Of a stretch of DNA of 64,000 nucleotides, positions 1-64,000 are shown in pieces; within the stretch, counting starts at the first letter, position 1; the number at the start of each line of letters is the position of its first letter. The translations under genes and the position numbers were made by a program. The notes under the pieces were generated by a model. The model ran no database searches and had not been told where the DNA came from. It saw only the letters and a list, made by a program, of their open reading frames with translations. The DNA comes from Candidatus Nitrosotenuis chungbukensis (lineage in GTDB: Archaea; Thermoproteota; Nitrososphaeria; Nitrososphaerales; Nitrosopumilaceae), in assembly GCF_000685395.1 (NCBI RefSeq), contig NZ_AVSQ01000013.1, positions 1-64,000 on the forward strand, in the 5' to 3' direction.

Positions 1-851
1 GGGAAATGCGACTGGAAATCCTTAAAGTTTGTCAGGTATGCCCCCTGGAACCTGTATATGCTCTGGTCGTCGTCTCCGACAGCTGTGACGTTGCCGTCCT
101 TTGCAATTAACTTGACAAGTTCAAGCTGTGCAAAGTTGTTGTCCTGGAATTCGTCCACAAGAACATGCTTGAACTTTTTTTGATACTTTGAGAGAACGCC
201 CGGCTTCTTTTTGAAAAGCTCAATTGTCTGTATTACCATGTCGTCAAAATCAATCACCGCCTTGCTCCGCTGAAATTCTTGGTATTTGAAATAAACTTTG
301 CATAAATCAGATAGTTTGAGAAGAAAGTCTCTCTCCTCATCTGAGATGTTTTTTTCCAGTTTTGTCCTTATGTATTTTTGAATCTCTTCAGGAGATATCA
401 GCTCGTCTTTGAACGTGCTAATCCCGTCTATTATGGATTCTATGACTTCGACAGAGTTGTTTCCAATTTCCAGATACTCTAATTTGAAATCATCAATGTG
501 TTTTAGGCCCCACACCAGCTGAGAGGATCTTTTGATTACACCAGATGACATCCCGATGCCTGAATCAAGAACATTGTCCTCGAGAATCTCTTTTGCAAAA
601 GAATGAAACGTGCTGATTTCCATCTCCGTGATGTCTGTGAGTTTTTCGAGTCTTTGCTTCATCTCCTCTGCAGCTTTTTCAGAAAATGTAAGGCATAGAA
701 TTTCGGAAGGTTTTATTCCTGATTTTATAAGATGCATTACCCGCTCAATAATTACTCTGGTCTTTCCGCTTCCCGGACCTGCAATTACAAGCAGCGGGCT
801 TCCCAAATGAGTAACGGCCTGCTGCTGTTCGGGGTTTAATGTTATGTTCAA
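1..851 (-). CDS. UvrD/PcrA-like superfamily I DNA helicase (5' part, runs off window)
   Basis: ATP-dependent 3'-5' DNA helicase of superfamily I, expected to act in DNA repair or recombination. The window holds about the first 283 residues. Visible in order: Q-motif LNPEQQQAV near the N-terminus, Walker A AGPGSGKT at about residues 24-31, motif Ia region LTFSEKAAEEMKQRL, Walker B VDEFQD at about 233-238, and motif III GDDDQSIYRFQGA at about 252-264. I chose the TTG at 849-851, which puts the Q-motif at residue 5. The C-terminal 2A/2B domains lie outside the window, so UvrD, PcrA and Rep types cannot be told apart. Confidence 0.9.
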   Translation of the reverse strand, partial: MNITLNPEQQQAVTHLGSPLLVIAGPGSGKTRVIIERVMHLIKSGIKPSEILCLTFSEKAAEEMKQRLEKLTDITEMEISTFHSFAKEILEDNVLDSGIGMSSGVIKRSSQLVWGLKHIDDFKLEYLEIGNNSVEVIESIIDGISTFKDELISPEEIQKYIRTKLEKNISDEERDFLLKLSDLCKVYFKYQEFQRSKAVIDFDDMVIQTIELFKKKPGVLSKYQKKFKHVLVDEFQDNNFAQLELVKLIAKDGNVTAVGDDDQSIYRFQGAYLTNFKDFQSHF

Positions 852-907
852 TTCTCACGCTTGATGAGTCAGGCAAATAAAAATAGTTGTTGCCAAGTCT
901 TCATGTA

Positions 908-1648
908 TTATATCAGAAATTCAGCGGCATGATTTCCCTCTTGCGTCATCTTTATCCATCTGTTTCTTCCAATTTTCTCAACTTCGATAAATCCCCACTG
1001 CTCTTCTAATGGCTGTATGATATTTTTATCAAGGCTTGCAAATCTGGCCTGTTCAAAGTTTTCTTCTCTGGCATTTACAGTAATCAGCTTGCTTTCCTCA
1101 GAAATCTTTGCCATTTCTTTCTTAGTTATTTTGCCGTTGTGATTTTTTACTATCTTTAATGCCTCGACAAGCTCGTGTTTTGGCTTGTGAATTTCATATT
1201 TTGGTAATTCAACCAAATCTTTTAACCCAGTTGACTGTTGTTTTCCCTGAGTTGCAGGATAGCTCTCAGGCTCTGCATAATATGGAGTGGTGTTGCTTTC
1301 TCTAAAAATCATGCATGCCATCATGCACGCAATTGCTTGAATCTTTGAACCTGAGGACACGTTTACGTAAATGTCATTGTTTGCTTCTTTTTCAAATATC
1401 TCCTTTACTGCTTTTAGGATCTGAAAGACATCCCCACGGTCAGATTCTGAGAATTCAACTTTGATCTTTTGTTTTTTGAACTCATTTGCGATTTTTTCAA
1501 TGTATGGCCTAGCTTTGTCTTGCGCGGGATTGCTGTCGCGGATCAGCCAAATCTTGTCTGCCTTCATCCTTACAGCTGGGAGTACAATTCTGTCGATTTC
1601 AAAGCCGACAGGTGCTATGTGTATGCGTAATTTTGCCAGTTTACTCAT
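908..1648 (-). CDS. CARF-like / winged-helix transcriptional regulator (HFX_2341/DUF6293 type)
   Basis: Probable ligand-sensing DNA-binding regulator of about 246 aa. The N-terminal half looks like a Rossmann-type CARF-related domain: strand IHIAPVGFEIDRI, then KIWLIRD, and a ligand-loop signature VNVSSGSK at about residues 94-102, resembling the G/S-rich NxTGGTK loop of CARF proteins. The C-terminal part (about 160-246) has winged-helix character. I moved the start from the upstream ATG at 1669 to the ATG at 1648 because the divergent TATA at 1682-1689 would put transcription start near 1660. A palindrome at 1661-1672 sits at that start, suggesting autoregulation. No CRISPR or cas gene is in the window, so the ligand is unknown. 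Confidence 0.7.
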   Translation of the reverse strand: MSKLAKLRIHIAPVGFEIDRIVLPAVRMKADKIWLIRDSNPAQDKARPYIEKIANEFKKQKIKVEFSESDRGDVFQILKAVKEIFEKEANNDIYVNVSSGSKIQAIACMMACMIFRESNTTPYYAEPESYPATQGKQQSTGLKDLVELPKYEIHKPKHELVEALKIVKNHNGKITKKEMAKISEESKLITVNAREENFEQARFASLDKNIIQPLEEQWGFIEVEKIGRNRWIKMTQEGNHAAEFLI

Positions 1649-1660
1649 AATAGTATGTAC

Positions 1661-1672
1661 AGTATGCATACT
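1661..1672. promoter_or_regulatory. 12-bp perfect palindrome AGTATGCATACT, candidate operator
   Basis: Perfect inverted repeat just upstream of the CARF-like regulator start, overlapping its predicted transcription start. A further TAGTATG half-site at 1651-1657 pairs with CATACTA at 1667-1673. Position and symmetry suit a dimeric winged-helix protein acting as autoregulator. Function is inference. Confidence 0.45.
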
Positions 1673-1681
1673 ATTGTGATG

Positions 1682-1689
1682 TTATATAA
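1682..1689. promoter_or_regulatory. Palindromic TATA box TTATATAA shared by divergent genes
   Basis: TTATATAA reads identically on both strands. Its centre lies about 28 bp before the ATG at 1714 (rightward micro-gene operon) and about 26 bp before position 1660 (leftward regulator). Archaeal TATA-to-start spacing is 25-30 bp, so one box could serve both directions. Confidence 0.5.
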
Positions 1690-1713
1690 TAATTTCTAAT
1701 CCTCAATCATTTC

Positions 1714-1800
1714 ATGAATCAAACAACAATGTATCCAAGAATAATCAGGGAGTTCGATGATGGCCCTGACGAAAAACCAATGATTTACGGAAGTAACTAG
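1714..1800 (+). CDS. Micro-ORF, 28 aa, unknown
   Basis: ATG-started 28-residue frame positioned about 28 bp after the TATATAA box, so it could be the leaderless first gene of the micro-gene operon. The sequence is hydrophilic and acidic (contains DDGPDEKP) with no recognisable domain. Stop TAG is followed three bases later by the next ATG. Coding status rests only on promoter spacing and tight packing with the next frame. Confidence 0.35.
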   Translation: MNQTTMYPRIIREFDDGPDEKPMIYGSN

Positions 1801-1803
1801 GAA

Positions 1804-1971
1804 ATGAAGATAACCAGACTACTTCCAAAATTCCTTGCAAAGGAATACCAAAACTATTCTCTGAACAGACTGGAGGCACAACTAGAGTACCATGCCGGAA
1901 TGGCAAGGGTGTGTGAGGAGATGATACGTGATGCCCGCAAAGAACTAGACTGGCTGGAGAGAAGTCCATGA
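1804..1971 (+). CDS. Small helical protein, 55 aa, unknown
   Basis: Begins three bases after the previous stop and overlaps the next gene by ATGA. The protein is basic at its N-terminus (KITRLLPKFLAKEY) and then forms a long charged helix rich in E/R/H, with a Leu-Glu-x-x-Leu start (RLEAQLEYHAGMARVCEEM). The pattern LExxLxxH recurs in the following protein, so the two may be diverged paralogues. No known family recognised; DNA-binding or structural adaptor roles are possible but not shown. Confidence 0.5.
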   Translation: MKITRLLPKFLAKEYQNYSLNRLEAQLEYHAGMARVCEEMIRDARKELDWLERSP

Positions 1972-2150
1972 GGCATACCCTCACAAGCGTCTCCCAGACC
2001 GCTGTAATCCAAAGTTTAGAGGATGAGCTGAGAAACCACCAACAAAAGTACAACTATCACAAAAGAATTGCTGACGGATACTGCAAAGTCATACAACAAA
2101 CAGAACTAAAGCTGCAGGAAATCAAGAATGTGAGATACAATGCTGGATGA
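1968..2150 (+). CDS. Small coiled-coil-like protein, 60 aa, unknown
   Basis: Start ATG overlaps the stop of the preceding gene (ATGA), a classical translational-coupling arrangement and the best evidence that both are coding. Residues about 15-52 form one amphipathic helix with heptad-like hydrophobic spacing (SLEDELRNHQQKYNYHKRIA). It contains a single Cys. No catalytic motif seen, and no family recognised. Confidence 0.55.
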   Translation: MRHTLTSVSQTAVIQSLEDELRNHQQKYNYHKRIADGYCKVIQQTELKLQEIKNVRYNAG

Positions 2151-2280
2151 GGCAAAAATACGAAAATTACTAGATGACATTAGAACTGCCTATGAGATTG
2201 GATACCAAAACAACGATCTTGATACCGAGGCAGAAAAATGGGGCCAAATCCAGATTCTAGAGTGGATTTTATCAAAATGA
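2140..2280 (+). CDS. Small acidic helical protein, 46 aa, unknown
   Basis: ATG start lies inside the last codons of the preceding gene in another frame (11-bp overlap). The product is a two-helix-like, acidic protein (KIRKLLDDIRTAYEIGY, then EAEKWGQIQILEWILSK). Hydrophobic spacing suggests a small folded helical hairpin. No family recognised. Fourth frame in the same tightly packed rightward string. Confidence 0.5.
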   Translation: MLDEAKIRKLLDDIRTAYEIGYQNNDLDTEAEKWGQIQILEWILSK

Positions 2281-2352
2281 ACGCCAGTACAGTCAAGGCT
2301 GGCCACAAATAATGAGATCAAAGCTTATCTAATTCTCAATACATTTCATATC

Positions 2353-2493
2353 GTGCCTGACACAAAAAAGAAAATAAACACAACAAAAGATGATTATGAT
2401 AAGGCCTTGGCTTCTGATGATCCTACAAAAATTAGCACCGCTGACTTGGAAAATCTGGCTAAAGAAGCCATGAGAAAATTCAAGTCGCTATGA
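2353..2493 (+). CDS. Small hydrophilic protein, 46 aa, unknown
   Basis: GTG-started frame about 27 bp after a TATA-like GCTTATCTAA (2320-2330), consistent with a leaderless transcript and a second promoter inside the micro-gene string. Lys-rich N-terminus (PDTKKKINTTKDDYDKAL), then an amphipathic helix ending KEAMRKFKSL. Its TGA overlaps the next ATG (ATGA at 2490-2493). No family recognised. Confidence 0.45.
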   Translation: MPDTKKKINTTKDDYDKALASDDPTKISTADLENLAKEAMRKFKSL

Positions 2494-2648
2494 ACCCTGA
2501 ATGGGTTGTTACCGGAATCATACTTTTTGGAGGAATGGCAGCTGCAGGATTCAGCTTGTATCTAAAAAGAAGAAAAGAATCTTTGATTTCCGATTCATTT
2601 TATGATATTCCACAAGATCTGGAAGAATCTGAAAAAGACAAAAAATAG
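2490..2648 (+). CDS. Small single-pass membrane protein, 52 aa
   Basis: Coupled to the preceding gene by an ATGA overlap. One clear membrane segment at residues 4-24 (VVTGIILFGGMAAAGFSLYL), followed by a basic KRRK stop-transfer and an acidic cytoplasmic tail (QDLEESEKDKK). The short N-terminus and positive C-terminal flank predict N-out/C-in topology. No family recognised; it is the only predicted membrane protein of the string. Confidence 0.5.
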   Translation: MNPEWVVTGIILFGGMAAAGFSLYLKRRKESLISDSFYDIPQDLEESEKDKK

Positions 2649-2704
2649 CCTTCTCCTATGGAAAAACCAAACTAATTAGGCTGGATTAAAAGGCAGGATC
2701 ATAA

Positions 2705-2860
2705 TTGAATGATTTTATCGCGCAATGCAGGGCATGCAAGGCTAGAGTCACGATTCCCGATCAGGGGCCTTGCACGGACTTGGAGTATATGCAGTACATC
2801 GATGCATACCGCATTCAATGCAAATGTGGCAAAAATGATTGGGAACTCTTACAAAACTGA
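2705..2860 (+). CDS. Small zinc-ribbon-like protein, 51 aa
   Basis: TTG-started frame with CRAC (CxxC) at residues 8-11, a lone Cys near 23, and CKC (CxC) near 40-42: a plausible four-Cys zinc site on a ribbon. The rest is short loops (VTIPDQGPCTDLEYMQYID). It ends 5 bp before the convergent stop of the Mrr-like gene. The start codon is uncertain. A nucleic-acid-binding or redox role is possible, but no family was recognised. Confidence 0.45.
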   Translation: MNDFIAQCRACKARVTIPDQGPCTDLEYMQYIDAYRIQCKCGKNDWELLQN

Positions 2861-2865
2861 ATTTC

Positions 2866-4395
2866 CTATTTCTTTAGGATTTTCTTGAGTCTGCCAAACA
2901 CACCACTTGATCTATATCCCTCATCGAATCTGTTAAGACACAACTGACTGCAGAAATTCTTTGCAACTAGGATGTATTTTTTCGATACGATGTGTGACAT
3001 GCACACATAATCATTACATCGGCTACATTTTTCTCTATGATTGGAACACATCACCGTCTTACACTCTGTGCATAACACAATGCTGCAATTTTTACATAAA
3101 GTTGCTCTGCATATGCCGCAAACGGTTTGAGGATTGTGTTTGTCGCAAAAGTTTTTCCTACAATCGATGCATACATGCGCGCATATCTCGCACAAAATAT
3201 CTGAACATGCCGAACAGGGACGATTGTGTTTGTCGCACATGGTGGAATGGCACGTTAAACAAATGGAGTTAGTGTTGTACTCGCATGATTTGATTTGGCA
3301 TTTTGACATTTCGTCCAAAATAACATCATCGTCGTCATACCCGAAATAGATTCTCTGATACGTCTTGTCTCCAAGGTTAAACTTGACATCCCAAACAGGC
3401 ACGTAAATTAGATACGACCCGATTATGCGAACGTCATCTGATCTGGGCCTTACAATTTTTTGCCTTTGTCCGTTTTTTGCAGTTGTATAATGCGTCCTGA
3501 TTTCATTTTGTGCGGCGATTTGCTCGCGCACGACTCGTATTACTTCTCTCTGATTTACAAACGATTCCGCTTTTTTAATTCTAAATCCTTTTTCCTGAAC
3601 TGCTGTGTGCATTTCCGCATTTGCATAATATTTTATCAAATGTTTGAAAACTGGATCATTTTCAGGAACAATCGTGCCACGAACCGCGTCAACTATGACA
3701 GTTCCGGCGTCATTACTCTCTTTTGGTTTTCCAGCATTCTGATGCCGTGCTTGAACGTACAATCTGTAATTTATCACTAGGTACGGTTCTAGCTTTAGCG
3801 TAGAGTCTGATGGCACGAGATCATGGTTATTCATAATGTATCGCGGCGACTCGTTCCAGAAGTTAACTGGAAGCAATCTCTCGCATCCTACTGTGCGGCC
3901 TATTGCTACATCCTTTTGAGCACGCATCTCATCTGCAATAGTTCTCTTTTTGCTTGTAATGAGGCCCAGTCTTGTCTTAAAATAGTCTTCAATGTCAGTC
4001 GTCTGTTTGGAATATGCGAATTTTTTTAATCTTGCAATTTCATCATGGTCAAGCAAAACGATGTTTATTCCTTTTGTGTTTCTAACATGTTCTGCTCTTA
4101 GGGGCAAAGTGTTTGCAATATCTCCAGAAGAAGCAAATATTCCGTACTTTAGATTTTCAAATTCAAGCATTTCGACAAGATGGGAAAATTGCTCAGAGCC
4201 TGGCACTTGCCCGTGCCAGTCCTTGCATGACACCCCTATGATTTCCCCACTAGATGGTTCTTGTGCTAAAACATCCAAGTCTCCAATTTGTTTTCCCTTG
4301 TGCATTATTTTGTGTGGTTGTTCTTTTATCACAAAGTCGGCGCTGTGTAACATCAGCGCAATTTGAGCTTCAAACGATTCACCAGGTTTTGACAA
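2866..4395 (-). CDS. Mrr-like nuclease-domain protein with six C-terminal zinc knuckles
   Basis: 509 aa. Residues 1-150 resemble an Mrr/type IV restriction-like PD-(D/E)xK fold: helix Glu at 9, Asp41 in GDLDVL, then GVSCKDW with Lys58, followed by a hydrophobic helix-strand (HLVEMLEFENLKYGIFASSG). The usual acid of the ExK/QxK step is Ser56. Residues about 180-345 are an unassigned central domain. Residues 379-468 hold six tandem C-x2-C-x4-C-x2-[C/H] units. Family knowledge suggests cleavage of foreign or modified DNA; the loss of the acidic residue leaves catalysis uncertain. Nearest neighbours are the micro-gene string and the CARF-like regulator, a context suggestive of defence. Confidence 0.65.
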   Translation of the reverse strand: MSKPGESFEAQIALMLHSADFVIKEQPHKIMHKGKQIGDLDVLAQEPSSGEIIGVSCKDWHGQVPGSEQFSHLVEMLEFENLKYGIFASSGDIANTLPLRAEHVRNTKGINIVLLDHDEIARLKKFAYSKQTTDIEDYFKTRLGLITSKKRTIADEMRAQKDVAIGRTVGCERLLPVNFWNESPRYIMNNHDLVPSDSTLKLEPYLVINYRLYVQARHQNAGKPKESNDAGTVIVDAVRGTIVPENDPVFKHLIKYYANAEMHTAVQEKGFRIKKAESFVNQREVIRVVREQIAAQNEIRTHYTTAKNGQRQKIVRPRSDDVRIIGSYLIYVPVWDVKFNLGDKTYQRIYFGYDDDDVILDEMSKCQIKSCEYNTNSICLTCHSTMCDKHNRPCSACSDILCEICAHVCIDCRKNFCDKHNPQTVCGICRATLCKNCSIVLCTECKTVMCSNHREKCSRCNDYVCMSHIVSKKYILVAKNFCSQLCLNRFDEGYRSSGVFGRLKKILKK

Positions 4396-4527
4396 TCATA
4401 TCATAACGGTGTCGTATCCAATAAAATTTTCTTTAGCATTGACAAATTGTGCCAACTATCTTAATTTTACACAACTATGAAACTAGATCAAAAGTAAATT
4501 TCACACAAAAGTTATCGCGCTGGAATA

Positions 4528-4701
4528 TTATTTGATATTGCTAAGGGCTGTTCCTTTTTCCTTAGCTTCTTTCTTTAATTCCACTATCTGCTGGTTTACG
4601 TCCTCGATCTCTGCAATTAGCTCGTCTCTTTGTCTTACCAGAGTCTCGTAATGTGACTGGTAAAGCATGTTAAGCGATGCAGGTTCTGCCGATTTTTTCA
4701 T
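4528..4701 (-). CDS. Small coiled-coil protein, 57 aa
   Basis: Leftward frame in the gap between the Mrr-like gene and the dehydrogenase. Residues 12-50 form one continuous charged helix with regular Leu/Ile spacing (YETLVRQRDELIAEIEDV, then QQIVELKKEAKEKG), typical of a dimeric coiled coil. ATG start, TAA stop. No family recognised, and no clear TATA box upstream. Coding is supported by the strong heptad bias and absence of rare residues. Confidence 0.5.
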   Translation of the reverse strand: MKKSAEPASLNMLYQSHYETLVRQRDELIAEIEDVNQQIVELKKEAKEKGTALSNIK

Positions 4702-4824
4702 TTCGTATTAAATGATGGATCTTCCTTATCTTAACCTTGGTAATGGAGCAAAATTGACGCATTAGTAGCAAACTATGCTGTTTTTTTAAAAACCCAAAAA
4801 TACCAAATCAAAAGCACTAGTACT

Positions 4825-5775
4825 GTGAAGGCGCTTTATTTTGATGGCAAAAAACTTGTGATGAACGCTGATTATCCAAAGCCAAAACCCGGCGAAACCC
4901 TAGTCAAAGTTACTATGGCAGGAATTTGTGGAACCGACCTTGAGATCCTAAAAGGCTACATGTCTTATTCTGGAGTACTGGGACACGAATTTGTAGGAAT
5001 AGTTGAGGATTCGCACAACAAAGAACTAGTCGGCAAAAGAATAGTGGGAGAAATCAATGCAGGGTGCAAGAACTGCGAGTCTTGCTTTTCAGGACTGGAG
5101 CGACACTGTCAGAATAGAACAGTTCTTGGAATATACAAAAGAGATGGGGCGTTTGCAGAATACCTTTCTCTTCCGGAAGAAAACGTTCACGTCATACCTG
5201 ATTCAATATCTGACAAGCAGGCAGTGTTTGTAGAGCCGCTTGCAGCGGCATTTGAAATATTAGAACAATTGCATTTAGAGTCAAGCTGGAAAATTGCAGT
5301 TCTGGGAGATGGAAGACTAGCACAGCTCGTCGCACGAGTCCTGAATCTTTCGTACCGTAATATCACGTGCTTTGGACATCATGAGGAAAAAACAAAGCTT
5401 TTGCAGAAAATTGGAATTAAGACAAAGACTAGAATAGAGAATTCCGACGAACACTCGTATGATGTTGTAGTGGAGGCAACTGGGAGGGAATCTGGATTTT
5501 TGGATACATTAAAACTGGTAAGGCCAAGAGGAATCGTAATCCTAAAGTCAACCATAGCATCACAAAACAAGATTGACCTGTCTCCAGCTATAATAAATGA
5601 GATAACGTTCGTTGGTTCCAGATGCGGACCGTTTAGGCCTGCCATAACTGCATTGGCAACTGGTTTGATATCAGTTGATGATCTAATTGACACAGTATAT
5701 CCAATTGACAGCTATGCCCAAGCCTTTGAGCATGCTGGAAAGCCTGGCGCCCTTAAAATCATGCTGAAAACATAA
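4825..5775 (+). CDS. Zinc-binding alcohol dehydrogenase-like protein (MDR family)
   Basis: 316 aa medium-chain dehydrogenase/reductase expected to oxidise an alcohol or polyol with NAD(P). Visible: catalytic zinc region CGTDLEILKG and GHEFVGIVE, structural zinc cysteines CKNCESCFSGLERHC (about 76-90), substrate domain EPLAAAFEIL, and a cofactor-binding strand-turn WKIAVLGDGRLAQLVARVL. It is shorter than typical 340-350 aa members. GTG start lies about 35 bp after a T/A-rich TATA-like tract (4780-4793). Substrate is not predictable from sequence. Convergent with the small gene downstream. Confidence 0.85.
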   Translation: MKALYFDGKKLVMNADYPKPKPGETLVKVTMAGICGTDLEILKGYMSYSGVLGHEFVGIVEDSHNKELVGKRIVGEINAGCKNCESCFSGLERHCQNRTVLGIYKRDGAFAEYLSLPEENVHVIPDSISDKQAVFVEPLAAAFEILEQLHLESSWKIAVLGDGRLAQLVARVLNLSYRNITCFGHHEEKTKLLQKIGIKTKTRIENSDEHSYDVVVEATGRESGFLDTLKLVRPRGIVILKSTIASQNKIDLSPAIINEITFVGSRCGPFRPAITALATGLISVDDLIDTVYPIDSYAQAFEHAGKPGALKIMLKT

Positions 5776-5777
5776 AA

Positions 5778-6122
5778 TCAGAAAAGGCCGTACTTGGTCG
5801 ATTCCATCTCTTCCTTTATGGCAAATTTTGCCTTGAGGTTTTTTTGTTCCATTTTCTGTGATAGCCATGAAAGGAATTTCTTCTCCAGCCCCTTACCCTT
5901 TAGGCGGGAAAACTCTTCTCCCTTTTGGTCTGCAAGTTTCTGCACTAGGCTGGATTTTACAGATATTACGTAAAAGTGCCATCCGAAGGCAAACTCTGAA
6001 TCTGTCACAACAAAAGAGTCTTCTTCATGGACCATTTCTTCCGCTAGGGTGAGAATGGACGTGATTTCCTTGCTCGTCTTGTCATAGTCTGTAGCCGAGA
6101 CGTTGATGTGTATTCTTTCCAT
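5778..6122 (-). CDS. Conserved-looking hypothetical protein, 114 aa
   Basis: I use the ATG at 6120-6122 (MERIHINVSA) instead of an upstream start at 6248, which would overlap the methyltransferase by 90 bp. Predicted alpha/beta: an N-terminal strand, a helix (SKEITSILTLAEEM), strands around FVVTDSEFAFGWHFYVISVK, and a long basic C-terminal helical region (KGLEKKFLSWLSQKMEQKN). No catalytic motif. Runs in the same direction as the methyltransferase 35 bp upstream, probably co-transcribed. Family not recognised. Confidence 0.65.
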   Translation of the reverse strand: MERIHINVSATDYDKTSKEITSILTLAEEMVHEEDSFVVTDSEFAFGWHFYVISVKSSLVQKLADQKGEEFSRLKGKGLEKKFLSWLSQKMEQKNLKAKFAIKEEMESTKYGLF

Positions 6123-6157
6123 GGTGTATGTATGGTATTTCAAAAATAAAAGCATCA

Positions 6158-6907
6158 CTACTTGATTAGGTGTTTTACCTCTATGTTGAAGTAGTTCTTC
6201 ATTATCTCCATGTAGTTTTTGACGGGTACCGGTATCTCCTCCGTACATGACAGGCCTAGATTTTTTGCATTTATCCAGATCAGGAGTGTTTGGAGTATGG
6301 TGAGAAATCTGTCATTTCCGGCATCTGGTGAGCCGACTGCCTTTGTGTATCTTTCAGCATGCTCCCACGCAGTGGAAAAGTCAATGCACTCTGTCTCAAA
6401 TATCGCAATGAGTTGTTCCCTGAGATCTTTTGCCTCTTTAAACGGGGTCTGAAACATCAGATATGGAAAATCTATCTTGGCTGGCAAAAGTCCGGGCAGC
6501 GGATCAAATATTGTAATTATTTTGCAGTTTTTTAGATTCATGAATTTCTCCAACATCATCTCAACTATCCCTGTATCTGAAAACCAAAAAAGGATCACAC
6601 TTGCGTCTGATAGGTCTGATTCCAAAATGTCCTGGCATCTGAATTCAGAGTTTTCAAGTTTTGCAATTTCCTCTGTCTGCAGAATCTTGTCCACATCAGA
6701 ATCAATTCCAATCGCCTTTTTGACGCGAAACTCTTTTAGCGCAATCGCTATGCTGTTTCCAGTGCCGCATCCAAGGTGATAAAACGTATCATTCTTTCCA
6801 AGCTCAGCTAGTTTGAAAATGTCCCTGATTGAATCGTCTGATAGTTGAATTTCTTCTCCCGTGATGATGGAATCTGGGAGAGTTGAAATGTATTCCTCGA
6901 TCTTCAC
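6158..6907 (-). CDS. SAM-dependent methyltransferase (class I)
   Basis: 249 aa. Rossmann methyltransferase with motif I FYHLGCGTGNSIAIAL (about 42-57), motif II acidic strand end AIGIDSD, a motif III-like EFRCQDI, and motif IV-like VILFWFSDTG. The glycine loop is canonical for S-adenosylmethionine binding. The N-terminus resembles DOT1/tRNA-type methyltransferases, but the substrate cannot be inferred. The C-terminal 100 residues are helical and carry no known domain. Followed by the small 114-aa gene, preceded by the UPF0147 gene, all leftward. Confidence 0.75.
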   Translation of the reverse strand: MKIEEYISTLPDSIITGEEIQLSDDSIRDIFKLAELGKNDTFYHLGCGTGNSIAIALKEFRVKKAIGIDSDVDKILQTEEIAKLENSEFRCQDILESDLSDASVILFWFSDTGIVEMMLEKFMNLKNCKIITIFDPLPGLLPAKIDFPYLMFQTPFKEAKDLREQLIAIFETECIDFSTAWEHAERYTKAVGSPDAGNDRFLTILQTLLIWINAKNLGLSCTEEIPVPVKNYMEIMKNYFNIEVKHLIK

Positions 6908-6931
6908 AATATGCCTATCTGATTCAGAAAT

Positions 6932-7204
6932 TTATTCCCTTATGCCTTCCAACGCGGATACTGCCTGCCATAGGGTGACTCGCACGTATGACGGCATGTT
7001 TGGGTCCTGTGACACGTCGTCAAGCTGACTGATTGCGTTTGCAGCTCTAACAGATATTGGATCTTGGCTTGCTCTGAGGCTTGAAATCAGGTCTGTAAGA
7101 TTTTTTTTAATGTTCTTTGGGGTTGTCGGATTTGATACAACCTGTACTAGTGTCTGTATTGCCTGATCAAACGATGTTTGATTCTGAGCCTTTTTGTCTG
7201 CCAT
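6932..7204 (-). CDS. UPF0147 family protein
   Basis: 90 aa all-helical archaeal protein. Characteristic features are the helix TLVQVVSNPTTPKNIKKNL and the repeat-like PISVRAANAISQLDDVSQDPNMPSYVRVTLWQAVSALEGI. Short helical repeats with Asp/Pro turns are typical of this family, whose function is unknown. Leftward, 25 bp upstream of the methyltransferase. ATG start. Confidence 0.8.
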   Translation of the reverse strand: MADKKAQNQTSFDQAIQTLVQVVSNPTTPKNIKKNLTDLISSLRASQDPISVRAANAISQLDDVSQDPNMPSYVRVTLWQAVSALEGIRE

Positions 7205-7247
7205 AACCGATCAATTATTGATATTGACTGGTTTAAAAAGTGTGCAC

Positions 7248-7556
7248 TCAGACCTCTACAAAAACGCTGTCTGACTCTACAACTATTTGGTATGATTTTA
7301 GGTCCCTTATCTTAGCTGGAAATTTTTCAAGCTTGCCCGTCATGCAGTTGAACTTGGCTCCGTGCCAGCCGCATGTTACGGTTCCGCCTTCAAGCGTTCC
7401 ATCTGCAAGGCTTGCACCGGCATGTGTGCATGTGTCGTCGCACGCATAATAGTTGCCGTCAATATTTGCAACAAGAATGTCGCGTCCATCTACTGCCACT
7501 TTTTGCATTGAGCCTGGAAGGATGTCTGATTTTTTCCCAACAATTATCTTTCCCAT
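7248..7556 (-). CDS. Rieske-type [2Fe-2S] ferredoxin
   Basis: 102 aa soluble Rieske protein, expected to carry one electron. The cluster ligands are seen as C43-x-H45 (DTCTHAGASL) and C62-x2-H65 (TCGWHGAKF) with the usual 16-residue spacing. There is no signal peptide or membrane anchor, so it is more like dioxygenase/nitrite-reductase small-subunit ferredoxins than respiratory Rieske proteins. It lies 32 bp downstream of the FAH-family hydrolase, so a link to aromatic or keto-acid metabolism is possible; this is inference. Confidence 0.85.
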   Translation of the reverse strand: MGKIIVGKKSDILPGSMQKVAVDGRDILVANIDGNYYACDDTCTHAGASLADGTLEGGTVTCGWHGAKFNCMTGKLEKFPAKIRDLKSYQIVVESDSVFVEV

Positions 7557-7587
7557 GTCTTGGAATGATTCTGATTCATTAATTAAT

Positions 7588-8451
7588 TTACTGTGTGAAT
7601 CGCACGGTGTTTTCTATTTTTCCAAGGTTCTGGATTTCCATCTCTATTTTATCGCCATCTTGAAGAAATACTGCATTTGGCTTGTTTAGCATCACACCTG
7701 CCGGCGTTCCAGTAGATATGATGTCTCCTTTTTCAAGTGTCATAACCCTGCTTAGCTTTGAAATTATGGCTGGAATCTTGATGAACATATTTGACGTGGA
7801 TGAATCCTGCCTTGTCTTGCCGTTTATCTTAGTTGTGAGTTTTAGGTTTTGAGGATCTGTGATTTCATCAGCCGTTGTGATCCACGGGCCACACGGGGCA
7901 AACGTGTCAAATCCCTTTGCACGCCCAAATTGCTTGTCCTGTGCCTGAACATCGCGTGCAGAAACGTCGTTTAGAATCATGTATCCAAATATCGCGCTCA
8001 TGGCATCCTTCTCATCTATGTTTTTACAGTTTTTCCCAATTACCAGTGCAAGCTCGACCTCGTAGTCAAGCTGTTTTACAAAGTTTGGGCAAATTATCTC
8101 AGAGTTTGTCCCGTTTAGCGTGGTTCTTGGGATTAACACTATTGCAGGATCCACAGGGGGCGACAAATTTTGCTCCTTTGCATGATCGATATAGTTGAAT
8201 GCAAGACAAATTGTCTTTGGAGGATTTGGGATTGGCGCCAGAATTTTTGCATCGGACAAACTTGTTGCGTAATCTAGGTCTGGCTTTTGGGATATTACCT
8301 CGTCGTACCACCCGTCAAACAAAAATTCCTTGACTCCGATAGGTATGGGAATTCCAGTCTTTGCGATTATCTCCTCCTTTGTCGCAATTTTATTATCCCT
8401 GACAAATCCGTACGTCTCCTTGTTGTTTATCAAAAATCTGCCTATCTTCAT
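7588..8451 (-). CDS. Fumarylacetoacetate hydrolase family protein
   Basis: 287 aa. Catalytic-core features of the FAH superfamily: YIDHAKEQNLSPP, metal-binding ELDYEVELALVIGK (written KQLDYEVELALVIGKN here), the FGYMILNDVSARD helix, a PCGPWITTADEI turn, and C-terminal GDIISTGTPAGV. The acidic metal ligands E-x-E and Asp are present. Family members hydrolyse or decarboxylate keto acids (fumarylpyruvate, oxaloacetate, HpaG-type). Substrate not assignable. Lies 6 bp after gltX and just before the Rieske gene, all leftward. Confidence 0.85.
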   Translation of the reverse strand: MKIGRFLINNKETYGFVRDNKIATKEEIIAKTGIPIPIGVKEFLFDGWYDEVISQKPDLDYATSLSDAKILAPIPNPPKTICLAFNYIDHAKEQNLSPPVDPAIVLIPRTTLNGTNSEIICPNFVKQLDYEVELALVIGKNCKNIDEKDAMSAIFGYMILNDVSARDVQAQDKQFGRAKGFDTFAPCGPWITTADEITDPQNLKLTTKINGKTRQDSSTSNMFIKIPAIISKLSRVMTLEKGDIISTGTPAGVMLNKPNAVFLQDGDKIEMEIQNLGKIENTVRFTQ

Positions 8452-8457
8452 GGTGTA

Positions 8458-10161
8458 TCACTTGTGTGTGTAGATTGCCTGCAAAACCGAATCCTTTCTG
8501 CAGTACCCAAATCTTACAAATTGAATTTCCTTTCCCTCTTTTAGCTGTGAATAGTATGATTCTACAAATACGTCGATCTCCTCTAGGCTTTTTTCGTTGA
8601 ATTGTTCTCCGATGAACAGCTGGCTTGGAATTAGAATTTTTATTTTCTGCGCGTCCTTTTGGACTACCCACTGGACCTTTGGAATTTGCGGCTTTAGTTC
8701 TTCTCCGGCATATTTTCCTTCTAGCGGTTCTGTCTTTGTTATCTGGACGTTTCCCAATCCCATGAGTCTCAACTCGTCTCCCGTTTTGAGATTTTTTATG
8801 TCTTCAGATTCTATGTACAGGTTCTCATCTAGGATAATCTCCCTTGTGCCGATGTCCTTTGTGGGATGGTTTGGCAGGGTAATGGCGCTTGGCATGCCTG
8901 AAATTTTCATTTTTGCAGGATTTCTGACCATGTGCAGTCTGATGCTGTCTGCATCTACGATTTTTCGATTAAGTGACTCAAGTGTGTCAAACGGGGCAAG
9001 CGTGTCTGCCTTTGTAAATCCCAAAGACAGGACAAATTTCCTAATTGCCTCAGGTGTGATGCCGCGTCGTTTCAATGCCTCCAGCGTTGGTAGCCTTGGA
9101 TCGTCATATCCTGATACCTTGCATTCTTCAATTAGTGGCCGCAGGATTCTTTTTGATACTGGCATTCCCTCAAACCCAAGTCTTGAAAATTCTATTACCT
9201 TTGGCTTTCTCATCTTTAGTGCGTCTAAAATTGCATAGTATAACTCGTTTCTCAATTCGTACTCCTTGGTCCTAAACGCATGAGTCACGCCGTCAATGCT
9301 GTCCTCTATTGCGACTGAAAAGTCGTAGCTTGGCCAGACCCTGTACTTGTCTGCATGTATTGGATGCTTTGCCTCTATTATTCTGCACATGACGGGATCG
9401 CGCATGACCGTGTTTTCGGATTTCATGTCTCCGCGGAATCTTACTATTACTTCGCCTTGCTTGTATTTTGAAAACATTTTTTCCCATCTCTCTAAATTCT
9501 GTTCCAAATCGCCAAGGCTGCACTTGCAGGCTTTCATCTCCCTTCTGTTTGCGCTGACTGTCTCCTGCTTACACGTGCATAGATATGCAAATCCGCCGTT
9601 GATTAGCTCAAGGCATTTTTTGTATAACAGCTCCATGTCGTCTGACGTGTTTTTGACCATGTGGTACTTTACGCCAAGCCAATCAAGTCCCACCTTTATT
9701 GCCGCCCAATATTCCAGTCTTTCTGCCTCTGGGTTTGTATCGTCAAATCGCAAAATGAGTTTTCCTCCGTACATTCTGGCGTATTCCTCGTCAATTATTG
9801 CAGCCTTTGCGTGCCCAATGTGGGGGTATCCGTTTGGCTCGGGGGGAAACCTTGTGATGACTTTTCCCTGTTCTGCACCCTCAAGTGGGGGCAGTCCCTC
9901 ACGTTCTTCTTTTTTTGGCTTTTCTGCCAAAAGATCAGGAAACTCTTTTGCAATTTCTGATTTTTGCTGCTCAAAGGGTATCTGGTTTATGGAATTTACT
10001 ATGTCTGAAATTATGGGGGCAACTTCCTTTACAATCTTTCGCAATTCCGGAATGGTTCCTAGCGCCTTTGATAAAATGATCTTGTCCTGTGTTTTTCCTT
10101 CATGTTCTACTGCGTTTTGCAGCGCTAGCTTTCGTATCTTTTCTTTTACGGAATCATCCAA
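8458..10161 (-). CDS. gltX: Glutamyl-tRNA synthetase (archaeal/eukaryal GlnRS-like type)
   Basis: 567 aa cytoplasmic enzyme charging tRNA-Glu, and in archaea usually also tRNA-Gln for later amidation. Features: HIGH motif as PHIGHAKAA within PPEPNGYPHIGH (about 107-125), the KMSKS equivalent PVSKR, and a beta-barrel anticodon-binding C-terminus, which marks the archaeal/eukaryal class. A Cys-rich insert (CTCKQE...CKC) near 195-215 may hold zinc. It sits 2 bp after the prenyl synthase at the 3' side of the long leftward array. ATG start overlaps nothing. Confidence 0.95.
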   Translation of the reverse strand: MDDSVKEKIRKLALQNAVEHEGKTQDKIILSKALGTIPELRKIVKEVAPIISDIVNSINQIPFEQQKSEIAKEFPDLLAEKPKKEEREGLPPLEGAEQGKVITRFPPEPNGYPHIGHAKAAIIDEEYARMYGGKLILRFDDTNPEAERLEYWAAIKVGLDWLGVKYHMVKNTSDDMELLYKKCLELINGGFAYLCTCKQETVSANRREMKACKCSLGDLEQNLERWEKMFSKYKQGEVIVRFRGDMKSENTVMRDPVMCRIIEAKHPIHADKYRVWPSYDFSVAIEDSIDGVTHAFRTKEYELRNELYYAILDALKMRKPKVIEFSRLGFEGMPVSKRILRPLIEECKVSGYDDPRLPTLEALKRRGITPEAIRKFVLSLGFTKADTLAPFDTLESLNRKIVDADSIRLHMVRNPAKMKISGMPSAITLPNHPTKDIGTREIILDENLYIESEDIKNLKTGDELRLMGLGNVQITKTEPLEGKYAGEELKPQIPKVQWVVQKDAQKIKILIPSQLFIGEQFNEKSLEEIDVFVESYYSQLKEGKEIQFVRFGYCRKDSVLQAIYTHK

Positions 10162-10163
10162 CT

Positions 10164-11141
10164 CTAAAGACTCCTTTTTACAACAAAATCAAGCAGCGAG
10201 ATCAGTTCCTTTTTTGCAGGGCCTGAATATGACGCCAGGGACTTGATTGCCTTTTCTGCATACCGCATCGCCTTGTCTCTTACATCTTTTTCAATTTCCA
10301 AAGAGCGCATTGCGTCAACTGCGTCGTTTATCTGCTTTTTAGTGGCCTTTGGGTTTCCAAAGACGTTTAGGATTATTCTTTTTGATTTCTTGTCTGCCTT
10401 TTGTATTGCAAGTAATATGGGAAGCGACTTTTTCCCCTCGCGCAAATCGTTGCCGACTGGCTTTTTTGTAATCTTTGGATCACCTAGCACTCCGATATAG
10501 TCGTCAGTTATCTGAAATGCCACCCCGAGGTTTTTTCCAAATGTTGCCAAATTTGAAATGTCTTTTGTGTTTCCCTTTGCGCAAATTGCGCCCATTGCGC
10601 ACGATACCTCAAATAATGCAGACGTCTTTTTTTCAACCATTTTGATGTATTCTGATTCTGTTGGGATCTTTTTCCCTCCTGCCATTTTTATGTCAAGTAC
10701 CTGGCCTTCGCACACATCCACGCACGCTTTTGCCAGCCTTGCCACCAAAAGACTTGATGTGGTTTTGTCCCTTACGTTGTCTATTGATATTATTTCAAAT
10801 GCCTTTGAAAATAAAACATCCCCAGCTAAAATGGCAAGCGGCATGCCAAACTTCGTGTGAACCGTTGGAACGCCGTGGCGCATCTCGTCATTGTCCATGA
10901 TGTCGTCATGGACAAGGGTGAAATTGTGTATCATTTCTATCGCCGCCCCCGCAGGTAGCGTGTCCCTGATTGAGCCGCCTAGCATCTGGCAGCTCTTTAT
11001 CACCAAGTATGGCCGCAGGCGCTTTCCCCCGTTCACTATGAGGTGCGCTGCTGCAGAATACAGCTCGTCTGGTTTTCCGTCAATTTTTGCACTAAGATAC
11101 CTGTTTACGACCTTTGCGTTTTTTGGCAGGGTGGCTGTCAT
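10164..11141 (-). CDS. Polyprenyl (geranylgeranyl) diphosphate synthase
   Basis: 325 aa trans-prenyltransferase that condenses IPP with allylic diphosphates to supply archaeal lipid precursors. First aspartate-rich motif LVHDDIMDNDEMRHG (about 85-99), second motif QITDDYIG (about 211-218), plus GGKRLRP and KKTSALF. Start ATG overlaps the IPP isomerase stop by 4 bp (11138-11141), so the two are translationally coupled. Chain length (GGPP or farnesylgeranyl) is not certain from sequence, though GGPP is expected for thaumarchaeal lipids. Confidence 0.9.
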   Translation of the reverse strand: MTATLPKNAKVVNRYLSAKIDGKPDELYSAAAHLIVNGGKRLRPYLVIKSCQMLGGSIRDTLPAGAAIEMIHNFTLVHDDIMDNDEMRHGVPTVHTKFGMPLAILAGDVLFSKAFEIISIDNVRDKTTSSLLVARLAKACVDVCEGQVLDIKMAGGKKIPTESEYIKMVEKKTSALFEVSCAMGAICAKGNTKDISNLATFGKNLGVAFQITDDYIGVLGDPKITKKPVGNDLREGKKSLPILLAIQKADKKSKRIILNVFGNPKATKKQINDAVDAMRSLEIEKDVRDKAMRYAEKAIKSLASYSGPAKKELISLLDFVVKRSL

Positions 11142-11782
11142 TTGGCAAGCCTCCAGTTTTTCGTTGGAAAGTGATAGTTTAGTGATTTTTCAAGTGCTGA
11201 TTTGAATTGGGGACCAATCCATTTGTCTAGAACCTGGCTGTGCTTTCTCATCATTTCTTTTTCGGATTCTGGAAGCAAATACAGCGCAACTACCATCCAC
11301 GGACAATATATCTGTGGATTTTTTTCCATATCCGCGTATAACTCATCACTACTTGACCATCTTATTTCGCTGATCTCGTCTTCTACTAGTTTGGTCTGGA
11401 ATGATTCTGGCACGTGGCCGATGAGCGTTCCGCAGATTTCGTTTTCCGATCCCACATCCTTGTATGGTACGTGGTACTCAAATTTGAACAAATAATCAAG
11501 CTTGCACGAGGCGCCAATTTCTTCTGGCAGTCTTCTCTCTGCCGACGAGACATACGTTTCTGATTTTCTTGGGTGGCTTGCAACCGTCCCGTCCCAATCG
11601 CCAGGCCAGAGCATTTTGGACTGGCTTCTGCGCGTGAGCAATAATTTTCCGTCCCTGTCAAATAACAATACTGTGAATGCTCGGTGCAGCTTGCCTCTTG
11701 GCAGGTGGCACTTTACTTTTTCCTCAAATCCAATCGGATTATCGTTTTCGTCAACTAGGATCAAAAATTCTTCTGCCATCAT
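11138..11782 (-). CDS. Type I isopentenyl-diphosphate isomerase-like NUDIX protein, catalytic Cys replaced by Ala
   Basis: 214 aa. Aligns by eye along its length with bacterial type I Idi: HLPRGKLHRAF (metal His pair), LLTRRSQSKMLWPGDW, RRLPEEIG (NUDIX-like helix), GSENEICG (the catalytic/metal Glu pair), and CPWMV near the C-terminus. At the position of the catalytic cysteine (E. coli SVCGHP) the sequence reads TVASHP, checked directly on the minus-strand DNA. All metal ligands appear kept. Gene order IPK-Idi-prenyl synthase supports isoprenoid work. Either it is a variant isomerase or it has another NUDIX activity. Confidence 0.8.
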   Translation of the reverse strand: MMAEEFLILVDENDNPIGFEEKVKCHLPRGKLHRAFTVLLFDRDGKLLLTRRSQSKMLWPGDWDGTVASHPRKSETYVSSAERRLPEEIGASCKLDYLFKFEYHVPYKDVGSENEICGTLIGHVPESFQTKLVEDEISEIRWSSSDELYADMEKNPQIYCPWMVVALYLLPESEKEMMRKHSQVLDKWIGPQFKSALEKSLNYHFPTKNWRLAK

Positions 11783-12528
11783 GCGCCTCTGAACATCGTT
11801 CCCTCGAATTTGCCTTTTACGGCATTGGTGATTCTTTCTGGCTTGTTTCCGTTTACAAAAAAGACATCCAGTCCCATCTTTGAAATTCTTGTTGCCTCCT
11901 CCACTTTTCTTTTCATGCCGCCTGTAACATCCATTGGTATGTCTTCTATTGAAACTTGATCTCCGTCCATCTCATGGACTAGTCTTTTCGTCTTAAAATC
12001 AGAGTACAACCCGTCCACATTGAGCACAAATATTGACAGCCTTGGGCGCAGAATCTTTGCCAGAATGCTCATTATTTTATCGCCGGATAAAATGTATGAC
12101 TTTTTTGCTCCATACCAGAGCGCGTCCCCGTATGATACTGGGACGAGTCCTGACTGGGCGATTTTTGAGATCTCCTTGATCTTTTTTGTGATTGGCCTGT
12201 TTCCGTCCATAAAGTCAGTCGGAGGTAGGCAGTAAGGGTTTAGCTTGTTTTTGATCAGCAAATCCAAAATGATTTTGTCAAGCTGGATCATCGAGTTTTT
12301 TACTACCGATACCCCGTGAAGGGAATATTTGTCGGGCTTTGTATGCATGTCATATTTTACAGACCAGTAGTGGCCAAACGATCCTCCTCCGTGAACAAGT
12401 ATCATGGGCTCGTGGATTTTTTTTAGCTGTTTTGAAATTTTGTCTATTGTGGAAATCCTTGGGGAGAGCGGCTTTTCCTTGTTTGTGATGATGGAGCCCC
12501 CAAGCTTGATGAGAATCATATTTTTCAT
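11779..12528 (-). CDS. Isopentenyl phosphate kinase
   Basis: 249 aa amino-acid-kinase-fold enzyme converting isopentenyl phosphate to IPP, the closing step of the archaeal mevalonate pathway. Visible: N-terminal LIKLGGSIITNKEKP, the diagnostic LVHGGGSFGHYWS with the catalytic His of IPKs, and C-terminal DVTGGMKRKVEEA. The N-terminal Lys and GGGSFGH loop separate it from other kinases of the fold. Its stop overlaps the isomerase start by 4 bp (11779-11782). Confidence 0.92.
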   Translation of the reverse strand: MKNMILIKLGGSIITNKEKPLSPRISTIDKISKQLKKIHEPMILVHGGGSFGHYWSVKYDMHTKPDKYSLHGVSVVKNSMIQLDKIILDLLIKNKLNPYCLPPTDFMDGNRPITKKIKEISKIAQSGLVPVSYGDALWYGAKKSYILSGDKIMSILAKILRPRLSIFVLNVDGLYSDFKTKRLVHEMDGDQVSIEDIPMDVTGGMKRKVEEATRISKMGLDVFFVNGNKPERITNAVKGKFEGTMFRGA

Positions 12529-12595
12529 CGAAATTTAGTCAGTTAAAAAGTATCTGTGATGCAGATGGCAAATTTTTTGCAATCCATGGTGCAGT

Positions 12596-13084
12596 CTAAC
12601 CAGTTTTTACTTTGATGATGCCTTTGTCAATCAAGTACGTTATCGCGTTAATCACTTCGTCGTCTGAAACTTTTCCCTCTCCATACCAGATGAAAATGTT
12701 TCTTACCCAGCTGGGAATTTTTTTCTGGCTATTCACTGGAGACGTATCGATTTTACCCTCAACGGACTCCTCTTGGCTTTCAGCTATTTCCAGTTCTGCA
12801 TAATACGCGCTGCGCTGGATCAATTTTTGAATCCTGTCTGCTCCCTGATACTGCCAAAGGGCATCAGAGTACAAATTTGCACAAATTCTTGCCTCGATAC
12901 TGTGCTTTTGTTGTTCAAGCCATTTTGCCTCCCCATACAGGTGATATCTGGCGTTTTCCTCCTCGCACCACTGTATGCCGTTCTCAGTAAGCTTGCTTCC
13001 TGCAAAAAACGAGGTGGCGCCAAAAACTGTGGAAACAGAGGGCGTCAGGACAATTATGCATAGAATTATTGCGGTGCACTTCAT
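12596..13084 (-). CDS. Small secreted protein with thaumarchaeal C-terminal helical motif
   Basis: 162 aa. N-terminal signal peptide (about 1-22: CTAIILCIIVLTPSVSTVFG). The mature part has paired Cys and Trp-rich helices. The C-terminus IPSWVRNIFIWYGEGKVSDD...AITYLIDKGIIKV matches a short helical module that recurs at the ends of many exported thaumarchaeal proteins; this is remembered, not searched. It is an unexpected insertion between mevalonate kinase and IPK in the isoprenoid run, in the same direction. Function unknown. Confidence 0.7.
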   Translation of the reverse strand: MKCTAIILCIIVLTPSVSTVFGATSFFAGSKLTENGIQWCEEENARYHLYGEAKWLEQQKHSIEARICANLYSDALWQYQGADRIQKLIQRSAYYAELEIAESQEESVEGKIDTSPVNSQKKIPSWVRNIFIWYGEGKVSDDEVINAITYLIDKGIIKVKTG

Positions 13085-13201
13085 GATTCTTCAAATTTGA
13101 TTTGTTTTGCCACAATTATCTCTTGCCCATCATTGTTAGTTGGCATGATCAAAAATTCAGTTCTTGCATGAATATTTCACTAAAATTCAAATTCTGTGAT
13201 T

Positions 13202-14152
13202 TCAAGTCGAGCTTTGCTCAAGTCCTATCATGTCTATTTTTGCAGAAAAGCACTCGTATTTTTTTGCTAGCGCACCCAGTGTTCTGTCGAGGTTTGCCTT
13301 GTCAGCTAGTGCGATTATGCATCCGCCGTCCCCGGCGCCGGTTATCTTTGCGCCGTATGATACATCCTTCACCAGGCTGATCATCGAGCCTAGCGTGTCA
13401 TTTGATACTCCGATTTTTTCCAAAAATTCCTGATTTCGAGTCATCAGTTTTCCAATCTTTGCCAGATCATTTTTCTGCAAGGCGTTTAGCGCTTCCTCGA
13501 TCAGACTTGCTTCCTGCGTACACAAAGATGAGAAGACTTCCTGCCTTTCGTCCTTGAACTGCCTTACCATGGACACCACCCTGCTTGTAGAGTGTGTGAT
13601 TCCAGAATTTGCCACCACAAGATCAAACTCTGGCACAAACTCTAGTTTTTTCACGTGCCCGTCCTTGTTGTACTCTAGAATCCCGCCATACACGCACGCG
13701 GTGCAGTCTGCACCTGACGTGTTTTCAAAAATTGTCCTTTCTGCATCAATTGACATCTTTAGGATCTCTTCTTTTGTGTTATTTTCAAAGAGCCCGGAAA
13801 TTGATGCGGCAGCTGCAACGCAGCACGCAGACGAAGATCCAAGTCCGACGCCAGACGGGAATTCTGCCCTGACAATTATCTTGATGCCTGAATCTGAATG
13901 AAATTTCTCAAGCATTCTCTGCGCGATGTAGACAATTGGGCGGAACACCAAGTCTGCGTTTTTGTACGAGACTGACTTTGAAGTTTTTAATTTGCCAAGG
14001 CTTGACTCTATTTCTATCTGTCCTGTCTTTGTAAGCTCAGACTCTACCGTAATTCGCTTGTTAATTGAGCACAGGATTGCCTTTCCACCATACACGATAA
14101 AGTGCTCCCCAAACAGAATTATTTTTGCAGGGGCAGACGCAGTTGATTTCAA
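13202..14152 (-). CDS. mvk: Mevalonate kinase
   Basis: 316 aa GHMP-family kinase phosphorylating mevalonate. GHMP motif 1 as KIILFGEHFIVYGGKAIL at the N-terminus, motif 2 FPSGVGLGSSSACCVAAAASI (ATP-binding loop, about 106-125), and motif 3 KITGAGDGGCIIALA near 268-282. The catalytic Asp region is TSGADCTACVYGG. Its start overlaps the stop of the MEMO gene by 4 bp. It belongs with the IPK, isomerase and prenyl synthase genes downstream. Confidence 0.95.
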   Translation of the reverse strand: MKSTASAPAKIILFGEHFIVYGGKAILCSINKRITVESELTKTGQIEIESSLGKLKTSKSVSYKNADLVFRPIVYIAQRMLEKFHSDSGIKIIVRAEFPSGVGLGSSSACCVAAAASISGLFENNTKEEILKMSIDAERTIFENTSGADCTACVYGGILEYNKDGHVKKLEFVPEFDLVVANSGITHSTSRVVSMVRQFKDERQEVFSSLCTQEASLIEEALNALQKNDLAKIGKLMTRNQEFLEKIGVSNDTLGSMISLVKDVSYGAKITGAGDGGCIIALADKANLDRTLGALAKKYECFSAKIDMIGLEQSST

Positions 14153-14979
14153 GTAAAAACTATAGATGCATACCCGACAACTGAGCCCTCGTCGCCTGTT
14201 ATGTCGCCGCTAGTTGCGTATTTTAGCAACTGGCCTCTTGTTGCCCCCAATTTTTCACATGCAACCATGGTTGTGGCGATGGCCCCGTATCCGCACGCAC
14301 TAATCCTCCTCTCACGTAGTATTTTGTAGAACTTTTCAACATCCAAATCAAGTATCGGCTCGATGAGCGCCTTGTCCTGGCTGTGGGCAAACTCGTTTGG
14401 CTCGTAATGTGTAAAATCAGAAGAGCCGATTATCATGATCTTTTTATTTTCTGCAAGTTTCGATACCGCGTCTCCTATTTGGATGGCAGAGTCGTATTCC
14501 TGATCAATTAGGGATATCGGAAGTATCTTGAATTTGTTCTTGCAAAATTCCTGAAGCATTGGCACCTGGACCTCGATGCTGTGCTCTTTTGTGTGCGAGA
14601 AAAAATCCACCTCAACTAGACTTGTCATCTTGGTGATTTCGTCTGCAGCCTCTGAATCAACCTCCACTCCACCAAGTGGCGTCTCCCACGTGCAGTCCTT
14701 CATTGTCGCAATGTTGCATCCGATCCCCCAGTGATTTGGCCCAATTATTACGGCAAGATCAAAGTCCTGATTTGAAATCAAATTATACGAGTGAGTGGCA
14801 ATCGGACCAGAATACATGTATCCTGCATGGGGGCATATGACTCCGTAAACTTTTTCAGATTTTGTTTTTGATTTTGCAGCGCCAAATTCATGCAAGAAAG
14901 AATCGTTAATTGATTTTTGCAGTTCGCTTTTTCCTTTTGGATAGAACATCCCGGCTACAGCCGGCGTTCTAATGCGCAT
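14149..14979 (-). CDS. MEMO1 / AmmeMemoRadiSam system protein B
   Basis: 276 aa member of the MEMO family, structurally related to class III non-haem iron dioxygenases. Seen: RTPAVAGMFYP at the N-terminus, ICPHAGYMYSGPIA with the metal-ligand-type His, VIIGPNHWG, SSDFTHYEP, and C-terminal TSGDITGDEGSVVGYAS. The family often neighbours AMMECR1 and radical SAM proteins in archaea, with function still debated. Overlaps rpsB by one base and mvk by four, a typical archaeal eno-rpsB-memo-mvk order. Confidence 0.9.
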   Translation of the reverse strand: MRIRTPAVAGMFYPKGKSELQKSINDSFLHEFGAAKSKTKSEKVYGVICPHAGYMYSGPIATHSYNLISNQDFDLAVIIGPNHWGIGCNIATMKDCTWETPLGGVEVDSEAADEITKMTSLVEVDFFSHTKEHSIEVQVPMLQEFCKNKFKILPISLIDQEYDSAIQIGDAVSKLAENKKIMIIGSSDFTHYEPNEFAHSQDKALIEPILDLDVEKFYKILRERRISACGYGAIATTMVACEKLGATRGQLLKYATSGDITGDEGSVVGYASIVFT

Positions 14980-15602
14980 TACTCGATTTCCTCGTCCGCT
15001 ATCTTTGTTTCAAAGTCATCTATTTCGTATTTCATTTGGTCAGATTCGCTGAGCTTGCCCTGTTGGATTAGGATCTCGCGAGCTAACAACCAAAATACTG
15101 TTGCAAGTGACTTTCTACCCCTGTTGTTTGCTGGAATTACGATGTCAATCATTGATGTGACGTTGTCTGTGTTGGAAATTCCAATTACCGGAATTCCTGC
15201 ATTTGTTGCCTCTATGATTGCCTGTGAGTCCACTTGAGGGTCTGATATTATGACGAGTCTTGGTTCTGTGTAGAACGGTAAAGACGGATTTGTAAGTGAG
15301 CCTGGCATGAATCTGCTGAGCATTTTTCTTGCTCCCGTTATTTCGCAAAATCTCTCAATTGGTGTAGTTGCATATTCTCGTCCAGAGCATACCAAAACTT
15401 TGTCAAAATCCATTCTGTTGATGAATTTAGCAGCTGTTTTGATTCTGTCAAGCGTCTTGTCCAAGTCTATCATGTAGAGGCCTTCTGGGCTTGCCTTTGT
15501 GATAAATGGCTGCATAAAAGTGGTCTTTACAGTGGTTCCTACTCTTATGCCTGTAGACAGGATCTTCTTTTTGATGTCTTGAGGTTCTGTTTGCTGGCTC
15601 AT
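14979..15602 (-). CDS. rpsB: 30S ribosomal protein S2 (uS2)
   Basis: 207 aa archaeal/eukaryal-type S2 of the small subunit. Signature segments: RVGTTVKTTFMQPFI, YMIDLDKTLDRIKTAAKFI, LVCSGREYATTPIE, RFMPGSLTNP, and VISDPQVDSQAIIEA plus IPVIGISNTDN. Length fits archaeal members. The acidic C-terminal tail (DDFETKIADEEIE) is typical. Follows enolase by 9 bp. Confidence 0.95.
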   Translation of the reverse strand: MSQQTEPQDIKKKILSTGIRVGTTVKTTFMQPFITKASPEGLYMIDLDKTLDRIKTAAKFINRMDFDKVLVCSGREYATTPIERFCEITGARKMLSRFMPGSLTNPSLPFYTEPRLVIISDPQVDSQAIIEATNAGIPVIGISNTDNVTSMIDIVIPANNRGRKSLATVFWLLAREILIQQGKLSESDQMKYEIDDFETKIADEEIE

Positions 15603-15611
15603 CTTGCGATT

Positions 15612-16850
15612 TTAAATCTCTGCCATGCCGCGTAATAAATCATGCTCTGATAATCTGACTAGCTCGTTTAGTTTTGCTACTCGCTCGCCTCCAACCACGC
15701 CGACTTTGAGCATTTTTGAGCCAGTTGCAATTCCGATATGGGAAATCTGGTGATCCGTGGATTCCCCAGATCGATGAGATGTGATGAGCCTGATTTTGTT
15801 TTTTGTAGCTACTTCGGCAAACTCCAGTGCGTCATAAAGGCTTCCTGCCTGATTTACCTTGAGTATTGCGGCGTTGCATGATTTTTTCTTTATTGCCTTT
15901 TGCAGGATTCCTGCATTTGTGACGGTGAGATCGTCACCTGTGATCAGTACCTTTGGGAACTTTGCCGTAATTTCTGACATGTCATCAAACGCTTCCTCAT
16001 GGACTGCATCCTCTGCATAGATGAGTTTGTATTTTTTGATTATGTCTGATGCAAAGTCGATTTGCTCTTCTGGCGTATTTTCAAATCCTGCTCTAGAGTA
16101 AACGTATTTTTTCTTTTTTGGATCCCACTGGGTGGATGATGCAAAGTCTACCCCAAGCGCTACCTCTTTTCCAAGCGTGTATCCTAGGTTCTCGCATGCC
16201 TTGACAGATACGTCGAGCGCCTTTTCGTTGTCCATCTGCGGTGCCCATCCTCCCTCGTCCCCCCTGCCGTTTGTAAACATTGGATCCTTTTTTCGCAGTA
16301 CGTTCCCAAGCTCCTTGTGGACTGCTAGGTTCATCTCAATTGACTCTCTGACTGTCTTTGCGCCAACTGAACAAACTAGGATTTCCTGAATGTCTGGGGT
16401 TCCAGGGCCTGCATGAGCGCCGCCGCCCAAGATATTCCCTATGGGGAACGGGAAGCGCCATTTTTTTGTCTGAGATATCACCTTAAACATTGGCTCGTCT
16501 TTTGCCTTTGCGGCAGAATCAACAGACGCTATGGTCACGGCGTATGCTACTGCCCCGCCTATTTTGGAATAATTTGACGTGCTGTCTATTTTGCGCAGTG
16601 CCTGCTGGATTGACTTTAGGTCGTCTGCTTCTAAGCCGATGAATTTTTTTATATTTGCGTTTAGTACTTGGAGACTTTTTTCTGGCTTGTTGTCTGTAAA
16701 GCTTTGCGCCTCGTATTTTCCTACGCTTGCGCCAGATGGGGCGCACGCACGTCCCAAGTGCTTGTTATCTGATATGACGTCAATCTCTACTGTCTTGCTT
16801 CCCCTGCTATTGTAAACTAGTCTACCTCTGATCGATGAGATCTTTGGCAA
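15612..16850 (-). CDS. eno: Enolase
   Basis: 412 aa phosphopyruvate hydratase interconverting 2-phosphoglycerate and PEP, here for gluconeogenesis in an autotroph. Features: N-terminal IRGRLVYNSRGSKTVEIDV, GASVGKYEA, GGAHAGPG (the usual catalytic GGxHA loop), metal-binding GVDFASS, YAEDAVHEE, ITGDDLTVTN, KVNQAG and the signature SHRSGESTDHQISHIGIA. Starts 1 bp after rpoN, so Rpo10-enolase-S2 form one run. Confidence 0.95.
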   Translation of the reverse strand: MPKISSIRGRLVYNSRGSKTVEIDVISDNKHLGRACAPSGASVGKYEAQSFTDNKPEKSLQVLNANIKKFIGLEADDLKSIQQALRKIDSTSNYSKIGGAVAYAVTIASVDSAAKAKDEPMFKVISQTKKWRFPFPIGNILGGGAHAGPGTPDIQEILVCSVGAKTVRESIEMNLAVHKELGNVLRKKDPMFTNGRGDEGGWAPQMDNEKALDVSVKACENLGYTLGKEVALGVDFASSTQWDPKKKKYVYSRAGFENTPEEQIDFASDIIKKYKLIYAEDAVHEEAFDDMSEITAKFPKVLITGDDLTVTNAGILQKAIKKKSCNAAILKVNQAGSLYDALEFAEVATKNKIRLITSHRSGESTDHQISHIGIATGSKMLKVGVVGGERVAKLNELVRLSEHDLLRGMAEI

Positions 16851-16851
16851 T

Positions 16852-17088
16852 CTACTCTAACTCAGATTGGACTTCTAAGTAGCGTCTTTGTATTGCCTCG
16901 TAGAATGGAATTATCTGCTGTATTGTTTCTACAGACGTCATGAGCATTCTTCTGCAGCAGTATCTTTTGAAACCAAGAGAATCTAAAACTTTGGCTGGCT
17001 CTTCGCCGGACTTGATTCTATTTTGATAATCTTCGTATTTATCGGCAATTAGATTTCCGCAAGTAAAGCATCTAACTGGAATTAACAC
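16852..17088 (-). CDS. rpoN: RNA polymerase subunit Rpo10 (RpoN)
   Basis: 78 aa zinc-binding RNAP assembly subunit, homologue of eukaryotic Rpb10. Has the invariant LIPVRCFTCGNLIADKY (CxxC) and RYCCRRMLMT (CC), which together bind one zinc. Family length is 60-75, so the C-terminal tail RRYLEVQSELE is slightly longer. First gene of the leftward array, head-to-head with tRNA-Leu across a 50-bp gap. Confidence 0.95.
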   Translation of the reverse strand: MLIPVRCFTCGNLIADKYEDYQNRIKSGEEPAKVLDSLGFKRYCCRRMLMTSVETIQQIIPFYEAIQRRYLEVQSELE

Positions 17089-17110
17089 GAAATCAAAAAG
17101 TAATCAAGGA

Positions 17111-17120
17111 TTATAAAAAC
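17111..17120 (+). promoter_or_regulatory. TATA box of tRNA-Leu
   Basis: TTATAAAAAC lies about 24-27 bp before the mature 5' end of tRNA-Leu at 17139, the canonical archaeal spacing. Confidence 0.7.
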
Positions 17121-17138
17121 CCTGCATGGTATTTCGAT

Positions 17139-17223
17139 GCGGGAGTTGCCAAGCCCGGCCAACGGCGCTAGCTTGAGGGGCTAGTATCTTAGGATTTCGT
17201 GGGTTCAAATCCCACTTCCCGCA
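17139..17223 (+). tRNA. tRNA-Leu (anticodon GAG)
   Basis: 85 nt class II tRNA. Acceptor GCGGGAG pairs with TTCCCGC (last base pair region allows G-T), discriminator A. D-arm contains GCCCGGCCAACGGC. Anticodon stem CTAGC/GCTAG encloses loop TTGAGGG, giving anticodon GAG after U33. Long variable arm, then T-arm GTGGG-TTCAAAT-CCCAC. No intron. CCA is not encoded (genomic sequence continues TCC). Confidence 0.93.
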
Positions 17224-17234
17224 TCCTCTTTTAA

Positions 17235-17849
17235 TTATTTTTTAATTTTCTTGATCGTGTCAATTAGCTCTTGTCGTCTTATTTCCTCGGTAAGTGCAGT
17301 TCTTGTCTCCTCAACTAGAATTCTGTCGACATCGAGTTTCCGTCTTGCCTCCTTTACCACTTTGTCAAATGACGCAAACGGGTATAATTCCAAGTAGAGA
17401 TCCTCCATCAAGTCAAATGTTTTTTTTGCCTCTTCGAGATTTCCAGTTCTGATTCTGTCGTAGATGTTTCGCCTCAGTTCTCCCACACAGTCAAGCAGCC
17501 CCAAAACATATGATTCCTCTTTTACCTTTAATGACTCAAAGGTGGGAACCGGCTTGTGTTGTATGATTGCTAAAAATGATGATGCTTCCACAAACTCCTG
17601 CTCTGATGGTATCAGGTATCGGTACAGGCTTTGATCAATCTCTTTTCGGAATTTTTCCAAGAGTTTTTTTGCACTTTGGATTTTTGCAGCGGCATTTTTT
17701 GTATCGTTTCTGTGAATGCTAATGATTGACTCGCTGCACAGCGTGATGATCTGGCGAGTGTTTTTTATGAGATCTTCCCGGCTGTCCTGAGTTTTTTCCA
17801 AGGATTTTGAAATCTTTGACAGCGATACCTTTGCATCTTTTAGTGACAT
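17235..17849 (-). CDS. Translin family protein
   Basis: 204 aa all-helical protein of the translin superfamily, which binds single-stranded RNA/DNA and in some archaea trims RNA as an octamer. Recognised from LLDCVGELRRNIYDRIRTGN, the following FDLMEDLYLELYPFASFD, and KLDVDRILVEETRTALTEE near the C-terminus, plus the Arg-rich helical N-terminus. Acidic residues around the VKEES and LLDCVGELRR helices could supply the metal site. Converges with tRNA-Leu, and is divergent from the NnrE operon. Confidence 0.85.
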   Translation of the reverse strand: MSLKDAKVSLSKISKSLEKTQDSREDLIKNTRQIITLCSESIISIHRNDTKNAAAKIQSAKKLLEKFRKEIDQSLYRYLIPSEQEFVEASSFLAIIQHKPVPTFESLKVKEESYVLGLLDCVGELRRNIYDRIRTGNLEEAKKTFDLMEDLYLELYPFASFDKVVKEARRKLDVDRILVEETRTALTEEIRRQELIDTIKKIKK

Positions 17850-17923
17850 GGAATGATCAAATTTGTTCTGGCATAAAGTCGTTTTCCAAATAGCTTATTT
17901 TACCTGTACAAAACTAATCCATT

Positions 17924-18571
17924 GTGGAAATCACTGTAAAGCAGATGTATCAGATTGAGGAAAATGGCCACCAGATGGGCTTTCCACGTCAGCTGATGAT
18001 GGAAAATGCAGGCGCGTCAATGGTAAAAGAACTTGTAAATAAATTTGGAAACCTGTCTTCAAAAAAGGTACTCATCTTTGCAGGACTTGGAAATAACGGC
18101 GGGGACGCCCTAGTTGTCGCAAGACACCTGGCAGGACATGGGAGCAAGGTGACGGTGGTTCTGCTTGGTGACCCAAAGGACATCAAAACAATAGAATGCA
18201 AGGCAAACTGGCAAGTCTTGCAAAAAATGAAGTCAGTAAAACTAACACATGCCCTCAATGACGTATATGATATGAAGCCTGACATCATAGTTGATGGGAT
18301 TTTAGGAACAGGCATATCTGGCACTATCCGAGAGCCGCAAGCATCGGCAATTGACTTGATAAACAAAACCAAGGCATTCAAGGTAGCAGTGGACGTCCCG
18401 ACCGGACTGGATCCTGACACTGGCCTGACCTCTGACAAGTACGTTACAGCTGACATGACTGTGACCTTTCATAAAATGAAAAGGGGAATGCCAAAAAGCG
18501 CAGATATCTGCGGAACAATATTTGTTGAAAAAATCGGCATCCCACCGGAAGCGGAAATTGGAGTCCTATGA
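17924..18571 (+). CDS. nnrE: NAD(P)H-hydrate epimerase (YjeF N-terminal domain)
   Basis: 215 aa metabolite-repair enzyme epimerising R-NADHX to S-NADHX. Motifs: MENAGASMVKEL, FAGLGNNGGDALVVARHLAGHG (nucleotide loop), IIVDGILGTGISG and VDVPTGLDPDTG (catalytic Asp). Only the epimerase half is present; the usual fused dehydratase domain (NnrD) is absent from this ORF and from the window. GTG start. The stop overlaps the MBL gene start by 4 bp, so it leads a three-gene operon with CobT. Confidence 0.9.
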   Translation: MEITVKQMYQIEENGHQMGFPRQLMMENAGASMVKELVNKFGNLSSKKVLIFAGLGNNGGDALVVARHLAGHGSKVTVVLLGDPKDIKTIECKANWQVLQKMKSVKLTHALNDVYDMKPDIIVDGILGTGISGTIREPQASAIDLINKTKAFKVAVDVPTGLDPDTGLTSDKYVTADMTVTFHKMKRGMPKSADICGTIFVEKIGIPPEAEIGVL

Positions 18572-19182
18572 TAGTACACCAGCTCCAAGTGGGAAACATG
18601 CAGAATTTCACCTATGTCTTAGAAGACGAGGATACAAGCCAGGCAATAATACTGGATCCGTCATGGGATCTTGACGAGGTAAATAGAATCATAGAAAAAA
18701 ACAATCTTACGATAAAATACATTGTGAACACGCATCATCACTTTGATCACACCTTGGGCAACGAGTCGATGGCAAAAGAGACTGGCGCAAAAATCATCCA
18801 GCATGCATCATCGACCCTAAAGCACGACATTTCTGTGTCAGGTGGTGACAAGATAAAATTTGGAAACTCGGAACTGGAAGTCATTTACACTCCTGGACAC
18901 TCAAAGGACAGCATGTGCCTTGTGGGCGATGGAAAAATCTTTTCAGGCGACACACTGTTTGTTGGGACTTGTGGCAGGGTAGACTTGCCGGGTGGAGACG
19001 CACGCGAGTTGTACCATAGCCTAGTTGACACCCTGAGAAAATTAGACGATAATCTGTTGATGTATCCTGGCCATAATTACGGGACAACTCCGACATCAAC
19101 AATTGGCGAGCAAAAGAGAATGAACCTTGTAATGCAGCCAAGGACAGAGCAAGAGTTTTTGGAAATGATGGGAATCGGCTAG
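18568..19182 (+). CDS. MBL-fold metallo-hydrolase (glyoxalase II-like)
   Basis: 204 aa binuclear zinc hydrolase. HxHxDH motif as NTHHHFDHTLGNE (about 51-63), further His in IYTPGHSKDSMCLV, Asp in FSGDTLFVGTCGR and final His in YPGHNYG complete the metal set. Length and ligand order match glyoxalase II or sulfur-dioxygenase-like members, but thiol-ester substrate is not proven. Start overlaps nnrE; its TAG is followed at once by the CobT TTG start. Confidence 0.88.
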   Translation: MIVHQLQVGNMQNFTYVLEDEDTSQAIILDPSWDLDEVNRIIEKNNLTIKYIVNTHHHFDHTLGNESMAKETGAKIIQHASSTLKHDISVSGGDKIKFGNSELEVIYTPGHSKDSMCLVGDGKIFSGDTLFVGTCGRVDLPGGDARELYHSLVDTLRKLDDNLLMYPGHNYGTTPTSTIGEQKRMNLVMQPRTEQEFLEMMGIG

Positions 19183-20256
19183 TTGTCAAAAGATATAGAT
19201 ATTTTCGGCAATCGCGCCTTGGGGCAGGACTTCCTAGACTGCCTTGAAAAAAAACAATTCATGTTCTCACTAGTCATATCGTATACTGATACCTGCACAA
19301 TTCCTGGGATAACCATAGCTGGAAAAAACCCTGACCTCTTGGCGTATACCCCTCCAGCAGATGCAGAGTTTCTCAACTTTGGGTACTGCAGATGCATAGA
19401 TGCAATTCCGATGAGTCCTGACGGGAAGCCAACGCCTGGACTTCTTACAAAAACGGCACTAGAGGCAGCAAGCATCTCAAACGTTGTGATAAATGCAGGG
19501 AGCAAGATCACGCCAAAACTGCCCTACTTTGAAACCGGGCTGGATTATGGCAGAAACATTGCACTGGAGCCCGCAATGCAGCCTGACTCTGTCACACAGG
19601 CAGTGGAATATGGGAGAATGATTGGACGGACGCTGGGCTCATTTACAGACTGTTTGGTGATTGGCGAGACCATTCCCGGTGGAACGACAACTGCACAGGC
19701 AGTACTCACCGGCCTTGGAGTCAACGCAAAAGTCAGCTCATCCATGCCTGAAAACCCGACATCATTGAAGAATAAGATTGCAAATGATGCACTTGCAAAA
19801 GTCAAATCCACAAACCCCTTTGATGTTGTAGCGGCTGTTGGGGACCCTATGATTCCAACCGTTGCAGGAATGCTCAGCACTGCGTCTTCGCTGACTAAGG
19901 TGATTCTTGCAGGAGGAACCCAGATGGCAGCAGTACTTGCATTTTCAAAGATGACTGGATATGAGAAAAAAAACACTGCAATAGGAACAACCTCTTACGT
20001 GATTGATGATCATACCGCGAATCTAGTTGACACCATAAAACAAATTGACGATATTCCAGTCATATCTGCAAAACTTGCCCTAAAGGACTCCAAGATAGAT
20101 GGGTTGAGGGCATTCGCAGACGGCTTTGTAAAGGAGGGAGTGGGTGCAGGCGGCGCATCTATTGCAGCAATGCTAAAGGTTGGAATTGACGCAAAACACT
20201 TGCTGGAATTATCCGAAGCGGAATATCAAAAGGCTATTTCACAGTCACGGATTTAG
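19183..20256 (+). CDS. Nicotinate mononucleotide-dependent phosphoribosyltransferase, archaeal CobT family
   Basis: 357 aa. Expected to activate the lower cobalamin base by transferring phosphoribose from nicotinate mononucleotide, consistent with B12 synthesis in ammonia-oxidising thaumarchaea. Seen: N-terminal ISYTDTCTIPGITIAGKNP, glycine-rich VIGETIPGGTTTAQAVLTGLG, AAVGDPMIPTVAGML, ILAGGTQMAAVLA and C-terminal FVKEGVGAGGASIAAMLK. TTG start lies directly after the upstream stop. The last 23 bp overlap the 3' end of glmS on the other strand. Confidence 0.88.
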   Translation: MSKDIDIFGNRALGQDFLDCLEKKQFMFSLVISYTDTCTIPGITIAGKNPDLLAYTPPADAEFLNFGYCRCIDAIPMSPDGKPTPGLLTKTALEAASISNVVINAGSKITPKLPYFETGLDYGRNIALEPAMQPDSVTQAVEYGRMIGRTLGSFTDCLVIGETIPGGTTTAQAVLTGLGVNAKVSSSMPENPTSLKNKIANDALAKVKSTNPFDVVAAVGDPMIPTVAGMLSTASSLTKVILAGGTQMAAVLAFSKMTGYEKKNTAIGTTSYVIDDHTANLVDTIKQIDDIPVISAKLALKDSKIDGLRAFADGFVKEGVGAGGASIAAMLKVGIDAKHLLELSEAEYQKAISQSRI

Positions 20257-21994
20257 CCAAATTCCTTGGATAGTCCGGGTCGGTATCTTTCTCAATTGCC
20301 GCATAATATGCAAGCAGCTGTATTGGAATGATTTCAATTAACGGGTACAACGCCTCGTCGATTGCCGGGATCTCAATCCAGTGATCATACACGTCGCTTG
20401 GCTTGTCCGATATTCCAATTATTTTTGCGCCGCGCGCCTTGATCTCGCGCGCACTAGTCAACGTGTCGTTGTAGGTAAAGTCATTTGGATTTATTATTAT
20501 GACATAGACACTTGAGTCCATGAGTGCCAGAGGCCCGTGCTTTAGCTCTCCTCCAGGTATTCCCTCTGCGTGAATGTACGTCAATTCTTTAAGCTTTAGT
20601 GCGGACTCTGCGGCAATTGGATAGTGCACACCCCTTCCCAAAATGTAAATGTCCGAGACCTCTCTTAGCTCCTTTGCTATCTCCTTGATTTTAGAATGAT
20701 CCTCAAGTGTCTTTGCGATGGACTCTGAAATTTTTCGACTATCCAGTTTGATGCATCCGTCGCAGAGCTTTTCAGTTATCTTGTAGATTATGCTCAGTTG
20801 GGCAGTAAAGCTCTTTGTTGCAGCAACTCCAATTTCTGGCCCGCAGTTCATGCCTATGACTAGCGATGACTCCTGTGCCAAAGACGAAGTCAGCGTGTTG
20901 ACTATTGCAAGTATCTTTGAATTTGATTTTTTTGCAATGTTTACTGCCTCTAAAACGTCTGCGCTTTCCCCGCTTTGTGAAATAGCAACAAGTATGGAGT
21001 TTGGTTCTATTGCATCTGGTGCAAAGAATACCTCGCTTGATATTATCGGCTCTGCCTTTATCTTTGCATATTTTTGCCAGAGATATTTTGCGATAAGCGC
21101 TGCATTGTAACTAGTGCCGCTTCCAGTTATGTAGATGTTTTTTGCGTGCTTTAGAACGTCTGTAACAGAATCAATTGCAGCCTTTGACTTTTCGCCTGCC
21201 TGTACTATTGTTTCAGGTTGTTCTGATATTTCTTTTAATGTAAAATGCGCATAGTCTCCCTTGTATACGTCTGCAAATTCCTTTGATACTTTGGTTACCT
21301 GATGCTTTACTGGAATTCCTTCAAAATTAAAAATTTGCATGCCCATGCGATCAAGCACCACCAACTCTCCGTTGTCAAGATATATTGCGTCGTCTGTCTT
21401 TTCTATGAACCCCAAGACATCACTTGACATAAAGTAGCCATTCTTTCCAATTCCAACTATGAGTGGTTCGTGGTATCTGGCAGCTGCAAGCGTTCCGTTC
21501 TGAAACATTGCGACAAATGCATAGTGGCCCTTTAGGCTTGAGACTGTACGCATCATGGCGCTTTTGATGTCTCGGGTCTCATCAAAATTAAACTGCAACA
21601 GATTTGCAATTACCTCGCTGTCTGTCTGGCTCTTGAAAACATATCCCCGTTTTTCAAGATCTGATTTTAGCTCGCCATAATTATCGATTATTCCGTTGTG
21701 AACTATGGCGATTTTACCGGAGCTGCTCGGATGTGGGTGCGCGTTGGCATCTGTTACGTTTCCATGAGTCGCCCATCTCGTGTGGCCGATTCCTACGTTT
21801 CCCAGCATTGCGTCCAAATGTAATGCATTGTTGACCTCAGAAACCTTCCCGACTCCCTTTTTTACGCTAATTTCACTACCTGTCTCGGTTGCAACACCTA
21901 CGCTGTCATATCCGCGATACTCCATTCTTTTTAGGCCTTTTACAAGAATTGGTGCTGCCAAGCCGTCGCCATAGTAGCCGATTATAGAACACAT
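20234..21994 (-). CDS. glmS: Glutamine-fructose-6-phosphate aminotransferase
   Basis: 586 aa enzyme making glucosamine-6-phosphate for amino-sugar and glycan synthesis. N-terminal glutaminase: catalytic Cys2 in MCSIIGYYG, then GIGHTRWATHG and HNGIIDNY. C-terminal two SIS isomerase domains: ITGSGTSYNAALIAKYLWQ, AISQSGESADVLEA, LGRGVHYPIAAESALKLKEL, HAEGIPGGELKHGPLAL and terminal PRNLAKSVTV (the usual Lys-containing tail). Full length. Confidence 0.95.
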   Translation of the reverse strand: MCSIIGYYGDGLAAPILVKGLKRMEYRGYDSVGVATETGSEISVKKGVGKVSEVNNALHLDAMLGNVGIGHTRWATHGNVTDANAHPHPSSSGKIAIVHNGIIDNYGELKSDLEKRGYVFKSQTDSEVIANLLQFNFDETRDIKSAMMRTVSSLKGHYAFVAMFQNGTLAAARYHEPLIVGIGKNGYFMSSDVLGFIEKTDDAIYLDNGELVVLDRMGMQIFNFEGIPVKHQVTKVSKEFADVYKGDYAHFTLKEISEQPETIVQAGEKSKAAIDSVTDVLKHAKNIYITGSGTSYNAALIAKYLWQKYAKIKAEPIISSEVFFAPDAIEPNSILVAISQSGESADVLEAVNIAKKSNSKILAIVNTLTSSLAQESSLVIGMNCGPEIGVAATKSFTAQLSIIYKITEKLCDGCIKLDSRKISESIAKTLEDHSKIKEIAKELREVSDIYILGRGVHYPIAAESALKLKELTYIHAEGIPGGELKHGPLALMDSSVYVIIINPNDFTYNDTLTSAREIKARGAKIIGISDKPSDVYDHWIEIPAIDEALYPLIEIIPIQLLAYYAAIEKDTDPDYPRNLAKSVTVK

Positions 21995-22040
21995 TTTCTT
22001 ATCTCAATTAACTGCGCAGGTATTTAGAGATAAGCTTAGC

Positions 22041-22589
22041 TTATGATTCAGACTCTTGCACAACTGGCTCTGGCTCTACATCTGCCGGTTTGGCTTGCAG
22101 TAGATTCTTCAATGTTGATTTTGGAGCCAGGTGAATCTCTTGCTCTTCTTTGATACTGACAATGTATGATGGAATGTCAATTATTCGGTCATCAATCATG
22201 ATGTGGCCGTGTGTTATTGCCTGTCTTGCTTGGTATGGAGTCTTGAAGGAAAACTTCTTTTGGACAAGTGTCTGCAATCTACGTGCAAGCAAATCGTTGA
22301 TATTCAAGTTTAGTACATCGTCTAAGGTTGCGTTCTCTTTTACCAATCCGATTCGGACTAGTGACTTCATCAGGATTGGTTCTTTTTGTTCTCTGACTTC
22401 CTGTCTTAATGCCAATAATGATCTTGCCTGGTGTCTGACTCGCGATAGTTCTGTCCTTGACTTCCATAACTCTCGCTTGTTTTTCAAACCATAGGTTCCC
22501 AAAGTATTGAGATCCTCCATCATGAAATCATAATTCAGTGGACGCTTTGGTTTTCGCCAGATTCTACTTGGATACCGAGGATCTCCCAT
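22041..22589 (-). CDS. rpsD: 30S ribosomal protein S4 (uS4)
   Basis: 182 aa archaeal S4, an early 16S rRNA binder. Features: GDPRYPSRIWRKPKRPL, LGTYGLKNKRELWKS, RRLQTLVQKK and the S4 domain ARQAITHGHIMIDDRIIDIPSYIV. Acidic C-terminal tail (ADVEPEPVVQESES). Lies 9 bp after S13 in the classical S13-S4 order, although S11 does not follow here. Confidence 0.95.
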   Translation of the reverse strand: MGDPRYPSRIWRKPKRPLNYDFMMEDLNTLGTYGLKNKRELWKSRTELSRVRHQARSLLALRQEVREQKEPILMKSLVRIGLVKENATLDDVLNLNINDLLARRLQTLVQKKFSFKTPYQARQAITHGHIMIDDRIIDIPSYIVSIKEEQEIHLAPKSTLKNLLQAKPADVEPEPVVQESES

Positions 22590-22598
22590 TCAGTCCAC

Positions 22599-23213
22599 CT
22601 ATTTCTTTGCCTTCGCATCGGCTGGTGCCTTTGCTGGAGCTGCTCCCTTTGCTGGTGCCGCTGCCTTTGCTGGAGCTGCTGCGGCTGCTGGTGCTGCCCC
22701 TGCTGCTGGGGCTGCTGCGGCTGCTGGCGCACCTGCTGCTGGTGCTGCACCTGCTGGCAATACCTTGCCGCCCTTCTTTACACCCACTGAAGCGCCCTTG
22801 CGTCCTGTAGTTCTGGTTCTTTGACCTCTGACCTTTAGTCCGTACATGTGACGAAATCCTCTCCAGCTGTTTGCGCCTTTCTCTCGCTCAATATCGTTTC
22901 TTATTGTAAAATCAATATCTGATGTAAGTAAATGAAATGTCTTTCCCGTCTCCACGTCCTTTCTTCTGTTGAGCAGCCAACTTGGGAAACTCATCGTACT
23001 TGGATCTTTTAGCGCCTTTTCAATGGTTTCGACCTGAGACTCGGTAAGAAATCCAATGTTGCTATTAGGATTCAAGTTCAAAGAGCCGATCAGAGCGTGT
23101 GCAAATGTCTGTCCTACGCCCTTTATCTGGCCTAGCCCGACTGAGATCTTTTTATCCCCTGGGATGTCTTTTCCGACAATTCTGACAATGTGCCTATAGT
23201 CTTGTGCTGACAA
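22599..23213 (-). CDS. rpsM: 30S ribosomal protein S13 (uS13) with Ala/Pro-rich tail
   Basis: 204 aa. Small-subunit head protein contacting tRNA and the S19 neighbour. Core: SAQDYRHIVRIVGKDIPG, GLGQIKGVGQTFAHAL, FPSWLLNRRKDVETG, SWRGFRHMYGLKVRGQRTR and TTGRKGASVGVKKGG. I chose the TTG at 23213 (MSAQDY) rather than the ATG-less upstream extension to 23255, since the family begins at this block. Beyond the core, about 50 residues are nearly all Ala, Pro, Lys and Gly (repeats of AAPAK/AAPAA), far beyond the usual 150 aa archaeal length. Confidence 0.93.
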   Translation of the reverse strand: MSAQDYRHIVRIVGKDIPGDKKISVGLGQIKGVGQTFAHALIGSLNLNPNSNIGFLTESQVETIEKALKDPSTMSFPSWLLNRRKDVETGKTFHLLTSDIDFTIRNDIEREKGANSWRGFRHMYGLKVRGQRTRTTGRKGASVGVKKGGKVLPAGAAPAAGAPAAAAAPAAGAAPAAAAAPAKAAAPAKGAAPAKAPADAKAKK

Positions 23214-23329
23214 GTATTGAAAAATCAAATCTACCCCGATAAAAACCCTGCTCAAGTGATTTGCAAGAAAACCGCCCTGTTGGGTAATTCAGTAATAATA
23301 TAAGCTCAAAGCGTACTAAGACTAGCAAT

Positions 23330-24952
23330 TTGTCTGACATAAAACAACTGGTTCAGAAAAGCTATGCCTCACAGCCAGCATACTCTCAAGTCAAGGCAGG
23401 ATTCCCAGAAAACCACGCCGAAATCAAAACAATAGGCGATCTGCTGAAAATCAATTACAAGCTAGTTGAGGCAAAAGAGCAGCTCAGACAAAACCTGATA
23501 TCGCTAATGAAATCTGGCGCTCAGAAATATCCAAAAATACTTGGATACGACGACGATGTTATCCCGTCCCTTGACAGGGCAATACTAGCATGCCATGATA
23601 TTTTTCTAATTGGGCAAATAGGGCAGGCAAAAACAAAACTAGTTGAGACAATTGCAACGCACCTGCTCTCACCAATTCCCGTAATCGAGGGCAGCATAAC
23701 AAACGACTGTCCAATGGACCTGCCTCAAAACGAACTGGCATCTCTTCTGGAAGGGCAGGAAATAGACAAGACGCTGCCGAAATTCTACGTGAGTCCGGAA
23801 AGCGCCCAACAAATACTTGATAACAAGTTGGACACTAAAATCAAATGGGTCGACGGATACCAAAGATACAAGTATGTTTTGGCAACGCCGGATATCTCCG
23901 TAAAGGATCTGGTTGGCTATATTGACGCAATCAAGGTTGCAAAAAAAGGAGTTGAAATGTTTAGAATAGAGTCGTATTCCCCGGGGCAGCTACTGCAGGC
24001 AAAGCACGGAATATTTTGCATTGATGAGCTTCCTGTACTAGATCCGAGAAAACAGGTTACCCTGCTCTCTGTTTTACAGGAGGGGCGATACACGACGGGA
24101 TCATACCCTGTCATGTTTGAGCCAAAGACTGTATTTTTTGCAACTGCAAACCCAATCGATTACACCCATTCTGGCAAAGTAATAGAGCCGTTATATGACA
24201 GGCTAAAGAGCCACATCCACACACATTATCCGAGAACCATAGATGACGAGATGTTCATCATTTTGCAGGAGGCAAAAACTTCCAAGTGTGTAATTCCTGT
24301 TTTTGTACTAAAGACACTTGCAAGACTTGTTCAAAAGGCCCGCAATCATCCTGAGATAAACCAGGCAAAGGGAGTTAGCGTGAGATTTGGAATTCATGGG
24401 CTGGAACTACTAGTTGGGGAATCTGAACGGGTGCGCGCAATACAGAACCAATCCGTAGCCATTCCAAGGCACTCTGACATGTACTGCCTAAACCAAATTG
24501 CAAAGTTTGAGCTATCGGAAATGGACGACACAGTTGAGAACCGCTCAAGAATATTTGAGGAATTACTAGTTGATTCCATAAGGGAAACCTCGCTTGAATA
24601 TGTTCAGGGCATTGATCCAAACGTTCTAGAGTCAATCAAGCAGGAATTCGCTCAAAGAACCCTTCAGGTATCGCAAAAAATCAATTGGAATGACGGGCAG
24701 GCATCGTACAAAAACCAACTGCAGCACTTTGGCACTCTGAACAGTCTCCTAGATTCCACGCTGGGCCGGGTCAAAGAAGATCAAAAGAGTCTCGAGCAAA
24801 AACTAACTGCCGCACACATAGCAAACAAGAACATTGCTCTGGACGGCACTGATGAGATAAAGTCTGCAGTCCTCGAAGTAATACTTGACGGCCTGTGTTT
24901 TACCTCGCCAAAAATAATAGACAAAAAAGAATCCGGATATGCAGTTGCGTAA
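23330..24952 (+). CDS. MoxR / magnesium-chelatase-like AAA+ ATPase
   Basis: 540 aa AAA+ ATPase of the MoxR/ChlI clade. A Walker A-like loop IGQIGQAKTKLVE (variant GxxGxxKT, about 91-104), Walker B as IFCIDELPVLDPRKQ, and sensor 1 VFFATANPIDYTHSG, followed by an arginine-finger region LYDRLKSHI. Such ATPases typically work with a VWA partner to insert metals or remodel complexes; the downstream gene is that partner, overlapping by 14 bp. TTG start about 30 bp after TATA-like AATAATATAAGC (23291-23302). Confidence 0.87.
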   Translation: MSDIKQLVQKSYASQPAYSQVKAGFPENHAEIKTIGDLLKINYKLVEAKEQLRQNLISLMKSGAQKYPKILGYDDDVIPSLDRAILACHDIFLIGQIGQAKTKLVETIATHLLSPIPVIEGSITNDCPMDLPQNELASLLEGQEIDKTLPKFYVSPESAQQILDNKLDTKIKWVDGYQRYKYVLATPDISVKDLVGYIDAIKVAKKGVEMFRIESYSPGQLLQAKHGIFCIDELPVLDPRKQVTLLSVLQEGRYTTGSYPVMFEPKTVFFATANPIDYTHSGKVIEPLYDRLKSHIHTHYPRTIDDEMFIILQEAKTSKCVIPVFVLKTLARLVQKARNHPEINQAKGVSVRFGIHGLELLVGESERVRAIQNQSVAIPRHSDMYCLNQIAKFELSEMDDTVENRSRIFEELLVDSIRETSLEYVQGIDPNVLESIKQEFAQRTLQVSQKINWNDGQASYKNQLQHFGTLNSLLDSTLGRVKEDQKSLEQKLTAAHIANKNIALDGTDEIKSAVLEVILDGLCFTSPKIIDKKESGYAVA

Positions 24953-26294
24953 CATAGTTAATTTTGTGTATTATTCCACAACTGAGGAAAATAAAGAAAA
25001 GCCCTCCCAAAAACCAAGTGATGCTGACCAGAAGACACTTGAGAAAATTCTGGAGACTTTGGCAAATCAATCAATGCGCGAAAAAAACATCAGCCTGAAG
25101 GAGCTAGATGACATTCTTCAAAACGCGATAAACGAGCCGGGAAATGATCCTGCGCAAGCCGCCTCTGTGGATGAGCCAAAACACGACGACACGAAATCCG
25201 TAACAAAATACCTCATTGAAAAAGGCTATCTGCGTGACGAAAAAAACTGGCTGACAAAGAAAGGCTTTCTTGCAGTTGGGAACCAAATACTCCGCAATCT
25301 GATGAACGATCTTAAAACAGACGAGTTCGGCCTACACGAAACAAAGAAAATTGGCTCAGGAACAACAGTTCTAGACACTAGCAAAAAGTTTGAGATTGGA
25401 AATGATCTAAAGTTCCTCAATGTCCAAAACACCATTCTAAACACCATTCAGCGAATTTCGAAAAATAACCCTACCCTGAAGTTTCCGCTAGACATTGACG
25501 TAGACGACTTTGAAGAGTTTGAGACAGTTAACGACGTTAGGGCCTCAGTTGTGTACTGTATAGACCTAAGCTCCACAATGAAGTCATCACTTGCAAATTC
25601 TGGAATGAGCAGAATAGAGGCAGCAAAGAGGGCGCTGTGGAGCCTTTACATCTTAAACAACAAGTTCTTTCCAAACGATTCAGTATCGGTAATCGGGTTT
25701 GCGTCCATGGCGTCCGTGATTGACCCGTATGACATACCGTTTCTAAAAACATATGATGCAAATGATGACTTTTTACACTATACCAACTATCAGGCGGCAT
25801 TTAGGCTGGCAAAAAAAATTCTACTAAAAAACGCAGCGCAAAACAAGCGAATCGTGCTGATAACAGATGGCCAGCCAAGCGCATGCTTTGTAGACACCGA
25901 ACACCAAAAGAACAAGATCCTCTCCGAAAAACCGTACTCGAACTTTTACGTCCCAAGCGAATCACTGCTATCAAAAATAAAGCAAGAGCGCAACATCAAA
26001 ATTCACAACGACAAGAACAGCCTGGTCTATCTCTGCTACAAGTACAAAAAGGTCGACCCAAAGGTACACGAGCAAACGCTTGCCGAGGCAAAAAAATGCA
26101 GGCGAGAAAACATTGACATTGACACAATTGTGATAAGCGAGGAAACTGAACTACTCACATATGTGCAGGATCTGGAGAAGGAATTCTCCGGTCGCACATA
26201 CCACATAAACCAAAACAACATGGACAAGGTTCTGGTAATTGACTATCTGTTTAATACCAAGAAGATATTAAGTTCTAAAAACAATTGGAATTGA
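24939..26294 (+). CDS. VWA-domain protein, partner of the MoxR-like ATPase
   Basis: 451 aa. Residues 1-190 are a charged helical region, 195-430 a von Willebrand A domain with MIDAS start VVYCIDLSSTMKSS (DxSxT instead of DxSxS) and second MIDAS piece VLITDGQPSACF. The architecture is ChlD/CoxE-like. No signal peptide or membrane segment, so it is cytoplasmic. Overlaps the ATPase by 14 bp and is followed one base later by a small gene; the three make an operon. Client complex unknown. Confidence 0.85.
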   Translation: MQLRNIVNFVYYSTTEENKEKPSQKPSDADQKTLEKILETLANQSMREKNISLKELDDILQNAINEPGNDPAQAASVDEPKHDDTKSVTKYLIEKGYLRDEKNWLTKKGFLAVGNQILRNLMNDLKTDEFGLHETKKIGSGTTVLDTSKKFEIGNDLKFLNVQNTILNTIQRISKNNPTLKFPLDIDVDDFEEFETVNDVRASVVYCIDLSSTMKSSLANSGMSRIEAAKRALWSLYILNNKFFPNDSVSVIGFASMASVIDPYDIPFLKTYDANDDFLHYTNYQAAFRLAKKILLKNAAQNKRIVLITDGQPSACFVDTEHQKNKILSEKPYSNFYVPSESLLSKIKQERNIKIHNDKNSLVYLCYKYKKVDPKVHEQTLAEAKKCRRENIDIDTIVISEETELLTYVQDLEKEFSGRTYHINQNNMDKVLVIDYLFNTKKILSSKNNWN

Positions 26295-26295
26295 A

Positions 26296-26592
26296 ATGGC
26301 CGAATTTGACAAAGAAAAGATAGTTGAATGCATCTTTGATCCGGACGTCTCTGCCGTTTTAGCTGAGCTTGAAAACGGCGGAAAAGAACTGTCATATCTG
26401 GCAGGAAAAATTGGCGTTACTGAGGATGAAATCAATAACAGACTTGCATACCTGATAGACTGCCACCTTGTTAAAGTCGAGTCCTCGATCTATTCAGTCG
26501 ATACAGAAAAGCTTGCCAAAATAATGGAAGGCGACGAAAACTATGAAAACGTGATGGACGGGCTAGCAAAGCTAGACAGCTATCTTAACTGA
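26296..26592 (+). CDS. Small winged-helix-like protein, third gene of MoxR-VWA operon
   Basis: 98 aa. Residues 10-70 read as an ArsR-like helix-turn-helix with wing (FDPDVSAVLAELENGGKE, SYLAGKIGVTEDEINNRLAYL, HLVKVESSIYSV), followed by an acidic helical tail. It lacks metal-binding Cys pairs. Adjacent to and co-directional with the VWA gene, so it is either a regulator or an adaptor for the ATPase pair. 3' end overlaps the convergent membrane protein gene by 13 bp. Confidence 0.6.
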   Translation: MAEFDKEKIVECIFDPDVSAVLAELENGGKELSYLAGKIGVTEDEINNRLAYLIDCHLVKVESSIYSVDTEKLAKIMEGDENYENVMDGLAKLDSYLN

Positions 26593-27089
26593 GCCTTTTT
26601 CCTACTTTTTAATGCAAAAATGCCTGAAACCACCACGCCTACGAATCCTGAAAGTATGAACATCTGTCCCAGGTAGTTTAGTGAAATTATCATCTTGTCT
26701 GGCATGTGGGTGAGACCTATGATTGCGCGGACTTCGGTCTGCTTTTCGTTTTCCAATTCAAGCCTGTAGATTCCTTTTGCCGGGATGGCAAATTCCCCTT
26801 CTGTGTTTTTCTGCTCGATTCTCTTTGTTGATATGATCTGGTTGCTTGGATCAAATAATTTTACAACCATGCTTGCATCTGCAAACCCTTCTGACTGGAC
26901 AACAAACACCGCAGTATCGCTAATCAAAGGATCTAACTCCTTTGTCACTTGGATTGGCGCAGTACCGTTCAAGGTCGCCTCGCTATACGTGACGTCTCTA
27001 GTCACAAGGCTTGCACCGTAATACGACATCACCATTCCAACTGCTACTAGCAGGCCTGCGATTAAGATGACAATGTGCGATTTCTGCAT
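26580..27089 (-). CDS. Two-TM membrane protein with extracytoplasmic domain
   Basis: 169 aa. N-terminal membrane helix at about 7-27 (IVILIAGLLVAVGMVMSYYG), an exported beta-rich domain of about 100 residues (TKELDPLISDTAVFVVQSEG, then VRAIIGLTHMP), and a second helix at about 138-160 (GQMFILSGFVGVVVSGIFAL) ending KSRKKAQLR. Both termini are predicted cytoplasmic. No family recognised. Divergent from the multicopper oxidase across the operator region, so it may share that regulation. Confidence 0.65.
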   Translation of the reverse strand: MQKSHIVILIAGLLVAVGMVMSYYGASLVTRDVTYSEATLNGTAPIQVTKELDPLISDTAVFVVQSEGFADASMVVKLFDPSNQIISTKRIEQKNTEGEFAIPAKGIYRLELENEKQTEVRAIIGLTHMPDKMIISLNYLGQMFILSGFVGVVVSGIFALKSRKKAQLR

Positions 27090-27167
27090 TGCTTACCTGG
27101 GTTTGTACGCTCTATATTGGATTAACGCTCTGTCCTGGGTTGATCCGAACTTGATGGCTTTTCTGAG

Positions 27168-27204
27168 AAATTTAGCCTAGGCTAATAAATTTAGCCTAGG
27201 CTAA
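27168..27204. promoter_or_regulatory. Paired 18-bp operators containing TTAGCCTAGGCTAA palindromes
   Basis: AAATTTAGCCTAGGCTAA occurs twice, at 27168-27185 and 27187-27204, a 19-bp register. Each holds the 14-bp perfect palindrome TTAGCCTAGGCTAA. The pair sits immediately upstream of TATA-like TTTTAAATATA (27205-27216). The half-site style (TTAGG/CCTAA) resembles operators of DtxR/MntR metal repressors. Downstream genes handle metals, so metal-responsive control is a reasoned inference. Confidence 0.7.
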
Positions 27205-27205
27205 C

Positions 27206-27216
27206 TTTTAAATATA
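27206..27216 (+). promoter_or_regulatory. TATA box of multicopper oxidase-ZIP operon
   Basis: TTTAAATATA about 30 bp before the TTG start at 27242. It abuts the second palindrome, so a bound repressor would block TBP/TFB access. Confidence 0.65.
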
Positions 27217-27241
27217 GAAAAACACATACTTTAGTTGTATC

Positions 27242-28261
27242 TTGAAACGTCTTTCAAAAATGTTATTTGTTCTAGTAGTAACTGCGGTTTTGACTACATT
27301 TTATTTTGCATATCCGAATTCCAGCAACGCAAACACTGGAGAAAAGACATTCCTATCCCACAACGGTGCAGTGATCAAAACCACTGGCGAGGTTTTGGAT
27401 CCAGTTTACTCAGCTCAGACTTTGGAATTTGATCCTGACAAATATCTGAGGGAGTTCAACTACGGCAGAGTGTCAAAGCTGGCAGACGGTACGACACTGC
27501 GTGAATTTACAATAATTGCAGAAGATGACAAAATGATGGAAATCTCACCTGGAGTATTCTACAACGTGTGGACGTTTAATGGAACTGTTCCAGGTCCTAC
27601 AATTAGGGCAACCGAGGGAGACCTGGTGAGAATACACTTCATAAACAACGGTGCCCGTTCGCACACGATGCACTTTCATGGAGAACATCCGGGCGAGATG
27701 GATGGTGTTTTTGAAATTGTTGGGGCAGGCGGCGGCCAATTCACATATGAGTGGATTGCAGGACCGGTCGGCGTTCATCCGTATCACTGCCATGTGATGC
27801 CTCTTGAGGAGCACATCATACACGGACTATACGGCGTTTACATTGTTGATCCAAAGGACGGCAGGCCTCAAGCAGACGAAATGGTCATGGTACTAAACGG
27901 ATTTGACACCGACTTTGACACTGAAAACAATTTTTATGCTGCAAATACGATTCCATTCTATTATCAGCATCATCCAATCCAAATTTCGACAAATCAGCTA
28001 ATCAGAGTCTATGTGGTAAACATGGTTGAATTTGATCCTATAAACAACTTGCATCTGCACGGGAATTTGTACCAATATTATCCGACTGGAACCGATATTG
28101 TCCCGTCTACTTTTACTGACATGATCACCCTTTCACAAACGGAGCGTGGAATCATGGAGTTTAGCTATTCGTATCCAGGAAAATACCTGTTTCATGCTCA
28201 CAAAGTAGAGTTTTCAGAAAAGGGTTGGACCGGATTATTCTTAGCAACGGACAAGGAGTAA
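27242..28261 (+). CDS. Two-domain multicopper oxidase
   Basis: 339 aa exported cupredoxin enzyme. N-terminal signal/anchor LSKMLFVLVVTAVLTTFYFA. Domain 1 ligands: MHFHGEHPG (HxH) and HPYHCHVMPLEEHI (HCH with type 1 Cys and His). Domain 2 ligands: NNLHLHGN and YLFHAHKVEF, where the HCH cysteine is Ala. So a trinuclear site between subunits is expected, with type 1 copper only in domain 1. This is the type seen in two-domain laccase-like enzymes rather than NirK. It precedes ZIP by 10 bp, and may act in copper or iron handling outside the cell. TTG start. Confidence 0.87.
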   Translation: MKRLSKMLFVLVVTAVLTTFYFAYPNSSNANTGEKTFLSHNGAVIKTTGEVLDPVYSAQTLEFDPDKYLREFNYGRVSKLADGTTLREFTIIAEDDKMMEISPGVFYNVWTFNGTVPGPTIRATEGDLVRIHFINNGARSHTMHFHGEHPGEMDGVFEIVGAGGGQFTYEWIAGPVGVHPYHCHVMPLEEHIIHGLYGVYIVDPKDGRPQADEMVMVLNGFDTDFDTENNFYAANTIPFYYQHHPIQISTNQLIRVYVVNMVEFDPINNLHLHGNLYQYYPTGTDIVPSTFTDMITLSQTERGIMEFSYSYPGKYLFHAHKVEFSEKGWTGLFLATDKE

Positions 28262-28271
28262 CAGAGGCACA

Positions 28272-29444
28272 ATGGAAGAACAAAAAAGATCAAAGGCAAA
28301 GCTAGTTGCAAGTGGCCTGATTCCATTTATCTTTCTAATTGTCATGCTTGCATACATTGTCGGCCCGGGATCTACGATGATTGATCTTGGCGTGCCGCTT
28401 CCGGAGCTGACTGTTGAAAAAATAGACTTTGTCGAATCCGAAATACTGGTAACCGTGCGAAATACGGGGCCGATCCCAGTTGACGTGACACTTGCAGATG
28501 TAAATGACAGAATTCAGCCTGCCGCAATAGAGCCCGACAAACATTTGGAGCGATTTGAGACTGCACTGGTAAAAATTCCATTTAGCTGGAACGAGGGAGA
28601 ACCATACACCATAGGACTTACAACGTCTGATGGAACTAGATTTGAAAAAGGTGTGGATGCAGCAGCGCCTGCACTAAAACCAAACTCTGAGACCGTAGGA
28701 TTCTTGTTATTGATTGGAACATACGTTGGAGTAATACCAATTTTGATTGGCCTGATGTGGCTTCCATTCATCAGAAAAATCAGCCAGCAAAAATACATCT
28801 TTTTCCTGGCACTGACTGTCGGATTATTGCTATTTCTGGGAATCGACGCAATTGAGGAGGCACTGGAGGTTTCCTCTGAAAATCTCGCAGGTGCGTTCAA
28901 TGGACCACTGCTGATAGCTACGACCGTTCTGGTGTCGTTATTTGGCCTGTATTATGCCGGGGAGCGACTTACAAAAAAATCAAGCCTTACAAAGATTGCA
29001 AATCCATACTCTGTTGCACTGATGATTTCAATTGGAATCGGCCTTCACAATCTTGGAGAAGGCCTTGCAATTGGCGCAGCGATAGGGCTGGGCCAGGTGG
29101 CACTGAGCACGTTTTTGATAATTGGGTTTGCACTGCATAACACCACTGAGGGAATTGCAATCGCAGCACCCATCGCAAAGGAAAAAACATTCATTCGAAA
29201 AATAATCGGCCTTGGCCTGATTGCGGGGGTGCCTGCCATTTTTGGCACCTGGATTGGGAGCTTTGGCTACTCACCGTTCACATCCGTCATCTTTTTATCA
29301 ATTGGAGCAGGTGCCATATTCCAAGTAGTAATAGTTCTATCAAAGTGGCTTAGAGAATACGACAAAAGCTTTTCAAGCACCCCGGTAGTTGCAGGAATCG
29401 CAATTGGCATGCTGATAATGTATCTTACAGGAATCCTAGTCTAA
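28272..29444 (+). CDS. ZIP family metal permease with N-terminal extracytoplasmic domain
   Basis: 390 aa. N-terminal helix (about 12-32: SGLIPFIFLIVMLAYIVGPG), then an exported beta domain of about 110 residues, then the ZIP transporter of about eight helices. The metal-path signatures are clear: HNLGEGLAIGAAIGLG (helix 4 type, HNxxEG) and HNTTEGIAIAAPIA (helix 5). ZIPs import divalent metals. Operon with the multicopper oxidase suggests paired metal acquisition. The appended domain is unusual for a ZIP. Ends in a 4-bp overlap with the convergent CDF gene. Confidence 0.88.
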   Translation: MEEQKRSKAKLVASGLIPFIFLIVMLAYIVGPGSTMIDLGVPLPELTVEKIDFVESEILVTVRNTGPIPVDVTLADVNDRIQPAAIEPDKHLERFETALVKIPFSWNEGEPYTIGLTTSDGTRFEKGVDAAAPALKPNSETVGFLLLIGTYVGVIPILIGLMWLPFIRKISQQKYIFFLALTVGLLLFLGIDAIEEALEVSSENLAGAFNGPLLIATTVLVSLFGLYYAGERLTKKSSLTKIANPYSVALMISIGIGLHNLGEGLAIGAAIGLGQVALSTFLIIGFALHNTTEGIAIAAPIAKEKTFIRKIIGLGLIAGVPAIFGTWIGSFGYSPFTSVIFLSIGAGAIFQVVIVLSKWLREYDKSFSSTPVVAGIAIGMLIMYLTGILV

Positions 29445-30802
29445 AACGGCTCAGGATGTATGGTTATGACTGAATTCTTAAACTGACCACGTATTTTTTG
29501 CTCTATTTGGGATGTCAAGTCGTGGACGCTTTCAATTGTGAGATCCTTGTCAAAAGAACAATCTATGTCGATTTTCAGTAGATCATCAAAATACAGAGTT
29601 ACTATGTTCCCGATTTTCTTTATCTCGCCGTACTCCTTTAGGATCTCAAGTATTTTCTGGTCGGTTTTCTTGTAGTCTGACTTGAGAGTAGTCGGTATTG
29701 CAATGTGCGGCTCTAGGTGAATCGTGACGTGGTTGATATCCGGAATGGTGGCGAAAATTTTCTGCTCTATCTCCTCTGATATCTTGTGTGCCTGCTCTAG
29801 GTTCATCTCCCTGCTTACCATCACGTGCAGGCTCACGTAATGCATCTGGTCTGAGGTATAATAGCTCACATTGTGCACGCCCATAACGCCTGGAACGTCT
29901 GACGCAATCTCATAAATTTTCGAATCCTTTGGGACATCCTTCCAGCTTGGCTCAAAATGAATCGTAATTTCCGAATTTGTGATCTCTTTTTTGATGTTTT
30001 TCTCAACGGCATCACTGATCTCATGCGCCCTCTCAAAGCTGACGTTTCCTCGAAGCGACATCGTGATGTCTACAAAGAACATGTCCCCTGATCTTCGCAT
30101 GAGAACTGAGCTTGCATCAAGCACTCCTTGGGTGGCAAGCGTAATTCCTCTCACTTTGCTTACAAGATCAGGAGAAATTATGTCAGTCAGGTCAAGCGCA
30201 GTTCTGTGGATGAGCTTCAGGCTCAAAAACACAAGAAGCATTCCGAGAAACAGTGCTGCAACAAAGTCCCCGTCGTGGAAACCAAATGACACCAGAACAA
30301 TTCCTGCAACGACAACCAGCGTGGAGCCAAAATCCATGGCTGCATGATACAAGTCTGCCTTGAGCGTAACGCCGCCGACTTTCTTAATTGATCTGTTCAA
30401 AAGCACTATCCTAAAGATGTCGGTGCATATCGTGTAGAGTGCGGCAATGAGAACAAGGGTGGTTGGAAATACCGACGGCGGTGGACTCTGAATTCTGATT
30501 ATGGCCTCGACAATAAAAAAACATGCAATTAGAAATATTGCTATTCCGCCAATTAATCCTCCAAGCGATTCGATTTTTCCATGACCGTAGGTGTGCTCTG
30601 CGTCTGGGGGCTTTATTGCAAATCTTGCTGCCAATAACAGCACCACCGTAACAATGCTGTCAAGTAAGGCATGGACGCTGTCGGTGATCAGTGCAAGGCT
30701 GTTTGAAAAAATGCCGAAAACAAGTTCCACTACAAACGCAGAAAGTATTGCAAACAGCGAAAGCTTTAGGGTTCTGGTCCTTTGGGCAAACATGACTGGC
30801 AA
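29441..30802 (-). CDS. CDF family cation efflux protein with three C-terminal domains
   Basis: 453 aa. Six-helix transporter at about 10-200 with metal-site helix ALITDSVHALLDSIVT (HxxxD) and helix 5 LYHAAMDFGSTLVVV (HxxxD), as in Zn/Mn/Fe exporters. After it come three successive ferredoxin-like cytoplasmic domains, each closing in a T-I-H-x-E-P strand: EITIHFEPSW (278-287), VTIHLEPH (359-366), VITIHPEPF (445-453). Typical CDF proteins have one. Convergent to ZIP, so import and export of metal sit side by side. Confidence 0.88.
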   Translation of the reverse strand: MPVMFAQRTRTLKLSLFAILSAFVVELVFGIFSNSLALITDSVHALLDSIVTVVLLLAARFAIKPPDAEHTYGHGKIESLGGLIGGIAIFLIACFFIVEAIIRIQSPPPSVFPTTLVLIAALYTICTDIFRIVLLNRSIKKVGGVTLKADLYHAAMDFGSTLVVVAGIVLVSFGFHDGDFVAALFLGMLLVFLSLKLIHRTALDLTDIISPDLVSKVRGITLATQGVLDASSVLMRRSGDMFFVDITMSLRGNVSFERAHEISDAVEKNIKKEITNSEITIHFEPSWKDVPKDSKIYEIASDVPGVMGVHNVSYYTSDQMHYVSLHVMVSREMNLEQAHKISEEIEQKIFATIPDINHVTIHLEPHIAIPTTLKSDYKKTDQKILEILKEYGEIKKIGNIVTLYFDDLLKIDIDCSFDKDLTIESVHDLTSQIEQKIRGQFKNSVITIHPEPF

Positions 30803-30891
30803 TTAGAATTGAAATTGCTGATATTAGTAATGTTCTGATCTGCAAATCATACGATAGCGTTATCTTCTATGGCGACACAAGGAAAGGTAAT

Positions 30892-33741
30892 TTGAATAGA
30901 CTAGTCGTACTTTCGAGCATTTTGTTATTAATTCCGTTATACGCATCCGTGGATGCTGCCTCGAACCCAAACCTTATCGTCTCTGCCGAAAACCCTGCAT
31001 TTGGGAACCATTTTTCAGGCTCGATGGTAGTAGAGGTGATAGTAAGCGATAACAGTATTTCTGACACGTCTGAAGGAAAGGGAGAGCCCGACGTTACGAT
31101 AAATGGCAACAACCTTCGAATGGTTCAGGCAACAGATGGGCGGTGGTACGGATACTTTGCAAACGTGGACAAGGCAAAGGCTGCTGACCAGATTTCTCTC
31201 GACGGCGGAGTTTCTGGCGTGGGATTTGACTTTGGAGTATTTTGTAGCAGGGACACAACGTCGCTTGGCCCGACATTTACAGAGTCTGCCGGCATTGCAG
31301 TTCCGCGATCGATTACCGGGGCAACAAATGGAAATTCAGCCTTTGCAACTTGCACTGGAACCCCGTCCGGGGCAAACATCAACAACGTGGTGCGCAACCC
31401 AAGATCAATCAACACAAATTCTGGCATACTGACTGGCCAAATTGGCCTTGACACAAATGCCTGGCCGCTCATACAATTGTTTTCATTTAGCAACAACGTT
31501 GTGATCCAATACAATGGCGTTGGAACACAATCAGTCACACTAGTATACGATGACATGACAAACATTTCGCTAAGCCTTGATAGGCAAAACTATCCGCCGT
31601 CATCACACGTGTTTGCAACTATTTACGACATGCAGCTAAACCAGGATCCGACAGCAAGGGATTCTTGGACGTTTAACATCAGTCCGCAAACTGTATTTTA
31701 TGGCGCGTTTACCACGTCTGGCGCAAACTCTGCAAACGGGGGAACAGGCCTTGTAAATCTCGTTTCAAAGCTTTCAAGTCTTGGTTTTGACAACAATGGT
31801 AAACTGGCAATGAACCTTGGGCAGATAGGCGATCTTGTACAAAATAACTTCCAGCAGGCTACCGCGTCTGATGGCACCACTACATATTCTGAAATAGTGA
31901 CCTTTGTTGAAACAGAACCAAACACCGGAATCTTTGAAAACGCAGATGACAATTCTCAGTCAAACATCAAGATACTATCTAGTGCGCCAAGGGGACAATC
32001 CGCAACAATCGAATACAATTCAAGATCTTACTCTATAGTTTCAGGCCTAAGCGATGCAGGCATGTCCTTTGGAAAAAATGCAGAAATCTCCTTGGGAACC
32101 TCACAACTTCTACCGGGGAAAAGAATCCCGCTTACACTAGTAGATTCTGACCAAAACATAAACCCGTCATCACGAGACAAACTTGACATTTTTAGAAGCT
32201 CTGCTCTGATTCCTAGCCTGACAATAGGCAGTCCTGCAACTCTGGGAGGTGCATCTGGTGTCGTATTTTACCCGTCCTCAACTAGTTTTGCTGGAGGAAC
32301 ATCAATTCCGTCCTCTGTCCCAGACACGAATTCTGACAGACTTGTGCTGGATACAAGATCCACTGCACTGACATCGTTTGAAAAAGTATCGATAAGCCTT
32401 GGCATGTCTGCAGACGAGCTAAAGACTGTATTGATCGATACCAGCGACACGGATAATTCTGGAACAAACTGGGTTAACTATGATTTACGGGCCATTCAAA
32501 ACCAGCTTGGGATAAGCGATTTTTCCGATACAAGAATATCGTTATTTTTCGGATTGTCAGACTCAAGTCCTGTTACATTGTTGAGCGCAGGTAGGCTGAC
32601 AGGTGCACAAGGATTCATACAAAATGACACCGCAGCAACTCAGATACATGCAAAATCTGGGCAAGCATTTCTTGTAATTGACTTTGATGCATCAAACAAT
32701 TCCTCCCCAGCAGGTACCGTGTCATCCGAAACAGACACGCAGCCAATTGTATTTGATTTGTTTTCATTTGGAGAGGAAAACGAAAACTCGGTAAACAATG
32801 CAATATACAGATTCGAACTAAAAGAAAACGGCCTGAACACCGGAACATTCACAGGTACATTCGAATACGTTATGGCAAACCAGCTAAATCAGTTTGACTC
32901 AAACACAATCGGATCCCTGAGCACCATAAGTGATAATGTGAAATTCTTTGTGAATCAAAGGATGGTCGATGAAGAAGGACTCGATATTTCATACTCTGAC
33001 GTTGCCAAGGTGGGACTTACAATTGGTGTGTCTGCCAAGTCAGACATTGGCACCCACTCTGGCACGATATCACTGAATTCAAAGACATTCAGATTTGGCC
33101 AGCCAGTTATCGTAAGACTAGTTGATCCAGACCTCAACATAAAGCACGACACAATTGACATTTATCTGACAAACAACAACCCTGCTTCTGCTGACGTAGA
33201 TACAGTAGCTGGCCCAAGCGGTGGCACAATGCTTGAGATTCTGATGAAGGACATTAGGTACAAGCGTTGCACCATAGACGGCGTGTCGTATGGCGGCCTG
33301 GCATCAACAGGGTTCAGTCTTGTGGAGACGGGACCAAGCACGGGAGTTTTTGAAGGAGTGTTCAAACTGCCGTCTAAAATATGCAATCGGGATGGCACTG
33401 AACTAATCTCTTCAGCAGGTGGAATAGTCGATGTAAAATACACCGACTTTAGAGATGCGTTTGGCAATCAAAACATCTTTACACTTTCAAAACAACCAAC
33501 CAAGCAAGATTCAAAGCCAGTAACGACACCACCAACTCCTACAAAACCAATAGTTGTACCCCCGCCAATGCCAGAGAGAATACTCACTCCACTACAGCAA
33601 GTCAAGGCAGGAACTGCCCCCGAAATGGTTGAATGCAGAGAAGGATTCGAGCTAGTCATACGCTCCGTAACCGGCGCGCCAGCTTGTGTATATCCCCATA
33701 CTGCAGAAAAACTGCGAAACTTGGGATTAGCTACAAGATAA
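30892..33741 (+). CDS. Large secreted surface protein with repeated beta modules
   Basis: 949 aa. Signal peptide (VVLSSILLLIPLYASVDA) then beta-rich modules with recurring pieces: LVDSDQNINPSSRDKLDIF, LVDPDLNIKHDTIDIYL, and closing motifs such as ETEPNTGIF, ENGLNTGTF, ETGPSTGVFEG. Near the C-terminus a proline-rich linker (TTPPTPTKPIVVPPPMP) precedes a short domain with two Cys (VECREGFELVIRS, ACVYP). No PEFG signal or final membrane anchor. Likely cell-envelope or S-layer associated. TTG start. Divergent from CDF. Confidence 0.75.
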   Translation: MNRLVVLSSILLLIPLYASVDAASNPNLIVSAENPAFGNHFSGSMVVEVIVSDNSISDTSEGKGEPDVTINGNNLRMVQATDGRWYGYFANVDKAKAADQISLDGGVSGVGFDFGVFCSRDTTSLGPTFTESAGIAVPRSITGATNGNSAFATCTGTPSGANINNVVRNPRSINTNSGILTGQIGLDTNAWPLIQLFSFSNNVVIQYNGVGTQSVTLVYDDMTNISLSLDRQNYPPSSHVFATIYDMQLNQDPTARDSWTFNISPQTVFYGAFTTSGANSANGGTGLVNLVSKLSSLGFDNNGKLAMNLGQIGDLVQNNFQQATASDGTTTYSEIVTFVETEPNTGIFENADDNSQSNIKILSSAPRGQSATIEYNSRSYSIVSGLSDAGMSFGKNAEISLGTSQLLPGKRIPLTLVDSDQNINPSSRDKLDIFRSSALIPSLTIGSPATLGGASGVVFYPSSTSFAGGTSIPSSVPDTNSDRLVLDTRSTALTSFEKVSISLGMSADELKTVLIDTSDTDNSGTNWVNYDLRAIQNQLGISDFSDTRISLFFGLSDSSPVTLLSAGRLTGAQGFIQNDTAATQIHAKSGQAFLVIDFDASNNSSPAGTVSSETDTQPIVFDLFSFGEENENSVNNAIYRFELKENGLNTGTFTGTFEYVMANQLNQFDSNTIGSLSTISDNVKFFVNQRMVDEEGLDISYSDVAKVGLTIGVSAKSDIGTHSGTISLNSKTFRFGQPVIVRLVDPDLNIKHDTIDIYLTNNNPASADVDTVAGPSGGTMLEILMKDIRYKRCTIDGVSYGGLASTGFSLVETGPSTGVFEGVFKLPSKICNRDGTELISSAGGIVDVKYTDFRDAFGNQNIFTLSKQPTKQDSKPVTTPPTPTKPIVVPPPMPERILTPLQQVKAGTAPEMVECREGFELVIRSVTGAPACVYPHTAEKLRNLGLATR

Positions 33742-33916
33742 AAAGCACGCTGATTTTTACAGATTAAATTTGCAAATCTGGGGCAAAAGTTCGCATGGCA
33801 AAATGATGTCATGGGCCCAAAAAACAAAAACGATCAAAAAACACTGAAAACAATATTGTGATCCTCCGGGTCAAAAAAGACACAAGAAGGCTATAATCAA
33901 GTCAACTTTTGTTTTA

Positions 33917-33933
33917 TAGAATACATAAATACC
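33917..33933 (+). promoter_or_regulatory. TATA region before CFI-box surface protein
   Basis: TAGAATACATAAATACC, centred about 30 bp before the ATG at 33958, fits an archaeal promoter with little or no leader. The rest of the 33742-33957 gap shows no other feature. Confidence 0.45.
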
Positions 33934-33957
33934 CTGAATTGTTGTACAAGCCTAGAA

Positions 33958-35058
33958 ATGAGAGTATCTGGAGTACTTTGCACTATAGTATTATCATTAA
34001 TTGTCGTTTCATCAGCATTCTCAAGCAATGCATTTGGCCAACTGGTTGACGGTACCATTCCTCCACTCTCAGTAAAAACCGAGCTCCCGTTATACGACGA
34101 GGGCGACTCTGTTGTTTTTAGCGGTCTTATAAAAAACCCAGACGTAAACAATGCCATCGATATCACCGTTCGAGTTTTAGGTCCGCTGATAAATGGGACC
34201 TCAAATAAAATTGTCACAGTTGATCAAATTCACCCAGTTGGAGGCTCCTTTGAGGGCGCCTTCGTAGTTTCAGGCCAATTATGGAAGGCCGCAGGCGATT
34301 ACAAAATTCTAGTAAATTATGGCCCACAAAAGGCAGAAACAACATTCTACTATAACGGCGGTAGCGGTTCAGGAATAGTTGACGTGCCAAAACCCAAGCC
34401 AACGACATGTCCAGAAGGGCAAGCCGTAGTTAACGGACAATGTGTCAAAGTAACGGCACCCCCACCAGAAAAGCCGACATGTGGTACTGGAACTGTCTAT
34501 GACGAAGTATCTAAGACATGCATAGTCGCACCACCAGTAACATGCCCACCAGGACAAATGATGTCAGGCGGCCAGTGCATTGACCAGCCACCAGAGGAAA
34601 AACCACCTGTATGTGGTGCTGGAACCCATGCTGAAAACGGCATCTGCGTACCAGACAAAACTGGCGGTGAAAAATCTGGCTGTCTTATCGCAACAGCGGC
34701 ATTTGGATCAGAGCTTGCACCCCAAGTACAACTACTAAGGGAAATCAGAGACAACGTATTGTTTAGCACTAGCTCCGGAACAAGCTTCATGAGCGGATTC
34801 AACTCTCTCTATTACTCGTTCAGTCCGACGGTTGCTGACTGGGAAAGAGAAAATCCAGTGTTCAAGGAAGTAGTAAAGATAACAATCACTCCGATGCTAT
34901 CGACCCTGTCAATACTAAATCACGTAAACATTGACTCTGAGTCAGAAATGCTTGGATATGGAATTGGAATCATATTGCTAAACATTGGCATGTACTTTGT
35001 TGCGCCTGCAATAGTGATAGTAAAGATTAATGGCCTAAGAAAGAAAAAGGCCCTTTAA
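33958..35058 (+). CDS. Secreted Cys-rich protein with CFI-box C-terminal domain
   Basis: 366 aa. Signal peptide (VLCTIVLSLIVVSSAFSSNAFG), an Ig-like domain at about 30-140 (KTELPLYDEGDSVVFSG, FEGAFVVSGQLWKAAGDYKI), then Cys/Pro-rich linkers repeating C-P-x-G-Q-x-x-x-x-G-x-C (CPEGQAVVNGQC, CPPGQMMSGGQC). The last part begins SGCLIATAAFGSELAPQVQLLREIRDNV, the CFI-box-CTERM domain known from archaeal exported proteins, and ends in a membrane helix plus KKK. Likely surface-anchored. Its Ig-like domain resembles those of the PEFG proteins. Confidence 0.78.
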   Translation: MRVSGVLCTIVLSLIVVSSAFSSNAFGQLVDGTIPPLSVKTELPLYDEGDSVVFSGLIKNPDVNNAIDITVRVLGPLINGTSNKIVTVDQIHPVGGSFEGAFVVSGQLWKAAGDYKILVNYGPQKAETTFYYNGGSGSGIVDVPKPKPTTCPEGQAVVNGQCVKVTAPPPEKPTCGTGTVYDEVSKTCIVAPPVTCPPGQMMSGGQCIDQPPEEKPPVCGAGTHAENGICVPDKTGGEKSGCLIATAAFGSELAPQVQLLREIRDNVLFSTSSGTSFMSGFNSLYYSFSPTVADWERENPVFKEVVKITITPMLSTLSILNHVNIDSESEMLGYGIGIILLNIGMYFVAPAIVIVKINGLRKKKAL

Positions 35059-35090
35059 GATTCTTATATCCATACCCTAATACCTAATTC

Positions 35091-35417
35091 GTGCACGTAG
35101 AATACGAAGAGTTTGATTCTATGGAGGACATCTTTTCCTACATGGCATCCGTAATGCCGCCAATGAAAAACACGATGCCCATCAATTCGTACAAGGGGTA
35201 TGTCTTTGCGTTTATCCCACTTGGGCACAGCAGCGGAGACGTGTATCTTATGATATATGCAAAGGGAACACTTGATGGACGAATACTAGAATTTGACATC
35301 AACACCAAAGCCTACAAAAAGGTAAACGCAATAGAGCGTGCAGACAAAACCTACTTTATTGTCATGACGCCGAAAAGAAACACGATTGCAGACCATGCAA
35401 TCAAAAACTTGAGCTAG
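35091..35417 (+). CDS. Hypothetical protein, 108 aa
   Basis: GTG-started. Predicted small alpha/beta protein with a hydrophobic strand core (GYVFAFIPLGHSSGDVYLMIYA) and a C-terminal ERADKTYFIVMTPKRN segment. No signal peptide or metal motif, and no family recognised. It stands alone between the CFI-box gene and the convergent radical SAM gene. Coding is supported by strong codon structure and lack of competing frames. Confidence 0.65.
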   Translation: MHVEYEEFDSMEDIFSYMASVMPPMKNTMPINSYKGYVFAFIPLGHSSGDVYLMIYAKGTLDGRILEFDINTKAYKKVNAIERADKTYFIVMTPKRNTIADHAIKNLS

Positions 35418-35431
35418 GATTTTTAGAAATT

Positions 35432-37000
35432 TTATCTGGTGTACGTTGGGGCTGCAACTGATCTGCTTCTAGAGTATCTGTCGACTATGTCTTCTGGGAG
35501 TTTTCCATTGAAGAGATCCTTGCAGAGGCCGCGCAAATAACGCATGATTGCCCAAGTTCCGGCCTTGATCATGCCGTACATGAGCACCTTCATTGGAGGG
35601 CCGTACGTCTTGTTTCTAAGAATTATTGGAATGATGTCATTTATGACGCGCATGTTGTTTTCCCAGCATCTCCAAAAGAGAGTAAACTGAGCCTCGTTTA
35701 GGTTTCCAAAGTGCATCGAATTCTTTTCACTAAAGTCTTGGTACAGCAACGGCGCAACCAGCCCTCTAAAGTTAGTTTTTCTGAAATCCTCAATCAAATC
35801 AATGGTGTACTGGGTTTCATCTGGGGTTTCGTCCGGCCAGCCAATTATCAGAGTAGCTGCTGGGAACCACTGGTTTTCGTTCATTACCCGTGCCCCCTCC
35901 CTTACGACCCAGCCCCATTCGTCAGTTGAAAACGGTTTTGTCTTTACACCCAAGTGCTTTTTGACCATTCTTGGCGCAACTGTCTCGATTCCGAGGTTTG
36001 TCGCAAGCCACCTGCCGCTTGTCTGCATGTTGTTGATCTCTGACATTTTGCGCAAAAGCTCAGGATCTGCTGCAACTGCAGAAAATGTCATGTGTGTAGT
36101 TCCAACAAAGTTTGCGCCAAGTGATTTTAGGCCGCTCCACAATTCGGTGATTGCGTCGCGGTTTGGCTGAAAGTCTTTGCTGTCACATCCGTAAAGCAAC
36201 ATTTCGTCAGAGTGTAACCATATGGAATCAAACCCGTATTTGAGATTAATTTTTGCCTCGTGCTGCAGCCTTTCCAGTGGAAGATCTTTTTTGGAACGCT
36301 TGTTTACATCACAAAAGTCGCAACCTCTTCCGCACCCTCTCATTGCCTCGATCAAAGAGTTGACTGTTGGTCCCTCAATGATTGGGATGTTTTGTATGTT
36401 TTTTACAAAGCAGTGCATCAGCTCTGGTGCATCACCACTTTCCAAGTCCTTAAACAAATCAAGTGCAAGTTCGTCTGCCTCCCCAACTACAACTGTGTCA
36501 ATTCCGTGAATCTTCATCCTGTCTGTCTTTGCTAGTTCCCATGCGCCGTTTCCTCCGACTACTACCTTGAAATCATATTTCTTTTTGAGCTGAATTATGT
36601 CTGCACACATTCGTTTGAACTTCATCGCAACATAGGACAGTTTTTCAGGCGACATTGTTGTGGTGACTGGCGCCATTCCGAGCGGATCCATCACGTTAAT
36701 TCCTACCACCTTGGTGTCTGGCCCAATTGATTTTGCAAGATGATCTGGGTTTGCAATGAACACCTCGTCCCTTTTGTATCCCTGCAGCAGTGCACTTTCC
36801 ACTCTTCGAAGCCCTACCTGTGCCACTTTTGCCTCGCCTGTCTTTGGATCTGTTTCCACTGCAGGACAGAATACCTTGTCAAAGACCCATTCTGGGAGAA
36901 GCTCATATGGTCCACATGCAATAAAGCCATAAAGGAAATTACCGCGATAATTAGTCATCAAACTACGATCTGCAGTGAGAACTATTCTTTTGCCGGCCAA
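35432..37000 (-). CDS. B12-binding-type radical SAM protein
   Basis: 522 aa. Residues 1-200 look like a cobalamin-binding domain (VVGINVMDPLGMAP, KVVVGGNGAWELA, VVGEADELALDLF). The radical SAM core follows, with the CxxxCxxC cluster as MRGCGRGCDFCDVNKRS (about 226-235), then a barrel with ATLIIGWPDETPDET and NLGIETVAPRMVKKH. The C-terminus is helical (MKVLMYGMIKAGTWAIMRYL). Family members methylate or rearrange unactivated carbons; substrate unknown. Consistent with the B12 supply implied by the CobT gene. Confidence 0.85.
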   Translation of the reverse strand: MAGKRIVLTADRSLMTNYRGNFLYGFIACGPYELLPEWVFDKVFCPAVETDPKTGEAKVAQVGLRRVESALLQGYKRDEVFIANPDHLAKSIGPDTKVVGINVMDPLGMAPVTTTMSPEKLSYVAMKFKRMCADIIQLKKKYDFKVVVGGNGAWELAKTDRMKIHGIDTVVVGEADELALDLFKDLESGDAPELMHCFVKNIQNIPIIEGPTVNSLIEAMRGCGRGCDFCDVNKRSKKDLPLERLQHEAKINLKYGFDSIWLHSDEMLLYGCDSKDFQPNRDAITELWSGLKSLGANFVGTTHMTFSAVAADPELLRKMSEINNMQTSGRWLATNLGIETVAPRMVKKHLGVKTKPFSTDEWGWVVREGARVMNENQWFPAATLIIGWPDETPDETQYTIDLIEDFRKTNFRGLVAPLLYQDFSEKNSMHFGNLNEAQFTLFWRCWENNMRVINDIIPIILRNKTYGPPMKVLMYGMIKAGTWAIMRYLRGLCKDLFNGKLPEDIVDRYSRSRSVAAPTYTR

Positions 37001-37080
37001 CTAGTTATCAGCTTTCTATTTAGTATAAATTATTTGCTGCCTGATTTTTCAAGCTTAAATTATGCTGGTATCCAGTAATT

Positions 37081-37809
37081 TTGCAAATGAAAGACATATC
37101 TGAGCCACGGCACAGCGAGCCTCACCTGTCTGAGTCTAGCGGAGTGAGGGACTTTGTCTTTGGTTTTGGAGATGGGATAAACACCTCCCTTGGCATAGCT
37201 GCCGGAGTTGGCGGCGCGGACATTTCGTCAAATCTGATAATACTTGCAGCATTTGTCGGCATGTTTACTGGTGCAAAGGCCATGGCGGTGCAGAACTATC
37301 TTGCAGTAAAGACGCATCGAGAATTACTAAAATCTGAAATAGCGCGTGAAGAATGGGAAATTGAAAACAAGCCTGATGTTGAGCGCAAGGAAATTGAGGA
37401 CATTTACAAGGCAAAGGGGTTTTCCGGAAAAGATCTGGAGATAGTTGTCAACAAAATAACGTCTGACAAAAAAGTTTGGCTTGACACAATGCTTACTGAG
37501 GAGCTAAAGCTAAACATCGATGTTTTGGGGAATCCGTTAAAGAGCGCATTTAGGATGTTTGGGGCGTTTCTGCTTGGCGGCATCTTGCCGATTATTCCGT
37601 TTTTCTTCGGACATGGATACACGCCGCTAATAGTTGCAGTTGGGATGAGTCTGACTGCGTCGTTTTTGGTTGGCTCACTAAAGTCTAGGCTTGCCAAAAC
37701 CAGCATTATAAAGGGCGGACTGGAAATGGCAGGACTTGGTACTGGAATTGCGTTATTGGGATTTGGCATCGGGACTGAACTTGCGAATTTTGGAATTATT
37801 GACGTCTAA
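37081..37809 (+). CDS. VIT1/CCC1 family transporter
   Basis: 242 aa membrane protein of the vacuolar iron transporter family (Fe/Mn export or sequestration). First helix SSGVRDFVFGFGDGINTSLGIAAGVGGA contains the typical FGxxDGxxTxLG. A charged cytoplasmic insert (about 85-140, ELLKSEIAREEWEIENKPDVERKEIEDIY) corresponds to the VIT metal-binding region; later helices include FLLGGILPIIPFFFGHGYTP. Start could be TTG 37081 or ATG 37087; the TATA (37055-37060) suits both. Overlaps larB by 14 bp on the opposite strand. Confidence 0.85.
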   Translation: MQMKDISEPRHSEPHLSESSGVRDFVFGFGDGINTSLGIAAGVGGADISSNLIILAAFVGMFTGAKAMAVQNYLAVKTHRELLKSEIAREEWEIENKPDVERKEIEDIYKAKGFSGKDLEIVVNKITSDKKVWLDTMLTEELKLNIDVLGNPLKSAFRMFGAFLLGGILPIIPFFFGHGYTPLIVAVGMSLTASFLVGSLKSRLAKTSIIKGGLEMAGLGTGIALLGFGIGTELANFGIIDV

Positions 37810-38575
37810 AGTTTCTTACCTTGTTTGCAATGTTTGATGCGACTGCTCCTGCACCAATTCCATTGTCTATGTTCACGACTGACAATCCAAGTGAGCAGCT
37901 CTGAAGCATCGATGCAAGGGCCGCAACTCCTTTTTCTCCGTATCCGTATCCGACAGACGTTGGCAATCCAACTACTGGCACTTCGACAAGTGATGACACG
38001 ACAGACGCAAGTGCTCCCTCCATTCCGGCCGCAACGATGATCACGTCGACATCTTGCTCGATGAATTTCTTTATGACTGGAAATGTCCTGTGAAGTCCTG
38101 CGATTCCTACGTCGTAGCTGCAAATGCACGTGCAGTTCATCGCCTCGCATGTGAGCCTTGCCTCTTCGGCCACGCCTATGTCTGACGTTCCAGCAGTGAT
38201 TATTCCGACTTTTCCGCCAGTCGGCCTGAGTATGTTTTTGTACAAGAGCAAAGCAGTCGTGTTCTTTCCCGGTTTTACTTTAATCTTATTTTTTTTTGCA
38301 AAGCTTACTATTTTGGGATAATCCTGCTTTGTAATCCTTGAAACTAGGACCGAATTTGATTTTGCAAGTATTCTCTTGATAATTTTTTTGATCTCGTCAA
38401 CCTGCTTTCTTTCGGCAAAAACCACCTCTGGTATGCCTTTGCGGTATCTCCTCCCCATGTCTATTTGGGCAAAATCCTCGATTTTTTCAATGGAGTAAAG
38501 TGATAGGAGTTTTTTTGCTTTTGAAACGCTAATTTTTCCGTCCTTTAGTGATTCTAAAACGTCAATTATTTCCAA
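37796..38575 (-). CDS. larB: Nickel pincer cofactor biosynthesis protein LarB
   Basis: 259 aa carboxylase/hydrolase that converts nicotinic acid adenine dinucleotide to the pyridinium biscarboxylic acid mononucleotide, first step of the nickel-pincer nucleotide. The PurE-like core is visible: VGIITAGTSDIGVAEEARLTCEAM, YDVGIAGLHR, VIIVAAGMEGALASVVSSLVEVPVV and GLPTSVGYGYGEKGVAALASMLQ. The N-terminal helices (SVSKAKKLLSLY) are typical of LarB. Leftward with mdh upstream; larC lies 1.1 kb away in the opposite direction. Confidence 0.9.
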   Translation of the reverse strand: MEIIDVLESLKDGKISVSKAKKLLSLYSIEKIEDFAQIDMGRRYRKGIPEVVFAERKQVDEIKKIIKRILAKSNSVLVSRITKQDYPKIVSFAKKNKIKVKPGKNTTALLLYKNILRPTGGKVGIITAGTSDIGVAEEARLTCEAMNCTCICSYDVGIAGLHRTFPVIKKFIEQDVDVIIVAAGMEGALASVVSSLVEVPVVGLPTSVGYGYGEKGVAALASMLQSCSLGLSVVNIDNGIGAGAVASNIANKVRNFRRQ

Positions 38576-38614
38576 TGTTGATCGTTGTAAGATTTCATTA
38601 AAAAACTGATCAGG

Positions 38615-39523
38615 TCAGATGCCTGCAAGCGCGGTTTTGACGCCGTCGACTCCTTTGTTGAACCATTCCCTTTCCTGCTGGTTCAAGTCTAACTCTATTA
38701 TTTTTTCAACACCCCTTCTTCCGATTACTGCCGGAACTCCAATTGAAACATTGGACTGTCCATATTCGCCGTCAAGCGGGGTCGCAACTGGAATTACCCT
38801 TTTTCTGTCTTTGAGTATTGCCTCAACTATTGCAGATATTGCGTTTCCTGGGGCGTGGACAGTTGCGCCCTTTAGTTCAATTACCTTTGCTGCAACCTGC
38901 CTTGTGTCCTGTACTAGCTGGTCTAGTTTTTCACTTGGAAGTATGCTTGATAATGGAATCCCTGAAACAGTTGAGAATCTTGGAAGTGGAAGCATGCTCT
39001 CACCGTGTTCTCCGATTACTAGTGCACGTATCGAGTCTCTAGAATGGCCAGTTGCCTCGTGAATGAACTGGATGAATCTTGATAGGTCAAGCATGTTTCC
39101 CATGCCTATGATTCTGCTTCTGTCAAATCCCGACGTCTTGTATGTGATGTGAACTATTGGGTCAAGCGGATTTGTAACTGGAACGATAATCGAATCACTT
39201 GCATATTTTTTGATGTTCTCAACAACGTCTTTTACTATTCCCGCATTAATTTTCAAAAGATCCATTCTCGTCATGCCAGGCTTTCTTCCAGAGCCTGCGA
39301 CTACCACGACCACCTTGGAGTCTTTCATGTCGGAATAGTCATTAGAGCCACGGATGTTTACGTCAATTCCCTGCTCTGATAACATGTGGTTTAGGTCCAT
39401 TGCTTCGCCTTGTGGCAAGCCCTTTACAACATCTAGCAGTAAAATTTCACTGTCTATCTTTTTGAGAGCGCAAAACAACGCTGCGTCTCCGCCAACTTTG
39501 CCAGAACCGATAATTGTGATCAT
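38615..39523 (-). CDS. mdh: Malate dehydrogenase (LDH-like superfamily)
   Basis: 302 aa NAD(P)-dependent dehydrogenase of the MDH/LDH fold. Dinucleotide loop [13 protein letters not shown], catalytic VIGEHGESM with the active His, and [10 protein letters not shown]. The substrate-specificity loop reads [12 protein letters not shown]; the Arg there is the MDH type rather than lactate (Gln). The acid after the second strand ([16 protein letters not shown]) favours NAD. It stands between larB (downstream, same strand) and larC (divergent). Confidence 0.9.
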
Positions 39524-39648
39524 ATTGTGCGACTTTTACGCTCAATAATTAAATCTATTGCAAAAATTTTTCCATTAATTTTGCATGAAATTGTTTTGCA
39601 AACTTCAGGATCTGAGAATTTATATGCATTTTTGCAGCTTGAACTCTC

Positions 39649-40872
39649 ATGGTTTTGGTAATAGATCCGCAGATAGCTGGCATCTCAGGTGACATGATGC
39701 TGTCTTCACTTGTGCACTTGGGCGCAAACAAATCAAAAATCATCAGCGGCGTCAGTGCGTCTCAAAACTTTCTACACGGATCTAAAATCAAAAAAATCGA
39801 CTTTAAAAAAGTAAACAAGCATGGAATTCAGGCAACGTCACTTGTCCTGCAAATAGATGAGCATCATCATGAAAGAAAGGGGGTGGAAATTCAGAACTGC
39901 ATCAAAAAAACTGCCGACAAAATAGGATTGTCCGAATCTGCTAAAACATTTGCGGCAAACAGCATTGCCACTTTGATAAAAGCAGAGTCAAAAATTCACG
40001 GCGTGCCAACGGACTCTGTCCACTTTCATGAGGCTTCAAGCATTGACACTGTAATTGACATTGTCGGAACTGCGATAGCGCTAGATGACTTGAGATGTTT
40101 TGATGAGGAGATAATCACAACGCCTGTCTCTGTGGGAAGCGGAACCGTTACGTTTTCACATGGGACAGTATCAAATCCTGCTGGCGCAATTTTAGAAATA
40201 TTTGACAAATCAAAAATACTGATATCTGGAAGTAATGTAAAAGACGAACTGACCACGCCGACTGGGGCAAGCATTCTTGTAAATCTGGCAGACAGGTGCT
40301 CTGAGTTCTATCCGATGATGAATATCAAATCCATTGGATATGGAGCAGGACAAAAAAACTTTGACGGGTTTTCCAACGTGCTAAAAATAATCCGCGGGGA
40401 ATCTGCCAAAAATACCAGATTAGATTCTGTTACAATTCTGGAAACAAACGTGGATGATATTTCTGGTGAGGTCTTGGCTCACGTAATAGACAAGATAATG
40501 GCAAACGGCGCAAAAGACGTTTCTGTCATTCAAACCATCACAAAAAAGGGGAGGCCAAGCCACATGATATCTGTAATATGCGACTCTGATTCTGTCAGTC
40601 AGTTACTAAATTTGCTGGTGTCAGAGACTGGAACGCTCGGGGTAAGAATCCGAACGTCAGATAGATTCCTAGTTCCAAGGCAAATAATTACAATGAGGGT
40701 GAAAATAAACAATAAAATTTTCACGCTCCGATGCAAAGTGGCAAGCACTGGCTCTCATAAGCAATTCAAAGTAGAATATGATGATATCAAGTCAATATCT
40801 GAAAAACTTGCACTCTCATTCAAGCAAACCGAAGAATTAATCAAAGCAGAAGTAAAAAAACAACTAAAATGA
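39649..40872 (+). CDS. larC: Nickel insertion protein LarC
   Basis: 407 aa CTP-dependent cyclometallase that installs nickel in the pincer nucleotide. N-terminal VIDPQIAGISGDMMLSSLVHLG, metal-binding His cluster IDEHHHERKGVE, VHFHEASSIDTVIDIVG, and C-terminal domain ETNVDDISGEVLAHVIDKIM plus LGVRIRTSDRF. In Lactobacillus LarC is made by ribosomal frameshifting; here it is one continuous frame. Stop and the next ATG overlap by 4 bp (40869-40872). Confidence 0.92.
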   Translation: MVLVIDPQIAGISGDMMLSSLVHLGANKSKIISGVSASQNFLHGSKIKKIDFKKVNKHGIQATSLVLQIDEHHHERKGVEIQNCIKKTADKIGLSESAKTFAANSIATLIKAESKIHGVPTDSVHFHEASSIDTVIDIVGTAIALDDLRCFDEEIITTPVSVGSGTVTFSHGTVSNPAGAILEIFDKSKILISGSNVKDELTTPTGASILVNLADRCSEFYPMMNIKSIGYGAGQKNFDGFSNVLKIIRGESAKNTRLDSVTILETNVDDISGEVLAHVIDKIMANGAKDVSVIQTITKKGRPSHMISVICDSDSVSQLLNLLVSETGTLGVRIRTSDRFLVPRQIITMRVKINNKIFTLRCKVASTGSHKQFKVEYDDIKSISEKLALSFKQTEELIKAEVKKQLK

Positions 40873-41666
40873 CAAAGCTCGATCAATTACTCCACTGGTT
40901 TTCTGACAAAAAAAGCGCAATGGTAGCGCTGTCTGGCGGGGTGGACAGTGCGCTTGTCGCATATGCTGCGTACAAAGCCTTGGGCGATTCTGCACTTGCA
41001 GTTACTGCTGATTACAAAACTCTGGCGCAAGAAGAGCTGGATTCTGCAATGAAGATCTGCCAAGAAATAGGGATACGACACATTGTGATATCCTACAATG
41101 AATTACAAAACGAGGATTTTGCCAAAAATGACAAAAACAGGTGCTTTTACTGTAGGTCTGAACTCTCCGAGCATCTAGTAGATGTGGCAAAAAAAGAAAA
41201 CATCGCGTGTATCGTTGATGGTACGAACATTGACGATCTGGGAGACTATAGGCCGGGAATCACAGCTTTGCGGAATAATGGAGTCGTGAGCCCTCTAGTT
41301 GAGACACAGTTCTCAAAACAAGAGATACGACAGACTGCAAAAGCACTCGGGCTATCCGTATATGAGAGGCCGTCAAATTCCTGCCTTGCATCACGCATCC
41401 CGTGGGGCCAGCGAGTTACTGCAGAAAGACTAGCTAGGATAGAAGTTGGCGAAATGTTTGTCAAACAAACAATTGGGGCAAAACAGGTTCGCGTTCGCGA
41501 TATTGACGGTGTGGCAAAAATTGAGGTTGGATCAGACGAACTATGCCTCCTAGAAAAAACAAATATGGCTGATCTTTTTGCTAAACTAAAGTCAATCGGA
41601 TTTACCTCCGTAATACTTGACTCCGAAGGATACCGACCAGGAAAAATTAACGTGATTGCCGATTGA
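40869..41666 (+). CDS. larE: Pyridinium biscarboxylate sulfur transferase LarE
   Basis: 265 aa PP-loop ATP pyrophosphatase that thiolates the pincer precursor. PP-loop VALSGGVDSALVAYAAY (about 18-34), KNRCFYCRSEL (CxxC, near 90-95), VDGTNIDDLGDYRPG, and the sulfur-donor region RPSNSCLASRIPWGQRVT with the key Cys. Some LarE proteins sacrifice this Cys, others use an Fe-S cluster; the motif alone does not decide. Start overlaps larC and stop overlaps the cysteine desulfurase, both by 4 bp. Confidence 0.92.
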   Translation: MTKLDQLLHWFSDKKSAMVALSGGVDSALVAYAAYKALGDSALAVTADYKTLAQEELDSAMKICQEIGIRHIVISYNELQNEDFAKNDKNRCFYCRSELSEHLVDVAKKENIACIVDGTNIDDLGDYRPGITALRNNGVVSPLVETQFSKQEIRQTAKALGLSVYERPSNSCLASRIPWGQRVTAERLARIEVGEMFVKQTIGAKQVRVRDIDGVAKIEVGSDELCLLEKTNMADLFAKLKSIGFTSVILDSEGYRPGKINVIAD

Positions 41667-42820
41667 TATATCTGGATAACGCCGCATCAACCCAGGTTCA
41701 CGAAGAAGTGTTCCAAGAGATGCTGCCCTACTTTAGAGAGCAGTATGGCAACCCGTCCTCAATTCACCGATATGGAAGACTTGCTTCAAAGGCAGTTGAA
41801 ACTGCAAGAAAAAGAATCGCAGAGATGATAAACGCAAAACCCCATGAAATACTTCTGACCTCTGGCGGAACGGAGTCAAACAACACTGCGCTATTTGGAG
41901 TGATGCGTCAAAGCAAGGCAAAACAGCTCATAACTTCCCATATCGAGCACGATGCAATACTTGAACCGTGCAGGCGGCTTGAAAAGGAAGGCTTTGATGT
42001 GATCTACCTTCCGGTGAACAGTTACGGGCTAGTTGACATTGAAAATCTAAATCGCTCCATCACAAAGGAAACCGCGCTTGTTAGTGTAATGTTTGCAAAT
42101 AATGAGGTTGGCACAATCCAGCCAATAAAAGAAATCGCCCAAATTTGCAAGCAGCACAGCGTCTTGTTCCATACCGATGCAATTCAGGCAGTTGGGAAAA
42201 TCCCAATTGACGTCAAAGATCTTGGCGTTGACCTGCTCTCGATATCGTCTCACAAAATAAACGGCCCAAAGGGAATAGGGGCACTTTACATCAGGGACGG
42301 CGCCGCACTTGACCCGTTCATCCTTGGCGGAGGGCAGGAAAATGGCATGCGCTCGGGAACTGAAAACGTGGCAAACATTGTGGGCTTTGGAAAGGCATGC
42401 ATTTTGGCAAAAGAGCATCTGGGAAAAAACGCATCCCACATGAAAAGCCTCAGAGATCATCTGACATCTAGAATAGTCAGTGAAATATCGCACGTATCTG
42501 TAAACGGCAACGTGGAAAACAAGACCCCAAACAATGCGCACTTTACTTTTCTTGGCGTAAATGGGGAAGATCTGATAATCAAATTGGACGAGTATGGAGT
42601 TGCGGCATCTACCGGCTCTGCATGCTCGGTCAAAACCCAAAAGGCGTCACACGTTTTAATGGCAATGGGGTTTTCTCATGAGCAAATCACCGGCTCCCTT
42701 AGAATCACCGTTGGCCTGTACAACACCATGCAGGAAATGGACCAAACCGTAGATATCCTAAAAAAAACAGTTCAGGAGCTGCGAAGCGTATCGCCCTTTA
42801 AGACAAAATACGGATTTTAA
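41663..42820 (+). CDS. Cysteine desulfurase (NifS/IscS type)
   Basis: 385 aa PLP enzyme releasing persulfide sulfur from cysteine. Visible: YLDNAASTQVHEEV, ILLTSGGTESNNTALF, FANNEVGTIQPI, PLP Lys in SISSHKINGPKGIGAL, arginine GGGQENGMRSGTENV and catalytic Cys loop STGSACSVKTQKASHVL. TTG start overlapping larE by 4 bp puts it in the larCE operon, so it likely feeds sulfur to LarE as well as to Fe-S assembly; this is inference. Last 4 bp overlap the convergent PEFG gene. Confidence 0.93.
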   Translation: MIYLDNAASTQVHEEVFQEMLPYFREQYGNPSSIHRYGRLASKAVETARKRIAEMINAKPHEILLTSGGTESNNTALFGVMRQSKAKQLITSHIEHDAILEPCRRLEKEGFDVIYLPVNSYGLVDIENLNRSITKETALVSVMFANNEVGTIQPIKEIAQICKQHSVLFHTDAIQAVGKIPIDVKDLGVDLLSISSHKINGPKGIGALYIRDGAALDPFILGGGQENGMRSGTENVANIVGFGKACILAKEHLGKNASHMKSLRDHLTSRIVSEISHVSVNGNVENKTPNNAHFTFLGVNGEDLIIKLDEYGVAASTGSACSVKTQKASHVLMAMGFSHEQITGSLRITVGLYNTMQEMDQTVDILKKTVQELRSVSPFKTKYGF

Positions 42821-43632
42821 CTGATACGAAGTAAGGACGTTTTCTTTGTGGATATTATTACTGTCAAAGTGATGGCAAGTACCAAAACTATGACTGCGAT
42901 GGGACCGAATTCCGGAATCACTTGGGTTCCAATAATTTCGATATCCGAGTCCCCTTCCAAGAACTGTATTGTAAGTACTCTGGAATCAGCGTCTGCCGAT
43001 TCCTGGTATTGCACCTCAGAACCATCAATGTAAATTATGAATGAGTCGTCATCACCAGTCGTTGTCTTGGCGTCAATCCATTTTCTTCCCAAGTCCAAAG
43101 TCAAAGATCCGTCATTGTCTGACTGTATTGTCACAATAAATCCGAGTATTTGCGGATCAACAATTATGTCTTTTACTATTCCGCCGCGTATTGTGTATGG
43201 GACATCAAATGTTCCAGAATCTCCTGCCTTTACCTCAAAAATCTGTGCTGTGGTATTTGCCGTGCCGCTTGTCTGAAAATCAAAACTTGTCTCATAGACA
43301 TTTCCGCTTACCCCGTATGTTGCCTTTACTGTGTATTTGCCGTCGCTCTTCCAGTATATTCCGTCTGCAATTACCGTATGGGTGTAACTTCCATCTTGGG
43401 ATACTTCGACTTGGGCAATGTTTACTATGTTTGTGCCATAGAATATCTGGATGATTATGGGTGTCTTTTCCAAGACCGCATCGACTTTACCCGATATCAC
43501 GATTGCGTCCCCCTGTCTGTAGAATTCTTTTGCGATACATAGCTTACATTCCTGCGCATGCACGGGCACCGTGCTGACTACAACTAACACTAAAACTGAA
43601 AATAACAATAATCCGTAATAGTTCATCATCAA
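42817..43632 (-). CDS. PEFG-CTERM secreted protein 1
   Basis: 271 aa. Signal peptide (YGLLLFSVLVLVVVSTVPVHAQ), Ig-like domain about 30-120 (YRQGDAIVISGKVDAV, VEVSQDGSYTHTVIADG, WKSDGKYTVKATYG), a second beta domain, then the C-terminal sorting tripartite signal: IPEFGPIAVIVLVLAITLTVIIS followed by basic KKTSLLRIS. PEFG-CTERM is the thaumarchaeal archaeosortase recognition motif. ATG at 43632, 43629 or 43626 are all possible. TATA-like GGAAATATAC about 28 bp upstream. It is the most diverged of the three paralogues here. Confidence 0.85.
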   Translation of the reverse strand: MMMNYYGLLLFSVLVLVVVSTVPVHAQECKLCIAKEFYRQGDAIVISGKVDAVLEKTPIIIQIFYGTNIVNIAQVEVSQDGSYTHTVIADGIYWKSDGKYTVKATYGVSGNVYETSFDFQTSGTANTTAQIFEVKAGDSGTFDVPYTIRGGIVKDIIVDPQILGFIVTIQSDNDGSLTLDLGRKWIDAKTTTGDDDSFIIYIDGSEVQYQESADADSRVLTIQFLEGDSDIEIIGTQVIPEFGPIAVIVLVLAITLTVIISTKKTSLLRIS

Positions 43633-43676
43633 AATTGTGTTGTATTCGTATATTTCCTTTTCTAGATAATCATACT

Positions 43677-43785
43677 AAAAAATGAAAAAAGTTGATTGAT
43701 CTTAGTATCTTGGTAAGATGCTAAGTCGTGTTCTTGCAGAGACTGCAACTATTGCTACAATTGCTACTGCGAGAATTATTGCTGC
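43677..43785. repeat. 109-bp repeat, copy A (3' end of PEFG gene 2)
   Basis: Matches 44660-44768 at a constant 983-bp offset with three differences seen (TGGTAAGATG against TGGCATTATG). It spans the 3' flank, stop codon and the codons for the C-terminal helix and Arg tail. The genes diverge beyond it. Confidence 0.85.
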
Positions 43786-44619
43786 TGTAGTGCCAAATTC
43801 TGGGACTGCCCAGGTACCAATGACTTCGATTTGTGTAGCACCTACTGGGAAGGTTATGTCTAATGTTCTGTCGTCTGAAGTGGTGTCTATTTCCTCAAAG
43901 TCTGCTTCTTCACCATCGACTAGTACGATGAAATCGGCGTCATCTCCTTCCATTCCGTGCTGTCTTGCGTCAAGTACATTTCTTGGAATTTGCAAAGATA
44001 CTGAGCCATCACTATCTGTTGTGATTATCAAAGTAAGCGAAGATGTCTTAGAACTGATGGAATTCTTTTCTACTACTGCTCCTGTTATGTCAAAAGGAAC
44101 ACAATATACTTGGTTTCCACCTTTTACTACAAGCTCATCTGCGGCACATGCTGATGCTTCTTGGGATACTTCGCCGGTAATCTCTACCACGGCCTTATCA
44201 TTGATCTGTTGTGGACCATATTGAGCTCTGATGGTATACATACCGTTTTGTTTCCAAAGACTACCGCCTGTGTTTAACATTGCTTCAAAGCTGTTGTCTT
44301 CAGATACTTCTACTTGTTGAACTGTCACAATGTTGTTTTGTGGGCCAGTCACTGTGATCGTAACTGGAGCATCGCCTCTAAGATTTGCAACATATCCGCG
44401 TACGTGAATTTCGGAGTTGTGATCATATACTTTGTTTTCAGTCATGACTCTAATTGGTGAGTCCCTTTGATTAGCCATGTTGGCTCTTTCGTATATGTCC
44501 ATGCTGCCACAATCTGGGCATGCTTCTTCGTCGAAGGTAGATGCATAAGTTGGTACTATTGCTAAAGTGCCTGCTGCAGCCATTATGGCAATTAGCACGT
44601 ATAGTGCATAACTATTCAT
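43702..44619 (-). CDS. PEFG-CTERM secreted protein 2
   Basis: 305 aa. Signal peptide (ALYVLIAIMAAAGTLAIVPTYA), an N-terminal Cys pair (EEACPDCGSMDIYERAN), Ig-like domain (YDHNSEIHVRGYVANLRG, VEVSEDNSFEAMLNTGGSLW), a second beta domain, and VPEFGTTAAIILAVAIVAIV ending in Arg-rich SARTRLSILPRY. The last 84 bp or so of the gene, with its 3' flank, are almost identical in DNA to those of the next paralogue. TATA-like TTTAAATATAC lies upstream near 44646-44660. Confidence 0.87.
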   Translation of the reverse strand: MNSYALYVLIAIMAAAGTLAIVPTYASTFDEEACPDCGSMDIYERANMANQRDSPIRVMTENKVYDHNSEIHVRGYVANLRGDAPVTITVTGPQNNIVTVQQVEVSEDNSFEAMLNTGGSLWKQNGMYTIRAQYGPQQINDKAVVEITGEVSQEASACAADELVVKGGNQVYCVPFDITGAVVEKNSISSKTSSLTLIITTDSDGSVSLQIPRNVLDARQHGMEGDDADFIVLVDGEEADFEEIDTTSDDRTLDITFPVGATQIEVIGTWAVPEFGTTAAIILAVAIVAIVAVSARTRLSILPRY

Positions 44620-44659
44620 CTTGATTGGCGATTAGAGTATTGACTATTTATGTATATTT

Positions 44660-44768
44660 AAAAAATGAAAAAAGTTGATTGATCTTAGTATCTTGGCATT
44701 ATGCTAAGTCGTGTTCTTGCAGAGACTGCAACTATTGCTACAATTGCTACTGCGAGAATTATTGCTGC
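44660..44768. repeat. 109-bp repeat, copy B (3' end of PEFG gene 3)
   Basis: Partner of the repeat at 43677-43785, 106 of 109 bases the same by eye. Covers the downstream flank as well as coding DNA, so the likeness is not only protein-level constraint. Confidence 0.85.
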
Positions 44769-45524
44769 CATTGCGCCGAATTCCGGAATTACCCAGGTAC
44801 CGATAATCTCTATTTGAGAGCTATCTCCCTCGAACGGAATTGTCAGTGTGCGTTCAGACGCTGTCGTGGTTTCATCAAAGTCTACTTCCGATCCGTCGAC
44901 TAGTACGAAGAAATCAATATCTTCTCCAGACTGACCATCAGCTCCATTTCTAGCATCGATTACCTCTCTTGGTATCATTAGCTTGACTTGGCCGCCGTCA
45001 TCGCTGGTAGGTTCGATTGTTACTATCAGTGATTTTGCTGGTATGTCTGGTGCGATACTGACTATTCTGCCTCCTGTTATGGAGTAGCCTACCAACAATT
45101 CAGGGTTTCCCTCTACTGGGACGTATTTGCCTGAAGGTATTTGTCCGGTGCTACCGCTAAACTCGAAGGTAGTTTCTGCCGTTCTTGTATCGGTTCCATA
45201 GAGTACTTTGATGGTGTATTCCCCTTGGGATCTCCACAGCGCTCCACCAGCTGCTATTTCGGTTCCATAGGTATTGTCCTCTGAAACGTCTAGCTGCTCT
45301 ACAGTTACCAAGTTTCCATTAGCTGCTATGATTTGGAGAGTTACAGGATAACCGGACAGTCTTTCTCTGACTTGGCCTGATATCGATATTAAGTCTCCAT
45401 CATTATACGACTCTTGGTCTGTGGTTACTGTTATTGCATCTACAATTTGAGCGAAAGCTGGTGCTACGTTCACACCTGTAGCCAGAATTGCAAACAATGC
45501 TATTACTGTGTACAGAGTACTCAT
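44685..45524 (-). CDS. PEFG-CTERM secreted protein 3
   Basis: 279 aa. Signal peptide (TVIALFAILATGVNVAPAFAQ), Ig-like domain (YNDGDLISISGQVRERLSG, LDVSEDNTYGTEIAAGGALWR), second beta domain ending TIPFEGDSSQIEIIGTWV, and IPEFGAMAAIILAVAIVAIV with Arg tail SARTRLSIMPRY. Compared with protein 2 it lacks the N-terminal Cys pair. TATA TTAAAT (45551-45556) lies about 29 bp before the ATG, so the message is probably leaderless. Same cell-surface anchoring expected. Confidence 0.87.
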   Translation of the reverse strand: MSTLYTVIALFAILATGVNVAPAFAQIVDAITVTTDQESYNDGDLISISGQVRERLSGYPVTLQIIAANGNLVTVEQLDVSEDNTYGTEIAAGGALWRSQGEYTIKVLYGTDTRTAETTFEFSGSTGQIPSGKYVPVEGNPELLVGYSITGGRIVSIAPDIPAKSLIVTIEPTSDDGGQVKLMIPREVIDARNGADGQSGEDIDFFVLVDGSEVDFDETTTASERTLTIPFEGDSSQIEIIGTWVIPEFGAMAAIILAVAIVAIVAVSARTRLSIMPRY

Positions 45525-45670
45525 CTTGTTTATTCGTGCTAACGAATACTATTTAAGCTTAAGAAAAAAATCATTGACTAAAGACAAAAAATATTGATTT
45601 CTTGCTAGGGATCTTGATTAAATATATATAAACCACTTGGGGAAGTTTTTACAGTTTGTTTGGTAATTTT

Positions 45671-45679
45671 GTATATTTA
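45671..45679 (+). promoter_or_regulatory. TATA box of the rpoH-rpoB-rpoA operon
   Basis: GTATATTTA centred about 26-30 bp before the GTG at 45705, fitting a leaderless start. A stronger-looking AATATATATAAA at 45621-45632 lies further upstream and could drive a transcript with a short leader. Confidence 0.5.
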
Positions 45680-45704
45680 GCTAGTGCTATCCAAGGTGGT
45701 AAAA

Positions 45705-45956
45705 GTGGCAACTAAAAAGAGTCACATTCTTGTTCCGGATCACGTCTATGTTCCAAAGCATGAAATCATGACAAAAAAAGAGGCAGAAGAAATACTAAAA
45801 AAATTCAACTGCAAGCCAACTGAAATGCCGTTTATCTTTGCAAACGATCCTGCAATTATCGGACTTGGAGTAAAACCGGGAGACATGATAAAAATAACAA
45901 GAAAAAGTCCAACTGCTGGAGAAAGCATCTATTATCGATACGTGGTGGAGGTTTAG
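45705..45956 (+). CDS. rpoH: RNA polymerase subunit Rpo5 (RpoH)
   Basis: 83 aa, homologue of the C-terminal half of eukaryotic Rpb5. Family signature: SHILVPDHVYVPKHEIMTKKEAEEIL and IIGLGVKPGDMIKITRKSPTAGESIYYRYV. I take the GTG at 45705 (MATKKSHI), best spaced from the TATA at 45671; an in-frame GTG at 45684 would add seven residues. It leads rpoB by 3 bp, the standard archaeal H-B-A order. Confidence 0.93.
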   Translation: MATKKSHILVPDHVYVPKHEIMTKKEAEEILKKFNCKPTEMPFIFANDPAIIGLGVKPGDMIKITRKSPTAGESIYYRYVVEV

Positions 45957-45959
45957 AAA

Positions 45960-48900
45960 ATGTCTGACACTTCAAACAAACGCTGGCCAATCATTCAGGA
46001 TCTTCTAAAGCGAGAGGGAATTGCAAGGCAGCACCTCAACTCTTTTGACGAGTTCCTTGAGCGTGGACTACAAAGCATAATTGACGAGGTAGCACAAATC
46101 GAAATTGAAAATGCAGAATATCCGTATAAAATTCAACTTGGCAAGGTAAAATTACAACAACCACGAATGATGGAGCTTGACGGATCAATCACTCACATCA
46201 CTCCTGCAGAAGCTCGACTCAGAAATGTTTCATACTCTGCACCAATAATGATGGAGGCAAGTGTGGTTGAGGACGGAAAAATTCTAGAATCAAGATTTGT
46301 CCACATAGGCGACATCCCAGTGATGGTAAGATCAAACGCATGCATACTGCACAACTTTTCAACTCAAAAGTTAATCGAGCACGGCGAGGATCCAAACGAT
46401 CCTGGCGGATATTTCATAATTAACGGATCAGAGAGAGTCATTGTCGGACTAGAGGACTTGTCTTACAACAAAATCATTGTCGACAAGGAAAAAGTTGGCG
46501 GCAACGACGTATTCAAAGCCAAGGTATATTCGTCAATTGTAGGTTATCGCGCAAAGCTAGAACTCGTCATGAAAAACGACGGATTAATTGTTGCAAGAAT
46601 TCCTGGCTCCCCTGTTGACATTCCAGTTGTGACACTGATGCGAGCACTGGGTCTTGAAGCAGACCGTGAAGTTGCGGCAGCAGTATCGCTTGTGGACAGC
46701 CTTCAAAACGAACTAGAGGCATCATTTGAAAAGGCAGCAGACGTACAAACAACAAAAGACGCAATTGTGTACATCAGTAAAAGAATCGCGCCTGGAATGC
46801 TAGAAGAATTCCAGATAAAGAGAGCCGAGACACTGCTTGATTGGGGTCTCTTACCGCACCTAGGAAAGCACCAAGAGAACAGGAGAGAAAAAGCGCAATT
46901 CCTCGGAGAGGCAGCATGTAAATTAATTGAATTAAAACTTGACTGGATATCTCCTGACGACAAGGATCATTATGGGAACAAAGTGATCAAGTTTGCAGGC
47001 CAGATGTTAGCTGATCTGTTTAGAACCGCATTTAGAAACCTAGTTAGAGACATGAAATACCAACTGGAAAGATCAGGACAAAAGCGAGGCATCAACGCAG
47101 TAGCCGCAGCAATCCGTCCTGGAATAGTGTCTGACAAACTAAACAACGCAATTGCAACCGGAAACTGGGGCAGAGGAAGAGTGGGCGTAACACAACTGCT
47201 TGACAGAACAAACTATCTTTCTACTATTTCTCACCTGAGAAGAATTCAATCACCTCTATCCAGAACTCAGCCAAACTTCGAGGCAAGAGACTTGCACCCA
47301 ACTCACTTTGGAAGAATCTGTCCAAGTGAAACACCCGAAGGCTCTAACTGTGGTCTTGTAAAGAACTTGGCACTATCTGCAATTATTTCAGTAAACGTAT
47401 CGCCAGAAGAAATCATAGAAAAACTCTATGACTTGGGCTCTGTTCATTTCACTGACGCAAAAGAGGACCTAAAACGAGATGGAACCAGAGTATTCGTAGA
47501 CGGAAGACTGGTTGGCTATTACAAAGACGGAGAAAAACTAGTAGAGTCACTTCGTGAGCTAAGACGAAGCTCAAAGATACACCCACACGTCGGAATCTCA
47601 TTCCACAAATCAAGTGTTGAGGGCGCAACAAAGAGACTTTATGTTAACTGCAATGCAGGCCGTGTACTGCGTCCGCTAATTGTGATCAAAGACGGAAAAT
47701 CCCTTCTGACACCAGAGCTAATTGACAAAGTATCAAAGAAGCTGATGTCTTGGAACGACCTTCTTAGAATGGGAGTAATTGAACTAAACGACGCAAACGA
47801 GGAGGAAAACTGCTTCCTTACGCTTGATGACAAGGACACCAAAAAATACACCCACCTTGAGATATTCCCATCTGCAATCTTGGGAGCGGGCGCATCAATC
47901 ATTCCATATCCTGAACACAACCAGTCCCCAAGAAACACATACGAGTCTGCAATGGCAAAACAAAGTCTTGGATTCTCAACTCCAATGATGAACACAAGCA
48001 CCTATGTCAGACAACACTTCATGTGGTATCCACAAACACCAATTGTCACTACAAAAGCAATGAACTTACTTGGACTAGAAGACCGACCGGCAGGACAAAA
48101 CTGCGTCGTAGCCGTATTGCCATTTGACGGTTATAACATTGAAGACGCAATTGTGATTAGCAAGGCAGCAGTGGACAGGGGACTTGGAAGAACATTCTTC
48201 TTTAGAATCTATGAGGCAGAAGCAAAGCAATACCCTGGCGGAATGCGAGATAACTTTGAAATTCCAAATGCAGAAGACAACATCCGTGGATACAAGGGAG
48301 AAAAAGCATATCGATTACTAGAAGAAGACGGCGTCATCGCTACAGAATCTCCAGCAACCGGCGGAGACATCTTGATTGGAAAAACAAGCCCGCCAAGATT
48401 CATGGAAGAATATCGTGAGTTTGAATCAAAGGGACCGTACAGACGTGATACCTCAATAGGCGTCAGGCCGTCAGAGACTGGCGTGGTGGATACCGTTGTT
48501 ATGACCCAATCCAACGAGGGCGGAAAAATGTACAAGATTAGAGTAAGAGACATGAGAATCCCAGAAATTGGCGACAAGTTTGCATCAAGACACGGACAGA
48601 AAGGTGTCATTGGAATTTTGGCAAGATACGAGGATTTGCCGTATACTGCAGAAGGAGTAATTCCAGACGTTTTGATTAACCCACATGCATTCCCGTCTCG
48701 TATGACCGTTGGAATGTTCATGGAGTCAATTTCAGGCAAGGCGGCAGCACAGCGAGGAACCAAATTTGATGGCTCTGCATTTGTCGGAGAAAAAATGGAC
48801 GAAATCAAAACTGCACTAGAAGGAAGCGGTTTGAAATATTCTGGTAAAGAAGTAATGTATGACGGAAGAACTGGAAAAGCATTCCCAGTTGAGGTATTCA

Positions 48901-49307
48901 TGGGAGTCGTATACTATCAAAAACTTCACCACATGGTCGCAGACAAAATTCACGCAAGAGCAAGAGGCCAAGTCCAAATGCTAACAAAACAACCAACGGA
49001 GGGAAGGGCAAGAGGTGGAGGTCTGAGATTTGGTGAAATGGAACGAGACTGCCTTATTGCATATGGTGCGTCAATGATTCTAAAAGACAGATTACTTGAT
49101 GAATCAGACAAAGCAGAAATCTATGTCTGCGAAAGATGTGGACTGGTAGCATATCATGATGTTAAACAAAGAAAATACGTCTGCCGAGTCTGTGGAGACA
49201 AGGCAAAGGTTTCTTCAGTATCTGTGGCATATGCGTTTAAGCTATTGCTCCAAGAAATGCAGAGCCTCAACGTGGCGCCAAGACTAATGATCAAGGAGAG
49301 GGTGTAA
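45960..49307 (+). CDS. rpoB: RNA polymerase subunit B (Rpo2), unsplit
   Basis: 1115 aa catalytic beta-like subunit. Landmarks: EHGEDPNDPGGYFIINGSERV, HFGRICPSETPEGSNCGLVKNL (fork region), GQNCVVAVLPFDGYNIEDAIVI, GDKFASRHGQKGVIG (switch/active-site Lys region), RPSETGVVDTVV, and the C-terminal zinc site CERCGLVAYHDVKQRKYVCRVCG. It is one piece, unlike the split B'/B'' of many euryarchaea. Three bases after rpoH; its TAA is followed directly by the TTG of rpoA. Confidence 0.97.
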   Translation: MSDTSNKRWPIIQDLLKREGIARQHLNSFDEFLERGLQSIIDEVAQIEIENAEYPYKIQLGKVKLQQPRMMELDGSITHITPAEARLRNVSYSAPIMMEASVVEDGKILESRFVHIGDIPVMVRSNACILHNFSTQKLIEHGEDPNDPGGYFIINGSERVIVGLEDLSYNKIIVDKEKVGGNDVFKAKVYSSIVGYRAKLELVMKNDGLIVARIPGSPVDIPVVTLMRALGLEADREVAAAVSLVDSLQNELEASFEKAADVQTTKDAIVYISKRIAPGMLEEFQIKRAETLLDWGLLPHLGKHQENRREKAQFLGEAACKLIELKLDWISPDDKDHYGNKVIKFAGQMLADLFRTAFRNLVRDMKYQLERSGQKRGINAVAAAIRPGIVSDKLNNAIATGNWGRGRVGVTQLLDRTNYLSTISHLRRIQSPLSRTQPNFEARDLHPTHFGRICPSETPEGSNCGLVKNLALSAIISVNVSPEEIIEKLYDLGSVHFTDAKEDLKRDGTRVFVDGRLVGYYKDGEKLVESLRELRRSSKIHPHVGISFHKSSVEGATKRLYVNCNAGRVLRPLIVIKDGKSLLTPELIDKVSKKLMSWNDLLRMGVIELNDANEEENCFLTLDDKDTKKYTHLEIFPSAILGAGASIIPYPEHNQSPRNTYESAMAKQSLGFSTPMMNTSTYVRQHFMWYPQTPIVTTKAMNLLGLEDRPAGQNCVVAVLPFDGYNIEDAIVISKAAVDRGLGRTFFFRIYEAEAKQYPGGMRDNFEIPNAEDNIRGYKGEKAYRLLEEDGVIATESPATGGDILIGKTSPPRFMEEYREFESKGPYRRDTSIGVRPSETGVVDTVVMTQSNEGGKMYKIRVRDMRIPEIGDKFASRHGQKGVIGILARYEDLPYTAEGVIPDVLINPHAFPSRMTVGMFMESISGKAAAQRGTKFDGSAFVGEKMDEIKTALEGSGLKYSGKEVMYDGRTGKAFPVEVFMGVVYYQKLHHMVADKIHARARGQVQMLTKQPTEGRARGGGLRFGEMERDCLIAYGASMILKDRLLDESDKAEIYVCERCGLVAYHDVKQRKYVCRVCGDKAKVSSVSVAYAFKLLLQEMQSLNVAPRLMIKERV

Positions 49308-52300
49308 TTGTCAGTTCAAACAGTAAAAGCAATTGATGGAATCCGATTCTCAGTCTGGTCACCAACTGAAATCAGAAAATACTCTGTTGCAGAAATAACT
49401 GCACCTGAGACATACGATGAGGACGGAATGGCAGTACAAGGTGGACTGATGGATGGACGACTTGGAACACTAGAACCAGGACAAAAATGCCTGACATGCG
49501 GAAACACTGCAGCAAGATGCCCTGGACACTTTGGCCATATAGAACTGGCAGAACCCGTACTGCATATTGCGTTTATTGACAATATTCATAAATTACTGCT
49601 GGCAACATGCCGCTCTTGCTCAAGACTAAAGCTTCCTCAAGAAGATCTTGACAATTACACCCAGGTTCAAAAGCAAAAGGCGGCATATACCATCTTGTCG
49701 CAGAAAAGAATTCCAGATGAAATTCTGGACAAGGCAAAAAAGGCAAAAGAATGCCCGCACTGTGGCAAGCCCCAATACGATATGATTTTCACAAAACCAA
49801 CAATTTTCATCGAAAAAACAGAAATCGGAGAACACAGGCTGCTCCCAATCACAATTAGGGAAAGATTCACGCAAATCCGAGATGAAGATCTCAGACTTCT
49901 TGGATATGACCCAAACACTGCAAGACCAGAGTGGTTCATCCTGCAAGTCCTGCCAGTTCCACCAGTAACAGTAAGACCATCAATTATTCTTGAAACAGGA
50001 ATCAGATCAGAAGACGACCTTACTCACAAAATGGTAGACATCATACGAGTTAACCAAAGACTAAAGGAGAGCAAGGATGCGGGAACTCCTCCACTTATTG
50101 TCCAGGACTTGGTTGACCTGCTCCAGTATCACACTACCACGTACTTTGACAACGAAGTATCTGGCATACCACAGGCCCACCACCGTTCGGGCAGACCGCT
50201 AAAGACACTTACACAAAGACTCAAAGGAAAGGAGGGAAGATTCAGAGGATCACTTTCTGGAAAAAGAGTCGACTTTTCAAGCAGAACCGTAATTTCACCA
50301 GACCCGAGCTTGGACCTATCGGAGGTCGGAGTCCCAGAGGCTGTTGCGAAAAAACTAACGATTCCAGAAATTATTACAGAGTGGAACATTGAGAGAATGC
50401 GAGAACTTGTAATTAACGGACCTGACATATTCCCAGGAGTCAACTATATCGTCAGACCAGACGGTGTAAAAATCAGACTTGATTTCGTAGAGGACCGCTC
50501 CGTCATTGCTCAAAATCTCGAAGTTGGATATCTTGTTGAAAGACATCTCTCAAACGGAGACATTGTCATGTTTAACAGACAGCCATCACTCCACCAAATG
50601 TCAATTATGGCTCATTATGTGCGTGTTTTACCAGGAAAAACATTCCGACTTCACCCATCAGTATGTCCGCCATACAACGCAGACTTTGATGGGGATGAAA
50701 TGAACCTGCACGTACCGCAAAGCGAGGAAGCAAGAGCAGAAGCAATCTTGCTCATGAGAGTGCAAGACCAAATCATATCTCCAAGATACGGAGGTCCAAT
50801 CATTGGTGCACTAAGGGACTTTATCACCGGTTCATACCTGATGACAAAGGACGACACTGTCATTGCACCACAGGAATTTGCAAACTACGCAATGCTTGGC
50901 GGGTACGAGGGAGCACTACCAGAACCTGCAGTCAAAGGAAAAGACGGCCCAATGTATTCAGGAAAACAACTCTTCTCGTTATTCTTACCAAAGGACTTTA
51001 ACTATATTCTGACATCCAAGTGGTCCAAGGGAACAAAGGGACAGGCAAAAGACGTCGTAATTAAAAACGGGGAGCTGATCAGCGGCGTAATTGACAAGGC
51101 ATCAATTGGCGCTGAAGAGCCAGAAAGCGTACTGCACAGAATAGTAAAAGACTATGGCAATGCGATTGGAAAACAATTCCTAAACTCTGTTTTGATTATT
51201 GCAAAACAATTCATCACTCATTATGGATTCAGCTACGGATACGCAGATCTTGAACTATCTGATAAAGTAAAGAATGACATCCACACAGGAATCCAAGAAA
51301 CATACGATACCGTATATGATTTGATTTCACAAGCAAAGAAAGGCACACTGAAGCTCACAAGAGGTCTGTCAGCAGACGAAGCACTGGAAGCATACATCGT
51401 AAACGAGCTATCCAAGGCAAGAGACAAGGCAGGTAACACCGCTGACCAACAACTTGATCAAAAGAATGCGGCAAGAATCATGGCGACAACTGGCGCAAGA
51501 GGTTCCTCACTAAACATCGGTCAGATGGCAGGCGCATTGGGACAACAGTCAATTCGTGGTAATAGACTAAACAAGGGATACAGCAATCGTGCACTGCCTC
51601 ACTTTAAGGAAAATGAGGACAATCCAGACGCGCACGGATTTGTAAAATCAAACTATAGGGACGGCCTATCAACAATAGAATTCTTCTTCCACGCAATGGG
51701 TGGACGAGAGGGACTCGTAGACACTGCAGTCAGAACACAGCAAAGTGGTTACATGCAGCGAAGACTCATCAACGCACTAGAACACATCAAACTAGAATAC
51801 GATGGAACCGTACGAGACCCACACGGGCACATCATCCAGTTCTTGTATGGTGAGGACGGAGTCGACGTTCAAAAAAGCGACCACGGTGAGGCATTTAACA
51901 TTGCCAGACTAATCGAATCAGAAACAATTGTTGACACTGGTAAAAAAGCAGTAAAGGACGAACAAGAAGAACTGCTCAAAAAATACACCAAGACATTCAA
52001 CCCAAGACTGACAAGACTAGTAGAAGAAGGAATCACTCAATCAAAATTATCAAGGGACGGAATAGAAAAAGTCCTCAAAAAATCACTGGACCTGTACAAC
52101 AAGGCAAAGGCAGAACCAGGACAGGCAGTCGGCATAGTCACCGCCCAGTCAATCGGTGAGCCGGGAACTCAGATGACACTTAGAACATTCCACTTTGCAG
52201 GAATCAGAGAAAGAAACGTAACCTTGGGTCTTCCAAGATTAATTGAACTGGTAGATGCAAGAAAGAAACCAGTAACACCAACCATGGACATCTACCTTGA

Positions 52301-53096
52301 GGAAAAATACAAAAAATCAAGAGAGAAGGCAATCGAGGTTGCACGAAACACATTGCAGACCAAAGTATCAGCATTACTATCAACTGCAGATACCAATTAT
52401 ACCAATGAAATTACACTTGAACTAAGTCCTGGCGCACTGAACCAAAGAGGTTGCACTGTGGAAGAAGTTGAGACAGCACTGGCATCAAACAAGAAATTCA
52501 AAATTGAAACAAGCGGAAACACCCTGACACTAAATCTTGCAGAAGAAGGCGACGCACCAACTGTTATTGCTATTAGAAACAAGGTCTTGAATACAATAGT
52601 AAAAGGAGTTCCAGACATCACTAGAGTTACAGTTGCACAAAAGGACGACGAGTGGGTCATCCAAACAACAGGATCTAACTTGCCAAAAGTACTTGAAATT
52701 GATGGAATTGACAAAAGAAATGTTAGGACAAACAATGTCTTTGAAATTGCAGCAACACTTGGAATCGAGGCTGCAAGAAACGCAATGATTAACGAATTAT
52801 CCTCCACTCTAGAAGACCAAGGACTGGAAGTCGATGCAAGGTACATCATGTTGGTATCTGATATGATGTGCTCACGTGGATACTTGCAGCAAATAGGAAG
52901 ACACGGAATTGCGGGAACCAAAGACAGCGTCTTGGCAAGAGCCGCATTCGAAATCACAGTCCCAACTATAGCAGACGCAGCATTGACTGGCGAAGTTGAG
53001 AACCTCAAGGGAGTAACGGAGAACGTAATTGTCGGAAGCAACATTCCAGTTGGTTCTGGTACTGTTGACCTCTTTATGCAGGTCTCCAAAAGCTAG
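49308..53096 (+). CDS. rpoA: RNA polymerase subunit A, A' and A'' fused (Rpo1)
   Basis: 1262 aa largest subunit. N-terminal zinc clamp CLTCGNTAARCPGHFGHIELA and CRSCSRLKLP...CPHCGKP; active-site loop PPYNADFDGDEMNLHVP (Asp triad, about 457-465); bridge helix region MGGREGLVDTAVRTQQSGYMQRR; A'' part with VGIVTAQSIGEPGTQMTLRTFHFAG and C-terminal RHGIAGTKDSVLARAAFE. Most archaea split A into A' and A''; one continuous frame here is a known thaumarchaeal trait. TTG start follows the rpoB stop with no gap. Confidence 0.97.
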   Translation: MSVQTVKAIDGIRFSVWSPTEIRKYSVAEITAPETYDEDGMAVQGGLMDGRLGTLEPGQKCLTCGNTAARCPGHFGHIELAEPVLHIAFIDNIHKLLLATCRSCSRLKLPQEDLDNYTQVQKQKAAYTILSQKRIPDEILDKAKKAKECPHCGKPQYDMIFTKPTIFIEKTEIGEHRLLPITIRERFTQIRDEDLRLLGYDPNTARPEWFILQVLPVPPVTVRPSIILETGIRSEDDLTHKMVDIIRVNQRLKESKDAGTPPLIVQDLVDLLQYHTTTYFDNEVSGIPQAHHRSGRPLKTLTQRLKGKEGRFRGSLSGKRVDFSSRTVISPDPSLDLSEVGVPEAVAKKLTIPEIITEWNIERMRELVINGPDIFPGVNYIVRPDGVKIRLDFVEDRSVIAQNLEVGYLVERHLSNGDIVMFNRQPSLHQMSIMAHYVRVLPGKTFRLHPSVCPPYNADFDGDEMNLHVPQSEEARAEAILLMRVQDQIISPRYGGPIIGALRDFITGSYLMTKDDTVIAPQEFANYAMLGGYEGALPEPAVKGKDGPMYSGKQLFSLFLPKDFNYILTSKWSKGTKGQAKDVVIKNGELISGVIDKASIGAEEPESVLHRIVKDYGNAIGKQFLNSVLIIAKQFITHYGFSYGYADLELSDKVKNDIHTGIQETYDTVYDLISQAKKGTLKLTRGLSADEALEAYIVNELSKARDKAGNTADQQLDQKNAARIMATTGARGSSLNIGQMAGALGQQSIRGNRLNKGYSNRALPHFKENEDNPDAHGFVKSNYRDGLSTIEFFFHAMGGREGLVDTAVRTQQSGYMQRRLINALEHIKLEYDGTVRDPHGHIIQFLYGEDGVDVQKSDHGEAFNIARLIESETIVDTGKKAVKDEQEELLKKYTKTFNPRLTRLVEEGITQSKLSRDGIEKVLKKSLDLYNKAKAEPGQAVGIVTAQSIGEPGTQMTLRTFHFAGIRERNVTLGLPRLIELVDARKKPVTPTMDIYLEEKYKKSREKAIEVARNTLQTKVSALLSTADTNYTNEITLELSPGALNQRGCTVEEVETALASNKKFKIETSGNTLTLNLAEEGDAPTVIAIRNKVLNTIVKGVPDITRVTVAQKDDEWVIQTTGSNLPKVLEIDGIDKRNVRTNNVFEIAATLGIEAARNAMINELSSTLEDQGLEVDARYIMLVSDMMCSRGYLQQIGRHGIAGTKDSVLARAAFEITVPTIADAALTGEVENLKGVTENVIVGSNIPVGSGTVDLFMQVSKS

Positions 53097-53208
53097 CCCC
53101 TCAAAATATCGCCTTTAACTTCTGCAATCTTTCATTCAGTCTGACATTTGGGATTATCGGAACAAATCCTTCTAAACTGATAAATCCGATACTGGTGAAA
53201 ATTCTATT

Positions 53209-54405
53209 ATGGTGGCAAGTCAACTGCTGTTTTTAGTTACATGCGCTAGCCTGTTCACCAGCGTGTCTTTTGCAGAAAACACTCCTGACTATTACAAGCC
53301 GTATGCGCCAATATACACTGACAAGCAAGTATACACTTGGACTGACAAAGTTCACATAACGATTGTTTCTCCAGCTTGGAATGAAAACATACATGCCATT
53401 GACTCAATTGGGGATGATAGATATCATCAGGTCAAAATATCTACTGCGAGTAATTCTCTCGGGCCGTATCGACTCACAGAAACATCGCCAAACAGCGGAA
53501 CTTTTGCAGGGGAGGTAACGCTAACTGGATTTTCACATGATGTGGATGGTGATGGAGTATCTGATACTACTCCGCGAACATCCGGCAATGGCCCAACAAG
53601 CGGATTGCTTGAAGCAAAGCGCGATGACGGCATTACAATATCGTTTGAATTTGCAGACGGTGTGGTACTAACAAAATCTGTAAAAATCAGCTGGAACGTC
53701 GGAGAAATTGCGTTTTCTAATCTCAGATATCTTCCAGAAGAACAAATCAAAATTCAAGTAAATGATCCTGACATGAACCTCAATCCGGAAAATTTAGATC
53801 AGGTCAAAATTACAGTATCGACAGAATCTGACTCTGCCGGAATCTCCGTCATTGCAGTTGAAACACAGGACGACTCTGGCGTTTTTGAGTCTACAATTTC
53901 TTTAACGCAGACCAGTGGGTCAAGCGGCAACAGAATACGCGCATTTCCAGGAGAACTTATCACTGCAAAATATGAGGACCGGACACTGCCTCTGCCATAC
54001 GGCATATCTGATGATCTTGATATAATTGCCACCTCCTCTATCGGCGCAGACATTCCAGACATACAGCGAGTATCAATTGAGGATCTTTACGTTGCAGATT
54101 CGACTGGAGAACAAATAAGCAAATTGACAAAGAATAATCAAATTCAAATCGTAAGCCACATACGCAATAACCAAGATTACTCACAACAGTTCACATCTAT
54201 TGTGCAAATCGTGGATGAGCAAAATAGAATAGTTTCCCTTTCATGGATAGCGGGCAAACTATCGGATCTTCAGAATTTTGAGTTATCGCAATCCTGGATA
54301 CCGACGGAAAGCGGCAATTATAGGATAGAGACGTTTGTCTGGAAGTCATTAAATGATCCTTCTCCACTTGCGCCAAGCTATGTAAAGTCATTTTCTGTAA
54401 AATGA
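53209..54405 (+). CDS. Secreted surface protein, 398 aa
   Basis: Signal peptide (SQLLFLVTCASLFTSVSFAE) followed by beta modules that share motifs with the 949-aa surface protein: ETSPNSGTFAGEVTLTGFSH, VNDPDMNLNPENLDQVKITV, VETQDDSGVFESTISLTQ. There is a calcium-type loop DVDGDGVSDTTPRTSG. The C-terminal 100 residues look like another Ig-like domain (IVSHIRNNQDYSQQFTSIVQ). No PEFG or terminal anchor. Probably cell-surface. TATA-like ACTGATAAATCC about 30 bp upstream. Confidence 0.75.
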   Translation: MVASQLLFLVTCASLFTSVSFAENTPDYYKPYAPIYTDKQVYTWTDKVHITIVSPAWNENIHAIDSIGDDRYHQVKISTASNSLGPYRLTETSPNSGTFAGEVTLTGFSHDVDGDGVSDTTPRTSGNGPTSGLLEAKRDDGITISFEFADGVVLTKSVKISWNVGEIAFSNLRYLPEEQIKIQVNDPDMNLNPENLDQVKITVSTESDSAGISVIAVETQDDSGVFESTISLTQTSGSSGNRIRAFPGELITAKYEDRTLPLPYGISDDLDIIATSSIGADIPDIQRVSIEDLYVADSTGEQISKLTKNNQIQIVSHIRNNQDYSQQFTSIVQIVDEQNRIVSLSWIAGKLSDLQNFELSQSWIPTESGNYRIETFVWKSLNDPSPLAPSYVKSFSVK

Positions 54406-54477
54406 ATATTCAAAACATATATTCGTGCCCATTTGCGACTAGTATATTTTTTATAATGACGCATGACTTTCTGTTTA

Positions 54478-55542
54478 ATGACTAAAACGACACTTTCAGC
54501 CTTGTTTACTGTCGCAATTCTTTTGTCAGCAGCATTTGTAGCTTCATCTGGTATGGTGGAGCAAGCATATGCTGTCAAGTCACAAAGTACAACGCCTCAA
54601 AAATTATTTGGACCGAAAACAACAAGCAAAGTCTGTGGCGAACAGCTGTGCTATGATGCAGACTCCTCTGTAAAAACAGATCGAACCAACACCATGATGG
54701 AACTAAAAACAAAATCAATGCCCGTGAAAGAATACAACACAAAATCAATGCCATTGAAAGAATCCAAAACAAAAATGATGGGTTATGATAAAATGATGGG
54801 TTCTAACAAAATGATGGGTTATGCAAAAATGCATCAGTCTGCAGTCGTCACAAAAACAATGCAATCTGCTCAGGATCCCGCAGCGGGTCATGAATCGCAC
54901 CAACTCGCAGTTATCCTGCCTCCAAGTGGCAAGATCTACAAAGGAACACTTACTTATGCAGCATCCGAACCAGTTCAGCTTGTAGCCCTACATGGACCAC
55001 TAGCTGAAGGCGAGGCCACTGGTCAACCAATCTGGTCACCAGATGGAAAAACCAAGTTTGCATTGACATTTGTTGACACACAACAAGCTTCAGGAACATG
55101 GAACTTTGCAGGAAACGCACTTGCAGTCCACACAAAGAACCCAGAACCGTTCACTGTCAGCTACACCGTCAGCTATATGGAAAAGCAAAAGTCTGACACC
55201 GTAAAATCTGGAACAATGCAATCTGCTCAGGATCCCGCAGCGGGTCATGAATCGCACCAACTCGCAGTTATCCTGCCTCCAAGTGACAAACCGTATGCTG
55301 GCATGATAACTTATGCAGCATCCGAACCAGTTCAGCTTGTAGCCCTACATGGACCACTAGCTGAAGGCGAGGCCACTGGTCAACCAATCTGGTCACCAGA
55401 TGGAAAAACCAAGTTTGCATTGACATTTGTTGACACACAACAAGCTTCAGGAACATGGAACTTTGCAGGAAACGCACTTGCAGTCCACACAAAGAACCCA
55501 GAACCGTTCACTGTCAGCTATACCGTTGTAGCAGGTCAGTAA
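54478..55542 (+). CDS. Secreted repeat protein with two near-identical 105-residue domains
   Basis: 354 aa. I prefer the ATG at 54478 to the in-frame ATG at 54463, since TATA TTTTTTATAA (54447-54456) is then about 26 bp upstream. Signal peptide LSALFTVAILLSAAFVASSG. Then a Lys/Met-rich low-complexity stretch with repeats KTKSMPVKE, NTKSMPLKE, KMMGYDKMMG. Two copies of one beta domain follow (SAQDPAAGHESHQLAVILPP through NPEPFTVSYTV), offset by 119 codons. Met/His richness could bind copper, but this is speculation. No family recognised. Confidence 0.75.
   Translation: MTKTTLSALFTVAILLSAAFVASSGMVEQAYAVKSQSTTPQKLFGPKTTSKVCGEQLCYDADSSVKTDRTNTMMELKTKSMPVKEYNTKSMPLKESKTKMMGYDKMMGSNKMMGYAKMHQSAVVTKTMQSAQDPAAGHESHQLAVILPPSGKIYKGTLTYAASEPVQLVALHGPLAEGEATGQPIWSPDGKTKFALTFVDTQQASGTWNFAGNALAVHTKNPEPFTVSYTVSYMEKQKSDTVKSGTMQSAQDPAAGHESHQLAVILPPSDKPYAGMITYAASEPVQLVALHGPLAEGEATGQPIWSPDGKTKFALTFVDTQQASGTWNFAGNALAVHTKNPEPFTVSYTVVAGQ
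54855..55169 (+). repeat. Internal duplication, copy 1 (315 bp)
   Basis: In-frame copy matching 55212-55526 at an offset of 357 bp. Apart from a block of about 30 bases (around 54924-54953) and one C/T near the end, the two copies look identical, including third codon positions. Confidence 0.9.
55212..55526 (+). repeat. Internal duplication, copy 2 (315 bp)
   Basis: Second copy of the 315-bp unit. The 42-bp linker between copies encodes a Lys/Asp/Ser stretch (YMEKQKSDTVKSG in part). Confidence 0.9.
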
Positions 55543-55544
55543 TC

Positions 55545-55577
55545 TCTCTTTATTTTTATATTATTTTTTTTATTTTG
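55545..55577 (+). terminator. T-rich terminator after the repeat protein gene
   Basis: CTCTTTATTTTTATATTATTTTTTTTATTTTG follows the stop at 55542. Runs of T are the known archaeal transcription stop signal. No hairpin is needed. Confidence 0.6.
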
Positions 55578-55658
55578 AAATTAACTGGTCATTTGTTCGA
55601 TTTTTCAAGTGATAAATCTATAAAGGAGCAATTTTGGATCGACATTACGCAGTGAAAT

Positions 55659-55970
55659 ATGAGCAAATTACTTGAGAAAGCACTAAAGGACGCACTATCT
55701 GAGAACAAATGCGTATTGGGTACGAAGCAGGTAGTACAGACAATTAAAAACGCAAAACTTGTGATAGTGTCAAGATCTGTTTCGGAAGGTTCATTAGAAA
55801 AAATCCAAGATTCTGCCAAAAGTCAAAAAGTTGCTACGTTGCCATTTGATGGTTCATCTGTTGCACTTGGCAGACTATGTGGATTACAATTTAGAGTTTC
55901 AGCAGCATCATTGACTTCAATTCCAGAGGCAAACATCAAAGCAATAATCAAAGAATCAGAAAAACAATGA
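55659..55970 (+). CDS. rpl30e: Ribosomal protein L30e
   Basis: 103 aa archaeal/eukaryal L30e-fold protein. Recognised by LLEKALKDALSENKCVLGTKQVVQTIKNAKLVIVSRSV, VATLPFDGSSVALGRLCG and terminal AASLTSI. Order L30e-NusA-S12-S7 is the conserved archaeal arrangement directly after the RNA polymerase genes; here two surface-protein genes interrupt. TATA-like AAATCTATAAAGG (55612-55624) about 40 bp upstream. Confidence 0.93.
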   Translation: MSKLLEKALKDALSENKCVLGTKQVVQTIKNAKLVIVSRSVSEGSLEKIQDSAKSQKVATLPFDGSSVALGRLCGLQFRVSAASLTSIPEANIKAIIKESEKQ

Positions 55971-56041
55971 TCAACAAAATTTTTTCAAACAACACTCAAA
56001 GTTTAAATGAGACTCTCAGAGCTTCGAGATAATTAGCAAAG

Positions 56042-56500
56042 ATGGCACAAACAATCAAACTTACAACCGATCAAATGCGTTTAATCTCGCTTTTCCAAAA
56101 TGTTACCGGCGCATCAGCACGTGATTGCGTAGAAGATGAAAAACAAAATCGCGTCATCTTTGTAGTCAGCGAAGGAAAGATGGGGCTTGCAATTGGCAAG
56201 GGCGGCTCACACATTAGAAATCTTCAAAACATTGTCAAAAAAAATGTCGAGCTTGTTGAATATTCAGATGATCCCGTTGAATTTTTGAAAAATATGCTAA
56301 ATCCAAAACTTGTTACTGAAGTAAAATTAAACAAAAGACTCGACGGAACAACTCAGGCAATAGTCCTAGTTGATCCTAAAAAGAAGGGGATTGTAGTGGG
56401 GCGAGAAGGACGCAATGCCGAAAAGGCACGCTTGCTTGCAAAAAGGTATTTTGAAATTACAAGCGTTTTAATTAACAGTCCTGATAAAATGATGGAGTGA
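56042..56500 (+). CDS. nusA: NusA-like transcription factor (archaeal, two KH domains)
   Basis: 152 aa. Shorter than bacterial NusA because archaeal forms keep only the KH domains. KH loops are seen as [20 protein letters not shown] (GxxG = GKGG, about 45-64) and [23 protein letters not shown] (GREG). RNA-binding role in elongation, termination or rRNA transcription is presumed from the family. Preceded by AGTTTAAATGAG as possible TATA; S12 starts 4 bp after. Confidence 0.92.
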
Positions 56501-56504
56501 TAGT

Positions 56505-56942
56505 ATGGCAAAGTCTCCACTTGGTTTATTTGCAGGTCGCGTACTAAAAGCAAAAAGAAAAAGACAGCGATGGTCTATAGGCGTATATAAAAGAAGAACT
56601 CTTGGCCTTGACAGAAAATCAAACCCTCTTGGAGGTTCGCCGCAGGCAAGAGGCATAGTTTTAGAAAAAGTAGGTGTTGAGGCAAAGCAGCCAAACTCTG
56701 CTGTGAGAAAATGTGTTAGAGTACAACTAATCAAAAACGGAAAAACAGTTACCGCATTTTTGCCCCGAGACGGAGCAATGAACTTTATTGACGAACACGA
56801 CGAAGTTCACCTAGAAGGAATGGGTGCAACTCAAGGTGGTGCAATGGGAGATATCCCTGGAGTTAGATTCAAGGTATTCAAAGTAAATGGAACTTCCCTA
56901 AGAGAACTAGTCCGAGGAAGAAAAGAAAAACCAAGGAGATAG
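56505..56942 (+). CDS. rpsL: 30S ribosomal protein S12 (uS12)
   Basis: 145 aa decoding-centre protein. Core signatures: [39 protein letters not shown] (split here by eye into [14 protein letters not shown] and [13 protein letters not shown]), [12 protein letters not shown], and [18 protein letters not shown]. The PNSAxRK loop carries the universally conserved residues. The Lys/Arg-rich N-terminus is the archaeal type. Lies 2 bp before S7. Confidence 0.96.
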
Positions 56943-56944
56943 AC

Positions 56945-57544
56945 ATGACAGACGCACCAAATCTTTTGTTATTTAGAAAATGGGATCTTACTGGTATAGA
57001 AATAAAGGATCCTGGACTTAAAACCACAATCTCGCTTAAAAAATCAGTAATGCCGTTGACATTTGGCAGATCCTCGCTTAAACGATTTAACAAACTCGAG
57101 GTAAACATTGTAGAACGACTTGCAAACAAGCTTATGCACTTTGGAAAAAAGTATGCAAAAAACACTGGAAGAATGGGCGGCAAAAAGGCACGTACAATCA
57201 ACACTGTCAAGGCCGCATTTGATATAATACACCTAAAGACTGGCAAGAACCCAGTTGAGGTACTAGTCCGAGCAGTCGAATACTCGTCACCAAACGAGGA
57301 TACTACAAGAATCGTTTACGGTGGCACTGCGTACCATGTATCAGTTGATGTTTCTCCTCTAAGACGGGTTGATCTTGCATTAAGATTTATCGCAGATGGC
57401 GTAAAAGAAGCAACATTTTCAAACCCAAGATCAATGGAAGAATACCTGGCAGACCATCTCATTGCGGCATCGACAAACGATGGAAACGCACCATCTGTTA
57501 AGAAAAAGAATGAATTAGAAAGAATAGCGCAAGCATCCAGATAA
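56945..57544 (+). CDS. rpsG: 30S ribosomal protein S7 (uS7)
   Basis: 199 aa small-subunit head protein near the E site. Typical pieces: LANKLMHFGKKYAKNTGRMGGKKA, KTGKNPVEVLVRAVEYSSPNEDT, GGTAYHVSVDVSPLRRVDLALRFIADG and EYLADHLIAAS. Archaeal length. Last gene of the L30e-NusA-S12-S7 run; the convergent tRNA-Gln begins 8 bp after its stop. Confidence 0.96.
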   Translation: MTDAPNLLLFRKWDLTGIEIKDPGLKTTISLKKSVMPLTFGRSSLKRFNKLEVNIVERLANKLMHFGKKYAKNTGRMGGKKARTINTVKAAFDIIHLKTGKNPVEVLVRAVEYSSPNEDTTRIVYGGTAYHVSVDVSPLRRVDLALRFIADGVKEATFSNPRSMEEYLADHLIAASTNDGNAPSVKKKNELERIAQASR

Positions 57545-57587
57545 TTGTAAAGTAGCCCGAGGCAGATTCGAACTGCCGTCTCTGCCT

Positions 57588-57602
57588 ATCCACTCATAAG
57601 AT
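57588..57602 (-). other. tRNA-Gln intron 2 (canonical position)
   Basis: 15 nt reading ATCTTATGAGTGGAT on the tRNA strand, between G37 and A38. The bulge-helix-bulge is imperfect: bulges GG|A and AT|A, central helix CTCT with GTGG contains one mismatch, and mini-hairpin TC-TTAT-GA. Confidence 0.7.
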
Positions 57603-57618
57603 CCAGAGGGCAGAATCC

Positions 57619-57634
57619 TTAGTCTGAAATTCAT
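57619..57634 (-). other. tRNA-Gln intron 1 (non-canonical, D-loop)
   Basis: 16 nt reading ATGAATTTCAGACTAA. Bulge-helix-bulge fits well: exon GGTC pairs with intron GACT (one G-U), 3-nt bulges AA|A and AA|G give cuts that restore GGTCAA-GGATT, and inner hairpin TGA-ATT-TCA. Confidence 0.75.
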
Positions 57635-57682
57635 TTGACCGCTAGACTATCGGGCTACTGAAAAAACTGCAATATGTGTTGG

Positions 57683-57690
57683 ATATAAAA
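57683..57690 (-). promoter_or_regulatory. TATA box of tRNA-Gln
   Basis: TTTTATAT on the minus strand centred about 30 bp before the tRNA 5' end at 57656. Confidence 0.6.
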
Positions 57691-57693
57691 TTA

Positions 57694-58011
57694 TTATTTC
57701 GTTCGTACTTCTTTAATTGCAGTTGCATAGTCACATTCTGCCTTTAATCTCATGTATGGGATTAGTCTGTAGTGTATGGAATAAAGATCCTTTTCTTTAA
57801 ACAGGAGGTTTTTTTGCAAAAGTGAGACTAATCCCCTTGACGTAACGGTGAGTGTGATTCCAAACCTTGCACAAACCTCATCGCGTTTTTTTTGATATTC
57901 TGATAAGGTAAATGCAACATTGTTTAGTTCAAGTATTAGGGGCCACACAATCTCTTTCCAGACCAGTCTCCTGTTTTCGGTTCCAGATGCGTACTTGCCC
58001 TTTTCGCTCAA
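57694..58011 (-). CDS. Hypothetical winged-helix-like protein, 105 aa
   Basis: TTG-started. Predicted helix-turn-helix character (YQKKRDEVCARFGITLTVTS, RGLVSLLQKNLLFKEKDLYSI) with a basic tail; no known family. Starts only 10 bp after the TnpB stop and has no TATA in the 50 bp before it, so it is either read through from tnpB or lost its promoter when the element inserted. The two frames share direction. Confidence 0.55.
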   Translation of the reverse strand: MSEKGKYASGTENRRLVWKEIVWPLILELNNVAFTLSEYQKKRDEVCARFGITLTVTSRGLVSLLQKNLLFKEKDLYSIHYRLIPYMRLKAECDYATAIKEVRTK

Positions 58012-58040
58012 CCTTAGTGAACTACCGCCGGATGAATCCG
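58010..58040 (-). mobile_element. Candidate right end of the tnpB element
   Basis: A short inverted repeat CGGATGAATCCG (58029-58040) overlaps the 3' end of tnpB, followed past the stop (on the minus strand) by GGCGGTAGTTCAC. In IS605/IS1341 elements the guide-RNA scaffold ends at a hairpin near the tnpB stop. The exact boundary was not determined, nor was a left end. Confidence 0.35.
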
Positions 58041-59212
58041 ATAGTGTTTTTCTGTTTCCTTGACACTCTTAGTATCTCCACAGACGTAACTTCCCGCAGT
58101 TCCTGCGGTATGTTCAAACAATTAGAATTCAAATCGGCTCCACAAATTTCTAAACCCTTTTTCAAAATATTAATACTTGCATTATGATCTCTGTCAAGCA
58201 TCAAACCACAGATATTGCATTTGTGGATTCTAACTGCAAGTGATTTTGGTACTGCATTACCGCATCTTGAACAGTCCACAGTTGTATTTTTCGCCGTAAC
58301 CTCAATTAACATACATTTGTAGTCAAGCATATTTGTGAATGTGCCCCAACCGGAATCGAGTATTTTTCGCACCAGAAAGTGATTTTTTACCATGTTTAGT
58401 TTTTGTAATCTTTCCACAAACACTACATCGTATTTTTTTGCATATTTTGTTGATAGTTTGTGCAAAAAGTCCTTACGTCTATTTCTAATTCTCTCGTGAA
58501 TTATCTGATAGAATTTTATTGCTTTTTTTCTATTCTGTGATCCAATCTTGCGCCTCGCTATCTTTCGTTGAATTCTTGCAAGCGGTTTGAGCATTTTTTT
58601 AAGATTTAATGGGTTTGGTGTTACAAATCCATCAGAGTCATACACAAAATTTTTGATCCCGACATCAATTCCCACTGATTCTGAAAGATGAATTTCTGGT
58701 AGTACTACATCAACGTCGCAAGTAACACATGTATGCCATTTCCCTGACTTTGATTTTGAAACAATAACCTGTTTAATGTGGCCGTTAATTTCTCTATGTT
58801 TTCTGATTTCAATGTATCCTATTTTTGATAACCACAGAAGATTCACGCTTCCATGTTTTTCAAATTTGTATCCTGATTGGTTGTAAGTAAAAGTACGATA
58901 TTGATCATATTTGACAAATCCTATCTTGCCTACTTTGTATCCTTTTTTATTTAATTCAATTATTGATTTTTGAGCTGCGTCCAACTTAGTGGATATCATC
59001 TGTAGCATTTTAGCATGGTAATTGTAAAGCCACGATTCCTGCTGTTTTAACTCAGTCAGCATGTAGTTTAAGTCGTTTCTTGATACAAATCCATTTTGTA
59101 CATGTTCTACAAATTTGTTGTATACCCATCTACATACGTCTAAGTTATTTTGCAATCTCTTTTGTTGTTGTGGATTTGGATACAAGCGGAATTTGTAATT
59201 TCTTACACTCAA
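58022..59212 (-). CDS. tnpB: TnpB, IS200/IS605-type RNA-guided nuclease (no tnpA)
   Basis: 396 aa. N-terminal KFRLYPNPQQQKRLQNNLDV, RuvC I GIDVGIKNFVYDSDG (Asp), RuvC II VVFVERLQKLNM (Glu), zinc finger CSRCG...CNICG and RuvC III LMLDRDHNASINILKKG (Asp): catalytic D-E-D complete, so likely active. TnpB proteins cut DNA guided by an RNA made from the element's right end. No TnpA transposase is present, so the element is of the solo (IS1341-like) type. Starts at TTG (MSVRNYKF). Confidence 0.9.
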   Translation of the reverse strand: MSVRNYKFRLYPNPQQQKRLQNNLDVCRWVYNKFVEHVQNGFVSRNDLNYMLTELKQQESWLYNYHAKMLQMISTKLDAAQKSIIELNKKGYKVGKIGFVKYDQYRTFTYNQSGYKFEKHGSVNLLWLSKIGYIEIRKHREINGHIKQVIVSKSKSGKWHTCVTCDVDVVLPEIHLSESVGIDVGIKNFVYDSDGFVTPNPLNLKKMLKPLARIQRKIARRKIGSQNRKKAIKFYQIIHERIRNRRKDFLHKLSTKYAKKYDVVFVERLQKLNMVKNHFLVRKILDSGWGTFTNMLDYKCMLIEVTAKNTTVDCSRCGNAVPKSLAVRIHKCNICGLMLDRDHNASINILKKGLEICGADLNSNCLNIPQELREVTSVEILRVSRKQKNTIGFIRR

Positions 59213-59338
59213 TATTCTCTTGTTTGAGTATGTGATTCTACATCTAAAACCGTTATGATCGAAAATGATCTAACTTGATGTGCGATCTACTCCCATGCAT
59301 CTTTAAAATAGGTGAATAATTTACTTATAATTGCATAG

Positions 59339-60043
59339 TTGTTTCAAAAAGAAATTGAAGAATCTCTGCAGCTTTTAGAAAAGAATTGGCAAATTGATCC
59401 TGTACTCAAGGACTTTGTGCTTGGAAAGCGCACAGATGTTTCTGATTACCCAATAAAAGTAAAGGATGTGATATTTCACATTCCGTATCTATTAAATGAA
59501 AAAAAATTCATTTTGTGGAAATGCTTTTGGCCTGACTGCCACAACTGCTGTGACCGACAGGGAAGACTGCCTCTTACATCAGATGACTTGGTTACTATTG
59601 GCAAGGGACTAAAGTACCAAAAAACATCTGACTTTATCAAAAAAGAAACACTAATCGCGACATGGCAGGAGGCGGGACCGACATCAACTAATACCATAAT
59701 GACGTCGATTAACCTAAAACGAAAATCAGATGAAACCGAGGCAGACGATGGAACTCATATCTCGTGCAGGTTTCTCAATAAGGAAGGTGGATGTTCTATG
59801 CATCCTGATAGGCCTGGCGTGTGCTATTTGTATCCGTTTTCAACGTGGCTTGAAAATGACAATGGGAGGGCACGCGTGCACTCGACGTTTCAGTTTACTG
59901 GTGACTGTCCCGGGTTTTATCTTTCTGAGACACTTGATCCGATGAAAGAAGTACTGAAAGAATACTCGATAACAATTTATGATTACAACATGAAATATAC
60001 CCGTACCACCCGGGAAGGATTTAGTCTGGCTAATTTCGTCTAG
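59339..60043 (+). CDS. YkgJ family cysteine-cluster protein
   Basis: 234 aa. Cys pattern CFWPDCHNCCDRQGRLPLT near the N-terminal third, and CRFLNKEGGCSMHPDRPGVCYLYPF near 148-172, as in YkgJ/UPF0153 proteins thought to bind an Fe-S or zinc centre. The C-terminus holds CPGFYL. Function of the family is unknown. TTG start about 33 bp after TATA-like TTTAAAATA (59302-59310). Overlaps the reductase gene by 4 bp at its end. Confidence 0.8.
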   Translation: MFQKEIEESLQLLEKNWQIDPVLKDFVLGKRTDVSDYPIKVKDVIFHIPYLLNEKKFILWKCFWPDCHNCCDRQGRLPLTSDDLVTIGKGLKYQKTSDFIKKETLIATWQEAGPTSTNTIMTSINLKRKSDETEADDGTHISCRFLNKEGGCSMHPDRPGVCYLYPFSTWLENDNGRARVHSTFQFTGDCPGFYLSETLDPMKEVLKEYSITIYDYNMKYTRTTREGFSLANFV

Positions 60044-61050
60044 GCCTTTGCCACTTTCATTAAATCTCGCATGTGGATTTCCATTCCAAAACGAGCTTCG
60101 TTCTTTTTCATGTATCTGAAAATAGACAACATGTCTCCCAGTTGTTTCAGTAAACTAAAGTCCTTACTTAGCTTACTTCGTACAAAATTAAACACCTTTC
60201 CGTAAATCTTGAAATGCTCCATTACCTCTTTTTCATATTTTTCGTTGTTCCCAAGATTCCTAACAAAAATATCTGCACATTCCATGCTTGGAATTATTCC
60301 CTCGCCTAGAAGGGGGTAGACTGTTCCAATTGATTCGCCGACTCCAACTACCTTGCCCTTGTAAAACGGCTTGCATAGATTTGGGGTAGCAAGCCTGATT
60401 GGCCTTCCGACTGTCTTGATGACTTTGCCCCCGTATTCTTTAAGGAATTTGTCGGTTTCTTCAATGTGTTTTTTCATGTAGTCTCCTGCACCAATGTGGG
60501 CAAGCTTGTCGCCAAGCGGGAAATACCAAAAGTAGCCAGTCATATTGGCAAACGGTTTTATGAAAAAGTCGTCATATGGGACTTTGCCCTCATATTCAAC
60601 TTTGTATTCGTACGTTGGTAAGAAAAAGTCCTTTTCAAGTTTTGGTAGATACACCCTGTGAAATCCGGTGCAATCAACTATTATATCAAATTCAGCTTCC
60701 AAGTCCTCAAGCTTCGGACTTACGCCGTAATTGACCTTGCAGCCTTTGGTGAAATCCTTGATCAGTCTAATTTTGTCATAAGTGCAAAGGCCGTGCAAAC
60801 CAATGTTGAATTTTTCTTTATTGTTCATCTCGACGTACATGTTTTTTCCGTCATGAATAACATACTTGTTAAAATCTACTCCTGATTTTGCGCACAGCTC
60901 TTCCATTCTCGGTCTACATGTGCCCCAAGCGCAAATGGAATCGTGCCTTTCCTCCGGCATTCTCTCAAATCCGACTACCTCGTGATCATGCTTTAGCCTT
61001 GAAAGTAGGTAGCTCCCGGCAACACCAATCCCGCATACTGCGATTTTCAA
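60040..61050 (-). CDS. Geranylgeranyl-reductase-like FAD oxidoreductase
   Basis: 336 aa. FAD-binding start KIAVCGIGVAGSYLLSRL (GxGxxG), then VVGFERM, FDIIVDCTGFHR, YFWYFPLGDKLAHIGAGDYMKK and GVGESIGTVYPLLGEGIIPSMECAD, typical of the GGR/lipid saturase family. Thaumarchaeal homologues may reduce membrane-lipid double bonds. I chose the TTG at 61050, with TATA-like TATTTATTA about 30 bp upstream, over the 45-residue extension to 61185, which crosses the divergent gene start. No close PxxYxWxFP match checked. Confidence 0.8.
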   Translation of the reverse strand: MKIAVCGIGVAGSYLLSRLKHDHEVVGFERMPEERHDSICAWGTCRPRMEELCAKSGVDFNKYVIHDGKNMYVEMNNKEKFNIGLHGLCTYDKIRLIKDFTKGCKVNYGVSPKLEDLEAEFDIIVDCTGFHRVYLPKLEKDFFLPTYEYKVEYEGKVPYDDFFIKPFANMTGYFWYFPLGDKLAHIGAGDYMKKHIEETDKFLKEYGGKVIKTVGRPIRLATPNLCKPFYKGKVVGVGESIGTVYPLLGEGIIPSMECADIFVRNLGNNEKYEKEVMEHFKIYGKVFNFVRSKLSKDFSLLKQLGDMLSIFRYMKKNEARFGMEIHMRDLMKVAKA

Positions 61051-61166
61051 TTCAGCTGATGTCGATTCTGACCTAATAAATACAATATCCGTCTTTCTTA
61101 TCCGGTGCCTAGACGTTTCATTATAATTCCCATACCTTAAAACGCGCAAAATTATCAAAAAAACCA

Positions 61167-61445
61167 TTGACCAGTCAAAAACCAATCAGCCTTAACCAGC
61201 AAATGATTCTGGCTGTCATGCCGTCAATCATTTCTCAAATTATCGCGTTCTATAGAATAAAAAAACTCGTAATGGGAATAATAATAGAGACTGGGGTCAT
61301 TGGGCTAATTGTTGGAATGAGCAACGTGCTACCATATCCCCACTGGCTCATACTTGCATTGGCTGTCGAATGCCTAGTTCCATTGATGTATGTAAGAAAG
61401 TGGACCATCCAGTATAATCAAGCCGTTAAATCAAAACGCGAATAA
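61167..61445 (+). CDS. Small membrane protein, 92 aa, two TM segments
   Basis: TTG-started. Membrane segments at about 13-30 (ILAVMPSIISQIIAFYRI) and 36-75 (LVMGIIIETGVIGLIVGMSN, then WLILALAVECLVPLMYV), ending in a basic tail (RKWTIQYNQAVKSKRE). No family recognised. Divergent from the reductase gene with only a short gap, so they may share a promoter region. The reductase start chosen here resolves the apparent overlap. Confidence 0.6.
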   Translation: MTSQKPISLNQQMILAVMPSIISQIIAFYRIKKLVMGIIIETGVIGLIVGMSNVLPYPHWLILALAVECLVPLMYVRKWTIQYNQAVKSKRE

Positions 61446-61553
61446 CTTCATAACCATACAGAAAATTGGCTAATCGAAATCAATGATAGTAAATTAGATC
61501 GTAGGTCAAATTTATCACTCAATTGGAAAGTTATTGAAAAAATCACAAACACA

Positions 61554-62201
61554 TTGTTGATCAAAGCAGTAAACATTCTAAAGTCAAGCAAACGTGAGGG
61601 GCGACACGAATCAGTAATAATAAAAAAACTAGTTGTATTTTTTGAGAATTTGGGATATCAGGCAGTCCCTCATGCTAGATTCAATATTGCTTGGGGAAAC
61701 ATTCTTTCCGACGTTGATTTACTGCTTTTAAAAGATGATGAAATAATCGCTGTCGAGGTAAAGTCGTCAAAGGATAATCTCAAGCGTGCAAGAAAGCAAA
61801 TTGAAAACATAAAAGATTATGTCGATTACGCGTATGTGGCAACTGATTACATCCCAAGAAAGTTCTCACTACGTAATGCTGGTCTGATATATGTAAACGG
61901 AAACGTGGTGATTCTAAAAAGATCCAAACTGCTAAGTGACGACCCAAGACTTTACAGTCTTGACTCGTTGCCAAAAAAATGCCTGTGCAGGTGGGCAAAA
62001 ACGCAAAATCAAAGATATTCTCAGAAATCAAAATTGGATCTTGCAAGCCAAATCATAAATGACTCTGACAAAGTAAAATCCAAAGTAAAGGAAATCGTCA
62101 CCTGCGGACTGAACTGTGATCATGGATGTCCAATCTGGGGTTTTGAAAAAAAATACACATGCTGTGTTACACAGCAAGTATTGTGGCCTCAAAAAAGATA
62201 A
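61554..62201 (+). CDS. PD-(D/E)xK-type nuclease-like protein with C-terminal Cys cluster
   Basis: 215 aa. Restriction-nuclease-like core: helix Glu at 19 (GRHESVIIKKL), Asp53/55 in SDVDLLLLKDD and E68-V-K70 in IIAVEVKSSKDNLKRARKQ, then DYAYVATDYIP. That is a complete D-ExK site. The C-terminal 35 residues hold CGLNCDHGCPIWGF and CCVTQQ, a possible metal site. Substrate unknown; DNA repair and defence both fit. TTG start. Upstream gap 61446-61553 shows no other feature. Confidence 0.75.
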   Translation: MLIKAVNILKSSKREGRHESVIIKKLVVFFENLGYQAVPHARFNIAWGNILSDVDLLLLKDDEIIAVEVKSSKDNLKRARKQIENIKDYVDYAYVATDYIPRKFSLRNAGLIYVNGNVVILKRSKLLSDDPRLYSLDSLPKKCLCRWAKTQNQRYSQKSKLDLASQIINDSDKVKSKVKEIVTCGLNCDHGCPIWGFEKKYTCCVTQQVLWPQKR

Positions 62202-62247
62202 CATAGCTAAACAATCCTTAAGAGCGATGATGCTGTAATTTATCGGA

Positions 62248-62532
62248 ATGGATTTTTTTCATAGAAAGAAAAAATGCGAGCAGTGTGATGAGAAATTTAC
62301 AACAGATGGTGATCTGATGCATCATGCAAGACATATTCATCATCAAACAATTGTGAATTGCACTGAATGTGGAAAAGAGTTCGTTCATGAAAAAGACCGA
62401 CTGCACCATGCAAGAAAGGAACACGACGAAAAGATGAAGAAAAGATCAAACAAAGAGTCGTTTCCTGATAAAAATGACTCGCTCCAAGATAGGGTAGACG
62501 AGCAAACCAAACACTTTAGCGACAAGCTTTGA
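62248..62532 (+). CDS. Two-finger C2H2 zinc-finger protein
   Basis: 94 aa. Two consecutive C2H2 fingers of the same spacing: C10-x2-C13-x12-H26-x4-H31 and C38-x2-C41-x12-H54-x4-H59, the eukaryote-like pattern found only in small archaeal proteins. The tail is highly charged (KMKKRSNKESFPDKNDSLQD). A DNA- or RNA-binding role is likely from the family; target unknown. Follows the nuclease-like gene by 46 bp in the same direction. Confidence 0.85.
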   Translation: MDFFHRKKKCEQCDEKFTTDGDLMHHARHIHHQTIVNCTECGKEFVHEKDRLHHARKEHDEKMKKRSNKESFPDKNDSLQDRVDEQTKHFSDKL

Positions 62533-62554
62533 ATGTTTAGATCTGTTTTTGATC

Positions 62555-64000
62555 CTATTCTATTAGGATGGCCGGCTTGAATGGCCTTGCAGTCTTAGAT
62601 TTGTTTTTTGGGTCGTACTTTGCAGGATCTGATTCAGAAAACACCTGCATTTCTACGTTAAAGTCGGCCCTGATCAATCCTGACAGTTCACTTGCAATCA
62701 ATTTCTTTTCATCAAAATCCAAAATCTCTAGTTTTATTTTTCTCAGATCAGTCGATTCTGATAAAATATCTTTTATTGTCCTCTGCACAAAGTCTGGGTT
62801 TTTCTTTATCTCTTCTGTTTCTTTGTTTGCGATCAAATCCTTCATTATTATGCCCATGTTGGTCTGACCACTCATGATTTTATCCAAGACGAAATGATAC
62901 GCCTTTGCCTTGAGCGAATCTGCCGTATAGATGGTGATCTTTTGTGGCGCAATTTTTGTTACCTTGAGAATATTTGCAATATCTCCTATGATTGATTTTA
63001 GCAGTTCCTCTGACTGTATTGCGTAGCCGTCGATTTTTTCTGATACCTGAGGCCAGCTTGACGTTGAAACCATTCCTGAGTGGCCAAGTCTTTCCCACAT
63101 CTCTTCTGCAATATGCGGTGCAAACGGGGATAGCAATGCCACTCTGATGGAATTTATCTCGTGTAAAATTCCGGAAATGTTTGTTCTTTGTTTTGCATTT
63201 ACCCTTTTCATGTACCACTGCAGGTCTGATTCAAACGAGAACAATATGTTGTGAAGTGCTTCTCGCAGCCGCATCTTTTCAATTGACGATGTGAGATCCG
63301 ATACTGCGCTATGCAGCTTGCTTTTTATCCACTTGTCTTCTGGCTCTAATTCGTTCTGCTTTCCTGGTTTCAGCTTTGTACATTCTTCTAGCAACGACTC
63401 TAGTTTGTGCTTTATTCCTGACACTGACTCTAAATTAAAGTCCGCATCCTGGAGAAGTTCTGCTGATATTATTATTGCCAGCCTGATTGGGTCTGCGCCA
63501 TAATCTCGAATCGCCTTTCGCAACGGGATGATGTTTCCCATGGACTTTGACATCTTCTTTCCGTCCATTAGGACCGAGCCGTTTACCACAATTTCCTTCG
63601 GCCAGTTTTCTTCTGGGAAAATGGCCACATGGTTCAGTATGAAAAATGTCAAATGATTCGGCACCAAATCGCGCCCTGAATGTCTCGAGTCTACTGGATA
63701 AAAATAAGAAAACTCTTTTCTGATCTGCTCGACTTTTTCTTTTGGGATTTTTGTCTTTTCTGATGCTATGTCTGAGCTGCCCTGTCCCAAAAACACGTAA
63801 TCGAAAAACTCCTGCCCTAGGCTTTCTGGTCTTATCTCGTTGTTATTGACAAATTTTACAATGACATAGTATGCCATGTAGATGACAGAATCTGAAAGGC
63901 TCTCTACTATCCAGTCCTTGTCCCACGGGAGTTTTGTTCCAAGGCCGTGCTGTCTTGCACAAGCCCTTTCCCGCAGCCACCCGATCACATAATTGAACTC
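62555..64000 (-). CDS. leuS: Leucyl-tRNA synthetase, C-terminal part (5' end off window)
   Basis: The last 482 codons of archaeal-type LeuRS, which attaches leucine to tRNA-Leu. The frame is open to the window edge. Seen: FSYFYPVDSRHSGRDLVPNHL, KMSKS as DGKKMSKSMGNIIP, DYGADPIRLAIIISAELLQDADF, and the anticodon-binding domain with PFAPHIAEEMWERLGH. The N-terminal HIGH motif and most of the editing domain lie beyond 64000. Convergent with the C2H2 gene (22-bp gap). Confidence 0.96.
   Translation of the reverse strand, partial: EFNYVIGWLRERACARQHGLGTKLPWDKDWIVESLSDSVIYMAYYVIVKFVNNNEIRPESLGQEFFDYVFLGQGSSDIASEKTKIPKEKVEQIRKEFSYFYPVDSRHSGRDLVPNHLTFFILNHVAIFPEENWPKEIVVNGSVLMDGKKMSKSMGNIIPLRKAIRDYGADPIRLAIIISAELLQDADFNLESVSGIKHKLESLLEECTKLKPGKQNELEPEDKWIKSKLHSAVSDLTSSIEKMRLREALHNILFSFESDLQWYMKRVNAKQRTNISGILHEINSIRVALLSPFAPHIAEEMWERLGHSGMVSTSSWPQVSEKIDGYAIQSEELLKSIIGDIANILKVTKIAPQKITIYTADSLKAKAYHFVLDKIMSGQTNMGIIMKDLIANKETEEIKKNPDFVQRTIKDILSESTDLRKIKLEILDFDEKKLIASELSGLIRADFNVEMQVFSESDPAKYDPKNKSKTARPFKPAILIE

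Follow-up and report, generated by a model that had tools for sequence, protein, structure and literature searches.

A tRNA-Gln(CUG) gene of Candidatus Nitrosotenuis chungbukensis with two short bulge-helix-bulge introns, one of them in the D-loop

Introns of archaeal tRNA genes have been reported at lengths of 11-175 nt (PMC2738675), a range in which the 15 and 16 nt of the two introns discussed here, called very short in the preliminary description of this locus, are normal. Several introns in one archaeal tRNA gene are likewise known (PMC3218864). Sets of non-canonical introns, which lie outside the position between tRNA nucleotides 37 and 38, are credited for Thermoproteales to Marck & Grosjean (2003) and Sugahara et al. 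(2008), both as cited in PMC8450103. To regard such introns as known mainly from Thermoproteales and Cenarchaeum, as was done at first, is too narrow, given that they are widespread in Thaumarchaeota, where tRNAscan-SE 2.0 counts 107 of them and uses a search model specific to the group (PMC8450103). Thaumarchaeota as a group have also been described with alpha2-beta2 endonucleases (PMC4090602, PMC3218864), and for Nitrosotalea devanaterra the genome paper mentions that a variety of tRNA genes have putative introns (PMC4836417).

The tRNA-Gln(CUG) gene of Candidatus Nitrosotenuis chungbukensis shares with the known non-canonical archaeal bulge-helix-bulge (BHB) introns their short length, a place outside 37/38, a BHB at the exon borders, the occurrence of several introns per gene and a lineage with heteromeric EndA, and we see no essential difference from them. 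Since the non-canonical BHB introns of Thaumarchaeota are an established class, for which the dedicated tRNAscan-SE 2.0 model exists, the gene is best seen as an ordinary member of it, real and correctly read. Both intron positions and the synteny with rps7 are the same in the tRNA-Gln(CUG) genes of Nitrosotalea devanaterra and an uncultured Cenarchaeum, whereas many Nitrosopumilus genes, unlike the one studied, lack the D-loop intron; across these three groups the orthologous introns differ in sequence and keep their helices. The two-intron arrangement is both real and old. Our preferred reading, which we hold at a probability of about 95%, is that the tRNA-Gln(CUG) gene is functional, present in a single copy and interrupted by two BHB introns, and that its precursor would be cut by a heteromeric EndA and its exons joined by RtcB.

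Architecture and identity of the gene

The gene lies in what we call the window, meaning the whole stretch of 64,000 nt that was analysed (Table 1). Read on the minus strand, exons and introns of 57553-57656 alternate as AGCCCGATAGTCTAGCGGTCAA + intron ATGAATTTCAGACTAA + GGATTCTGCCCTCTGG + intron ATCTTATGAGTGGAT + AGGCAGAGACGGCAGTTCGAATCTGCCTCGGGCTA. Removal of 57619-57634 and 57588-57602 leaves a tRNA of 73 nt with an acceptor stem of 7 bp (AGCCCGA/TCGGGCT), a D stem GTCT/GGAT, an anticodon stem CTGCC/GGCAG with the loop CU-CUG-GA, and a T stem of 5 bp (GGCAG/CTGCC). This division of a 104-nt locus by two introns is the one given in the preliminary description, and its boundaries are right to the base, as judged from the sequence read, from intronless orthologues and from the tRNA-Gln(UUG) of the same genome. 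To call the unspliced locus unfoldable, on the other hand, was too strong: a genome search with RF00005 matches it from end to end, at exactly 57553-57656, with 42.1 bits against a cut-off of 29, and the covariance model R1 scores the locus at 113.4 bits.

Table 1. Features of the tRNA-Gln(CUG) locus and its surroundings, in window coordinates
Feature	Position	Strand	Details
rps7 (ribosomal protein S7)	56945..57544	+	199-aa ORF; convergent, so that its end and the 3' end of the tRNA are 8 nt apart; a marker of synteny, outside the splicing unit
tRNA-Gln(CUG) gene, two introns	57553..57656	-	104 nt; A1 at 57656, discriminator A73 at 57553
Canonical-position intron	57588..57602	-	15 nt, ATCTTATGAGTGGAT; between tRNA positions 37 and 38
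Anticodon CUG	57604..57606	-	tRNA positions 34-36 in the spliced cloverleaf
Non-canonical D-loop intron	57619..57634	-	16 nt, ATGAATTTCAGACTAA; between tRNA positions 21 and 22
TATA-like box A	57684..57689	-	TTTATA; lies ~33-28 nt ahead of position 1 of the tRNA

Annotators should be warned that common tRNA finders overlook this gene or label it Leu. Neither ARAGORN nor an Rfam gathering scan reported it in the window, and the Leu(AAG) that ARAGORN called on an excerpt of the locus is a miscall. The identity first proposed, Gln(CUG), is upheld by the A1-U72 pair, by the anticodon loop CUCUGGA of the spliced product (CUUUGGA in the genome's tRNA-Gln(UUG)) and by this UUG paralogue. The same three features rule out tRNA-Glu(CUC), which was considered for the Glu-like D-arm; the presence of a separate tRNA-Glu(CUC) gene in the genome also counts against it.

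The genome, at 1.76 Mb and 98% completeness, holds one intact tRNA-Gln(UUG), with the D-loop AGCGGTCAA. Another intact tRNA-Gln(CUG), named at the outset as something that would speak against a functional gene here, was found neither by the RF00005 genome search nor by ARAGORN on excerpts. Given that CAG could possibly be read by tRNA-Gln(UUG) through wobble, essentiality of the tRNA-Gln(CUG) gene is not proven; the intron-bearing gene has apparently been lost in one genus.

Conservation of the exons, junctions and intron helices

Relatives found by sequence and by rps7 synteny show that the tRNA-Gln(CUG) gene is kept across Nitrosopumilaceae and beyond. Its convergent arrangement with rps7 recurs in 76 of 80 named relatives, the closest of which, by rps7, are Candidatus Nitrosotenuis MAGs, which places the window in a Nitrosotenuis-like ammonia-oxidising archaeon. 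Of 82 distinct upstream sequences, 73 have a TATA-like motif at -45 to -25, nearly always at -33 to -31. Splicing in silico yields 72 nt plus A73 in 75 of the 76 distinct orthologues and 74 in the other. Just upstream of the studied gene lies an IS605-type TnpB-like ORF of 396 aa (58022-59212 of the window, minus strand), judged by eye, with zinc-finger-like cysteines at its C-terminus.

The best evidence is comparative, and the junctions are shown by genes in which an intron is naturally missing. Many Nitrosopumilus orthologues are without exactly the D-loop segment and read GGTCAA-GGATT; three families of other orders of the class (f21, f22 and f24) likewise miss the D-loop intron, and orthologues without it read GGTCAA-GGAT or GGCCAA-GGAT. 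Two further families (f10 and f18) have a tRNA-Gln(CUG) with neither intron. These natural intronless forms, together with the genome's own intact tRNA-Gln(UUG), give both exon junctions independently of any argument from the BHB.

The earlier statement that the introns lie outside 37/38 holds for the D-loop intron, which is non-canonical, and not for the other, which sits at the canonical position. This canonical intron follows the pattern CUCUGG-intron-A in all 76 distinct orthologues parsed, at 13-25 nt, and its removal (57588-57602) gives a standard anticodon loop; intronless homologues read CUCUGGA or CUUUGGA. Its central helix, CUCU/GUGG, has three of four pairs, with the third mismatched, in this species and most relatives, which makes it a relaxed BHB; all four are paired in several relatives (GGGG, AGGG).

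The D-loop intron has a BHB composed of GGTC (57637-57640) and GACT (57621-57624), with bulges AA-A and AA-G, just as first described, and it has an inner helix TGA/TCA as well. The intron is present, at 13-25 nt, in 67 of 76 distinct orthologues, all of which keep the pattern, and the remainder lack exactly the predicted segment, so the pattern is not due to chance. Compensatory changes are seen in both the central and the inner helix. The central helix has four of four pairs in 49 of 49 distinct introns (5000 shuffles of partners: mean 41.9, maximum 47), the inner 3-bp helix is paired in 39 of the 49 (shuffled: mean 18.9, maximum 27), and, in a pair count over 15 diverse rows, 96.6% of cells are paired against 88.0% when shuffled, with 44 double-change cells against 11.4 (0 of 500 shuffles as high), although shuffle tests of this kind are inflated by relatedness among the sequences, for which reason we take these statistics as supporting rather than decisive. 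The 15-row count collapses when partners are slid, and it includes double changes at all three pairs of the inner stem.

Splicing enzymes and competing readings

A splicing endonuclease of broad specificity was taken from the start to be needed, with a heterotetrameric EndA as the thing to check for, and the genome does hold two EndA paralogues (PF01974 genes), an alpha that is catalytic and a beta that is missing the catalytic His; their assembly into a heterotetramer is predicted from the genes. EndA alpha aligns without gaps to the catalytic subunit of the A. pernix enzyme (3P1Z) over residues 7-180 (174 residues, E=1.6e-40), and it keeps the catalytic His of DHAP, the residue that is changed to Ala in the 3AJV chain. 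It also carries the extra crenarchaea-specific loop, in which its Lys39 falls in the column of Lys44, the number that we take to be that of the conserved loop lysine in A. pernix EndA. The likeness to the A. pernix (alpha-beta)2 endonuclease (3P1Z, 3AJV) thus consists of an ungapped alpha with the loop lysine and a second, non-catalytic paralogue, while the differences are that the present enzyme is thaumarchaeal and that its beta subunit finds its best sequence match among solved structures in M. jannaschii 1A79. A paper in the reference list of PMC3218864 announces by its title a role for the conserved lysine in the extra loop. Two RtcB homologues are encoded as well.

On the preferred reading, a heteromeric (alpha-beta)2 EndA would cut the precursor at both bulges of each intron, and RtcB would then ligate the exons into the 73-nt tRNA. 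The location of one site in the D-loop (21/22) and the imperfection of the other (37/38) imply that both would need the relaxed specificity of the heteromeric enzyme. That cleavage and ligation take place, in which order they do so, and that the product is charged with Gln, are points that we infer.

Three other readings have to be weighed against a functional, spliced gene. The locus could be a decaying tRNA pseudogene that has suffered two insertions, with its function taken over by tRNA-Gln(UUG), for which one might cite the intact tRNA-Gln(UUG) in the genome and the one streamlined genus that lacks the intron-bearing gene. Conservation of exons, promoter and synteny across the family, introns that vary and yet keep their helices, and relatives that miss exactly the D-loop segment while retaining the rest are not what a pseudogene would be expected to show, and this strong sequence evidence makes the pseudogene reading extremely improbable. 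Very unlikely, too, is that only the 37/38 intron is removed and that the mature RNA retains the D-loop segment, which would enlarge its D-loop. The segment varies in length (13-25 nt) and sequence with the BHB kept, it is absent from close sisters with an otherwise near-identical tRNA, and removing 57619-57634 restores a standard D-arm, with the archaeal tRNA-Gln D-loop found in the UUG paralogue.

What speaks for an enlarged D-loop is the computed folding of the precursor, the lowest-energy form of which, in this species, puts part of the segment into a D-arm-like stem: AGUCU of the D-arm and AGACU of the intron form this stem, in place of the BHB, in a fold of -36.5 kcal/mol, and a fold constrained to the D-loop BHB lies 1.9 kcal/mol higher. 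This result, like the mismatch in the 37/38 helix and the possible wobble reading of CAG, weighs against the preferred reading. The BHB helix dominates the computed ensemble of many relatives and not that of others. The same competing pairing reaches a probability of 0.84-0.92 in L031, L125 and L127, this species and two close relatives, and could be taken to act as a splicing switch that keeps the precursor unspliced under some condition in the Nitrosotenuis subgroup. This pairing is absent in most relatives, however, secondary-structure energies leave out tertiary contacts of the tRNA as well as bound protein, and a regulatory partner is not visible, and we therefore give a switch very little credence.

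Intron turnover among relatives

Within Nitrosopumilus, alleles with and without the D-loop intron are interleaved and patchy among close relatives (L164, L186, L193-L203 and their relatives), with exact, scarless boundaries. The best tree requires five changes of intron state in this genus, bootstrap replicates four to five, and a larger tree set that includes one very long branch four; at least three changes are forced by well-supported branches, among them the sister pair of an intron-bearing lineage (L194) and N. salaria (L195), which has none, with 100/100 support. These counts are of state changes, which may reflect loss, regain or allele exchange.

The streamlined genus g19 offers a different picture. 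Its genomes of 1.1-1.2 Mb (G034, G050, G211) yielded no intron-bearing tRNA-Gln(CUG); they carry instead an intronless tRNA-Gln(CUG) that is nearly identical to their own tRNA-Gln(UUG) (L237-L239, L244-L248), and that seems to be a recoded duplicate of it, with a changed anticodon, and to have replaced the intron-bearing gene. In both of these g19 tRNAs, position 33 appears to hold C instead of U, and the D-loop appears to be one base shorter.

A tentative and rather less likely than even proposal would bring these patterns together: the D-loop intron would be gained or lost rapidly and precisely (at least 3-5 scarless changes in Nitrosopumilus), which would suggest frequent conversion templated by spliced RNA or allele exchange between species, and the streamlined genus would have escaped both introns by recoding a copy of tRNA-Gln(UUG). 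The studied gene is a further, well-documented case of a known class, and what it offers beyond that is chiefly a natural series of alleles with and without introns. The occurrence of both alleles in sister species with culturable relatives makes this a convenient natural system for asking how archaeal tRNA introns get lost and whether they matter.

Introns are also found at further places in the D arm of tRNA-Gln in other families, near 10/11, 15/16 and 24-26 (L092, L096, L117, L120, L223, L229-L233), with up to three in one gene, which marks the D arm as a region of intron turnover. Other tRNA loci of the studied genome drew our attention as well. Its tRNA-Glu(UUC) (L109, G000:C2:51160-51219) has an apparent 15-nt intron inside the T-loop, for which the intact tRNA-Glu(CUC) (L012) serves as a comparison. 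Two loci below the tRNA cut-off, an Arg(CCU)-like one with a D-arm insertion (L108, G000:C9:53617-53680) and a tRNA-like one with long insertions (L110, G000:C24:17820-17867), look disrupted by introns.
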